Virus record (IMG/VR): IMGVR_UViG_3300021075_000322
Coordinates: 1 to 38,341 of that record
Direction: 5' to 3' (one strand)
DNA: 38,341 nt
DNA from: a virus
Positions within the stretch are counted from its first letter, which is position 1; every line of letters begins with the position of its first letter. The position numbers and the translations under genes were made by a program. Below, piece after piece: positions 1-38,341 of the stretch. Below the pieces are notes generated by a model. It worked only from the letters and a program-made list of their open reading frames with translations. It did no database searches and was not told the origin of the DNA.

Positions 1-1
1 C

Positions 2-115
2 TACTTCATCGGCGGATTTTTCCTCTCGTTCGAATCACTCGAAAAGCTTGTACACCATAAAGTGGCAAGCCAACACGAAGAGGACCTCTTCCACGAACTC
101 AAAGCCATCGCATAA
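2..115 (+). CDS. C-terminal fragment of unknown protein (cut by window edge)
   Basis: An open frame runs from the window edge to a TAA and encodes 37 residues ending HELKAIA. It contains an aromatic/hydrophobic start (YFIGGFFLSF) followed by a charged helix. The beginning lies outside the window, so the product cannot be identified. It lies 12 bases upstream of the next rightward gene and probably shares its transcript. It runs opposite to the phage late genes, so it may be host DNA or a separate phage unit. Confidence 0.45.
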   Translation, partial: YFIGGFFLSFESLEKLVHHKVASQHEEDLFHELKAIA

Positions 116-127
116 CTCTTTCCCACT

Positions 128-619
128 ATGGAATCCCTCAAAAAAATATACACCATCGGCAAAGAGGTGGCATACATTTCTGCGGCACTCTACTTCATCC
201 TTCTTTTTCAGGAGCCTCAAACGGTGTTCATGTCCACTATAAAATTCCTCTCTCAATGGAACTATTTTATCCCCCAATTTTTTGCCTACTATTTATTTTT
301 TAAGAATTGGGAAAAAATCAAAGATAGAATTTTGGAGAGAAAAGCAGAAATAGAACACGGGGATACTTTCTTCGGGATTCCCAAAATCGACTTCGCAAAA
401 TTCTATGTCCTCGACAAAAACAACCGAGACACCATCGTTAACCGCTTCAAAGTTTCCCGGGAAATTGCGGAGAAAATCATCAGCAATTTGGAAAACAAAG
501 GCGCACTCACTCGCGGATCTTCTAACAGACTTCTCAAAACAAAAGACCGAATAAATGACATACTCCCCCTCCTCAACGAGTTAGATTTCCAAATTCTACG
601 AGACGGGCAAACCGCTTAA
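128..619 (+). CDS. Unknown protein: membrane segment plus winged-helix-like C-terminus
   Basis: This 163-residue protein has hydrophobic stretches at about residues 15-32 and 42-60, then a soluble C-terminal half. Residues about 98-130 (NRDTIVNRFKVSREIAEKII, then a short wing) look like a winged helix-turn-helix and loosely recall the FtsK gamma domain. I do not recognise a family with certainty. The ATG is preceded by TAACTCTTTCCCACT, a pyrimidine-rich leader like those in front of the phage genes, and not by a Shine-Dalgarno site. It converges on the late operon and is followed by repeats and a bidirectional terminator. It may belong to the host flank. Confidence 0.6.
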   Translation: MESLKKIYTIGKEVAYISAALYFILLFQEPQTVFMSTIKFLSQWNYFIPQFFAYYLFFKNWEKIKDRILERKAEIEHGDTFFGIPKIDFAKFYVLDKNNRDTIVNRFKVSREIAEKIISNLENKGALTRGSSNRLLKTKDRINDILPLLNELDFQILRDGQTA

Positions 620-671
620 ACAAGCCCGCAAACCGTCGGCAAACCGGTGGCAAAGTACCTGCAAACAGCAC
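607..671 (+). repeat. 11-bp phased direct repeats (GCAAAC type)
   Basis: Copies of a GCAAAC-led unit begin at 607, 628, 639, 650 and 661. The last four are spaced exactly 11 bases apart, about one helical turn, so a protein could bind all of them on one face of DNA. The first copy overlaps the stop region of the preceding gene. Possible roles are a protein-binding array at the element's left border or part of a recombination site; the sequence alone does not decide. Confidence 0.5.
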
Positions 672-682
672 TTTGCCAAAAC

Positions 683-713
683 AAAACCCCGCCACAATGG
701 ACGGGGTTTTTTT
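683..713. terminator. Bidirectional rho-independent terminator
   Basis: AAAACCCCG (683-691) pairs with CGGGGTTTT (702-710) around a short loop. A T-run follows on the plus strand, and T-rich sequence follows on the minus strand. It lies between the convergent gene ending at 619 and the leftward late operon ending at 786, so it can stop transcription from both sides. Confidence 0.85.
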
Positions 714-747
714 GTTGTGTTCCGTCATTGCGCCCCATGTTCCATCT

Positions 748-765
748 CCCCCCTTGTAAGGGGGG
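748..765. repeat. C-rich/G-rich palindrome, dispersed-repeat-like
   Basis: CCCCCCTT and AAGGGGGG form a perfect 8-bp palindrome with a 2-base spacer, followed by TAGGGGGGTAAAA. Palindromes of this CCCCTTGTAAGGGG type occur as dispersed repeats in many bacterial genomes (general knowledge, not searched here). It lies just past the stop codon of the M23 gene and lacks a T-run, so it is not itself a terminator. Confidence 0.5.
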
Positions 766-785
766 TAGGGGGGTAAAATTCTCCA

Positions 786-1277
786 TTACCCCAACACTCC
801 ACTCCACACTATCGTCGCCTTGGATTGGTCAAAGTACCCATAGTCACTCGTGTTGTAATTCTCAACGCCCCACGAAAAAAGGTCGGTAGTACTTCGTACT
901 AGGCGTCGTACTCCCCAGTGCAAGTGCGGACCAGTACTCATTCCCGTGCTTCCAGAGTACCCAATAACATCCCCAATGTTCACTTTCTGCCCATCGGTCA
1001 CGGCGAGTTTTGAGAGATGTCCATACACGCTCTCCAGAGCCTTTGTTTCGGAACGGAGCTTGATATGCAAGCCGTATCCGCTCTTCCCGTCGTCTTTCGT
1101 TTGTACGACTCCATCAAAAACGGCGTATACTGGAGTCCCCGCAGGAATACCAAAATCAATTCCGTTATGCGGTCGGGCTTTTCCGTTGTCGTATCCGTAC
1201 GCCCCAGTTTTGGCATAATCTGTCATTCCAAAAACCTGAGAAACTTTTGCCGGTGATTTTACGGGAGAGAGAAGCAT
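786..1277 (-). CDS. M23 family metallopeptidase (endolysin-type peptidoglycan endopeptidase)
   Basis: This 163-residue protein is essentially one LytM/M23 zinc peptidase domain, which cuts peptide cross-links in peptidoglycan. The first zinc motif HNGIDFG lies near residues 38-44, and the second motif, HLHWGV, near residue 118. The conserved core GDVIGYSGSTGMSTGPHLHW is intact. There is no signal peptide, so export would need a holin. It is the last gene of the leftward operon, downstream of holin-like genes, which is a normal place for a lysis enzyme; a virion-borne role is also possible. The start follows the leader TTTTTAATCCCTTTTTT directly before ATG. Confidence 0.9.
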   Translation of the reverse strand: MLLSPVKSPAKVSQVFGMTDYAKTGAYGYDNGKARPHNGIDFGIPAGTPVYAVFDGVVQTKDDGKSGYGLHIKLRSETKALESVYGHLSKLAVTDGQKVNIGDVIGYSGSTGMSTGPHLHWGVRRLVRSTTDLFSWGVENYNTSDYGYFDQSKATIVWSGVLG

Positions 1278-1294
1278 AAAAAAGGGATTAAAAA

Positions 1295-1456
1295 TTATTT
1301 TAAAAGAAAATGAAAAAGGTATTTTATGAGGTAGTAAATTTTTACAATAGGCATAAATTTCCCAAATCGTTCTATAAGTCTTTCATCTTTCAAGTGTTCC
1401 ATTTGTATTTGGATTCTTTCCTTATATGGTTTTGAATAAAATTCTTTAAGAGTCAT
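1295..1456 (-). CDS. Small basic protein with hydrophobic C-terminus
   Basis: This 53-residue product begins MTLKEFYSKPYKERIQIQME and ends in an aromatic/hydrophobic stretch (YYLIKYLFHFLLK) that could sit in a membrane. It starts 9 bases after the stop of the preceding gene, after CAAATTTTT. Its place among membrane proteins of the lysis region suggests an accessory lysis role. No family is recognised. Confidence 0.55.
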   Translation of the reverse strand: MTLKEFYSKPYKERIQIQMEHLKDERLIERFGKFMPIVKIYYLIKYLFHFLLK

Positions 1457-1465
1457 AAAAATTTG

Positions 1466-1813
1466 CTAAAGAGTTTTCAAAATAAACGCCATAATTACGG
1501 AGACAAGCGCGGCTACAGTGGCAATCTTTACCGAGGACCCCATTGTTATTGTCTTCACAATACTGAGCTCAGTTTTTATTTCTTTCAGTTCCAAATCCTT
1601 CGCTTTGTTCTGCTCTTGTAATCTCACAATATCATCATGGTCATCCCCTCTTTTATTCAATGTATCAACCAAGTTTTTCATTTCCGACAAAATTTTGCTC
1701 TCGAAAGATGAAAAATTTATTTGGTTGCGATTCCAATCTTTCTGTAAGTCAGAGAATTTGTCAGAAAGTACATTGATTTGCCGTTCAATCATTTCGATTC
1801 TCGCATCACTCAT
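1466..1813 (-). CDS. Coiled-coil protein with C-terminal membrane anchor (lysis region)
   Basis: This 115-residue protein has long heptad-rich helices up to about residue 90, including ERQINVLSDKFSDLQKDWNR and DIVRLQEQNKAKDLELKEI. One transmembrane helix ends the protein (VKIATVAALVSVIMAFILKTL). Such proteins commonly accompany phage holins (XhlA/hemolysin-like type) and anchor or regulate the lysis complex. The start chosen at 1813 shares ATGA with the stop of the upstream holin-like gene, which indicates translational coupling; the longer upstream reading is a shadow of that gene. Confidence 0.7.
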   Translation of the reverse strand: MSDARIEMIERQINVLSDKFSDLQKDWNRNQINFSSFESKILSEMKNLVDTLNKRGDDHDDIVRLQEQNKAKDLELKEIKTELSIVKTITMGSSVKIATVAALVSVIMAFILKTL

Positions 1814-2043
1814 TCTTGCGGTGGTAAAAGTTCGGTTGTCCCTTCTTGTATGGGGGGCGCAGTGGGTAAGGTTCCATCTCCTGCTGTCTTCCCTTTTGAA
1901 TACGCATAAAACGCGCCAAAAACCATACTGGAAAGCAACATAAAATTGTTTTCCGAGAGTTTTCCGATGAGAAATGATGCGCAAACCGTTACTGCCATCA
2001 GCAGAAAAACAATATGCGACATAGAGGGGAATTTGAATTTCAT
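1810..2043 (-). CDS. Holin candidate, two transmembrane segments
   Basis: This 77-residue protein has two hydrophobic helices (SHIVFLLMAVTVCASFLIG and NFMLLSSMVFGAFYAYSKG) and a soluble proline/glutamate-rich tail ending LLPPQE. Size and topology fit a class II-like holin, which would let the M23 enzyme reach the wall. The start at 2043 lies 2 bases after the preceding TAA; an in-frame ATG at 2055 would add MENN. The function rests on topology and neighbours, not on a recognised family signature. Confidence 0.65.
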   Translation of the reverse strand: MKFKFPSMSHIVFLLMAVTVCASFLIGKLSENNFMLLSSMVFGAFYAYSKGKTAGDGTLPTAPPIQEGTTELLPPQE

Positions 2044-2044
2044 A

Positions 2045-2203
2045 TTATTTTCCAAAAAATTCTAAAGTTTTTTTTGTGTCCTGCAATTCTGTAGACAGTC
2101 GGTCATATTCCTCCAAGTCTCCAGCTTTAAAAGCCATCAATTTTCTGGTTTCAAGATCTTGTATTTTTTTTTCAATGATTTCCTTCACTTCTTCAATGGT
2201 CAT
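2045..2203 (-). CDS. Small helical protein
   Basis: This 52-residue, highly charged protein (MTIEEVKEIIEKKIQDLETR...) is predicted to be a helical hairpin or coiled coil. The start at 2203 is preferred over the upstream one because it directly follows the leader TTTTTTAACCCCCCACGAA, one of the recurring leaders of this genome. It lies between the large tail gene and the holin candidate. The function is unknown. Confidence 0.6.
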   Translation of the reverse strand: MTIEEVKEIIEKKIQDLETRKLMAFKAGDLEEYDRLSTELQDTKKTLEFFGK

Positions 2204-2214
2204 TTCGTGGGGGG

Positions 2215-5058
2215 TTAAAAAATAAGAGCGCGCCAAAGTTTTTGTCCTGTGTGCTGCATTACATACAGATATTTCAACAAATCAGCAGTAAGGCACACCA
2301 TCATCCTGTTCCCTATCAATACCGCTCCATGGGTATCATCCACCTGAAATGCCCCGACTATTCTGTCGTTTGTGAAATCTAAAGCAAATATTCTTCCTAC
2401 CGTTGCCGATGAGGCATGAAGATATATTTTGTCTCCTCCGTCGTACGCATACATGGCACCGGTAGAGAATACTTCTTGTTGAGGGGAGTAGTGCCGCCCG
2501 TGTTCCCATGTCACAGTTGTCAAATCAAAAATATCGAAAGTGTTTGATCCTCCTCCTCTTGGAAAGAATAAAAATTTTCCTTTTGTTGCGGCGTCAGAAT
2601 TTCCAAAAATCCAAAGCAATTCAATTCCGGCACCTCTCACTGGAATAGAAAGAATTGAATATGAAGAGGTGGCATCAGGCGCTGTTATCGCTCCTGTGGT
2701 GAGTACAGTTCCCGTGTTTGAGGTAATGGAAGCCTCTTGCCCCAAAGCAGTTCCTCCCGTTACTCGCACTCTTTTCCCTGCCAAATAGTTCGTTTTCCAG
2801 TTCTTCGTTCCTGTCTCTGTAATACTTCCGATTGTTCCCGCTGTCATAAGCCCCCATGAATCTGCTACCTCATAAAAAGTAGTAGCATCAGGAGTGAACC
2901 CTTGAGCCGTAAAATTGAGAGTGTTGGAAGTGTTAGAGGTGATTGTAATTATTCCAGAACCAAGTCCCGTACCAGCCTCAATTCTCATTTTGTACCCCGC
3001 CCATTGGTTCACATCCCAGTTTTTCGTAGAATCCACAAGAGTTGTAGGGCTTCCTCCCGTAGCAAACCCATTTCTTGCCTTGTTGGCTTGTTTATAAATT
3101 TCTTCACATCCAAAAGCCTTCGCATCATAAATTTGATATTTTGATGTTCCATTTACTCCCGCCACAATCGTTGCCACCGTTAAAGTGTTTGCAGTATTCG
3201 CCGTAATCCATCGGATTTGGGATGTAGGATTCACCCCTGAAACTTCCAAATGCACCAATTTCCCGACAAACTCGTTTGGAGTCCAGTTTTTTGAAGAATC
3301 TACAATTAAGGTGGTACTTTGTGAGTTGCTCGCTGCCATATTCGCCGTTGCTGTAATAGCAACAGAAAAAGAAGTAGTAGAATTTACACCAATAATGGTA
3401 TGTTGAGCATTCCAAGCTCCTTCTGAGCATCCTGCGAATGTTATCGAGTCTCCATTTTTGAACCAGTGAGAAGAGGCGGTTGTTATCAATGCCGTTGGTC
3501 CAACGGTTGTAATATTGATTGTACACAATGTTCCCGTTCCTCCCGTTGTCGCCTTCCCTGTCCCCGTAGTAAACCCAGTAACAGTCCCAGAATGTACCAA
3601 TTCAAGCCCTGTCACCGCTCCTGCGGTATCAATGGAGGTCACTATCACTTGCGCTCCAGTACCACCAACCGAACAGGTCAAAATATCTCCTACCACATAC
3701 CCTGATCCACCAGCAGTGGGAGAAGATGCAATAGACTGAACCCCTGCCGCTATTCTCACTCCAGTAGAGATACCAACAGGCTTCCACCCATTAATTTTTA
3801 CGGTAATGTTGGAGGTAATACCGTCATCATAATTTTCCCCCTGAGACCAGAAATCATTTTTTTCTGAGTAAGAATAAATTGCAGAGGCAGCGTTCCCTCC
3901 CATAAAAATTTTGTCATAATCTGCCCATACTTCATAAATTGAGGTTGCATCCGGAGTAATATCCCACGACTTCTCTACTATAAAAACGGTGGCAGTATTG
4001 CAGACAATTCTTCTACTTTGTCCTCTCCCTGTCCCTGAGGTGATACGAATCCTATGGTTTGCGTATCGGTTCGGTGTCATCGTTTGAACGGTATCTGTGA
4101 GAGTTCGCGCAGACCCTGCCGTTGCTGTGGAAGTAATAAAAGCACTTCCGTATTTCCCGATATTTACCAAAGAAAAATCTGTTCCCAGTGCCGCTAAAAT
4201 AAGAGATTGCGGGGTTGTTTTGGTCTGCCATTGGTCATGCAAACAATCGTAATACTGAAGAGAATAAAAAGGCGCAGCCGCAAGAGACGACAAAAGGTAA
4301 ATTCCTCCCGTATCGGTGTTAAAAGTGGAGGTGTAGTCTGGAATAGTTGTCCAAGCAGAATCTACCGTGAAAGAGGTAGAAAGGATTTTATAGTGAGCTT
4401 GCAATCCAGCTGTAACGACTGGCAAAGCGTATGGTGCATTGGCAATAAAAGGCTGGTTGTTCCAGTGGTCATGTGGCTGTAAATTCGCATCTGAGAAATA
4501 AAGCGTCGTTTGGTCATTGTAGAGCACTTTTTTATATTGCGTTGCGTCCGTTCCAAAAGTAATTCCCGCCAAATACCCTTTCCATTGATTGAATTTCCAT
4601 TTCTTTAAGGAATCGGAAAGAGATGCTGTAGTCGTTGCTGTAATCACCCCGAAATCATTTACCGTTTCTACAGGAGCAGAAAGGATTCTTTCTTGTCCTG
4701 CCCCCGTTCCGTCTTCAATAGTAATTTTTGCCCCTACCATCTCTTTTCCTTTCAATCCTGGAATCACGACAGAATTGGACCCCGCAGAAAGTACGCTCCC
4801 GTGGTATCCTTGATTTTGTGCGTATATCATGGAAGCCCCAACCGTAGGGGCAACATTCGGAGAAGCCAATTGCTGGTAACAATCTCCAACGAGGTCGTAT
4901 TTGTAAAAAACAGACCCTACCAAATAGTATGAATCTCTTTTGTATCCGTCTTGTCTTGAGCACATACAAGAAATTGCAGTAGACGCAACGGGCGATTGGT
5001 TACATAATTCCCAAAAAGGAAGATCTACCATTGGTTTGTTCGTATTGCTAACTGGCAT
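2215..5058 (-). CDS. Large tail protein with repeated approx. 60-residue modules
   Basis: This 947-residue protein contains at least five copies of a module with a K-N-W / N-x-x-x-G / R-I-x-x-G-T-G-x-G-Q / PDATSxYE pattern. Examples are TLVDSTKNWDVNQWAGYKMR and TETGTKNWKTNYLAGKRVRV. The C-terminus has a beta-propeller look (DGGDKIYLHASSATVGRIFA). It follows the fibre/baseplate genes and precedes the lysis genes, so it is likely a distal tail or receptor-binding structural protein. The leader before the ATG is T-rich (TTTTTTCTTAATTTTT). The module is known in uncharacterised phage tail proteins; the exact role is inferred. Confidence 0.7.
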   Translation of the reverse strand: MPVSNTNKPMVDLPFWELCNQSPVASTAISCMCSRQDGYKRDSYYLVGSVFYKYDLVGDCYQQLASPNVAPTVGASMIYAQNQGYHGSVLSAGSNSVVIPGLKGKEMVGAKITIEDGTGAGQERILSAPVETVNDFGVITATTTASLSDSLKKWKFNQWKGYLAGITFGTDATQYKKVLYNDQTTLYFSDANLQPHDHWNNQPFIANAPYALPVVTAGLQAHYKILSTSFTVDSAWTTIPDYTSTFNTDTGGIYLLSSLAAAPFYSLQYYDCLHDQWQTKTTPQSLILAALGTDFSLVNIGKYGSAFITSTATAGSARTLTDTVQTMTPNRYANHRIRITSGTGRGQSRRIVCNTATVFIVEKSWDITPDATSIYEVWADYDKIFMGGNAASAIYSYSEKNDFWSQGENYDDGITSNITVKINGWKPVGISTGVRIAAGVQSIASSPTAGGSGYVVGDILTCSVGGTGAQVIVTSIDTAGAVTGLELVHSGTVTGFTTGTGKATTGGTGTLCTINITTVGPTALITTASSHWFKNGDSITFAGCSEGAWNAQHTIIGVNSTTSFSVAITATANMAASNSQSTTLIVDSSKNWTPNEFVGKLVHLEVSGVNPTSQIRWITANTANTLTVATIVAGVNGTSKYQIYDAKAFGCEEIYKQANKARNGFATGGSPTTLVDSTKNWDVNQWAGYKMRIEAGTGLGSGIITITSNTSNTLNFTAQGFTPDATTFYEVADSWGLMTAGTIGSITETGTKNWKTNYLAGKRVRVTGGTALGQEASITSNTGTVLTTGAITAPDATSSYSILSIPVRGAGIELLWIFGNSDAATKGKFLFFPRGGGSNTFDIFDLTTVTWEHGRHYSPQQEVFSTGAMYAYDGGDKIYLHASSATVGRIFALDFTNDRIVGAFQVDDTHGAVLIGNRMMVCLTADLLKYLYVMQHTGQKLWRALIF

Positions 5059-5063
5059 AAAAA

Positions 5064-5624
5064 TTAAGAAAAAATAAGGTTTGACCGTATCCCACTATTG
5101 TATCCCGTTCTTGAAATTCCTTTCACTTGAGAAAAGGCATTTACTCCCCCCATATTCGACTGATTTGTCATAGTGGCAAGCGTTGTAAGAGTGGTAAGAG
5201 TGTTAAGAGTTCCCAATGTGTTAGTAGCAAGAGAGGGGAGAGAGTTCACATCAATACTCAATCGATTTGTTCCTGCTGTAACGATTCCCAAAGGTTTCAA
5301 CATTCTCAGCATTGCCCTTGCAATCCATCCCCCGTTGTCTTCCACCGCAGTTCCTATTTCTTGCGCAGTAGGAGCATTTTTTCCGTCGTCGTAATAAATC
5401 AAAAGCGGGTCAGTGTTACTCATTGCAGAGGTGTCGTAATCTAAGGTGAGAACATTGCCAAAAACCGTTCCCCCTTTCGTAGGATCCGCAAAATTGTAAA
5501 TAATGGCGTTCGTGTTCACATTGGTGATCAGCAACACTCCGTCCAGAGATATGGAAGAATAATCCAAAAAAGATACTGTTTTTGCTGTTTTATTGAAGCC
5601 GTAGTTTGAGATTTTTACTTTCAT
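5064..5624 (-). CDS. Tail/baseplate-associated structural protein
   Basis: This 186-residue protein begins MKVKISNYGFNKTAKTVSFL. A beta-rich N-terminal half (LDGVLLITNVNTNAIIYNFA) is followed by a low-complexity segment rich in T, L and N (TLGTLNTLTTLTTLATMTNQ). The start at 5624 shares ATGA with the stop of the preceding gene. This N-terminal type often occurs in genes next to phage fibre proteins. The product is probably structural, but the family is not firmly recognised. Confidence 0.6.
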   Translation of the reverse strand: MKVKISNYGFNKTAKTVSFLDYSSISLDGVLLITNVNTNAIIYNFADPTKGGTVFGNVLTLDYDTSAMSNTDPLLIYYDDGKNAPTAQEIGTAVEDNGGWIARAMLRMLKPLGIVTAGTNRLSIDVNSLPSLATNTLGTLNTLTTLTTLATMTNQSNMGGVNAFSQVKGISRTGYNSGIRSNLIFS

Positions 5625-5848
5625 AGTGCAACAGATAAGGCAATGGCAAGGGTTGTGTCCGATTTCTGGTTTAACGCATTCTGTAAATCCGTTTGCTCCG
5701 ACAAAAGCCCAGTAATGCGTCCCCACAGTGCAAAATTGGAAAACTTTTGCAGCACAATCTGGTTCAGTTTTTTAGCAAACGAAATCTTTTTTGTGTAGTT
5801 CATAATCGTAATGGGAACCGCCGTTCGTTTTATGACGATGTGGGTCAT
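5621..5848 (-). CDS. Small tail protein with ITGxLSxQTDLQxAL motif
   Basis: This 75-residue protein contains WGRITGLLSEQTDLQNALNQK near residues 42-62. That motif is widespread in phage tail fibre and tail tip proteins. It is coupled by ATGA overlaps at both ends (5845-5848 and 5621-5624), so its translation depends on its neighbours. It is probably a small structural or fibre-trimer component. Confidence 0.6.
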   Translation of the reverse strand: MTHIVIKRTAVPITIMNYTKKISFAKKLNQIVLQKFSNFALWGRITGLLSEQTDLQNALNQKSDTTLAIALSVAL

Positions 5849-6195
5849 TTTCCGCGAATATTAAGAGTAATCGTTCCCCCCATTTGGGTCGTTTTATTGC
5901 CAGAAGGGTCAGTTTGAAGAACATAGTATCGGCATTCGTTATTCCCAATGGCTGTCCAATCAGTATCGCTCAATAAAAGCGTCGCTATTCCTGTTGTTGG
6001 GGAAGAAATCGTCATGTTCTTTGTAAGGAGGATCGAATAATCAGCATTTTTTAAGATAACAAAAGAAAGCGTGTACCCCGTCAAATTAGATGCAGTCCCA
6101 TCACTTTCTGTAAATTCCAAATCAAATGCTTCGTTATCGCCTTTTGTCAGAACGATTGGAACACTGGGTGCCGAGTAGTCGAGTATTGCTTGCAT
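5845..6195 (-). CDS. Baseplate upper protein-like (BppU N-terminal/Ig-like) protein
   Basis: This 116-residue beta-rich protein has the layout seen in N-terminal domains of siphophage baseplate upper proteins: VPIVLTKGDNEAFDLEFTES, a GYTLSFVILKNADYS strand pair and TGIATLLLSDTDW. It probably links receptor-binding proteins to the baseplate. Its start overlaps the stop of the preceding gene (TAATG), and its stop overlaps the next start (ATGA). Confidence 0.6.
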   Translation of the reverse strand: MQAILDYSAPSVPIVLTKGDNEAFDLEFTESDGTASNLTGYTLSFVILKNADYSILLTKNMTISSPTTGIATLLLSDTDWTAIGNNECRYYVLQTDPSGNKTTQMGGTITLNIRGK

Positions 6196-7544
6196 TACAA
6201 AGCGGGGTAAAAAGTCGTACCATCGGTTATCATCAACAATCCATTCGCGTTCAAAAGAGCCTCATTTGCAAGCCCGTATAAACTCGTGCTCTGGATTGTT
6301 CCCGAAAGGTTATATTTCCTCAGGAGATAAGGCGTCGTGTTGTCTTTCGCATAAATGGAGGAGGTATCAACGGCGAAATAATCAAAATACCCCGCAGTGG
6401 TACCACAAGTAATAATAGCCCCCGCCGTAAGAGTGGTGCCGGATATAGTCGCTTGTTTTACTACAAGGTCAGGGTAAGAAACAATAATCCCTGTTTTGTT
6501 TGATTCGGCAAACCCTCCGGCGTATTTTGCGGATATATTATCAACGGACCCATAAAAAGCAGTCCCACCTTCAGCCCCTACAAAAATAGAACTCCCTGTA
6601 GTTGTTAATGTTTCAGTATATGTTCCATTCGCGCTCCTACTTGTTCCCTGCGTTGTACCTATAATGAAGTGAACATTTCCGATAGAAATATTTTTTACTT
6701 CAAAAGAAGTATTGTATTGACTAGTTTTTGATTGTGTTGGAGATGTCGTTAAATATACTTTCGTAAAATTTGAGCCAGTAGAGTCTGCTTCAAAATTTGT
6801 CCCATCAAAAGTCCAATTTGCCTCAAAAGTCCAGTTCGTAGCAGTTGGGAAAGAACCATCTACTACCAATTCACTCCCCACCGCATTGGTAATCTCAAAA
6901 TAAGTCTCTGCCACCGCGGAAACCGTTATTGTTCCGTTATTGTTCGCATTCGTAAATCCTGCAATATTCAAAACTTGTCCCGTTGCCATTCCATTGGTCA
7001 CAAAAAGCGGTGCTGTCCCTGTTCCCGTGTAAGTGTACCGCCAAGTCGATCCCGTGGGGTTTGTAATCGTAAATTGTGTCGTAGCATCTCCAAAACGGTA
7101 TCCTGCCCCGTTGTTAAAAAACAGTTTTGTTCCATCACTCGCCATTCCAAAAGTCGTACTATTCCCAAAAAAAGAATGCGTCATCAAAGTCCCACCCCCT
7201 GCAATATTCGTTGCAGAATACCGGTACACACGGTGGTTATTCGATGCGTCCCGTAAAAGCACATACACATAGCTTCCGATTTTGCATATTCCTCCCATCG
7301 CCGTGGCACTTGCCCAATCGGTCGTAACACTTCTGCTTTCTCGGTTTCCTCCAGTGGTGTTAAAAACGAGAAGAGTCGTTCCACTCGCCGCCGCCAAAAA
7401 TCCCACATCGTCGGTAAAGGTCATTCCGCTTCCGAGAATATTTTTCTTCCCGTACACCGCAAGCCCAATCACCATTTTGTGCGCGTCGTTCAGGTCGACC
7501 GCTGGCAATTGCTCTCCCGCCGCATAATTGGTTCTAAAAGACAT
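6195..7544 (-). CDS. Tail fibre / receptor-binding protein candidate
   Basis: This 449-residue protein starts MSFRTNYAAGEQLPAVDLND, which resembles the attachment end of phage tail fibres. Long beta-rich, Ser/Thr/Gly-rich segments follow. The middle (about 225-330, with GSFPTATNWTFEANWTFDGTN) looks like a carbohydrate-binding jelly-roll domain, and the rest repeats propeller-like units (GMASDGTKLFFNNGAGYRF). It is probably the host-recognition protein. The call rests on composition and neighbours. Confidence 0.65.
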   Translation of the reverse strand: MSFRTNYAAGEQLPAVDLNDAHKMVIGLAVYGKKNILGSGMTFTDDVGFLAAASGTTLLVFNTTGGNRESRSVTTDWASATAMGGICKIGSYVYVLLRDASNNHRVYRYSATNIAGGGTLMTHSFFGNSTTFGMASDGTKLFFNNGAGYRFGDATTQFTITNPTGSTWRYTYTGTGTAPLFVTNGMATGQVLNIAGFTNANNNGTITVSAVAETYFEITNAVGSELVVDGSFPTATNWTFEANWTFDGTNFEADSTGSNFTKVYLTTSPTQSKTSQYNTSFEVKNISIGNVHFIIGTTQGTSRSANGTYTETLTTTGSSIFVGAEGGTAFYGSVDNISAKYAGGFAESNKTGIIVSYPDLVVKQATISGTTLTAGAIITCGTTAGYFDYFAVDTSSIYAKDNTTPYLLRKYNLSGTIQSTSLYGLANEALLNANGLLMITDGTTFYPAL

Positions 7545-7549
7545 TTTTC

Positions 7550-8131
7550 TTAATTACTAAAAGTGTGGGAAGTATCAATCGTCATGGTTTTTGCCGAAGT
7601 TTTCGAAAAAGTCGGGGACACCAAAATCCGAGAGAATATCGTTCCGCTATTCGCTGTCCCCGATGCACTCCCACTAAAAAGCCCAAATTCCGAAATGGTG
7701 TACCCATTTGCAGAAGAAAGACCAATAAAAAGAGTGTTATAGATCACATTCCCCACGCGTGACTGGGAAGTAATTGTCGCCCGATATACTTCCGTCCCCA
7801 ATTGTGTGTCCCCACTAGCAGGAGCAGAAGACCCCGTTCCCACTGCCCCGTATGCTATTTTAGGACTAAAAGAACCAGCAGGACTTGCATTGATGCAATA
7901 CTCCGCAATATTCGCAAAACCAACATCTGGAACAATATTTTTTACCACCTCTTTCCGTATGGCGAATTTTGCATGATATTTTTCCAATTCTTTTCGAAAT
8001 TCTCGCCCCTCAGCAATAAGCATCTCTATTCGTCCCACCATTTTCTTGGCGAGGGATGAAGACGCATCACACTCGACAATGGTGTACATTCCAAGGGTTT
8101 TTATGCCAGCAGGAGGGAGAAGAGTATTCAT
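7550..8131 (-). CDS. Baseplate/tail fibre-proximal protein
   Basis: This 193-residue protein begins MNTLLPPAGIKTLGMYTIVE and has a helical N-terminal third. The C-terminal part (KIAYGAVGTGSSAPASGDTQ, then YTISEFGLFSG) matches a module common in phage tail proteins between the hub and fibres. The start at 8131 shares ATGA with the stop of the hub gene; the upstream alternative overlaps that gene further and is less likely. Confidence 0.6.
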   Translation of the reverse strand: MNTLLPPAGIKTLGMYTIVECDASSSLAKKMVGRIEMLIAEGREFRKELEKYHAKFAIRKEVVKNIVPDVGFANIAEYCINASPAGSFSPKIAYGAVGTGSSAPASGDTQLGTEVYRATITSQSRVGNVIYNTLFIGLSSANGYTISEFGLFSGSASGTANSGTIFSRILVSPTFSKTSAKTMTIDTSHTFSN

Positions 8132-9627
8132 ACAAGTGGTGAACCATCTAAACAAAAAGGGCGTTTCGTATCCGCAAATCCAGAAATAGAATACGGTCCC
8201 AATACATACTGAATTGTGGCATCCTGAACGACGCGTGACGACTCCAAAAGGTGTACACTTTCAGAAAGCGTTTTTTGGTTTGCGTTCACGCTTAACGACT
8301 CATTTGCCAGTATTTTTTCCGCAATGCTGTAGTACTGGTTTATGGTTCCTGTGGAATCGGTGGCAGTGTTTTGCGTATTCAAAAGCCTTGCCAAAATCCC
8401 CGCCGTATCTACTTCCTCCGCAGATGCAATGGTCACGCTGGTCTCCAGTTTTTGGGTGGAAAAAAATCGACTCGAAGTCCGTTGCACATAAAAATATTGC
8501 GAGAATCCTAAAACGCTGTCCGTCACTTTTATTTTTTGCCCCGCCCTAAACCCCGTCTCTGTCGTTTTAAAACTTCCACTATACGATTCCCCCGCATACC
8601 GTGCCAATTCTGCTTGGGCATACCGTTTGGCAGAGACAATGGTTTTCAGAGAAGTATTTTTTATCTTTTTCGGTAAAATCTCATATTTTGCAATCGAAAG
8701 AGGATCCAGAACTTTTACGAGCACCGGCAGTTTTTGGTATCCCGAAACAACGATGGCTTGCCCAGCAGTCGGCTTATTATCTGAGCGGAATACTATCTTT
8801 TTCCCCGGGTAGTCATACAACGCGTCAAATGCCGTCGCATCGCTTAGCCCATTTGTCCCCACGGTTTTACTCACTCCCGCAACGGTCAACGAAATCCCAG
8901 AGTATTTTTCCAAAATCGAGTATTCCGTACTCGTTCCGTCTGCCGTAATGGTCGGTTCGGTGTATACCGCATTCCCGTCGTATTCGTCTCCCTCTACCAC
9001 CAACAAATTCACAATCTTGTCCCCCTGCTCGGTCAAGTTCAGGCTGTCTTTCGTCATGATGGCGTTTGTTTCCGTTACCTCGTACGGCGCCACCTCACTC
9101 CCGGGCAAAAAGAAATGAATGTTTTTGGAAGCGTCGATATAAAAGTTGTACGCCACGCGGTTGGCAAGGTCTGTCAAAAAATCCGTAAATTTTACATGCC
9201 CATAAAAGGCATAATCAATTACTTCCGCGCAATTCACATTGGTCGTCGTAAAGCCCGAAAGCTGTGGGTACCGGATCACCACATCGGCAATAATGGCGTT
9301 CACCGTCATGTTTTTGTAGATCTCCGCTATCAAATCTCCTTTGTTGGCGTCTCTGCTCCAGTCAATCGCTTCCACGGCATACCTCCGAATGTTTACAGAA
9401 AAACGAGAAGGAGACACCTTCAAAACCCGTCCAGAAAATTTCACTACGCTATCAATGGTCAACACCACTGCACTATCTACAGTGGGGGCTATTGCCGTGG
9501 CGTCGGTCGTTTGCAGTGTAAAGTGCATTCCATCTGGCTTCCCGTAGTGGTCGGTGCTCCACTCAAAACTATCTCGCACTAAAAACGCCGTTCGGTCTAC
9601 GCCGGCAACGGTTAAGCTTATGGTCAT
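8128..9627 (-). CDS. Tail hub / baseplate tip protein
   Basis: This 499-residue protein lies directly after the tape measure gene and is coupled to it by ATGA (9624-9627), where siphophages encode distal-tail and hub proteins. N-terminal strands (LTVAGVDRTAFLVRDSFEWS) and repeated SLTVAGVxxT segments suggest beta-rich tail-tip domains. KTTETGFRAGQKIKVTDSVL resembles hub proteins of the gp27/gpD type. One copy of the palindromic GTGTACAC repeat falls inside its coding sequence, translated as SVHLLES. Confidence 0.7.
   Translation of the reverse strand: MTISLTVAGVDRTAFLVRDSFEWSTDHYGKPDGMHFTLQTTDATAIAPTVDSAVVLTIDSVVKFSGRVLKVSPSRFSVNIRRYAVEAIDWSRDANKGDLIAEIYKNMTVNAIIADVVIRYPQLSGFTTTNVNCAEVIDYAFYGHVKFTDFLTDLANRVAYNFYIDASKNIHFFLPGSEVAPYEVTETNAIMTKDSLNLTEQGDKIVNLLVVEGDEYDGNAVYTEPTITADGTSTEYSILEKYSGISLTVAGVSKTVGTNGLSDATAFDALYDYPGKKIVFRSDNKPTAGQAIVVSGYQKLPVLVKVLDPLSIAKYEILPKKIKNTSLKTIVSAKRYAQAELARYAGESYSGSFKTTETGFRAGQKIKVTDSVLGFSQYFYVQRTSSRFFSTQKLETSVTIASAEEVDTAGILARLLNTQNTATDSTGTINQYYSIAEKILANESLSVNANQKTLSESVHLLESSRVVQDATIQYVLGPYSISGFADTKRPFCLDGSPLV
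8245..8263 (+). repeat. GTGTACAC palindromic repeat, copy 1
   Basis: CCAAAAGGTGTACACTTTC is identical over 19 bases to the copies at 14502 and 21200. This copy lies in the coding sequence of the hub gene, 114 bases upstream of the next gene's start. All copies have the same orientation. Confidence 0.8.
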
Positions 9628-12600
9628 GCGTTTACAAATCGTTGAGAAGAAAGGTTTCCCGCAATAGCATTTGAGAGAGTTGCTACCAAATCCCGTTGAG
9701 TCATAACGCTTCCTTGCACCGTCAAATTGATGATCACTGTTTGCCCCCCATTACTTCCTCCCCGCATCTGCACAGGAATACTTCGTCCATCTGGCAACGG
9801 AACAATCGCCTCCGGTCCCGCTTCTCCAGCCATTCCAAATACAGGGGAGCTGGTCACTCCGTATTGTCCAAATCCGTTAAAGATTCCCCCGTTTGCAAAC
9901 TTCTGAAAGCCCAGTGTAGCAGGTGCAATACCCAATTTCGCCGCATCTTGTGCTTTTTTTATAGCTCGGTCTATAGAGCTTGTAACGGCATCCATTGCAG
10001 AAATGTAGTTTTTAATAGCCGAACTTTCAGCGGAGGTGTTGATCGAATCATTAAATCCTTTTAAGCCCTCAGTCAGTTTCTTTTGCTGGTCATTAAGGCT
10101 CTCTTGGGTAAGAATTCCAACTTTAACAAGAAATTTTTGGATGTCTCCCAATTGGAGTCGTAGGTGGTTACCAACTGATTTCGCTTGCTCATCATATAAA
10201 GCATCTTCCTCCGCCCTCTTTTTACTTAAAAGAGCCACTTGCGCATCGTAAGTCGTTCTCAGTTCTGCCATATCCAAGTCATGCTGTTTTATTTTTTCCG
10301 CTGTTTCTTGCTGGTGCAAATAAATCATGCGTGAAAGTTCGTCCATGGCATTCACTTTTTTTGCCTCCTGAATTTGCGAGTCAATACTACCAATAAACCC
10401 CTCGTTTTTCTTTAAAGCGTCTTCCAAAAAGTGGATATTCTTCAGGGTGTCATCCGATTCTTTTTGTTGTGCGGCGTCTTGTTCTGCCGTTCGGGCGCTA
10501 TTCAATGCAGAGTGCATTTCTTGCTGTATTTTATTGTACTTCTCGGTCTCATCCACAATTTGCTTCTGCATCTCAATAAATTTGTCCGCCGCATTGTTCT
10601 TAAAGTCCTTATCACTTCCTTGCTGGCTTTTTGCAAACTCCTCATTGGTCTTTTGCTTGTTCTTCTCAAATTCCTCGTTCAATTTATTGTAGTCCGCCAC
10701 AATACTCTCGGTCATTTTCTTGTGGTCGTCGGAATTCTGTTTAAAGGTTTTTTTCAGGTCATCGTATTTTTTACTAAAAATATCAATTTTTGTTTTTGCC
10801 ACTTCCACCAACGCTTCCATAGATTTTTTTAGCTCGTCTATTTCCTTTTTCGCTTCTTTAGCAGACGCTGCAACTCCACTCCCACCACCCCCTAGATGTT
10901 TTTTCGCTGCTCCAGAAAACTTTTCTAGCAAATCATTGGCTGCTTTTATGTCCCCTTGTAATTTGTAAAATTCAGGGCTTCCAAGTCTCGCTTTCCCCAT
11001 GTCATCTTCAAGACCTTTTATTTTCCCTTTCAGTCCGTCCAGTGTCGGGAATACAGAATCTACGATTGGAGATACTGCCTTCATAATGGAATCCTTTACT
11101 TCTTGAAACTTTGCAGAGAAACTATCAGACAGCCCCGTCATCGCCGCTTTAAAATTCTTAAATCCCGTTATTATTTGAAATAGTGATTGGTTAACAGTGC
11201 TTGCTCCACTATTCGAAATTTCTTCAATGGTTTGAAAATGCCATCCAAAAGTACTCGCAGATCCACCAAGGGCATCTCCCAACATATTTATACCGGAAAT
11301 CATGCCATCAATAGCACTCGCTAAAACAGCCCTTGCTTTTTCAGAGTTTGCAAAAACTTCCCATAAAGCAGTAGCCGCAAGAATAACCCATCCTATTGGT
11401 CCCAGTGCTACAAAAAACGCTTTTATTAAACCCGTTGCAACTCCAATAGCAACACCAACTGCAATTTGCGCAGTAATCAGACCTCCATCTGCAATTGCTA
11501 GCGCAATAGTTGCTGCTCTTGCGGCTACCAATTGGTAGGTATACGCCGCTAAAATTGGTGTTAAAACTAACAGCAAACCCTTCACTAATCCCCAATTCGC
11601 TACTATTAAAGCTCCTGCTGCTGCAAACGGGAGAAGCGGAACCATCATTGCTCCAAAAGCCACCGTTGCCGAGGCAATCGCAGGAACTAAAGACCCGATA
11701 ATCGCCCCAGCAATTGCGAGAATCATTCCTTTATTTTCTATTCCCCATTTTATAAATTCGTCTATTTTTACAAAAACTTTTGGTAGTGTATTGGTAGCCA
11801 AGTCCAGCAATTCTCTTGCTAAGTTTTTTATTCCTTCATAACCGCTCGTATCATTAAAAGATTCTTGGAAACGAGTAAACGCATCCCCAATGTTCGACCA
11901 AATACCGGGCAAAGTTTCAGATTCCCTTGCCATTAAACCAAAAAACTTTCCCCCTTGCGCATCTAGGGAATTCAAAGACTCCTCCATGTCTTTAAATGAT
12001 ATTTGCCCTTTTTCTCCCATCTTTCTGATCTCTTCGGTTGCGACATTGAAATGTTTCGCAAGTGCTTCAATGATAGGAATCCCCGCACTCGTAAGCTGTA
12101 ACAAATCTTGCCCCATAAGTCTTCCTGCCGCCTTCACTTGCCCATACACAAGAGTGAGAGTCCTAAATTTCTCCGCATTACCCAGAGAAAGATCTCCCAT
12201 CATTCGCATAGTAGGAATTATTTTTTCTTGTTCCACACCATAAGCGAGTAATTGAGTAGCCGCTTCTCGGACTCCTTGTATATTAAAAGGCGTCACTTGT
12301 GCAAAATCACTCAAGTCTTTCAGCATCTTTTTGGATCTTTCTGCACTTCCAAGAAGTACTTCAAACGCCACTTTTTGTTGCTCATAAGTCCCAGCAACTT
12401 TCAACATACTTGCCCCTGTAAACCCTATCGCAGTACTCACTCCCGCCAATCCCAACGCAAACTGCTGGGAGCTCTTTACCGCCGAGTCCATGTATTTCCC
12501 CGCCGCATTCGCAAAAGAGCTCAGTGCTTGGGAAGCTCCTGAACTCATAGAATTGATGGAGGATTGCACCTCTTTAAACGCGGCACTGGCCATGTTCTGT

Positions 12601-12635
12601 GCGCTGATGATGATTTTTATTTCGTCATTGCTCAT
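9624..12635 (-). CDS. Tail tape measure protein
   Basis: This 1003-residue protein sets tail length and helps DNA entry. The N-terminal region (SSGASQALSSFANAAGKYMD, then QKVAFEVLLGSAERSKKMLK) matches the tape-measure N-terminal domain. Residues about 300-435 are a long run of hydrophobic Ala/Gly/Val helices. Residues about 600-800 are charged coiled coil rich in K, E, Q and D. Near the C-terminus AGEAGPEAIVPLPDGRSIPV is a common tape-measure motif. It overlaps the chaperone T frame by 11 bases and the hub gene by ATGA. Its length implies a long non-contractile tail of roughly 150 nm by the usual 1.5 angstrom per residue rule. Confidence 0.93.
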   Translation of the reverse strand: MSNDEIKIIISAQNMASAAFKEVQSSINSMSSGASQALSSFANAAGKYMDSAVKSSQQFALGLAGVSTAIGFTGASMLKVAGTYEQQKVAFEVLLGSAERSKKMLKDLSDFAQVTPFNIQGVREAATQLLAYGVEQEKIIPTMRMMGDLSLGNAEKFRTLTLVYGQVKAAGRLMGQDLLQLTSAGIPIIEALAKHFNVATEEIRKMGEKGQISFKDMEESLNSLDAQGGKFFGLMARESETLPGIWSNIGDAFTRFQESFNDTSGYEGIKNLARELLDLATNTLPKVFVKIDEFIKWGIENKGMILAIAGAIIGSLVPAIASATVAFGAMMVPLLPFAAAGALIVANWGLVKGLLLVLTPILAAYTYQLVAARAATIALAIADGGLITAQIAVGVAIGVATGLIKAFFVALGPIGWVILAATALWEVFANSEKARAVLASAIDGMISGINMLGDALGGSASTFGWHFQTIEEISNSGASTVNQSLFQIITGFKNFKAAMTGLSDSFSAKFQEVKDSIMKAVSPIVDSVFPTLDGLKGKIKGLEDDMGKARLGSPEFYKLQGDIKAANDLLEKFSGAAKKHLGGGGSGVAASAKEAKKEIDELKKSMEALVEVAKTKIDIFSKKYDDLKKTFKQNSDDHKKMTESIVADYNKLNEEFEKNKQKTNEEFAKSQQGSDKDFKNNAADKFIEMQKQIVDETEKYNKIQQEMHSALNSARTAEQDAAQQKESDDTLKNIHFLEDALKKNEGFIGSIDSQIQEAKKVNAMDELSRMIYLHQQETAEKIKQHDLDMAELRTTYDAQVALLSKKRAEEDALYDEQAKSVGNHLRLQLGDIQKFLVKVGILTQESLNDQQKKLTEGLKGFNDSINTSAESSAIKNYISAMDAVTSSIDRAIKKAQDAAKLGIAPATLGFQKFANGGIFNGFGQYGVTSSPVFGMAGEAGPEAIVPLPDGRSIPVQMRGGSNGGQTVIINLTVQGSVMTQRDLVATLSNAIAGNLSSQRFVNA

Positions 12636-12771
12636 TTTGGTTGCGTAAGGTGTTCCGTCTCTCCCTCTCTGCTTTTCCCGCTTCTCTTGCCAGCATGTAC
12701 TGGATGGTTTCAGTGCTTTCTTGTTCCATTACCGAAAGAGTGACCCCGTACACCTCGCACAAATCCAGCAT
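12625..12771 (-). CDS. Tail assembly chaperone, downstream (T-like) frame
   Basis: The frame continues past the end of the upstream chaperone gene and encodes MLDLCEVYGVTLSVMEQEST... to RNTLRNQNEQ. A stand-alone product from the ATG at 12771 would have 48 residues. By analogy with lambda G/GT it is more likely made as a fusion, by a -1 slip on the A5 run shortly before the upstream stop at 12789. Such fusions recruit the tape measure protein during tail assembly. It overlaps the tape measure start. Confidence 0.6.
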   Translation of the reverse strand: MLDLCEVYGVTLSVMEQESTETIQYMLAREAGKAERERRNTLRNQNEQ

Positions 12772-12788
12772 CACGCACCTGTTTTTTG

Positions 12789-13244
12789 CTATAAGGTTTT
12801 TGGTTCGTCCGAGGGTATAATAATGCCCAATTCCGGTGATGATTTCTGATTCTCGATCAACTCTTTTTTTTTCTCGGTCAACAGTTTCACTTGCTCGTCC
12901 AAGTCCTCCACCGTTGCGGTGGTGGGAAAAAGTTTCTCCACTTCGGTAAACAACGCGTCCCCGTCTTTTTTGGGAAGGTCGTTGTACAAATCCCATGTAA
13001 ACGGTTGCCCACCAATTTTTTTAATCGCCACCTCAATTTTCTTTTTCTTTTGCTTAATGGTCGCCGTCGGGTCAAAAACCATGCTCTTTTTCATCACATT
13101 CCCGTCCCCAATATCTTCTGCAGAGAACTGGATACTCGAGGAAGTCACTTCAGAAAGTTCCATATCTTCTCCAGCCGTTATGTAGGTCACAATCTCAACT
13201 ATTTGCTCCGAAACAGGGAGCGTAAAAGTGGTAGTATTTCTCAT
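12789..13244 (-). CDS. Tail assembly chaperone, upstream (G-like) protein
   Basis: This 151-residue protein lies between tail tube and tape measure, the conserved place for the G chaperone. It has an N-terminal beta part (TTTFTLPVSEQIVEIVTYIT) and a helical, acidic C-terminus with a coiled coil (VEDLDEQVKLLTEKKKELIE). Its end, CCA AAA ACC TTA TAG, contains an A5 run on which a -1 shift would read AAC CTT ATA GCA and enter the downstream frame. The start is the ATG at 13244, one base beyond the tube gene's stop codon; the longer upstream reading overlaps that gene. Confidence 0.75.
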   Translation of the reverse strand: MRNTTTFTLPVSEQIVEIVTYITAGEDMELSEVTSSSIQFSAEDIGDGNVMKKSMVFDPTATIKQKKKKIEVAIKKIGGQPFTWDLYNDLPKKDGDALFTEVEKLFPTTATVEDLDEQVKLLTEKKKELIENQKSSPELGIIIPSDEPKTL

Positions 13245-13245
13245 G

Positions 13246-14232
13246 TTAATAAGCGGTAAAAGTGTTAATAAGCTGTGCGGTTGCCATTTTGGCATCGGTC
13301 AAACTGTAGTGCGCGTTAAATGCAAATGTTTGCTCTGCTCGGTTGTTCTTCCCTCCAGAAAGTCCCCAGTCCTTCAATTTCACTTGAGAAATATCCAGCG
13401 TAAACTTGGGGTTAGTCGTCGTTCCAATCGTCGTTCCCGTGTCAATCATTTGGAATCTCAGCGCTTTGTAGGTATCAGCAGAACTCAAGTCAAAATAAGT
13501 ACTGTCACTCGCATCAATCGTAAATTCTCCTGTAATCTCAAATTGAGTGGGGAAAATATCCAAAGGATCCAATGCCAAGCCAAACGCCAGCTCTGCCTTT
13601 TTGGCAAACTTTATCTTTGCCTGTACAAAGTTAATAGCACTCGCCGCACCAAGCCCCGCAATATTCGCCGCCAATTTAATGGTGGCGTGTTTTGCCATAA
13701 ATACCGTTTCCGAAGTCGCCGCAAAAGAAGCGTTCGTTCCGGTAGATGGATATTTTCCTTTCCACTTCGCGTCAAACTTCATGTAGTCCTCCTTCACAAT
13801 ATCAAGGCTCAAACTATCCAGACGAGTCCCTAAAACTTGTTTCACGCCTGAATCAAACAAAATACCAGCCCCCGTTTCCACTTGGTACGAAGGATGCACA
13901 TTGTCGTTTTTCACCACAAAATCAAAAGTGTTTACCGTTGCTTCTGGGCTTCCCGCCGTTTTGGTCACTGTCCCAAACAGTTGCATCAATAACAGCCCCA
14001 AAGAATCTCTGCGGGCAATACCTTTCCCAGAAATCTCAGAAGATTTAGAAACGATATGCTCTCCAATATTACTTTCCAGCCGTCCAATAACGGGGTTATC
14101 TTCTTTCGTGTTTGCAATGGGCTTAATATCCAGAGGTTCATCTAAAAAAAGCGCTATTGTCGCCGCCGCACCGGTTCCCCAAGTGCTTTCTTTTCCAAAC
14201 ATTGCCACATCAGCCAGTCTTGTCTTTGCCAT
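13246..14232 (-). CDS. Major tail tube protein
   Basis: This 328-residue beta-rich protein begins MAKTRLADVAMFGKESTWGT, the usual start of phage tail tube proteins of the 'GxExTxG' type. The C-terminal half has a second related half (FEITGEFTIDASDSTYFDLS). It polymerises into the tail tube. It lies between the head-tail joining genes and the chaperones. The leader TTAACCCCCTTTGAT precedes its ATG. Confidence 0.85.
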   Translation of the reverse strand: MAKTRLADVAMFGKESTWGTGAAATIALFLDEPLDIKPIANTKEDNPVIGRLESNIGEHIVSKSSEISGKGIARRDSLGLLLMQLFGTVTKTAGSPEATVNTFDFVVKNDNVHPSYQVETGAGILFDSGVKQVLGTRLDSLSLDIVKEDYMKFDAKWKGKYPSTGTNASFAATSETVFMAKHATIKLAANIAGLGAASAINFVQAKIKFAKKAELAFGLALDPLDIFPTQFEITGEFTIDASDSTYFDLSSADTYKALRFQMIDTGTTIGTTTNPKFTLDISQVKLKDWGLSGGKNNRAEQTFAFNAHYSLTDAKMATAQLINTFTAY

Positions 14233-14250
14233 ATCAAAGGGGGTTAAGGG

Positions 14251-14463
14251 TTATTTTTCCAATTGTTGTTTCAGCAGGTCTTGTGCTTCTTCATAACTTC
14301 CTGCCTCAATTTTTATGTCGTACTCCGTAAAAACAAAAAGCTGTTTCACCTGTTCCACCGCTTGCACGGCTTTCAGTGCCTTTTTGTTCACTTCTGGCGT
14401 TGCAGGAGCTTCAGGAGTAGGAGCAATATTTTCTGCCGGTGGTGTAGTGTTGTCAGTAATCAT
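14251..14463 (-). CDS. Small protein with Pro/Ala-rich N-terminus
   Basis: This 70-residue protein has a disordered N-terminus (MITDNTTPPAENIAPTPEAP) and a helical C-terminus (SYEEAQDLLKQQLEK). It lies directly upstream of the tail tube gene, with one palindromic repeat 39 bases before its start. No family is recognised; it may be a tail-assembly or decoration component. Confidence 0.55.
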   Translation of the reverse strand: MITDNTTPPAENIAPTPEAPATPEVNKKALKAVQAVEQVKQLFVFTEYDIKIEAGSYEEAQDLLKQQLEK

Positions 14464-14501
14464 GTAAAGAAGAGTAAAAAGAAAAGACGAGAATCAAAAC
14501 C

Positions 14502-14520
14502 CCAAAAGGTGTACACTTTC
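14502..14520 (+). repeat. GTGTACAC palindromic repeat, copy 2
   Basis: CCAAAAGGTGTACACTTTC is identical to the copies at 8245 and 21200. It lies immediately after the stop of the gene ending at 14524 and 39 bases before the next start at 14463, in a non-coding gap. Confidence 0.85.
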
Positions 14521-14523
14521 GCA

Positions 14524-14997
14524 TCACCTCAAATACGGCGTACACCGCACCACAAACCTACAAATTGCCTCAACGGTTATTGTGTCCTTGCGTTCTCGAA
14601 ATCCGTAATCCACCGTTGCCCCCGTTACCGAGAGCACATTGGATTTTTTTAAAAGTTCTGTGCGGGCGATCTGAAGAACCGTGTCACTCATCCGTGTCCC
14701 ATTGGTATTCCGTTCTTCCATCATGGCCATCAATTCTTTCTTGGCGTTCTTCGCTCCGTCACTCTGCCCCATCCAGTTTTGAGCGTTTAAAATTACTGAA
14801 ATACTCATCCCGTAGGTATCTTCGTCGTTTGCACTATCCGCCACTTCGGTATTCGTTTTGTCACCGTCTACCGCAATGCACGGCATATATGCCCCCGCAA
14901 TCATTATGGGGTCACCCCAATACACTTTTTTAATACCCCGAGTTGGTACAAGGTTTGTTTCCAAAAGCGCGATAATGTAGTCAATCAAGTCTTTCAT
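14524..14997 (-). CDS. Tail terminator/completion-like protein
   Basis: This 157-residue protein begins MKDLIDYIIALLETNLVPTR and has a beta-rich core (ISVILNAQNWM and DTITVEAICRFVVRC). Position after the gpG-like gene and before tail tube fits the tail terminator/joining proteins of siphophages. It shares ATGA with the preceding gene (14994-14997). Confidence 0.6.
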   Translation of the reverse strand: MKDLIDYIIALLETNLVPTRGIKKVYWGDPIMIAGAYMPCIAVDGDKTNTEVADSANDEDTYGMSISVILNAQNWMGQSDGAKNAKKELMAMMEERNTNGTRMSDTVLQIARTELLKKSNVLSVTGATVDYGFRERKDTITVEAICRFVVRCTPYLR

Positions 14998-15488
14998 TTT
15001 CCTTTGGTAAAGTGTCCCCGTACCTCATCGAGGTATTCCGTAAAAAATCTCTGTACTTCCTTTCTTCTCGTGTCGTCAATCTTCATCATCATACGACGAG
15101 GGAGACGAGTTCTTGTTTTGTTCGATTGGTGGTATGCAAAGTAAGAAGCACTATTCCAGAGAGTAAGACTCGTAGAATTCACAAGCCCCGAAAAACTCTT
15201 TCCCATCAATCCCGTTCGTTCCAAAATTCTTTTATTCCCATACTTCTTCAGTTTCGCACTTGCATACGCAGGAGACAGTGGAGCCCATCCTCCAGCAAGT
15301 GTTTTCCCTTCGTCTTGCATGTTTTCTTTCCAAGTTTTAATAAGAAACTCTTGTGCACTCATCAAAGGTTTTGAGAAATTCGAAATTTCCTTCCCAATAA
15401 AATCAAAAGCCCGTGATACTTGCTGTTCTCCCTCAATAGAAAATGAGAGATTCAAATACTTCCCGTTGCTGGAAGAAGTTCTCGCCAT
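14994..15488 (-). CDS. Phage virion morphogenesis protein (Mu gpG-like)
   Basis: This 164-residue basic protein has the family's central motif GKTLAGGWAPLSPAYASAKL followed by KRILERTGLMGKSF and a hydrophobic SASYFAYHQ block. These correspond to the phage virion morphogenesis (tail completion) family, which joins tail to head. It lies between the gp36-like and tail terminator genes, as in Mu-like head-tail modules. Confidence 0.8.
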   Translation of the reverse strand: MARTSSSNGKYLNLSFSIEGEQQVSRAFDFIGKEISNFSKPLMSAQEFLIKTWKENMQDEGKTLAGGWAPLSPAYASAKLKKYGNKRILERTGLMGKSFSGLVNSTSLTLWNSASYFAYHQSNKTRTRLPRRMMMKIDDTRRKEVQRFFTEYLDEVRGHFTKGK

Positions 15489-15494
15489 GGTTTT

Positions 15495-15950
15495 TTAAAA
15501 AACTTGCGCCTTGGTAAACATACGGTCGGTAGAATCAGTAGGATTCCCAGAAATCCCAATATGAGAAGCCTCTTTGAGTCCAAACTCCTCAAGTGAAGCA
15601 CTAAAAAGCCGAATATTCCCACTCTGTATTTTTCTCAGCTCTGCCCTCAGCATTCCAATCCGTTTGCCCGATTCGTCTGCCATTGCTATGTCTTGCCCTT
15701 TGTACTGCGAGTATAAAAGGCGAGAAGCCGCAAGATTCGTCCCCAAATCAATGAGGAAATTCTTGGCGGTGGAGTTCGCAAATCCCGCATCGGTAAAAAT
15801 ACTCATGGCGTACCGTGACCCCACAGAAGAAATCACTTCCGCCTCTGCCCCGTTTACATGGTGCAAAATATCCGCGTCGGAAAGAAAAGAATTCTCATCG
15901 AACCCCGCTTCTTTCCGTACTCGTGCCGCATCTAAAAAGAGAAGTGCCAT
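15495..15950 (-). CDS. Head-tail connector protein (DUF1320/gp36-like)
   Basis: This 151-residue protein begins MALLFLDAARVRKEAGFDEN, with the helical layout of adaptor proteins that sit under the portal: SDADILHHVNGAEAEVISSV, then a helix with NFLIDLGTNLAASRLLYSQY. It lies three bases after the preceding gene and six bases before the gpG-like gene. The DUF1320/gp6-type assignment is from pattern and position. Confidence 0.7.
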   Translation of the reverse strand: MALLFLDAARVRKEAGFDENSFLSDADILHHVNGAEAEVISSVGSRYAMSIFTDAGFANSTAKNFLIDLGTNLAASRLLYSQYKGQDIAMADESGKRIGMLRAELRKIQSGNIRLFSASLEEFGLKEASHIGISGNPTDSTDRMFTKAQVF

Positions 15951-15953
15951 AAA

Positions 15954-16397
15954 TTATGCAATAAGACCTGCTTCTAAAAGTTCCTCAAGATTTTCTGCAG
16001 AAACATCGGGAATTTCTTCCCCAATCGAAACTTCAATCCCACCATCTACTTTCAGATGAACAAGTGCGGTATACTTTTTTACACTGATATTTTTCCCGGA
16101 TTTCTTTTTTGTGTTTTCTGCAGGAATAATCGGTGCCGTTCCTTCTATAGGAGTAATAACATCTCCATCGGTAGGAGTAGTATCGACTTCTGGAGTTTTT
16201 TCTTCCGTTGTAGAAAGTACTTCTCCGGTCGATTCGGTAGAATTTTCACTTTCAGAAGGAGCCGGAGTTTCGCCAGAAAGTACTTCAATCTCAGCAATGA
16301 GATCTGCTTTCTTTTTGCCGATGGGATTGTTGCCAGAAAGTTCTTTGTACAATGCACAAAGTTCTTCGTAGGTTACATTTGCGTATTCCGAAGTCAT
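15954..16397 (-). CDS. Structural protein with HeH/SAP-like N-terminus
   Basis: This 147-residue protein begins TYEELCALYKELSGNNPIGK, KKADLIAEIEVL, a helix-extended-helix (SAP/Rho-N-like) unit. A disordered Ser/Thr/Glu/Pro linker follows (about 40-105). The end, YTALVHLKVDGGIEVSIGEE with a final LLEAGLIA, matches a short beta module common in phage head-tail genes. The start at 16397 follows the leader CTTTAACCCCTTTTTTT exactly. It probably acts in head completion or DNA contact. Confidence 0.6.
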   Translation of the reverse strand: MTSEYANVTYEELCALYKELSGNNPIGKKKADLIAEIEVLSGETPAPSESENSTESTGEVLSTTEEKTPEVDTTPTDGDVITPIEGTAPIIPAENTKKKSGKNISVKKYTALVHLKVDGGIEVSIGEEIPDVSAENLEELLEAGLIA

Positions 16398-16468
16398 AAA
16401 AAAAGGGGTTAAAGAAAAGAGTAATAACTCATTCCCACCCCTCATTTCTGAGGAGCGGGCGAGAGTCA

Positions 16469-17413
16469 TTATCGAACTCCAGCGATAACATACGCCGTTT
16501 TTGGTTCAATAACCTTCAGATCAAATTCTTCTTTTGCGTAGATGAATTGTCCTTCTGGGTCTTCTTGCATCTGTCCTTCCAAAATCTGTCGAGTAGGCGT
16601 TACTCGAGGACGGTAGCATTTTCCGAATGAGTAGCTCTTCTCTGTTGGTTCTTGTTCTACATATCCAACGAATACCGAAGAGTTCCAGATAGGAGCAAGA
16701 GTATCCGCAGCACCTTTTAGTGCAGAGTTATACATCGCGTCTCCTACAATAAGATTTGTAATTCCAAAAATAGCTCCCATCTGAGATGCTAATAATTCAT
16801 AAGATACAAAGTCTTTCCCTGGAAATCTTGCAAGAATATCAGGGTGAACAATAAGTTCTTGCAGTGCGAACCATCCAATAGCCATAGTATTTGGTGTGAA
16901 TCCGGAATTTGTTTTTATGAGCTGCACCGCGGTTTTTACATCTTTAATAGGATGAGAAGCTCCTGAAGTAGAATCACTCCATTTTGCAGTCCCAGAAAGC
17001 GTGGTATTCTGTGTGATAACAGAAGTGTTGGTCGCTGCATCAGCAATCAATTTTTCTAATCCTACTTGGAATTTTCCGGTCAAGTTCCACGCTGCATCTG
17101 TCTTTGGACGAATTGGAAGATCCGCTTCTTCAATTTCTTTTTTGGTAACCAGCTGTTTCAGTCTGTAGTCCTTAATATCAAAAAACGCCCCAATGGATAC
17201 TTGCATACTCACTTCAGGAGAAGGAGCATTAAACGCAATTGGTGTTGTATCAATACGAAGATTCTCAGCTCCGTATGTTGCAATTTGTCCAGTTCGTTTA
17301 TTCGTTAAAACGGTAGGGAATATTTTGTCGCCGATGAATTTAAATCCGTTATGATTATACCCGAGGGATTGGTCGGTAAGCAGAGGTGAGACTCTGAGCG
17401 AGGTAGGTAACAT
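16469..17413 (-). CDS. Major capsid protein
   Basis: This 314-residue protein is probably of the HK97 fold. It follows the protease/scaffold and decoration genes, as expected. Residues about 85-125 (FFDIKDYRLKQLVTKKEIEE) fit a spine-helix region. AIGWFALQELIVHPDILARF and GKDFVSYELLASQMGAIFGI, then the C-terminal EGQFIYAKEEFDLKVIEPKT block, match phage major capsid proteins of Mu-like modules. The 71 bases between this gene and the next hold only the leader of that gene. Confidence 0.85.
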   Translation of the reverse strand: MLPTSLRVSPLLTDQSLGYNHNGFKFIGDKIFPTVLTNKRTGQIATYGAENLRIDTTPIAFNAPSPEVSMQVSIGAFFDIKDYRLKQLVTKKEIEEADLPIRPKTDAAWNLTGKFQVGLEKLIADAATNTSVITQNTTLSGTAKWSDSTSGASHPIKDVKTAVQLIKTNSGFTPNTMAIGWFALQELIVHPDILARFPGKDFVSYELLASQMGAIFGITNLIVGDAMYNSALKGAADTLAPIWNSSVFVGYVEQEPTEKSYSFGKCYRPRVTPTRQILEGQMQEDPEGQFIYAKEEFDLKVIEPKTAYVIAGVR

Positions 17414-17438
17414 AGATTTTTAGTGAAGGAATGAAAAA

Positions 17439-17804
17439 TTAGATCTTGAAGTTTGTGAGAAATACTTTTATGTATTGCCCAGCCGTAGTAGCCGCAGTAA
17501 GAGCAATACCGCGTACAGTATTAGCAGCTGTTACGGTAGTAATTGCTTTCCCTGCTGTTGTAGCCGTTACTTTGTCTCCAATGGCAATAGCAGCAGAAGC
17601 CTCAACTTCAGCACATCCTTCGTGTTGAAGTGCAACAGGACTTCCACTCGTAGCGGACTCAAGTGTCACTCCAAGAATAATATCGGTGCCGGCAGTAGCG
17701 TGAATTCCAGATTCCGCTCCGGTCCCGAGCTTCACAAATCGTGCTTTCACAACATCTGCTTCGGTTTTTACGGAGAATACTGGTTCTTTAGAAATGGTAC
17801 TCAT
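17439..17804 (-). CDS. Capsid decoration/cement protein (DUF2190-like)
   Basis: This 121-residue Ala/Thr/Gly-rich beta protein contains VVKARFVKLGTGAESGIHAT, ILGVTLESATSGSPVALQHE and AIGDKVTATTAGK. These are the pattern of DUF2190/head decoration proteins, which stabilise the capsid surface. It lies between protease/scaffold and the major capsid gene. Confidence 0.8.
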   Translation of the reverse strand: MSTISKEPVFSVKTEADVVKARFVKLGTGAESGIHATAGTDIILGVTLESATSGSPVALQHEGCAEVEASAAIAIGDKVTATTAGKAITTVTAANTVRGIALTAATTAGQYIKVFLTNFKI

Positions 17805-17833
17805 AGGTTTTTTGGTAAGGGAATAAAAAAGTT

Positions 17834-18451
17834 TTACAAAGTCTTTGCCATGTCAGGCTGTGCTTTATAAAAAGCCTCCTGAAGAGTGGTAATAGACGCC
17901 GATGGGTTTTTGGAAAGGAACTCCGTCTTAAAAGCAGCGTATGCACTGTCGGAATCAACCCCATCTCCTTTGGATGATCCCATTTCAGAGAGATTGATTC
18001 CGGGCAAAGCCTCCCAAGATGCAAAAACCGCATCAGACTGAGCCAGAGAAAGAGACATCAAAAGCGAAACATTCTTCTCAATGTCTTTGGGAAGTACCTT
18101 CCCAACCTTTGAGAGTTCGGTAACGCGTGCCACCTCTGACTTTTTTCGAGCATCAAGTTCCATTGCCTCCATTCTCTTCTTCGTTTCTGCCAATTCTGCT
18201 CGTGCCTGAGAAAGTTCTAATGCAGTAGCGAAATCTTTAGAAGCATCCGTAGGAGCTGGAACAACTGGAGTAGTCGGTGCAGGAGGTGTTGATTCCTCAA
18301 TTTTTGCCTCTACTTCAGCAACCTGAGTTTCAATTTCTGCTTTTTCATCATCTGAAAGACACGCACACGCGGTCTTTAACAATGAGAATTCCGAAGCAGT
18401 AACGGACTTCTTCCCAGCAAGGGAAGCAAGAAGTGTTTTAAGAACTTCCAT
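17834..18451 (-). CDS. Nested in-frame scaffold gene (Mu gpZ-like)
   Basis: An internal ATG at 18451 begins MEVLKTLLASLAGKKSVTAS and would give a 205-residue scaffold sharing its end with the protease. This ATG is preceded by TATTACCCCTTTTCCC, the same leader type used before independent genes here. That is the main reason to call it a real start. In Mu, scaffold Z is made from an internal start in protease gene I in the same way (established knowledge). Confidence 0.7.
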   Translation of the reverse strand: MEVLKTLLASLAGKKSVTASEFSLLKTACACLSDDEKAEIETQVAEVEAKIEESTPPAPTTPVVPAPTDASKDFATALELSQARAELAETKKRMEAMELDARKKSEVARVTELSKVGKVLPKDIEKNVSLLMSLSLAQSDAVFASWEALPGINLSEMGSSKGDGVDSDSAYAAFKTEFLSKNPSASITTLQEAFYKAQPDMAKTL

Positions 18452-18985
18452 GGGAAAAGGGGTAATAGAATTGGAAAATTTGGTTGGCTTATCAGCACCA
18501 CTCGCTTCTACGGCTTTCATGCCGGATACAAAGGGAATGTTGGTGAGCGCCGCACCGGTCAACACATTGTTGTATTGCTTTTTTGTTTCGTCGTCTTCCC
18601 ACACCCAAGATATTTCGGCAGAAATATATCTCCATTCTCCGTCTCTAATAGATTCCCTTGCTTTTGGTGTCCAATTCACAAGACCCCAAAGAGAATCCTC
18701 TCGAATCTCGAGTTCTGTAATCCATCCCGCAGCTTCTTCGCACCGCTCATGTCCGTAGTTCAATTGCAATTCGTTTATAGATTGTCTCAAAACATTTTTC
18801 TTGAAGTTCTTTACAAAATCATCAAGGTGCATTTTGGTAACGAGAAACTGTTTATAACTTTCACTCCAATCTCCTACGCGGATAATCTCCGTCCAAAATG
18901 GTGCATCTCCTTCAGAGAGTTCAATTTTTCTCTTATTACTGAGGTATGCAGTATTTTTCGGTGGTGTAATCGTTTTCTTATTCAT
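17834..18985 (-). CDS. Mu-like prohead protease (gpI type) with C-terminal scaffold region
   Basis: This 383-residue protein matures the prohead. The N-terminal approx. 170 residues match the Mu I protease family: QLNYGHERCEEAAGWITELE, DSLWGLVNWTPKARESIRDG, EWRYISAEI and TGAALTNIPFVSGM. The C-terminal approx. 205 residues are helical, with Glu/Ala-rich coiled coil and a Pro/Thr linker, as in scaffolds. The start at 18985 follows TTTATTTTTTACCC and lies 14 bases after the portal stop; the longer upstream reading overlaps the portal gene. A nested scaffold gene starts in frame at 18451. Confidence 0.85.
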   Translation of the reverse strand: MNKKTITPPKNTAYLSNKRKIELSEGDAPFWTEIIRVGDWSESYKQFLVTKMHLDDFVKNFKKNVLRQSINELQLNYGHERCEEAAGWITELEIREDSLWGLVNWTPKARESIRDGEWRYISAEISWVWEDDETKKQYNNVLTGAALTNIPFVSGMKAVEASGADKPTKFSNSITPFPMEVLKTLLASLAGKKSVTASEFSLLKTACACLSDDEKAEIETQVAEVEAKIEESTPPAPTTPVVPAPTDASKDFATALELSQARAELAETKKRMEAMELDARKKSEVARVTELSKVGKVLPKDIEKNVSLLMSLSLAQSDAVFASWEALPGINLSEMGSSKGDGVDSDSAYAAFKTEFLSKNPSASITTLQEAFYKAQPDMAKTL

Positions 18986-18999
18986 GGGTAAAAAATAAA

Positions 19000-21144
19000 T
19001 TATTTTTTGGTAATTTTCGCAGCAGGAGAATCCGGAGAAACGGGCATTGCTGTCTTCGGTTGTAAATATGGCCATGGTTTCCCTTTATACAGATCCTTTA
19101 TTTCTTTTGGGACTCCGGTCTCTGCTGGCTTTCCTACTTCACTCCGTAAAATAGCCACCAACCGAGACCGGCAACGATAATGGAGTGGTGGTTTTGGAAG
19201 ATCTGCAGCATCCTTCGATACTCGACCGTCCAACGACGCACAAAGAGGAGAAGTCCTTGCATCTAAAATTGCCGAATATTCCCAGCCCCATATTTCGGAC
19301 TGAAAATTTTCGTACACCGTTCCAATCCCTTGGTTTACTCCACCCGTTACAAGAATTGGCACCAGATTCTCAATTTGCATCACTGCCCGTGCATCCATTG
19401 CTTTCTTGGCAATCGCAATAGCACCCGCACTTTCCCCCGCACGGATTGCATTTTGAGTATTCAAAACTGCCTCATTCTTAACATCCTCAGCGTGTTTTTC
19501 TGCCAAAGCGTACGAATGGTCTTTGATAAAATTCTTGTCTGCCTCCGGTGTGGGGATCCGCCCACTCTTCCCCATTTCTCGTATTGCCTCAGTTTTCCCA
19601 AACTCATACGAAGCCATGTACGCCTTCTCAATTTCCATTTGCATGGCATAAATCTCTTGCGTCAAAACCGTAACGGGGACGGTCACACTTCCACCGTTTG
19701 CAATCTGTCCGGAAAGATAATCCGCAATGCGATTCTTCATGACTTCGGAATGGGTCTCCAAAATCTTCTGAACTTCTTTTTCGTGTGCATCAAAAAATTT
19801 CTGGAGTTTCGTCCAATCCACCTTGTCCTCTGCGAGTGTAAGAGACCTTTTGGAAAGAAATGTTCCGTGAGAGTGTCCATCATGCGACGCATCTGCCCCG
19901 TCTTCTTCTTTTTGTCCTGCTGGCTCTGGCAAAGGCGTTGCTTCTTCCGATTTTTCCGGCAGTTTCATCATTCCTCGAATCATGTTTTCTGTCGTATCGT
20001 CGGCCGTCAACATTCCCGCATCGGCAAGAGTCTTAATAATTTGCGAAAGTTTTTCCATCTTGTTTCTCCCAATATCGGAAACCGTCAAAGTGGGGTATTT
20101 TTCAACCCCATCAAAATTCAGATCTACAATTTCCCTCACCAATTCTCTTTGCACAGCCTCCGCAATATATTCCGCCGTCGCTTGAGCCGACATAAACGCC
20201 AAATCCTGCTGAGAGTCGTTCTGGGCATTCCCTCCTTTCTCAATTCCAATACTCAAAAACTGCATCAATGCCGATTTCTCAATTTGCCGGTCGTGGTGGT
20301 TTATTCCGGGCTCAAAATCAAACTCTCCACCACCCACTGTTTTAAACGAGAATTCAACGCCTCCTTTTTCTAAAATATACGCCTCCTCACTGCTTCTAAT
20401 GTTCTTCAGCGTCAAAATTGTATCTGCCTCCTCTTCCTCACTTGGCATTTTTCCTTCTGGAAACTTTGCGGCCGGTATTCCCGTTCCACTTCTCTCCGCT
20501 CCAATTGCTTGGATTTTGTAGAAATTCTCTTTGTACACCCAGTGCTTGTATGCCGCCCTCAAAATCGAAACTCCTTCGTAGTTGTCTCCTTCTTGGTGTA
20601 ACGCCAAGTGAAAAATCTTCCATGCTGGTATTTCCAACTGCTGCATCATACCATCTTTCATGGCGTACTGTGTTATTCCAGCACTTCCATCTTTCAACTG
20701 CCACCTCAAAATACTTTTTGGCAATCTTGGTGCCAATTTTGAGTACATCAATTCCGTACCCATCACTTCATAACACTTCTCAAAATTCATAAACCCAAAA
20801 TCCAGCATCAAAAGAGAGTGTCTCAAAAAATCACGCCATACCAATTTCTCAAAAAACTGGCGTTCGCAGAATTCCGCAATCTGTATGTCTTTCTCGTCTT
20901 CACTCGCGGGTACAAAACTCCACTTTGCCCCCAGTATCGGTCCTTTACACGCCGAAATCACTCCCGCTACCGTTCCATCTCCCTTCCTCATTTTATCGTA
21001 CACGGAGATACAGTTCGGGAAAGTGAGTTCTGGATTGTAGTCTTCGTTAATAAACCCCGCATACTTCGTAGTTCCAGATCCTCCTAATTCCATTGTCAAT
21101 TCTTTCGTCTTTGCCGGCAAAATGCTTTCGTCTGTAGTAAGCAA
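19000..21144 (-). CDS. Portal protein (DUF935) fused to MuF-like head morphogenesis domain
   Basis: This is a 714-residue protein. Residues about 20-400 match the Mu gp29/DUF935 portal family: ISVYDKMRKGDGTVAGVISA, RDFLRHSLLMLDFGFMNFEK and GINHHDRQIEKSALMQFLSI. After an acidic/His linker (EEDGADASHDGHSHG), residues about 430-714 include the MuF motif SAILDARTSPLCASLDGRV, then PPLHYRCRSRLV. Portal and MuF are separate genes in Mu. The reading starts with TTG at 21144, preceded by TTAACTTACTCCC; an ATG at 21096 (MELGGSGTTKYAG) is an alternative. Confidence 0.88.
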   Translation of the reverse strand: MLTTDESILPAKTKELTMELGGSGTTKYAGFINEDYNPELTFPNCISVYDKMRKGDGTVAGVISACKGPILGAKWSFVPASEDEKDIQIAEFCERQFFEKLVWRDFLRHSLLMLDFGFMNFEKCYEVMGTELMYSKLAPRLPKSILRWQLKDGSAGITQYAMKDGMMQQLEIPAWKIFHLALHQEGDNYEGVSILRAAYKHWVYKENFYKIQAIGAERSGTGIPAAKFPEGKMPSEEEEADTILTLKNIRSSEEAYILEKGGVEFSFKTVGGGEFDFEPGINHHDRQIEKSALMQFLSIGIEKGGNAQNDSQQDLAFMSAQATAEYIAEAVQRELVREIVDLNFDGVEKYPTLTVSDIGRNKMEKLSQIIKTLADAGMLTADDTTENMIRGMMKLPEKSEEATPLPEPAGQKEEDGADASHDGHSHGTFLSKRSLTLAEDKVDWTKLQKFFDAHEKEVQKILETHSEVMKNRIADYLSGQIANGGSVTVPVTVLTQEIYAMQMEIEKAYMASYEFGKTEAIREMGKSGRIPTPEADKNFIKDHSYALAEKHAEDVKNEAVLNTQNAIRAGESAGAIAIAKKAMDARAVMQIENLVPILVTGGVNQGIGTVYENFQSEIWGWEYSAILDARTSPLCASLDGRVSKDAADLPKPPLHYRCRSRLVAILRSEVGKPAETGVPKEIKDLYKGKPWPYLQPKTAMPVSPDSPAAKITKK

Positions 21145-21199
21145 GGGAGTAAGTTAATCGCTCCCCGTATTGTCAAGCGGTAAACCATAAAACGGAATG

Positions 21200-21218
21200 C
21201 CAAAAGGTGTACACTTTC
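21200..21218 (+). repeat. GTGTACAC palindromic repeat, copy 3
   Basis: CCAAAAGGTGTACACTTTC is identical to the copies at 8245 and 14502. It lies in the 79-base gap between the terminase stop (21224) and the portal start (21144). Confidence 0.85.
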
Positions 21219-21223
21219 AAAGG

Positions 21224-22570
21224 TTAAAAAGTGCGATTACGAAGCCCAGCCGTAACCATCCCACTCGTATTTTCCCGGTCTTTATCTTTCGGTCTTTCGT
21301 ACTTTGCATTCCATACCGAAAGACCGATTTTCATCATGCAAACATAGCGTGCCGCGTCAATACAATGATTAAACGCATCAATGGGCTCATTGATAGTATT
21401 TCCCTCTTTGTCAGTCTTCCATTTGTACCGCTGAAACTCTTTCCGAAGATTTATTGACCGTGCCGTTACATGAATCGGTTTCTGCTTCATCACCGAAATA
21501 CCGTAATTTATAGAATCCGCGCCTTTCCGTACCGCGTGCACATTCCACCCCATCCGAAAGAGTTCCTCAATACTTTTCGGCTCCGCAGAATCTGCAATAA
21601 TTTCTGCAGACCGAGAAACAAATTTTTCTTTCATTTTTTCAGCAATATCTGAGTTCGTCAGACCGTACTCGTAAAACACCTCGTCCAAAAATATTCCATC
21701 ACTATTCATGGCGACACGAATAAACGGACTCGGGTCATTCGTAAATCCAAAATCGAGCCCATACCCCAAAAGTTTTGCGTTCTCCGGCATCTCATCCACC
21801 ACCGTAATATTTTGGAATACCAACCCCGTAATTTTCCCATAGTTCCCATTCCCAAAAACTTCCCAGAGTTGCTTGTCTACTTTTTGGAGGTATTCAATCT
21901 CCTCCACTTCCGTATCCGAAAGAAACGGATTGTCTCGGTATGTCGAAACAATCACATCCACATCGCCCTTCTCAACGGCACGCTTCATCTCGAGTTCTTT
22001 GTTGATCCACACTTGCTCATCGTCAGGATTAAAATCGATGATCACTTTGTATTTTGTTCGAAAATTGAGTTGGTGAAACTCATTGTAAGTAATCTCATTC
22101 GCCTCATTCGGGTAGAGTATATCTTGCTTCATTCCTCTCGCTTTTTGGATGTCATCGATACCGGAAAAAATAATCTTCCGTGCTCCGTACTCAATAATTC
22201 GGTCCGACTTGTTGTGATGCACTCGACTATAAAGACTTTCCCCATTTGTGTTTTCTATATCCACTGGCGTAGAAGTAAGAACGGATAAAATATCAGCCAT
22301 TACTGTACCTTTCAGAGTTGCCCCATACTTCCGAATTATACGAAAAACACCGCTCTCCATAGGAGCCTCTCCTTCCATCCATTCCCCAGTAAAAAGCCAA
22401 TTTACTGCATACTGAGAAATAGAATATGTTTTTCCAGACCTTGTTCCTCCACGGTTTATAGTAATTCGTTTTTTGCTTTTATAGTTTTTGATATAGACGG
22501 GAGTGACCTCCATTACTGGAATAAAGCCGTCAATCTTCTGTACTTTTCGTGGTCTTCCTCGTGGCTTCAT
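21224..22570 (-). CDS. terL: Terminase large subunit
   Basis: This 448-residue DNA-packaging motor has a Walker A motif GGTRSGKT (residues 41-48) and the ATPase segment KQDILYPNEANEITYNEFHQ. It also has the C-terminal nuclease, with LGYGLDFGFTNDPSPF, IIADSAEPKSIEELFRMGWN and DAFNHCIDAARY supplying acidic residues. The pattern is of the PBSX-type large subunit. The first residues, MKPRGRPRKVQ, are AT-hook-like and overlap the small subunit gene by 41 bases; a start at MEVTPVYIKN is a shorter alternative. Confidence 0.95.
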   Translation of the reverse strand: MKPRGRPRKVQKIDGFIPVMEVTPVYIKNYKSKKRITINRGGTRSGKTYSISQYAVNWLFTGEWMEGEAPMESGVFRIIRKYGATLKGTVMADILSVLTSTPVDIENTNGESLYSRVHHNKSDRIIEYGARKIIFSGIDDIQKARGMKQDILYPNEANEITYNEFHQLNFRTKYKVIIDFNPDDEQVWINKELEMKRAVEKGDVDVIVSTYRDNPFLSDTEVEEIEYLQKVDKQLWEVFGNGNYGKITGLVFQNITVVDEMPENAKLLGYGLDFGFTNDPSPFIRVAMNSDGIFLDEVFYEYGLTNSDIAEKMKEKFVSRSAEIIADSAEPKSIEELFRMGWNVHAVRKGADSINYGISVMKQKPIHVTARSINLRKEFQRYKWKTDKEGNTINEPIDAFNHCIDAARYVCMMKIGLSVWNAKYERPKDKDRENTSGMVTAGLRNRTF

Positions 22571-22943
22571 TGGATTTTGGCGAAATAATTTTCAGTGCAA
22601 TGGCGGTAATAGGCTTTCCTTCAGTAGTCATATCCATCTCTTTTTTCTCCACATACCCCCGTTTTTTTCCTTTTGTTTTGAGATAAAAAATAATACTCGT
22701 CGTGTCTCCATCACGGATTTTTTTCAGAAGTGCGCTCTCCGCAAAATCCACTTCTCTTTCCGTAATTTCCTCCACTTGTTTCCTAAAATTTTCGTCATCC
22801 TCCATCCACTTGTAATAAATTTTTCTCTTCTCATTCACCATTTCACACGCAGTGGTAACAATCCCCATGGTGCTGGTAAGAGCTTTTATCATGAGCTCTT
22901 TCCGTTTTTTTACGCCTAACTCTGTTCGGATTTTTCTGGGCAT
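22530..22943 (-). CDS. terS: Terminase small subunit-like DNA-binding protein
   Basis: This 137-residue protein contains a helix-turn-helix typical of small terminase subunits (ALTSTMGIVTTACEMVNEKR, then KIYYKWMEDDENFRKQVEEI). It continues with FAESALLKKIRDGDTTSIIF and a KTKGKKRGYVEK block, as in phBC6A51-type small subunits. It would recognise the packaging site and precedes the large subunit. The start at 22943 lies five bases after the methyltransferase stop. Confidence 0.8.
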   Translation of the reverse strand: MPRKIRTELGVKKRKELMIKALTSTMGIVTTACEMVNEKRKIYYKWMEDDENFRKQVEEITEREVDFAESALLKKIRDGDTTSIIFYLKTKGKKRGYVEKKEMDMTTEGKPITAIALKIISPKSNEATRKTTKSTED

Positions 22944-22948
22944 ATTTT

Positions 22949-24178
22949 TTAAGAAATCTTCTCCGCCTTTTTTCCCGTAAACTTTTCCCACCGTGAAATA
23001 ATCCGATGGCAATATTTCTGATCCATTTCCATTACTCTAGATTTGCGGCCCGATTGTTCACACGCCATCAAAGTGGATCCACTCCCGCCAAAGAGATCAA
23101 GAACAATAAACCCTTTCTCTGAATGTTTCAAAAGAGCTCGTTCTGCAAGTCTCACGGGTTTTTGTGTGGGGTGAATATATTCCGAAGTAATATCTCGTTT
23201 TTCATACCAAACATCCATTGCGTCTTGATATTCTCCAGCAGTTACAAACGCATCTTTCAAGTTCCTTGGAAACTCCCGGGAAAAATGTTTCTTCCCTTTT
23301 TTCCATCCCAAAAGGCAAGGCTCGTAGCAATGGTGGTAGTCCTGAGACTTCGCCAAAACCATAGACTCTTTCAACCAAATAAGCGTCTGAGAAATTTTCC
23401 ATCCCGTTTTTTGGAATGCTTGAAAAGAATTGTGGTGCTGCGAGTGTGCAAACCACCAATACAAAACGGCAGAATCTTCCGATACCTCGTAAATATTTTT
23501 GAGAACGGAAGTATAAAACTCAACGCACTCCGCATCGCTTTTGTCATCGTTTAAAATTGTTCCGTTCGCGGACGCGTATTTTCCGGTGTTGTAACTCGCA
23601 CCGTCTGGAGAATGGTAGTCGACATTGTACGGAGGGTCTGTAAATACCAGCTGTGATTTTTCTTCTCCCATAAGCCGCAAAACATCCTCTCGAGAAGTGC
23701 TATCCCCGCACATCAATCGGTGCTCACCGAGTTTATAAATATCTCCGCACTGCACCGATACTTTTCCGTTTTCGTCTCTCGTAAAATCATCCTCCGAAAG
23801 CACTAAATCCATTTCAGGGAACTCTACTTCAAGCCCCCAATCACCAAGAACTTTCTCATCAAAAAATTCTTGCAATAAAACTAAGTCAAACTCTCCTCCG
23901 TTCGCGTTTAACCGAATATTCAACTCTTTTTCATCCTCTTCCGACAATTCAACAAAAAAAACGGGAACTGTTTTATTCCCCATCTCTTCCCATACTTTTA
24001 CCCGTTGGTGTCCACCAATGATAATATTCAATCCGTCTTTGGAGTTCACCACAATTGGATCCACAAAGCCAAACTTCTCAAGGCTCTTTTTTAAATGCTC
24101 CTTCTGCAGGAGTGAAATTTTCCGCGGATTGTATTTTGCTGGAGATAAAGCCGATATTAAGATTTCTTGAATTTCCAT
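22949..24178 (-). CDS. ParB-like domain fused to DNA (adenine-N6/cytosine-N4) methyltransferase
   Basis: This 409-residue protein has two domains. Residues about 1-90 match ParB/Srx-type nuclease domains (SPAKYNPRKISLLQKEHLKK, then IIIGGHQRVKVWEEMG). The rest is a beta-class methyltransferase with catalytic DPPY (181-184, TDPPYNVDY), SEYIHPTQKPVRLAERALLK and the AdoMet loop LDLFGGSGSTL. No restriction partner lies beside it. In phages such orphan enzymes protect DNA from host restriction. It is immediately upstream of the terminase genes. Confidence 0.92.
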   Translation of the reverse strand: MEIQEILISALSPAKYNPRKISLLQKEHLKKSLEKFGFVDPIVVNSKDGLNIIIGGHQRVKVWEEMGNKTVPVFFVELSEEDEKELNIRLNANGGEFDLVLLQEFFDEKVLGDWGLEVEFPEMDLVLSEDDFTRDENGKVSVQCGDIYKLGEHRLMCGDSTSREDVLRLMGEEKSQLVFTDPPYNVDYHSPDGASYNTGKYASANGTILNDDKSDAECVEFYTSVLKNIYEVSEDSAVLYWWFAHSQHHNSFQAFQKTGWKISQTLIWLKESMVLAKSQDYHHCYEPCLLGWKKGKKHFSREFPRNLKDAFVTAGEYQDAMDVWYEKRDITSEYIHPTQKPVRLAERALLKHSEKGFIVLDLFGGSGSTLMACEQSGRKSRVMEMDQKYCHRIISRWEKFTGKKAEKIS

Positions 24179-24217
24179 ATTCTTTAGTTTTGAGGATTTT
24201 TTAGAAATAAAACAGGT

Positions 24218-24235
24218 GAAAAGGTGTACACTTTC
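24218..24235 (+). repeat. GTGTACAC palindromic repeat, copy 4
   Basis: GAAAAGGTGTACACTTTC matches the other three copies over AAAAGGTGTACACTTTC. It touches the stop codon of the HTH gene and lies 40 bases before the methyltransferase start. Confidence 0.75.
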
Positions 24236-24456
24236 TATTTTTTTCGTATTTTTTCATGGTTTATTGCAATAAAAAAATAAAATAAACGGTTTATTTGGGA
24301 ACAAATACGCTTAACGGAACTCAAAGAAAGACTGCTATCCATGGCAACCTTTTTCTGGGGGAACCCTTTAAAAAGCATGATAGCTATCCTTTTTTCAACC
24401 GGTCTTAAAAGTCCAGAATTTATAAAATCTTGATCAAATGCGTATCGTTTTTTCAT
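24235..24456 (-). CDS. Small helix-turn-helix DNA-binding protein
   Basis: This 73-residue basic protein has an HTH at about residues 18-58 (LRPVEKRIAIMLFKGFPQKK, then SLSSVKRICSQINRLF). It resembles LuxR/sigma-70 region 4-type recognition domains. It lies between the replication gene and the methyltransferase/terminase block, a plausible site for a late-gene activator. A palindromic repeat immediately downstream could be its target; this is inference. Confidence 0.65.
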   Translation of the reverse strand: MKKRYAFDQDFINSGLLRPVEKRIAIMLFKGFPQKKVAMDSSLSLSSVKRICSQINRLFYFFIAINHEKIRKK

Positions 24457-24492
24457 AGGTTTAGAAGTAAAAAATAATCCCTCAAAAAATCA

Positions 24493-25389
24493 TTATCCCT
24501 CAAAAGTCTCTTCAAATTCCTTTCGTTTTTGAGCTTCAGCAGTGGATAAAACCCGCTCCATGTCTCCCTTGTCGTTTACCAGCCCACAAATTTCATGAAA
24601 AATCCCTTTCGCTCGCCCTTCAAGACTTGGGATACCCGCCCAAAGCCCACAAAGCCGGACCTTCCGAATAAATTCCACCTTGCTCTCTGGTGAAAGTTTT
24701 TCTGATTGAAGAAGGGTTTTGTCGATGTAGTGATGGTCTACCCACTGTTTTTCTAAAACTTTTTCTTTCCACAATTCCACCGCTTGCTCGTCGGTTTTAG
24801 GCGGGGCACCGGCGTTACTTTCCTCACTCGGCGGAAAGTTTTTGGTTTCTTTCACGAAATTTTTTATTTCCCCGATTTTTTGGAAATCATTTTTTTCCGG
24901 TTTTAGAATTTCTTCGCTTTCGGAAATTTTTTGCGAAAAACTTTTTTCTTTTTCTTTTTCTTTTTTAAGAAAGTTCGGTTCAGTTCGGTTCGGTTCAGTT
25001 CGGTTCGGTTCAGTTCGGTTCGGTTCTAGTTGGCTACACTTGCTATCACTTGCTATTTTTGGAATGGCTAAAATAGCGGTAGGCATTTCCTCTTTGCCTT
25101 TGCTATCGTTTGCCATTTCTTGGCTTTCTTCTGCCTTCCCCCATCTTTTTTGTGCTCCTATTTTTCCTAAATGAGATCTTTTTTCACAAAGATTTTTATA
25201 CTCCTCTTCGTCTTTCAAAAATTGAGATTTAAGAATATCGAATACCAATTCTAACTCAAAAGGAAGTGCGACTTCTTCGCCATTGTGAAATTTCATGCAG
25301 GCACGAAATAATTTTCCGAGCTGATCGTCGGAAAGTTTTTCAGAAAAACTCATTTTGTCCGGGTAAAAAAGTATGCCTGGTTTGATCAT
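24493..25389 (-). CDS. Phage replication-type protein, DUF6291 N-terminus
   Basis: This 298-residue protein starts MIKPGILFYPDKMSFSEKLS. The pattern ILFYPD...LSDDQLGKLFRACMKFHNGE, EKRSHLGKIGAQKRWGK is that of DUF6291 proteins found in phage replication modules. A tandem EPNRT repeat (EPNRTEPNRTEPNRTEPN) and a charged linker follow. The C-terminal approx. 90 residues (VDHHYIDKTLLQSEKLSPES) look DnaD-like or helical. The DNA encoding the repeat is an array of 15-bp units. The start at 25389 follows TTTTTTAACCTCCC and a T/C-rich tract; the longer upstream reading crosses a structured leader. Confidence 0.75.
   Translation of the reverse strand: MIKPGILFYPDKMSFSEKLSDDQLGKLFRACMKFHNGEEVALPFELELVFDILKSQFLKDEEEYKNLCEKRSHLGKIGAQKRWGKAEESQEMANDSKGKEEMPTAILAIPKIASDSKCSQLEPNRTEPNRTEPNRTEPNFLKKEKEKEKSFSQKISESEEILKPEKNDFQKIGEIKNFVKETKNFPPSEESNAGAPPKTDEQAVELWKEKVLEKQWVDHHYIDKTLLQSEKLSPESKVEFIRKVRLCGLWAGIPSLEGRAKGIFHEICGLVNDKGDMERVLSTAEAQKRKEFEETFEG
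24972..25026 (+). repeat. 15-bp tandem repeats (iteron-like) inside the replication gene
   Basis: One 10-bp partial unit (AGTTCGGTTC, 24972-24981) is followed by three exact copies of AGTTCGGTTCGGTTC (24982-24996, 24997-25011, 25012-25026). They encode the EPNRT repeat. Initiator-binding iterons inside the initiator gene define the origin in lambda (gene O), so this may be the replication origin. Nearby TGCTAT repeats (25040-25060) may extend it. Confidence 0.8.
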
Positions 25390-25424
25390 AGAAGAAGAAA
25401 AAAGGGAGGTTAAAAAACTCAAGT

Positions 25425-25485
25425 GTGCCGACCCCCGAGAAACCTCCAAGAAACTCAGAGGTAGGCACGCCAGAATCTTTTCTGG
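25425..25485 (-). promoter_or_regulatory. Structured leader upstream of the replication gene
   Basis: The 104-base gap before the DUF6291 gene contains nested pairings: GTGCC/GGCAC (25425-25429 with 25464-25468) enclosing ACCTC/GAGGT, plus a second hairpin CCAGAATCTTTTCTGG (25470-25485). On the minus-strand transcript the outer stem is followed within seven bases by a T6 run. It could act as an attenuator or a translation-control leader. Confidence 0.5.
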
Positions 25486-25493
25486 GGGGAATA

Positions 25494-25865
25494 TTATTTT
25501 TTCGGAGCCGTAAAAATCCTTCTCACTTTGTCTCTCCAAATCTCAAAATCCTTCCAGTAGTAATTGTTAAGCTCAGGAAATGGGGAATGAATTCTTCCAA
25601 TGCTTCCCCCAAAATTGAATATGATACCGGTATTGTCTTTGAGCTCAGAGAGCGTTGCCTTGTCTGTCTTGTGCAGATATTTGAATCTATTCTCATTTGC
25701 CTTTTGTGCTTTTTCTTCCCTCATCTCAATAGTTTTATTGCGATTGGATTGAGAGCGAGCACACACCTGGCACTTTCCGAATGTATTGTGTGTGTGCTCT
25801 GTTTTCCCACACACAACGCACGCATCGTATTTCATCGCCCATTTTCCGAGTGGTTTTATTGGCAT
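25494..25865 (-). CDS. Small zinc-ribbon-like protein
   Basis: This 123-residue protein has two cysteine pairs (CVVC at about 16-19 and CQVC at about 32-35) separated by GKTEHTHNTFGK, a probable zinc knuckle. Basic helices follow. HNH-like residues are not evident. It lies upstream of the replication gene and probably acts on nucleic acid. No family is recognised. Confidence 0.6.
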   Translation of the reverse strand: MPIKPLGKWAMKYDACVVCGKTEHTHNTFGKCQVCARSQSNRNKTIEMREEKAQKANENRFKYLHKTDKATLSELKDNTGIIFNFGGSIGRIHSPFPELNNYYWKDFEIWRDKVRRIFTAPKK

Positions 25866-25871
25866 AAAAAA

Positions 25872-26108
25872 TCAAATAAGTTTAAGAGAAAGAATCACCC
25901 ACCCTTCTTTAAGCCCGAGGCATGGGAGTGAGGAAAAAACAGAAAGAATCTCGAATTTTTGTTTATGAACAACCAAGGTTTCCGTATCATAAAATTCAAG
26001 GATATCTCCCTTTTGGAAATTCCGGTCATTCCACCGGAGCTCAAAAGTTTTGTTTCCTGCTACGAGTTCTTCATAATAATTACGATGGATTTTTAGAGTA
26101 TGAAGCAT
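25872..26108 (-). CDS. DUF3850/ASCH-like RNA-binding domain protein
   Basis: This 78-residue protein has the DUF3850 pattern: HTLKIHRNYYEELVAGNKTF, ELRWNDRNFQKGDILEFYD and a C-terminal GWVILSLKLI strand. ASCH/PUA-like domains bind RNA or modified nucleotides, and these proteins are common in phage early regions. The ATG at 26108 follows CTTACCCCCTTTTTT exactly. Confidence 0.8.
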   Translation of the reverse strand: MLHTLKIHRNYYEELVAGNKTFELRWNDRNFQKGDILEFYDTETLVVHKQKFEILSVFSSLPCLGLKEGWVILSLKLI

Positions 26109-26282
26109 AAAAAAGGGGGTAAGATTATTGAAAAAATATTGTCCACAGTGATTGAGCTACGGATAAAATAATGACAAAATAAAAATCACTATTTGTTATC
26201 TCTAGTTTAAAAACCCATTCGCAAAACTTTGTAAAAAGTCCGTTTATCAGGAAAAAAATAAAAAAATAGATAGTAAAATCAC
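26109..26282. other. Intergenic region, 174 bases
   Basis: This is A/T-rich and non-coding. It holds an inverted repeat AGTGATT/AATCACT (26147-26153 and 26184-26190) and the leader of the DUF3850 gene. A leftward promoter would make sense here, since the lysozyme gene ends at 26283, but I see no convincing -35/-10 pair. Confidence 0.4.
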
Positions 26283-26948
26283 TCATAAAGAAGAAAAAAA
26301 GAGTTCCAATTCCTTATTGCGTCGGATCACATTCCCCCTGAGAGGTGCGTAGTCAATCATCACCTCATACATTCCATCTCTGTCTCCCCACTGTACTGCG
26401 TGATAAAAATCGTAATCTAGGAAGACGGGGTTATTTTTTGGCGTGTTGTACGCAAAGGATGCGAGTGCCACGAGCTGTTCATTATTGAGTTTTATGCTGA
26501 GTTGTTCATCGTTGAATCGTTTTTCTATTTTGGAGATAAGCGTTTTGCAAGTTTTTTGGAGGTGTTTCATGCTTTTTTCTCGTGTTACCGCCGGACCATT
26601 GCAGGTGGAGTATTGCCCGAATCCCACTACGCAACCGCGTCCGCTGGGGTCTGGGTATGGTTTGCTTCGGAACCCCTCAAAACCCGCTATAAACTGGGCG
26701 CATTGTGACTCCACTTTTGCTCTTTTTGCGTTTGGTACCGTTACTCTGGAAGGGGTAGGTGTTGGAGTAACGACGGGGGCGCTGTTTTGTGGTAAAGGTA
26801 ATAATTCTTGCGCGGGGGTTGGGGAGGGCGTAATAAATACCGTCGCCTTTATACTTTCCGCAGGACACGCGGAATAAAAAAAAATGAAGAATATTGCGAG
26901 CGCCGATGAGATCAAAAGAACGATGATTTTTTTCGTGGTCTTAGTCAT
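26283..26948 (-). CDS. GH24 lysozyme (T4 lysozyme-like endolysin) with N-terminal membrane segment
   Basis: This 221-residue muramidase has a hydrophobic N-terminal helix (residues about 7-27, KKIIVLLISSALAIFFIFFY, ending in Ala-Cys). A Pro/Thr-rich linker runs to about 75. The GH24 domain FIAGFEGFRSKPYPDPSGRG follows, with catalytic Glu91 and Asp100; Cys106 takes the place of the usual Thr, as in P1-type enzymes. The membrane segment suggests a SAR-type or lipid-anchored export that does not need a holin. The start at 26948 follows TTTTACTTTTTTT; the upstream extension overlaps the RuvC-like gene. Confidence 0.85.
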   Translation of the reverse strand: MTKTTKKIIVLLISSALAIFFIFFYSACPAESIKATVFITPSPTPAQELLPLPQNSAPVVTPTPTPSRVTVPNAKRAKVESQCAQFIAGFEGFRSKPYPDPSGRGCVVGFGQYSTCNGPAVTREKSMKHLQKTCKTLISKIEKRFNDEQLSIKLNNEQLVALASFAYNTPKNNPVFLDYDFYHAVQWGDRDGMYEVMIDYAPLRGNVIRRNKELELFFSSL

Positions 26949-26961
26949 AAAAAAAGTAAAA

Positions 26962-27375
26962 TTACAAAGAGTGCACGCAGGTTTTTTGCCCATAAATGGC
27001 GGCCACCATTGCGTCTGCACTATGCTCCGAAGCGATGTCAAAAAATTCCATCACCTCGTGCTTTTTCGCATTTCCTTTCCCCACTACCACCTTTCGCATG
27101 GTAGAATCTGGACGGTCAAAAAACGCTATTCCTCGCTCTTGGCATATCAGCTCTACAATTCCACCCATTGCCCCGTGAAACCGAATCACTTGGGAATTCC
27201 TCCCCATAGCTCGGCAGTTCACTACAATTTCTGGTTTTAAAAGGTCAAAGAGTGCTTTTATTTCTCCGGAAAATTCCAAGAGAGACGAGAATGTGTATTC
27301 TCCCCAATCGGGAACTTTCGCGTCATCAAAAGCCCATCCCCAATGCCGACCAAGATCGAGTCCCAGAACTTTCAT
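26962..27375 (-). CDS. RuvC-like Holliday junction resolvase
   Basis: This 137-residue protein has the RNase H-fold resolvase layout: first Asp in LGLDLG (D7), then PEIVVNCRAMGRNSQVIRFH. KGNAKKHEVMEFF and the last motif HSADAMVAA (H118, D121) follow. Phages use such enzymes to debranch DNA before packaging. At the place of the second catalytic Glu (VxIExxxxGxN in the family) there is Asn53, so activity is uncertain. The start is coupled to the preceding gene by ATGA. Confidence 0.8.
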   Translation of the reverse strand: MKVLGLDLGRHWGWAFDDAKVPDWGEYTFSSLLEFSGEIKALFDLLKPEIVVNCRAMGRNSQVIRFHGAMGGIVELICQERGIAFFDRPDSTMRKVVVGKGNAKKHEVMEFFDIASEHSADAMVAAIYGQKTCVHSL

Positions 27376-27647
27376 GCGTTAATATGTAAATAAATATCAT
27401 CTAAATATTCGGAAGGAATATTTCCCTGTTTTCTGTATTTTTTTGTTTTAGGGTCAATCCACATCGCCTTCTCCAGAGGATATTCCATCGCAGTATTAAA
27501 TGCAGATATGGCTTTTTCTTTTGCTTTTTCTTGTTTCGATAACTCCTCATCCAACTCATCATTTTGTTTTCGCATACGGTAAAAAGTCTTCAGGATCATA
27601 AATCCGGAGAAAAGGACAACCGCCAGTCCGAGCAATAGGATTTCCAT
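27372..27647 (-). CDS. Membrane-anchored coiled-coil protein
   Basis: This 91-residue protein has an N-terminal transmembrane helix (MEILLLGLAVVLFSGFMILK) and a charged coiled coil (QNDELDEELSKQEKAKEKAI). A globular end follows, containing WIDPKTKKYRKQGNIPSEYL. The start at 27647 directly follows TTTTACCCCCTTTTT; the longer upstream reading runs through the structured intergenic region. The topology recalls i-spanin proteins and it lies near the lysozyme, but this is inference. Confidence 0.65.
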   Translation of the reverse strand: MEILLLGLAVVLFSGFMILKTFYRMRKQNDELDEELSKQEKAKEKAISAFNTAMEYPLEKAMWIDPKTKKYRKQGNIPSEYLDDIYLHINA

Positions 27648-27670
27648 AAAAAGGGGGTAAAAGAATGGAA

Positions 27671-27732
27671 GTGAGTCCGTAAGGATCTCTTCGCTCTCCA
27701 TCCGTCTGCAGTAGATGGAGAGTAAGGAGACA
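27671..27732 (-). other. Structured intergenic RNA element
   Basis: A perfect 9-bp stem CTCTCCATC/GATGGAGAG (27694-27702 with 27714-27722) is flanked by the partly pairing outer segments GTGAGTCC and GGAGACAC. There is no T-run, so it is not a terminator. It lies in the 93-base gap between two leftward genes and could be an RNA processing or translation-control element. Confidence 0.5.
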
Positions 27733-27740
27733 CTTAGGTG

Positions 27741-27923
27741 CTATAGTGTAAGATCGCAGTCTCGGTACGGAATGAGTTCCAGTTTTTTGCTATGTTGTTT
27801 TTTAGGAGCAATGATATATTCCACATCTGAATCGTTGACACGGTCTTCACACCATGTAATTTCTTCTGATTCGTCCCCATCTTCGTCGTACATTTGGAGA
27901 TATATTTTTTGAGGTATGTCCAT
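27741..27923 (-). CDS. Small acidic protein
   Basis: This 60-residue protein, MDIPQKIYLQMYDEDGDESE to IPYRDCDLTL, is very acidic at its N-terminal half. ITWCEDRVNDSDVEYI is typical of small phage proteins of unknown function. The leader TTTAAGCCTTTTGT precedes the ATG. It lies 9 bases after the SbcDC stop and is probably translated from the same transcript. Confidence 0.6.
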   Translation of the reverse strand: MDIPQKIYLQMYDEDGDESEEITWCEDRVNDSDVEYIIAPKKQHSKKLELIPYRDCDLTL

Positions 27924-27932
27924 ACAAAAGGC

Positions 27933-30900
27933 TTAAATAATAGAAATCTTGGAAACTCCATCCCTCTTCTCCACAAAAATCTTCGTGTCAAACGCATCTT
28001 TTATCTCGTCGATGTGCGTCACCGCCAACACCTTCTCAAACTCCTCACTCACCATCTGCACCGCAGAAATAAAGGCACTGCGTCCTTCGTCATCCAACGC
28101 CCCAAATCCTTCGTCAATAAGCAAGAAACGAACCTTCGTTCCTACTCTTCGGGCAAGGATTTTTGAGAGAGCAATCCGAATGGAAAAATTCACCCGAAAA
28201 GCCTCACCACCGGAAAACATCTCGTATTCCCGCTCTCCGATGTCGTCCTCCACAAAAATATCCAGCGTCTCAATTTGACTGCCTGAAATTTCCAAATCTT
28301 TCTTACTGCCCGATTTTTTCTCACGAAGAGAAGAGAACCGCACCTTCATCCGCCCCCCAGAAATCTTCTCTAAAACATCGTTCGCCTCCTTCTCAATCTC
28401 CGGCAAAACACTCTCAATAATCATCGCAGGCGCTCCTTTTTTTCCACACGCCTCCGCCAAAATATCGTATGCACTGCGCTCCGCAATGTCGCTTTTGTTC
28501 TTATCCAAAAGCTCGGAAAGAGATGCTTTCTTGGATGCAATCTCTTCCAGCTTGTTTCTGTATACCGCAAAGGTTCCTTTTTTTCGGTTTATGGTATCCT
28601 CCAAAACCGTCAACGCATTGCGCAAAGACCGGATTTTCTCCGAGGTCTCTTCGTTCACCTCTGGCAATTCTTTTAGCTTTTGTTCTGCGTCGTCCAAAGA
28701 TGATAACGCCTTCAACTCCTCCGACAAAATTACCCCTTTTCTCATCGCAATTTCAGAAAGCCTCTGTCGGGATACTTCCACTTGCACCCATAAATCCGCT
28801 ACTTTCTTCGCCACTTCCATCTTCTCCGTCACCCCGTCCAGCATTCCTTGGGAGAATATGGGCACTTCACGAATCACGAGATTTTGGAGTTTCTCTTTTG
28901 CCTCTAAAACGGAAGAAGAAAGCCGTGCTAATTCTTCCTCCATGGATTTTTTCGCGGAAGATTCTTCTTGCATAGTTCGAGCAGAAACCTTGCCAAACTC
29001 TACTCTCAACGCAGAAAGCTCCTCCTCAATATCTGCATGAGGACTCTTCTTTTGGTGCGGTTTTCCGGCTCCACAAGTGGGGCAATCCTCTCCTGCTTCT
29101 GCCTGCTTTACTTTCAACGCTTTTCCTCGGGTATTGATTCTTTCTTTTTCTACTCTTGCCCGCTCGTGTATTTCAGCAAGATTCTTTTCTCCCCTCTCTG
29201 TTATGCGTCGGTTCTCTATGTCCGCAGTAGCAATCTTCTCTTCTAACGCTTTTTTGGTCGCAACGGCAGAGGCATTGTCTGCCTCCACTCTCAAAGCTCT
29301 CTCTTTCAAACCCTCTAGAGCCTTTTTTTCCGTCGCCATCTTTTCCAAAGTTTCCACTGCTTTCGCAATTTCGTTTTCTCTCTCTAAAAGCCCCTCCGCG
29401 TGTTCCTGTGCCTCTCCTAATTGCTCCTTCTCCGCCTTCATGCGTTCCAAAGATTCCTTTTCTCGCTTAATACGATTCTCATACTCGTCTTTCTTCACCT
29501 TTGTAACGGTAAAATCCTTCACCGATGCCTCCAATCCTTCAATTTCTGCCCGTTTATATCGAATCACCGCCGTATCTGCCTCAATTTCTTTCTCAAGTCG
29601 TTCTTTTTCGGTCTTTACTTCCTCCTCTTTCTCAATTTCCTGCTCTAATAATTCCTTTTTTGTTTCCACCACCGAGAGCGTCGTATCCAATATTTTCTTC
29701 TCTGCCTTTGCCTTTTCTTCCATTTCCCCCCAAATACTCAAAGAGAGAATTTCAGAAAGAACCTCTTTTCTCTCTGCCGGAGTACTCGCAGAAAACTTGT
29801 CGGCATTTCCTTGCCTCAAATACGCAGAGGACGCAAAAACATCCGCACTCATTCCCACCAGAGAAATAATGGCGTCCTGAGTCTCCTTCATCGTCGGAGC
29901 AGAAATACTCCTCCACTGCCCCGTTGCCCCGTCATTGCGAGGAACGAAGCAATCCACCCCTTCCCGCACATGAAGCTCCAGCATCCCATTCCCCCTCGAA
30001 CCCCTCACACTCCTCTTCCTCAAAATGCGAAATACTTCAGTCCCCACCGCAAACTCAAAATTCACTTCCATATCCGTCTCCCCACTTCTCACGAGCTGAT
30101 CATCACTCTTTGCCCGAGATTCCCCCCAAATCCCCCAAATAATAGCCTCAATAATACTGCTTTTTCCAGCCCCATTTTCACCGGAAAGTACTGCCAAAGA
30201 GAATTTTGAGAAGTCCAAAACAGTTTCTCCGTGGCTCGTAAAATTCTTCAGCGTCAACACTCTCGGAACAAATCCACCATGCCCAGAAGAAGTATTTCCG
30301 GAAGACGAGTTTTTCAAAAGATATCCCGCCTTCTCCAAAAGCATTTCCGTTTCTCCTTTTTTCAATTTCTTTTTCTCGGAGAATTTCTTCAAAATATCCA
30401 AAGGCTCCATCTCCTCAAAACACTCCATCCCCGTGCTTTCTTCTCGGTCGGTTCGTTCAATCTTCTTAATAATCTGATACCAATGAGGATTTTTCCCCGC
30501 AATTTGTTTTTCCAAAGAAGAAATATTAAGGTTTTCCATCTCACTCTTTTTTCCGGTAACAACTAGCTTCACTACTGCATCGCAAATATCCGAAGGGAAA
30601 TTGAGCTCGCCTTCTCCTGCCATAATGTCGTTTGCCGTCGTCTCCACGGTCAAAAACTTCCTCGCTCCGCTTCCTACAAACTCCCACTCTGCCCGCTTTC
30701 CTGCCTCAATTTCTGCCACCACAAACCCTTTCTCTTCTTTCTCCTCCCCAAAATCAATGCGCTCAGGGCTTCCAGAATATACAATATGGTTCTCCACGAC
30801 CGTTTGGTGTCGGTGGATATGCCCAATCGCCGCATAACTCACCTTTGGGTCACAAAACGCCGTGTAAGGAATAACAATATCAGAACCGAGCATTATATCC

Positions 30901-31502
30901 CGTTCCGCCCCAAACTTCGCACCACTCACCGTTGCGTGGGCAACAATAATCAAAGGGAGTGACACATCCGCACTTGCCACCAACACTTCCAAAAGCTCCG
31001 CACCAATGCGAGAAATTCTTTCATTTGCCTCTTCCTTGCTCAACCCCTCAAAATCTCCGTTCTCCATCGCAATACTCCGCGTAATCCAAGGGAGCGTTGC
31101 CACTTGGATTCCATTGATAATAAGAAGCTCAGGACGAGAAGAAACTTTTACGAGATTCTCATCCGCCAAAATCTTGAATATCTCCAAACTGTTCGCTTTC
31201 CCCGAATCATTCGGCGTGTCATGGTTCCCCGTCACAATCAAAACGGGAATCTGGTGTGCCGTAAGCTCACGGATTCTCTTCGCAAATTCTCGTTGCTGGG
31301 TCATGCTGGGGTTTCGGGTCTTAAAAGCATCTCCAGCAAAAACTACGAGATCCACTTTGTCAGAAACTGCCGTTTTTACAATGGTATCAATGGCGTGGCA
31401 GTAGTCAAGAAATCTGGTATTCATGCCCGTAGCAGGGTCAATATGCCCATACTTTTCGCCACTGCCGAAGTGTAAATCACCGAAATGGAGGATTTTTTTC
31501 AT
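27933..31502 (-). CDS. sbcDC: Fused SbcD-SbcC (Mre11-Rad50-type) nuclease/ATPase
   Basis: This is a single 1189-residue protein. The N-terminal approx. 390 residues are SbcD with phosphoesterase motifs GDLH (D9, H11), GDAF (D58), GNHD (93-95), HAT (H189) and GHIH (H228, H230). The remainder is SbcC. It has Walker A GENGAGKSS (441-449) and long coiled coils with a zinc hook CPTC (807-810). The C-terminal ABC signature is FSGGEAFRVNFSIRIALS and Walker B is FLLIDEGFGALDD. SbcCD opens hairpins and processes double-strand ends; normally the two are separate genes. Residues 515-524 come from an inserted repeat. The leader is TTTAACCTCCTCCA before ATG. Confidence 0.95.
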   Translation of the reverse strand: MKKILHFGDLHFGSGEKYGHIDPATGMNTRFLDYCHAIDTIVKTAVSDKVDLVVFAGDAFKTRNPSMTQQREFAKRIRELTAHQIPVLIVTGNHDTPNDSGKANSLEIFKILADENLVKVSSRPELLIINGIQVATLPWITRSIAMENGDFEGLSKEEANERISRIGAELLEVLVASADVSLPLIIVAHATVSGAKFGAERDIMLGSDIVIPYTAFCDPKVSYAAIGHIHRHQTVVENHIVYSGSPERIDFGEEKEEKGFVVAEIEAGKRAEWEFVGSGARKFLTVETTANDIMAGEGELNFPSDICDAVVKLVVTGKKSEMENLNISSLEKQIAGKNPHWYQIIKKIERTDREESTGMECFEEMEPLDILKKFSEKKKLKKGETEMLLEKAGYLLKNSSSGNTSSGHGGFVPRVLTLKNFTSHGETVLDFSKFSLAVLSGENGAGKSSIIEAIIWGIWGESRAKSDDQLVRSGETDMEVNFEFAVGTEVFRILRKRSVRGSRGNGMLELHVREGVDCFVPRNDGATGQWRSISAPTMKETQDAIISLVGMSADVFASSAYLRQGNADKFSASTPAERKEVLSEILSLSIWGEMEEKAKAEKKILDTTLSVVETKKELLEQEIEKEEEVKTEKERLEKEIEADTAVIRYKRAEIEGLEASVKDFTVTKVKKDEYENRIKREKESLERMKAEKEQLGEAQEHAEGLLERENEIAKAVETLEKMATEKKALEGLKERALRVEADNASAVATKKALEEKIATADIENRRITERGEKNLAEIHERARVEKERINTRGKALKVKQAEAGEDCPTCGAGKPHQKKSPHADIEEELSALRVEFGKVSARTMQEESSAKKSMEEELARLSSSVLEAKEKLQNLVIREVPIFSQGMLDGVTEKMEVAKKVADLWVQVEVSRQRLSEIAMRKGVILSEELKALSSLDDAEQKLKELPEVNEETSEKIRSLRNALTVLEDTINRKKGTFAVYRNKLEEIASKKASLSELLDKNKSDIAERSAYDILAEACGKKGAPAMIIESVLPEIEKEANDVLEKISGGRMKVRFSSLREKKSGSKKDLEISGSQIETLDIFVEDDIGEREYEMFSGGEAFRVNFSIRIALSKILARRVGTKVRFLLIDEGFGALDDEGRSAFISAVQMVSEEFEKVLAVTHIDEIKDAFDTKIFVEKRDGVSKISII
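29931..29960. repeat. Dispersed palindromic repeat inserted in frame in sbcDC
   Basis: GTCATTGCGAGGAACGAAGC followed by AATCC is a well-known dispersed repeat core in many bacteria (general knowledge). It has the inverted repeat ATTGC/GCAAT and on the coding strand gives GVDCFVPRND (residues 515-524 of the fusion). It interrupts the region after Walker A without breaking the frame. Confidence 0.75.
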
Positions 31503-31511
31503 TGGAGGAGG

Positions 31512-32156
31512 TTAAATTTCTTGTAATCGAAGAGCGTATCCTCTCAAATCAGAACGGTTCTCAATGACTTTCTGTACGAAAAATGAAGGTACAGAAGCGT
31601 AAAGTTTTACCGCACCGAAGGGGAATTCCGCCTTTTTTCCCGTTACATCAAAAATTATAGATTCTGAGGATTCTGTCTTTTTTTCTATTTCTTCCATGTA
31701 GTATTTTATTTTTTCTTGCTGTGCTTTTATTTTTAACTCGTCCTCAGTTTCCAAAAGAGATGGACTTGTTTTTATTGCCTCAATCTCCCGCTCTGCTCGT
31801 TCAATACTGTCCCATAGGTTAGATGGATCATAATTCAGATATATTCTGTACGCTCTGTTTACATCACGAAAAGGGTATCGAATGGTAACTTGTAATTCCC
31901 ACTCGAACTCCTTATCCATGATAATTTTTTCAAGCTCAAACCCCTTATATCCAGCCCCCTTAAATATTGCATTCTGGACATGGTAATTCTGGCATGACAT
32001 CCATTCCAAAAAATTATAATTTTCCACTTCTGGAGATGGCATTCCTTCCATTATACCATTTTGATACCACTCTTCTTTTGATATTTTAGAAAAAATCTTC
32101 ACCATGTCGGTCGTCTGAAGTCCTACAAAAAGCCGTTCTGTTGATTTCAAATCCAT
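31512..32156 (-). CDS. Early protein of unknown function
   Basis: This 214-residue protein has a mixed N-terminal domain (NYNFLEWMSCQNYHVQNAIF and ELQVTIRYPFRDVNRAYRIY) and a central charged coiled coil (IKAQQEKIKYYMEEIEKKTE). The C-terminal part contains VKLYASVPSFFVQKVIENRS. No family is recognised. The start at 32156 follows TTTTTTTACTTCTTTTTTT; the longer upstream reading adds only a hydrophobic shadow. It lies just upstream of the SbcDC fusion and may work with it. Confidence 0.6.
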   Translation of the reverse strand: MDLKSTERLFVGLQTTDMVKIFSKISKEEWYQNGIMEGMPSPEVENYNFLEWMSCQNYHVQNAIFKGAGYKGFELEKIIMDKEFEWELQVTIRYPFRDVNRAYRIYLNYDPSNLWDSIERAEREIEAIKTSPSLLETEDELKIKAQQEKIKYYMEEIEKKTESSESIIFDVTGKKAEFPFGAVKLYASVPSFFVQKVIENRSDLRGYALRLQEI

Positions 32157-32215
32157 AAAAAAAGAAGTAAAAAAACTCATTACTGCCCCCAAAAAGAGGC
32201 AGAATATGAACCGTT

Positions 32216-32389
32216 TTACGCCGCAGGATTCTCTGCGTTTGCTTGGTCGTAAATCGCCTTTGCTTGTGCGTAGGCATCGGAAACGGTCGCACCATACGAC
32301 TTCACAGCAATGGTTACCTTTCCCGTTGCACTTCTTCCGATTTCAACGGAATGCGGGTTTAACTGTTCTGTCTGCTGTACTTCGGACAT
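32216..32389 (-). CDS. Small protein, 57 residues
   Basis: MSEVQQTEQLNPHSVEIGRS begins the protein, and a SYGATVSDAYAQAKAIYDQA stretch is its conserved-looking core. It resembles small phage proteins that follow recombination genes, without a known role. The ATG is preceded by ACTTTTACCCCTTTTTTT. It is the first gene downstream of the internal terminator at 32410-32456. Confidence 0.6.
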   Translation of the reverse strand: MSEVQQTEQLNPHSVEIGRSATGKVTIAVKSYGATVSDAYAQAKAIYDQANAENPAA

Positions 32390-32409
32390 AAAAAAAGGGG
32401 TAAAAGTGT

Positions 32410-32456
32410 AAAAAATCAGGAACTATCGAGGACAACCGAAGGTCAATAATTCCTGA
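32410..32456 (-). terminator. Internal leftward terminator/attenuator
   Basis: On the minus-strand transcript TCAGGAATTAT pairs with ATAGTTCCTGA (an 11-bp stem with one G-U pair), and the stem is followed directly by T6. The loop holds a small GAC/GTC hairpin. It separates the first early genes from the rest of the leftward train. Confidence 0.75.
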
Positions 32457-32504
32457 AAGCAGAGCCTTTTAGCGACTTGCTCGGGTCGTGAGATTGGGAT
32501 GCAT

Positions 32505-32594
32505 TCAGTTTTGCGACATGACCAGGTCGAAAAATTTGCTCACTACAAGCCAGTACCAAGTAGAAACCGCCACAAATTTGCAGGCTTCCCACAT
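32505..32594 (-). CDS. Possible 29-residue membrane peptide
   Basis: The short frame MWEACKFVAVSTWYWLVVSK to FFDLVMSQN starts seven bases after the stop codon of the upstream gene. It is hydrophobic and aromatic enough to cross a membrane. It fills part of a 205-base gap that also contains the internal terminator. Small size makes the call uncertain. Confidence 0.35.
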   Translation of the reverse strand: MWEACKFVAVSTWYWLVVSKFFDLVMSQN

Positions 32595-32603
32595 GGCAAA
32601 AAA

Positions 32604-33665
32604 TTAAAAATCAGGATTATCAAAAAGCACTTCCTCTTGCGGAGGAGTCTTTACAATTTGAAAGTTCGGTTTTGCCCCACACTTCGCATCGCAAAAATAT
32701 GCTTCCCAATATTTCTTTGTTTCAGGATTTGTTCCAGATCTGAAAGTGGTACTACTTCCACAAGTCGCACAAACGGGATTCTCTGTTCCGTAAGGAGAAG
32801 TATTTCGTACTTCCTCTTTCACGGGTTGCACGGGTGCAGGGGTTTCTTCTTCAACAATTTCAGGTGTTTCGTATTGAGCCTCATCTCCAAAATCCTCCAC
32901 AATCTCGGAATACTCTTTTTCTAAACCTTCTGACAAAGAGGATATTTCAGGAGCAGGAGTTTCAATAACTCCAACATTCGGAACCCTTGCCCCAAAAAGA
33001 GCATCGTTATTTCCTAAAAACTTCTGGATCACCGCATGTTTTATTTCTGGGTCTGTAAAATCAGGAGAAAAAGAGACCACGGGAAAAACAAATGGTTTTG
33101 CAAGTTCCTCCGCGGTATACACATTTTTAATTCCCAAAAGAGACCGAATAACACGATTTTTCGCCTTACTTTCGCATAAAGGGATCTTGAATTTTCGAAT
33201 TTGATTGTATTCTGCCATTTTTTTCTCTTCATCTTCTTTTTTTTGAAATTCTGTAGGAGAACTGATAGTAACCATTTTTCTTTGTGCACTGTCCCATACT
33301 TTTATTGGTTTGGAGAAGATTTCTGACTTAGTAACCTCCAAATCAAGTTCAGCAGTCTTTTTATCGCTCACCGTTTCTCCGCTCGCATTCGTCCAAAACC
33401 CTTCAACAATTACTTGCGCATAATGTTGACTAGAAATTATTTTTTCCGTCCTAAAAGTCATGCTGGCACCAATAGCAAGTTTTTCCAGCCCTACTTTGGT
33501 CAAAGCCAGTGCTTTACTCTGTTCGTAGACCTCTTTATCTTTCGGATCCCGAGAAATAAAAACTTGAGTAAGCCTTGCTTTACGAAATGGATCAATTTGT
33601 TGTTCTACTGCAAATGGTGCGCCGATGATATTTGCTTCCTTGTCTTGAATTACTGAGGTTGCCAT
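32604..33665 (-). CDS. Probable phage recombination/DNA-metabolism protein with zinc ribbon
   Basis: This 353-residue protein has an N-terminal domain with ALALTKVGLEKLAIGASMTF and ESKAKNRVIRSLLGIKNVYT, AEELAKPFVFP, a pattern seen in uncharacterised early phage proteins next to recombination genes. An acidic Pro/Glu linker (about 240-285) leads to a C-terminal zinc ribbon (CATC ... CDAKC). It lies near the SbcDC fusion and RuvC-like genes, so ssDNA binding or annealing is plausible but not shown. The leader CTTTAACCTCCTTTTTTT directly precedes the ATG. Confidence 0.65.
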   Translation of the reverse strand: MATSVIQDKEANIIGAPFAVEQQIDPFRKARLTQVFISRDPKDKEVYEQSKALALTKVGLEKLAIGASMTFRTEKIISSQHYAQVIVEGFWTNASGETVSDKKTAELDLEVTKSEIFSKPIKVWDSAQRKMVTISSPTEFQKKEDEEKKMAEYNQIRKFKIPLCESKAKNRVIRSLLGIKNVYTAEELAKPFVFPVVSFSPDFTDPEIKHAVIQKFLGNNDALFGARVPNVGVIETPAPEISSLSEGLEKEYSEIVEDFGDEAQYETPEIVEEETPAPVQPVKEEVRNTSPYGTENPVCATCGSSTTFRSGTNPETKKYWEAYFCDAKCGAKPNFQIVKTPPQEEVLFDNPDF

Positions 33666-33693
33666 AAAAAAAGGAGGTTAAAGAAAAAAACAA

Positions 33694-33846
33694 TTATTGT
33701 GCGACAGGAAATAAAATATCCGTCACATCCACCACTCTTTCTGCCCCCATTTTCTGTATCCGGCTCATCACCTTGGCGTTAAAAATCGCCGTCTCTGCCC
33801 ACTTAATTGCTTCATCTGCCCGTGCAAAAAGTTCTTCGTAAGACAT
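33694..33846 (-). CDS. Small early protein, 50 residues
   Basis: MSYEELFARADEAIKWAETA begins the product, and RIQKMGAERVVDVTDILFPV ends it. It is a compact helical protein. Its ATG is preceded by the exact leader TTTTTAACCTCCTTTTTT, which supports it as a real gene. It lies 28 bases before the recombination-type gene. The function is unknown. Confidence 0.6.
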   Translation of the reverse strand: MSYEELFARADEAIKWAETAIFNAKVMSRIQKMGAERVVDVTDILFPVAQ

Positions 33847-33870
33847 AAAAAAGGAGGTTAAAAAAACAAT

Positions 33871-34032
33871 TTATCGAACCCGTCTCCTACTTTTCCCCAC
33901 AACACTCCCCCAATTCGCTACCATCCACGCCATGCAAAACGCCCATGCCGTCGTCGCAAACGCAAACGCGAGACCGTCGTTTATGTTGTGAAGCACTGCC
34001 GTGATGCCGACGAGGAAAAAGAGAGGTTTCAT
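33871..34032 (-). CDS. Small membrane protein, 53 residues
   Basis: MKPLFFLVGITAVLHNINDG is followed by a second hydrophobic stretch (LAFAFATTAWAFCMAWMVAN) and a basic tail (GKSRRRVR). It probably has two transmembrane segments with positive residues inside. The leader TTTTTACCTCCTCCTT precedes the ATG. It overlaps another open frame (33887-34180); this frame is preferred because of leader and composition. Confidence 0.6.
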   Translation of the reverse strand: MKPLFFLVGITAVLHNINDGLAFAFATTAWAFCMAWMVANWGSVVGKSRRRVR

Positions 34033-34180
34033 AAGGAGGAGGTAAAAAGATAGAGAAGAGGTCTTGCAAAAATTGCTTCCGTTCTGCTGGTGTTACAGGA
34101 GATGTGTCATCCGGTGGTATCCAATACCACTCCATACGCGTCACTTCATTTTTTGCCGTAAGTGGGATGGTTCGCTTCAT
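33887..34180 (-). CDS. Possible small early protein overlapping the membrane protein gene
   Basis: The frame begins MKRTIPLTAKNEVTRMEWYW and shares ATGA with the stop of the preceding gene, so its start is credible. The first 49 codons fill the gap before the membrane protein gene. The remaining codons overlap that gene in another frame and look like a shadow (RRHHGSASQHKRRSR). Either the genes overlap strongly or the end is a frameshifted remnant. Confidence 0.35.
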   Translation of the reverse strand: MKRTIPLTAKNEVTRMEWYWIPPDDTSPVTPAERKQFLQDLFSIFLPPPYETSLFPRRHHGSASQHKRRSRVCVCDDGMGVLHGVDGSELGECCGEK

Positions 34181-34365
34181 CGCGTAGGAAAAAGGATTTT
34201 TTCTCGTATTTCGTTCACAAATCGTTCCACCTGCTCACGGGTAATCTTGTTTTTCTTTTGGAAAACTGCTCCCATAGGGTGGGCAATTGCCTTCCTTTGG
34301 ATACTGTGTTCTGTCTCTGCTACCCAGAGAGCCATAATCGATAATGATTCTTGAGAAAGTGGCAT
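34177..34365 (-). CDS. First gene of the leftward early operon, 62 residues
   Basis: MPLSQESLSIMALWVAETEH starts a small helical protein ending ITREQVERFVNEIREKILFP. The start at 34365 is chosen because the longer reading runs through the operator region. It lies about 120 bases downstream of a good leftward promoter. The function is unknown; by position it could be an early regulator or anti-repressor. Confidence 0.5.
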   Translation of the reverse strand: MPLSQESLSIMALWVAETEHSIQRKAIAHPMGAVFQKKNKITREQVERFVNEIREKILFPTR

Positions 34366-34392
34366 AAAATAGAATGTTGTGAAAATATGTAT

Positions 34393-34417
34393 GAATGATA
34401 AATAAAAAACATCATTC
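34393..34417. promoter_or_regulatory. Inverted repeat in the early 5' leader
   Basis: GAATGAT (34393-34399) and ATCATTC (34411-34417) form a perfect 7-bp inverted repeat in the untranslated leader of the leftward operon. It could be an operator half-site pair or an mRNA hairpin. Confidence 0.4.
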
Positions 34418-34436
34418 ACGGGTAAAATTTTTATAG

Positions 34437-34481
34437 TATAGGGAAGTTCCACATAATATTATTTTGGAAACACTTCCTATA
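34437..34481. promoter_or_regulatory. Operator-like inverted repeat
   Basis: TATAGGGAAGTTCCA (34437-34451) is matched in inverted orientation by TGGAAACACTTCCTATA (34465-34481), with small indels. It lies just downstream of the leftward promoter, where a repressor would block early transcription. The divergent HTH gene is the obvious candidate ligand. Confidence 0.6.
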
Positions 34482-34493
34482 CCGTCTGAAGAT

Positions 34494-34522
34494 ATGGTAA
34501 ATAATAAATATCAAAATGTCAA
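34494..34522 (-). promoter_or_regulatory. Leftward early promoter
   Basis: On the minus strand TTGACA (34522-34517) is followed after 17 bases by TACCAT (34499-34494). This is a consensus -35 with a 4/6 -10. It reads into the early operon starting at 34365 and is followed by the operator-like repeat. Confidence 0.7.
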
Positions 34523-34541
34523 GAAATAAGTATCAAAAATG
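34503..34541 (+). repeat. Direct repeats over the early promoter
   Basis: AATAAATATCAAAATG and AATAAGTATCAAAAATG are two direct copies about 22 bases apart, overlapping the -35 of the leftward promoter. They are candidate regulator-binding sites. Confidence 0.45.
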
Positions 34542-34611
34542 AATACATTTTTATACAAAAAGATGTTTATATTTGACTTGTTACTCATTTTATTTTAAAG
34601 TATTGTCTAAT

Positions 34612-35022
34612 GTGATATTTTTCATATTTCAAATAACATCAAAATACAGCAACAGGATACGGCAAAAGGTATTAAATTTATTTGATACATTCGGAACTCC
34701 TAAGATTAAGATGGGGGATTTTTTAGAAGGATCAAATGAGTATCGAGCCAAGCAGGCAAGGGCTAGGAGTTTCTTCAGTGGAAAAAGAGAATTAAACATG
34801 ACTGAAATAGAAAAGGTTGCAGAGTTTTTTAATAAACCTCTGGAGTATTTCCTCTACGAAGATTCAGATGCTCGTCAAGTAGCAGGTAGAGACAATAACG
34901 GAATAATGATTCAAAACGGACATGGGGGTGTCGTAACTGTTACATCCCACGATAAAGACCTTATAGAACAGATAATAGGGTTGTCTGAAGAAAAGAAAGA
35001 AGCAATTAAACGCCTTTTGTAA
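34612..35022 (+). CDS. XRE-like HTH repressor candidate
   Basis: The product has 136 residues from the GTG at 34612. The N-terminal part (RIRQKVLNLFDTFGTPKIKM, then SGKRELNMTEIEKVAEFFNK) is a helix-turn-helix domain of XRE type. The middle, AGRDNNGIMIQNGHGGVVTV, is beta-rich, as in many phage regulators of this kind. The C-terminus, DLIEQIIGLSEEKKEAIKRL, is helical. It is divergent from the leftward operon across an operator region, the usual repressor arrangement. A TTG at 34573 or 34603 is an alternative start. Codon use is clearly more A/T-rich than in the late genes. Confidence 0.75.
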   Translation: MIFFIFQITSKYSNRIRQKVLNLFDTFGTPKIKMGDFLEGSNEYRAKQARARSFFSGKRELNMTEIEKVAEFFNKPLEYFLYEDSDARQVAGRDNNGIMIQNGHGGVVTVTSHDKDLIEQIIGLSEEKKEAIKRLL

Positions 35023-35036
35023 TTTTACTTTTTCTT

Positions 35037-36089
35037 ATGGAGATAAATGACTCTTTGAAGGCTTTATCAGATCGATTGCAGAAAATACGGGATACAATAA
35101 AAACAGAAGAAGCTACCAAAAATGCTCTTGTTATGCCTTTTATACAAATATTGGGATATGATGTATTCGACCCACTGGAAGTAATCCCTGAGTTTATTGC
35201 GGATATAGGAATTAAAAAAGGAGAAAAAGTAGATTATGCGATTGCAAAAGATGGCAAGCCGATGATCCTTATCGAGTGCAAAAATATTTTAGAAAAGCTA
35301 GACCTCCATGGATCCCAATTATTCCGATACTTTCATACCACAAACGCGAAATTTGCTATTTTGACCAATGGAGTGGAGTACCGTTTTTACACAGACTTAA
35401 ACGAACCAAATAAAATGGACGATAAGCCATTCCTTTCTTTTGAGATAACGGCTTTAAATGAAAGAACTATTGAAGAACTGAAAAAATTTCATAAATCATA
35501 TTTTGACATAGATGCAATTTCCAATAATGCCAGTGAATTAAAATATGGGAGAGAGATAAAGATAATTCTTGAAAAAGAATTGGAAAGCGTATCTGATGAA
35601 TTTGTCCACTTTTTCGCCAAAAAGATATATGCAAAAAAATTGACAGAGAAAGCAATAAAAATGCTTTCAGAAGTTGTAAAGAAGTCATTTTCTGAATTCA
35701 TAAAAGACCAAGTAAATGATCGTCTGAAATTAGCCCTTACAAAAGAGAATAAAAAAGATAGTGATGAAGAAATGAAAAACCAAAAAGAAAGTAAAATCGT
35801 CACTACAGAAGAGGAGATTGAATCATTTTTCGTCGTTAAATCAATTTTGAGAGATAAGGTTGATATAAGTAGGGTTTACTATCGAGATGTAGAATCATAT
35901 TTCGGGATACTTTTTGATAACAATAATCGCAAACCAATTTGTCGGATGTATCTTGATGGGGCTAAAAAATATATTTCTCTTATTGATGCAGAAAGAAACG
36001 AGGTAAAAAAGCAAATAGATGGTTTAAACGATATTTATAAATATGCGGAAGAAATTATAAAAATTGCCGAATATTACCAATCTCAATAA
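35037..36089 (+). CDS. HSDR_N/COG4748-type restriction nuclease-like protein
   Basis: This 350-residue protein starts 14 bases after the repressor gene. Residues about 20-150 match the type I restriction N-terminal (HSDR_N) fold: KNALVMPFIQILGYDVFDPL, VDYAIAKDGKPMILIECKN (the PD-(D/E)xK core with the E-C-K end) and FAILTNGVEYRFYTDL. The C-terminal half has helices and a beta unit with VESYFGILFDNNNRKPICRM. Such stand-alone proteins are common next to prophage repressors and are suspected of excluding other phages. No helicase or methylase partner is present. It is strongly A/T-rich. Confidence 0.8.
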   Translation: MEINDSLKALSDRLQKIRDTIKTEEATKNALVMPFIQILGYDVFDPLEVIPEFIADIGIKKGEKVDYAIAKDGKPMILIECKNILEKLDLHGSQLFRYFHTTNAKFAILTNGVEYRFYTDLNEPNKMDDKPFLSFEITALNERTIEELKKFHKSYFDIDAISNNASELKYGREIKIILEKELESVSDEFVHFFAKKIYAKKLTEKAIKMLSEVVKKSFSEFIKDQVNDRLKLALTKENKKDSDEEMKNQKESKIVTTEEEIESFFVVKSILRDKVDISRVYYRDVESYFGILFDNNNRKPICRMYLDGAKKYISLIDAERNEVKKQIDGLNDIYKYAEEIIKIAEYYQSQ

Positions 36090-36100
36090 CCCTGCTTTTT

Positions 36101-36310
36101 ATGCGCTTTGGATTTAGGGTCCCATCAATACGAAAGTCTTTTGCTGCTAAATTTTCAGCAAAGAGGGCGATCAAAAATGCTCTTGGAATTAGGGCACCGA
36201 GAGGTTTTGGCGTCTTTACAAACCAGAAAAAAGCTCTATACAATAGGGTTTATAGCAAAACTACCTTTGGTGTTGGTTTTTTTGGATTACTGAAAAAACT
36301 TTTTAAATAA
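36101..36310 (+). CDS. Small basic phage-associated protein
   Basis: This 69-residue, very basic protein (MRFGFRVPSIRKSFAAKFSA) ends NQKKALYNRVYSKTTFGVGF. The pattern N-x-K-K-A-x-Y-N-x-V-Y-x-K-T-T is found in small proteins of many temperate phages near the repressor (recalled, not searched). The role is unknown. It follows the nuclease-like gene by 11 bases. Confidence 0.6.
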   Translation: MRFGFRVPSIRKSFAAKFSAKRAIKNALGIRAPRGFGVFTNQKKALYNRVYSKTTFGVGFFGLLKKLFK

Positions 36311-36319
36311 CCATTTCCT

Positions 36320-36373
36320 ATGAAAACCCCCACCATTCTTCTCACCGGTATTCTTTCTGTATTTTTAGTCTAA
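36320..36373 (+). CDS. 17-residue orphan signal-peptide-like frame
   Basis: MKTPTILLTGILSVFLV is a basic start plus hydrophobic core like a secretion signal, stopping after 17 residues. It is preceded by TAACCATTTCCT, a leader of the genome's type. It may be the remnant of a deleted exported-protein gene, or a leader peptide for the MazF gene four bases downstream. Confidence 0.3.
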   Translation: MKTPTILLTGILSVFLV

Positions 36374-36376
36374 AAT

Positions 36377-36868
36377 ATGCCCCCAAAATTTACTACAACC
36401 GAGCTTTTAGAAGAATGGAGTACTCAAAAAATAACGATTGCAACAAAAGAACGAGAGTTTGTTATTTTTGCAGAAAGAGAGGTGTGGATGGCATCTCTCG
36501 GAGAAAATATTGGAGTGGAAATGAATGGAAAAAACTCAAACTTTTCCCGTCCTGTACTTATTTATAGAAAATACAATAAAGAGCAGTGTTTTATTTTCCC
36601 CCTCACTTCACAATATAAAAATGACAAATATCATTTAGATCTTTCTCACATCCCTTTTTTGATGAAGAGCATGGTATCTTTGACTCAAGGACGAACTATA
36701 GACTCAAAACGGCTTATTAGAAAGATGGGGAGGCTCCCCAATAAAGATTTCGAGAATATAAAAAAAACGGCTCTAGGATTCCTAGAGCCTCGGTCGCCTT
36801 TCGGCAATAATGCAGAGACAATGGTACCGAACAAAAACGATAAAGTCAAAAAAACTTTTTCAGAATAG
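36377..36868 (+). CDS. MazF/PemK-like toxin domain protein
   Basis: This 163-residue protein has the PemK/MazF core: REVWMASLGENIGVEMNGKN, FSRPVLIYRKYNKEQCFIFP, LTSQYKNDKYHLDL and SLTQGRTIDSKRLIRKMGRL. Family members cut RNA at short motifs. No antitoxin gene is evident beside it; the N-terminal 40 residues or a host protein might serve. The end (TALGFLEPRSPFGNNAETMV) is encoded by a strong hairpin region and may be a later extension. It lies 12 bases before the integrase. Confidence 0.8.
   Translation: MPPKFTTTELLEEWSTQKITIATKEREFVIFAEREVWMASLGENIGVEMNGKNSNFSRPVLIYRKYNKEQCFIFPLTSQYKNDKYHLDLSHIPFLMKSMVSLTQGRTIDSKRLIRKMGRLPNKDFENIKKTALGFLEPRSPFGNNAETMVPNKNDKVKKTFSE
36769..36789 (-). terminator. 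Minus-facing intrinsic terminator inside the mazF coding sequence
   Basis: GGCTCTAGG and CCTAGAGCC form a perfect 9-bp stem with a 3-base loop. On the minus strand the stem is followed by GTTTTTTTTATA. It therefore terminates leftward transcripts, although no leftward gene is annotated over this stretch. Confidence 0.7.
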
Positions 36869-36880
36869 AAATAAAATAAC

Positions 36881-38341
36881 ATGAAAGTATACGCATACCT
36901 CAGAAAATCAACGGAAGGGGATGAGAACCAAATCCACTCACTCACGACTCAACGCCGTATAGTGGAAGATTTTGCGAACAAAAAAGGACTCCAAATCGAC
37001 GAGTATATCGAAGAAGAAAAGACCGGATTCAAAGCCGGAGTGCGGAAAAAATTCAACGCTATGATGAGGGATTGCACAAAAACTGCCAAGAAAGGGGAAG
37101 AAGCGCATATCATCTTTTGGAAGGTCTCCCGTATAGGAAGGAACCGGAAAGATGCAGACCTCGCACTCGACGCCATGGAGGCAGGTGTACACTTCCATTT
37201 TACGGAGGGTGATTTCCCCGACAACGCCACCGGCAGAAAAATTCTCAGGGACAAACTCTCCGATGCCATATACTATTCCGAAGACCTTTCGGAAAATGTA
37301 AAGGATGGGCAAGAAACATCCATTTCCAAGGGGTTATTCCCCGGGAGTTCCAAGCTCGGGTATCTCACACGCCCAGACCCTACAAAACCCCGCACAATCA
37401 ATCCTGACGAGGCATGGAAAATAAGAGAGGCATTCGAGAGAATTTCTCACGGGGAAAAAATGAAAGAAGTGGTGGAATGGCTCCAAAAATCAGTATACCT
37501 CAAAACATACGGAGGACGGGTAGCGTGCAGAAATACCCTGTACAACCTTTTCCACGATCCGTTTTATTGCGGAAAATTCTTGTGGAATGGGAAAATTTAC
37601 GAGGGAACCCATGAGCCAATTATCAGCAAAGAACTTTTTACAACCGTCCAAGAAATTCTTGAGGGGAATAGAATCCCAAAAGTACAAAAACACATTTTCC
37701 TTTTTTTAGGGATGGTATTTTCGGATGGAGAAAAACTTTCCTGCTCCAAAAACCGAGAAAATTATTATTACCGAAGCAAAAAAACAGGTCTCCATCTCCG
37801 AGAGGAAGAAATAGAAAAATCATTTATCGAGATGCTCCAGGAAACAAATATGAAAGCCTCGTATATCGAAGAGATGCGAGAACGGGCAAAAAATATGCTA
37901 GGAATCCGAAACGAACAAATTTCCAATACCATCGGCATTGAAATGGCAAAGGTCTCCGCAATCCAGAACAGAATGAAAAATGCAGAAGATCTCCTCCTTG
38001 ATGGCAAAATCCCATACGAGAAATACCAAGAAATGGTCGAACGCCTAAAAAAAGAGCAAGCATCTATTCTGGAAGCCATTCCCCAGAAAAACACAAAATC
38101 AGAAGATGAGAAAACAAAGATACTTCACACTGTCATCGAACGCATACAAATCGCATCACGAAGCTACGAAACACTCCCAAAGCATCTCAAATCCCAGTTT
38201 ATTACCGCCATTCTCAGCTCGGTCGAACATTCTACAAACTCTGGGAAGCTAGGTTTAAAGCCTAAAAAAGCAACCCAAAGCGTGTTTGAGTTGCCGTTTG
38301 TCCAATCTGGCTGCCCGGGTTGGGATCGAACCAACGAATGA
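36881..38341 (+). CDS. int: Large serine recombinase (phage integrase)
   Basis: This 486-residue protein starts at ATG 36881. The resolvase-type catalytic domain holds YAYLRKSTEG with Arg8 and nucleophile Ser10, QRRIVEDFANKKG, and KVSRIGRNRKDADLA (Ser83, Arg84, Arg87). The recombinase domain follows (GSSKLGYLTRPDPTKPRTIN to NTLYNLFHDPFYCGKFLWNG). The zinc-ribbon region (GMVFSDGEKLSCSKNRENYY) has a single cysteine and no CxxC pair. A coiled coil follows (about 345-410). The last residues, SGCPGWDRTNE, are encoded by tRNA sequence, and the final codons also hold a minus-facing terminator. Confidence 0.92.
   Translation: MKVYAYLRKSTEGDENQIHSLTTQRRIVEDFANKKGLQIDEYIEEEKTGFKAGVRKKFNAMMRDCTKTAKKGEEAHIIFWKVSRIGRNRKDADLALDAMEAGVHFHFTEGDFPDNATGRKILRDKLSDAIYYSEDLSENVKDGQETSISKGLFPGSSKLGYLTRPDPTKPRTINPDEAWKIREAFERISHGEKMKEVVEWLQKSVYLKTYGGRVACRNTLYNLFHDPFYCGKFLWNGKIYEGTHEPIISKELFTTVQEILEGNRIPKVQKHIFLFLGMVFSDGEKLSCSKNRENYYYRSKKTGLHLREEEIEKSFIEMLQETNMKASYIEEMRERAKNMLGIRNEQISNTIGIEMAKVSAIQNRMKNAEDLLLDGKIPYEKYQEMVERLKKEQASILEAIPQKNTKSEDEKTKILHTVIERIQIASRSYETLPKHLKSQFITAILSSVEHSTNSGKLGLKPKKATQSVFELPFVQSGCPGWDRTNE
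38264..38294 (-). terminator. tRNA terminator inside the integrase 3' end
   Basis: GCAACCCAAA (38270-38279) pairs with TTTGAGTTGC (38285-38294) over 9 of 10 positions. On the minus strand the stem is followed by TTTTTT. It lies 14 bases past the tRNA CCA end and fits as its terminator, while the same bases code for integrase residues on the plus strand. Confidence 0.7.
38308..38341 (-). tRNA. 3' end of tRNA-Gln (partial)
   Basis: On the minus strand: variable-loop CATTC, T-stem GTTGG, loop TTCGATC, stem CCAAC, acceptor strand CCGGGCA, discriminator G, encoded CCA. An acceptor starting with U1 (pairing to the final A), the CATTC variable loop and a G discriminator are all features of tRNA-Gln. 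The anticodon and 5' part lie outside the window, so the identity is inferred. Confidence 0.75.

Follow-up and report, generated by a model that had tools for sequence, protein, structure and literature searches.

The described systems closest to the locus reported here are the ssrA islands of Dehalococcoides, where, at the boundary of the element, the gene of a large serine recombinase, DsiB, and a tRNA-like gene (tmRNA) overlap by their 3' ends. DsiB uses a single target, ssrA, within one genus; insertion is in the T-loop and gives a direct repeat of 20 bp, and the islands also have DsiA, a second, small recombinase (PMC3146451). McMurdie et al. raised in 2011 the question whether full function of DsiB is limited to the circular form (PMC3146451). 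In mycobacteriophages, Bxb1 and Bxz2 use protein-coding genes, and mycobacteriophages with serine integrases are stated not to integrate into tRNA genes (PMC9262239). The zinc-ribbon motif was placed by Rutherford et al. 5 bp nearer the centre in attB than in attP (PMC3783163).

We analysed the linear virus record IMGVR_UViG_3300021075_000322 over its full 38,341 bp (hereafter the window). Our data indicate that it is very probably a prophage that its own large serine integrase has inserted at the 3' end of a tRNA-Gln(TTG) gene; the reading frame of this integrase would span the att site, and its C-terminal tail would be swapped on integration. The behaviour of core, half-sites and tail was seen in relatives and is extended to the window by homology. 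A literature search with partial coverage found no paper that joins serine integrases, tRNA and Patescibacteria.

The integrase gene and the tRNA-Gln end

The integrase has the domain order of large serine recombinases, with PF00239 at residues 3-151 and PF07508 at residues 175-263. The catalytic serine is Ser10 in a YLRKST motif, and the sequence match to the solved A118 integrase structure 4KIS spans residues 173-406. Only serine recombinase domains were found in the protein, and it is not a tyrosine recombinase. By these domains and the A118 match, the enzyme is classed as a large serine integrase. The four cysteines that serve as zinc ribbon ligands in large serine recombinases are missing (P0001 residues ~275-320), although the surrounding domain still aligns. 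They are likewise lost in L007, L075, L076, L078 and L088 and kept in most relatives, so their absence is a loss within the family. If the fold persists, the "zinc ribbon" of the window would be a ribbon without zinc.

The translation terminates in FVQSGCPGWDRTNE, its final residues being SGCPGWDRTNE, and the following TGA (38339-38341) falls inside the 3' half of tRNA-Gln on the opposite strand. The tRNA piece was identified through L002, a Peregrinibacteria MAG contig: window positions 38301-38341 equal L002 3387-3427 in 41/41 nucleotides, and ARAGORN finds a complete tRNA-Gln(TTG) at L002 3394-3468, of which the matching 41 nt are the 3' end. This identity fixes the isotype and strand of the piece in the window. 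As the window includes no more than the 3' part of the tRNA and the remainder lies beyond the record, ARAGORN did not call a whole tRNA there. A search of the genome of L002 found no relatives of the integrase. The first-pass annotation, made from the letters of the window, had proposed that the serine integrase frame ends in a tRNA-Gln gene and that the residues just before are encoded by the terminator of that tRNA, and both statements were borne out. The terminator is a hairpin followed by six U on the tRNA strand. The tRNA-Gln of L002 has a different terminator and shares neither hairpin nor U-run, which indicates that the terminator in the window is element sequence, supplied by the phage. 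Terminator-like sequence was found at this position in 33/57 relatives, compared with 12/114 control windows.

The element can be recognised as a tailed prophage by its head and packaging genes (Table 1). The record closes on the integrase TGA, as expected if a provirus caller trimmed the record at the gene end. The left end of the element, with the other half of attP, lies outside the record, and the window thus comprises most of the prophage. A search at the left end of the window for a direct repeat or a site mimicking the T-loop found none. When IMG/VR was queried with the integrase, the endonuclease and DNA patterns of the window, no close relatives were found, and the terminase gave four matches at 37%. 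In the phage database only distant integrases were found, with identity below 27% among the best rows listed.

Other features of the window were also recorded. A single 1189-aa protein (27933-31502, minus strand) has an SbcD-like phosphoesterase followed by an SbcC-like ATPase, an apparent SbcD-SbcC fusion, and an N6/N4 DNA methylase is fused to a ParB N-terminal domain (22949-24178, minus strand). A repeat of about 22 nt, which contains AAAAGGTGTACACTTTC with the palindromic centre GTGTACAC, occurs in four copies at 8241, 14499, 21197 and 24214. It looks like a common operator or promoter motif.

Table 1. Coordinates of features in the window
Feature	Position	Strand	Basis
Head and packaging genes (major head protein, protease, portal, terminase large subunit)	16469..22570	-	Domain and PHROG matches
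PemK/MazF-like gene, directly upstream of integrase	36377..36868	+	PF02452
Large serine integrase gene, 486 aa	36881..38341	+	PF00239, PF07508, PHROG 95 integrase, A118 integrase 4KIS
Intrinsic terminator for tRNA, antisense within integrase 3' end	38264..38294	-	Hairpin 38270-38294 and six U 38264-38269 (tRNA strand)
Putative phage half of attR (P arm), ~25 bp left of core, encoding integrase residues just before tRNA	38283..38307		Half-site size of large serine recombinases (PMC3783163), element boundaries of relatives
Host tRNA-Gln 3' part, 34 nt (T-arm, acceptor 3' strand, discriminator G, CCA)	38308..38341	-	Identity with L002 3394-3468
Putative att core TGGCTG, last 6 nt of tRNA, crossover within	38308..38313		Homology with mapped ends of relatives
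T-loop GATCGAACC, putative zinc-ribbon-domain motif of attB half-site, 10 nt past core	38324..38332		Window sequence and attB/attP forms of relatives

tRNA overlap and crossover site in related integrases

We queried 192 genomes of the class to which the genome of L002 belongs with the window integrase; 74 were positive, and 3' ends were measured for 90 matching genes. Among 62 evaluable integrases outside a control clade, 56 end at, in or beyond a tRNA on the opposite strand according to ARAGORN: 40 stop inside the tRNA, 15 read through it and one stops 13 nt short. The remaining six do not really depart from this pattern: the integrase of L075 lies against a tmRNA, a group I intron is present at the site in L080, L085 and L091, and inspection by eye shows antisense sequence resembling a tRNA in L028, beside a masked stretch, and a tRNA-type tail in L094. 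In the control clade, a sister clade of serine recombinases from the same survey, 0 of 23 overlap a tRNA, and among serine recombinases of Verrucomicrobiota 0 of 27 end in an opposite tRNA. Only about 5 of about 1,450 other ORFs of the fetched loci end in antisense tRNA or tmRNA. The overlap is therefore not a product of chance. The target tRNAs cover nearly every isotype, and in the tree the trait is spread over the whole family apart from the non-overlapping clade. The window integrase is sister to that of L007, its closest relative (33% identity), which uses tRNA-Glu. Phylum-wide, 18 of 23 further judgeable loci show the overlap by ARAGORN, and Rfam adds another two (intron or cut tRNA). 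This layout is the rule among the large integrases examined in Patescibacteria and not a curiosity. The view in the first-pass annotation that serine integrases rarely use tRNA 3' ends does not hold in this host phylum, in which nearly all large integrases examined do so.

Integrases adjoining a tmRNA (L075) or a group I intron at the target site were seen among L075, L080, L085, L091, L165 and L252, and the introns suggest that intron-bearing tRNA genes are used as targets. The integrase of L007 has an internal TAG and was considered as a pseudogene. This was rejected, since the TAG follows the entry of the integrase frame into the tRNA.

The point of crossover could be read from pairs and mapped ends. 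The integrases of L076 and L081 are 95% identical, in different hosts and beside different cargo (an AAA_21/RloB-like pair versus a 5mC methylase). Their identity ends within TGGTACA, the last 7 nt of tRNA-Arg, and the tRNAs differ beyond it. In a clade with a locatable other end, the element lies in 4/4 cases between direct repeats of 6 nt that reproduce the final 6 nt of the tRNA (TGGCTG, TGGTGG); these four elements with both ends mapped measure about 4.9-8.2 kb. The elements of relatives carry only about 6 nt of tRNA. Crossover in relatives is within the last 6 nt of the tRNA. The core is resolved to this 6-nt shared sequence, and the crossover dinucleotide (2 bp in large serine recombinases) would lie within it. 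The proposal that the attachment point lies in or near the 3' end of the integrase gene was thus mapped in relatives, and for the window it follows by homology. No distal site could be identified for L007 on its 36.8-kb contig. A comparison of synteny within the genus showed that host gene order is rearranged, and no clean syntenic empty site was recovered.

A long displaced tRNA fragment (at least 15 nt), as left by tyrosine integrases, was considered and rejected for relatives, since alignment of their mapped ends revealed none. In some cases several attL-type sites were seen at one tRNA: three at tRNA-His in G183C1 and two at tRNA-Asn in G188C11. G176C1 has an intact junction resembling attP. 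All these are probably tandem islands. In G128C8, G086C2 and G088C14, on the outer, left side of the serine attL and about 100-190 nt from it, there is a 19-20-nt copy of the 3' end of the host tRNA that breaks off at the T-loop. The copy, which is imperfect in G088C14, is possibly the scar of a tyrosine-integrase element.

The two half-sites differ in their distance to the T-loop motif. In relatives the tRNA half-site consists of the core, 10 nt and the T-loop (ATTCGAACC type), whereas the phage half-site consists of the core, 15 nt and a T-loop-like 9-mer. A geometry scan of 29 elements for the core, a variable spacer and the T-loop gave a mean of 2.76 mismatches at spacing 15, compared with 4.2-5.2 at every other spacing. 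Of the 29, 21 had spacing 15 as their best or joint best value, 13 of them with no tie, and with wrong cores the profile was flat and the signal gone. For 23 elements whose phage half was read from a duplicate copy, without a search, spacing 15 gave 2.04 mismatches versus at least 4.9. The 10 and 15 nt in relatives equal the published 5-bp shift between attB and attP, which indicates that the tRNA T-loop is a natural attB motif. The shift is seen in relatives, and the window holds the attB half only. The spacing there is 10 nt, the host form, which identifies the end of the window as the attR of an integrated prophage.

Exchange of the C-terminal tail and alternative explanations

When the circular form was built in silico by joining int, the core and the distal phage end, the integrase end was conserved in 19 elements (WLPILERMRTDW, WSSVVEDVRTNF, WYTLVDILRTDC, WLQLLNKIRTDL and others). 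In the integrated form the same elements have tRNA antisense tails such as WLPRLDSNQ, WSG and WYTR (the latter two ending in a stop) and WLGRRDSNPR. Judged from these reconstructions, integration in relatives is a replacement of the conserved integrase tail by tRNA antisense. The suggestion that integration state could change the C-terminus thus holds in relatives; in the window, the left end of which is outside the record, the swap would touch only residues from ~478 on (CPGWDRTNE) of 486 and would leave the catalytic part unsplit.

The following sequence of events would account for the data. The host would be a Patescibacteria bacterium related to Peregrinibacteria. Its tRNA 3' end would serve as attB: recombination would cross over within the final 6 nt (TGGCTG), and the T-loop GATCGAACC, which is universal, would act at a distance of 10 nt from the core as the motif for the zinc-ribbon domain. 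The phage attP would bear a T-loop mimic 15 nt from the core. The 3' end of the integrase gene would form the phage arm of attP, and its opposite strand would supply the CCA end and a new terminator to the tRNA. On the circle, the integrase frame would cross the att core into the other phage end and encode the conserved C-terminal segment, which in the lysogen would be replaced by antisense-tRNA residues. Most likely the swap disables or alters the integrase after integration and helps to lock the prophage in. The likeliest role of the lost tail is that of a segment needed for full activity, and integration would thereby be self-limiting.

That the site is the tRNA 3' end and the swap has no function, frame and tail being kept by constraint on attP DNA (integrase-binding motifs) and the extra residues tolerated as junk, we regard as unlikely while giving it real weight. 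It would fit the tail residues IRT (ATT CGA ACC), which are a literal translation of the ATTCGAACC motif, and the integrated tails, which vary freely and in some cases continue through more than 100 nt of host DNA. A test in which only the columns of the 15-nt spacer were shuffled also gave a weak result (51/2000 on all, 247/2000 on non-redundant elements). Several features of the reading frame argue against it. The phase of the core TGG is fixed within clades (phase 0 in 47, phase 2 in 9 and phase 1 in none of 56). Spacer entropy follows the codon (1.61/0.94/1.77, lowest at position 2), and stops are rare in frame (3/19 versus 12 and 9 in the other frames). Elements in phase 2, the phase of the window, have other tails that are also shared, such as NLEHL, in frame in L093 and L095, and L088, a member of the code-25 clade with spacing 16 and phase 2, still reads DVRT. 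In the further set read from the duplicate copy, 22/23 elements give a W...[phi](R/I)-type tail.

Two other explanations concern the overlap itself. The tRNA piece could be a phage-borne attP of a free phage, as in tyrosine-integrase phages, and not a host attR. The record is classed as linear and ends at the stop codon, with the DNA beyond outside it, as this explanation would allow, yet it is improbable given the host-form spacing of 10 nt, where the phage halves of relatives have 15, the full identity over 41 nt with a bacterial tRNA locus, and the few nucleotides of tRNA carried by relatives. It is more improbable still, to the point of being hardly credible, that the 3' end of a drifting ORF overlaps a neighbouring tRNA by chance and that the att site lies elsewhere. 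Antisense tRNA frames are often open and give familiar spurious tails of the DSNPR type, but chance would not produce 56/62 overlaps against none in either comparison group and about 5 among the other ORFs, nor would it place the ends of related elements at the tRNA end.

Integration at the tRNA with a swapped tail, the explanation we prefer, can be taken further, as a tentative proposal that may well prove wrong. Serine integrases throughout the phylum would encode a working C-terminal helix across attP, and integration at any tRNA would remove the helix, so that the reaction would limit itself and need no additional directionality factor. One clade would keep in store a complete attP, inverted and upstream of int, with intact C-terminal codons, and inversion of int would restore the tail.

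The inverted copy is an observation in its own right. It lies in a region of about 270-500 nt just upstream of int in one clade (L008, L010, L011, L014, L015, L016, L017, L021, L023, L024, L032, L037, L039, L040, L044 and L045; also G414, G319, G428, G277, G402, G261 and G450). It is absent from the window, in which the PemK/MazF-like gene directly upstream of the integrase leaves no room for it. The copy has three parts: a stretch complementary to the left end of the element, which measures 95-148 nt in the six fully mapped elements, the 6-nt core, and 45-158 nt that are the complement of the int 3' end. In all six of these elements (6/6) the region further contains, inside an inverted repeat of 21-26 nt, pieces of 19-28 nt that are complementary to int positions ~+134 and ~+1331. 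Complementarity stays at 89-100% despite divergence of the elements, and Rfam found no family besides tRNA in the upstream region. The copy may be a store of the intact C-terminus, an antisense RNA or a second attP. An active flip of int between the inverted repeats was considered and rejected: no flipped copy was found, and 62 of 86 integrase matches face the tRNA 3' end and none faces away.

Comparison with known systems

A review states that serine-integrase mycobacteriophages avoid tRNA genes, and among the large integrases examined in Patescibacteria, which are ultra-small bacteria, tRNA targeting is nearly universal. The geometry suggests how this reach might be achieved: the same T-loop lies at the same distance from every tRNA end, and one enzyme design would fit any tRNA. 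This offers ready-made pairs of integrase and attB for genome engineering, and a means of host prediction for phages of Patescibacteria. A C-terminus that spans the att site bears on the long-standing question of how the direction of integrases is controlled.

The Dehalococcoides tmRNA integrase is a partial precedent. The window shares with DsiB a serine integrase 3' end that overlaps a tRNA-like attachment site, but its target is tRNA-Gln, and relatives have a 6-nt core at the CCA end in place of T-loop insertion with a 20-bp repeat. Unlike DsiB, the present family works with one integrase on many tRNA isotypes; it crosses over within the last 6 nt, leaves a 6-nt repeat and encodes a conserved tail on the circle. 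A118, Bxb1 and phiC31 have the same Resolvase and Recombinase domains, the zinc-ribbon motif shifted by 5 bp between attP and attB, and a very short core (PMC3783163, PMC9262239). In contrast to these classical enzymes, here the motif is the T-loop, the integrase gene spans attP, and in the window the zinc ligands are lost. The "suicidal" tyrosine integrases of archaeal SSV-type viruses also have attP inside the integrase gene, and integration changes the integrase (PMC8371274). In that case a tyrosine enzyme is split in two, whereas here the exchange is confined to a short C-terminal tail and spares the catalytic domain. In mycobacteriophage BPs, attP lies in the 3' part of a gene and integration replaces the C-terminus of its product (PMC4557955); there the gene encodes the repressor and the tail specified by the phage acts as a degradation tag, whereas here the gene is that of the integrase and the role of the tail is conjectural. 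Islander-type tRNA islands with tyrosine integrases likewise target the tRNA 3' end, which the element restores (PMC4383910). They differ in enzyme class from the present family, in which a 6-nt repeat and no long displaced tRNA fragment is found at the ends of relatives.
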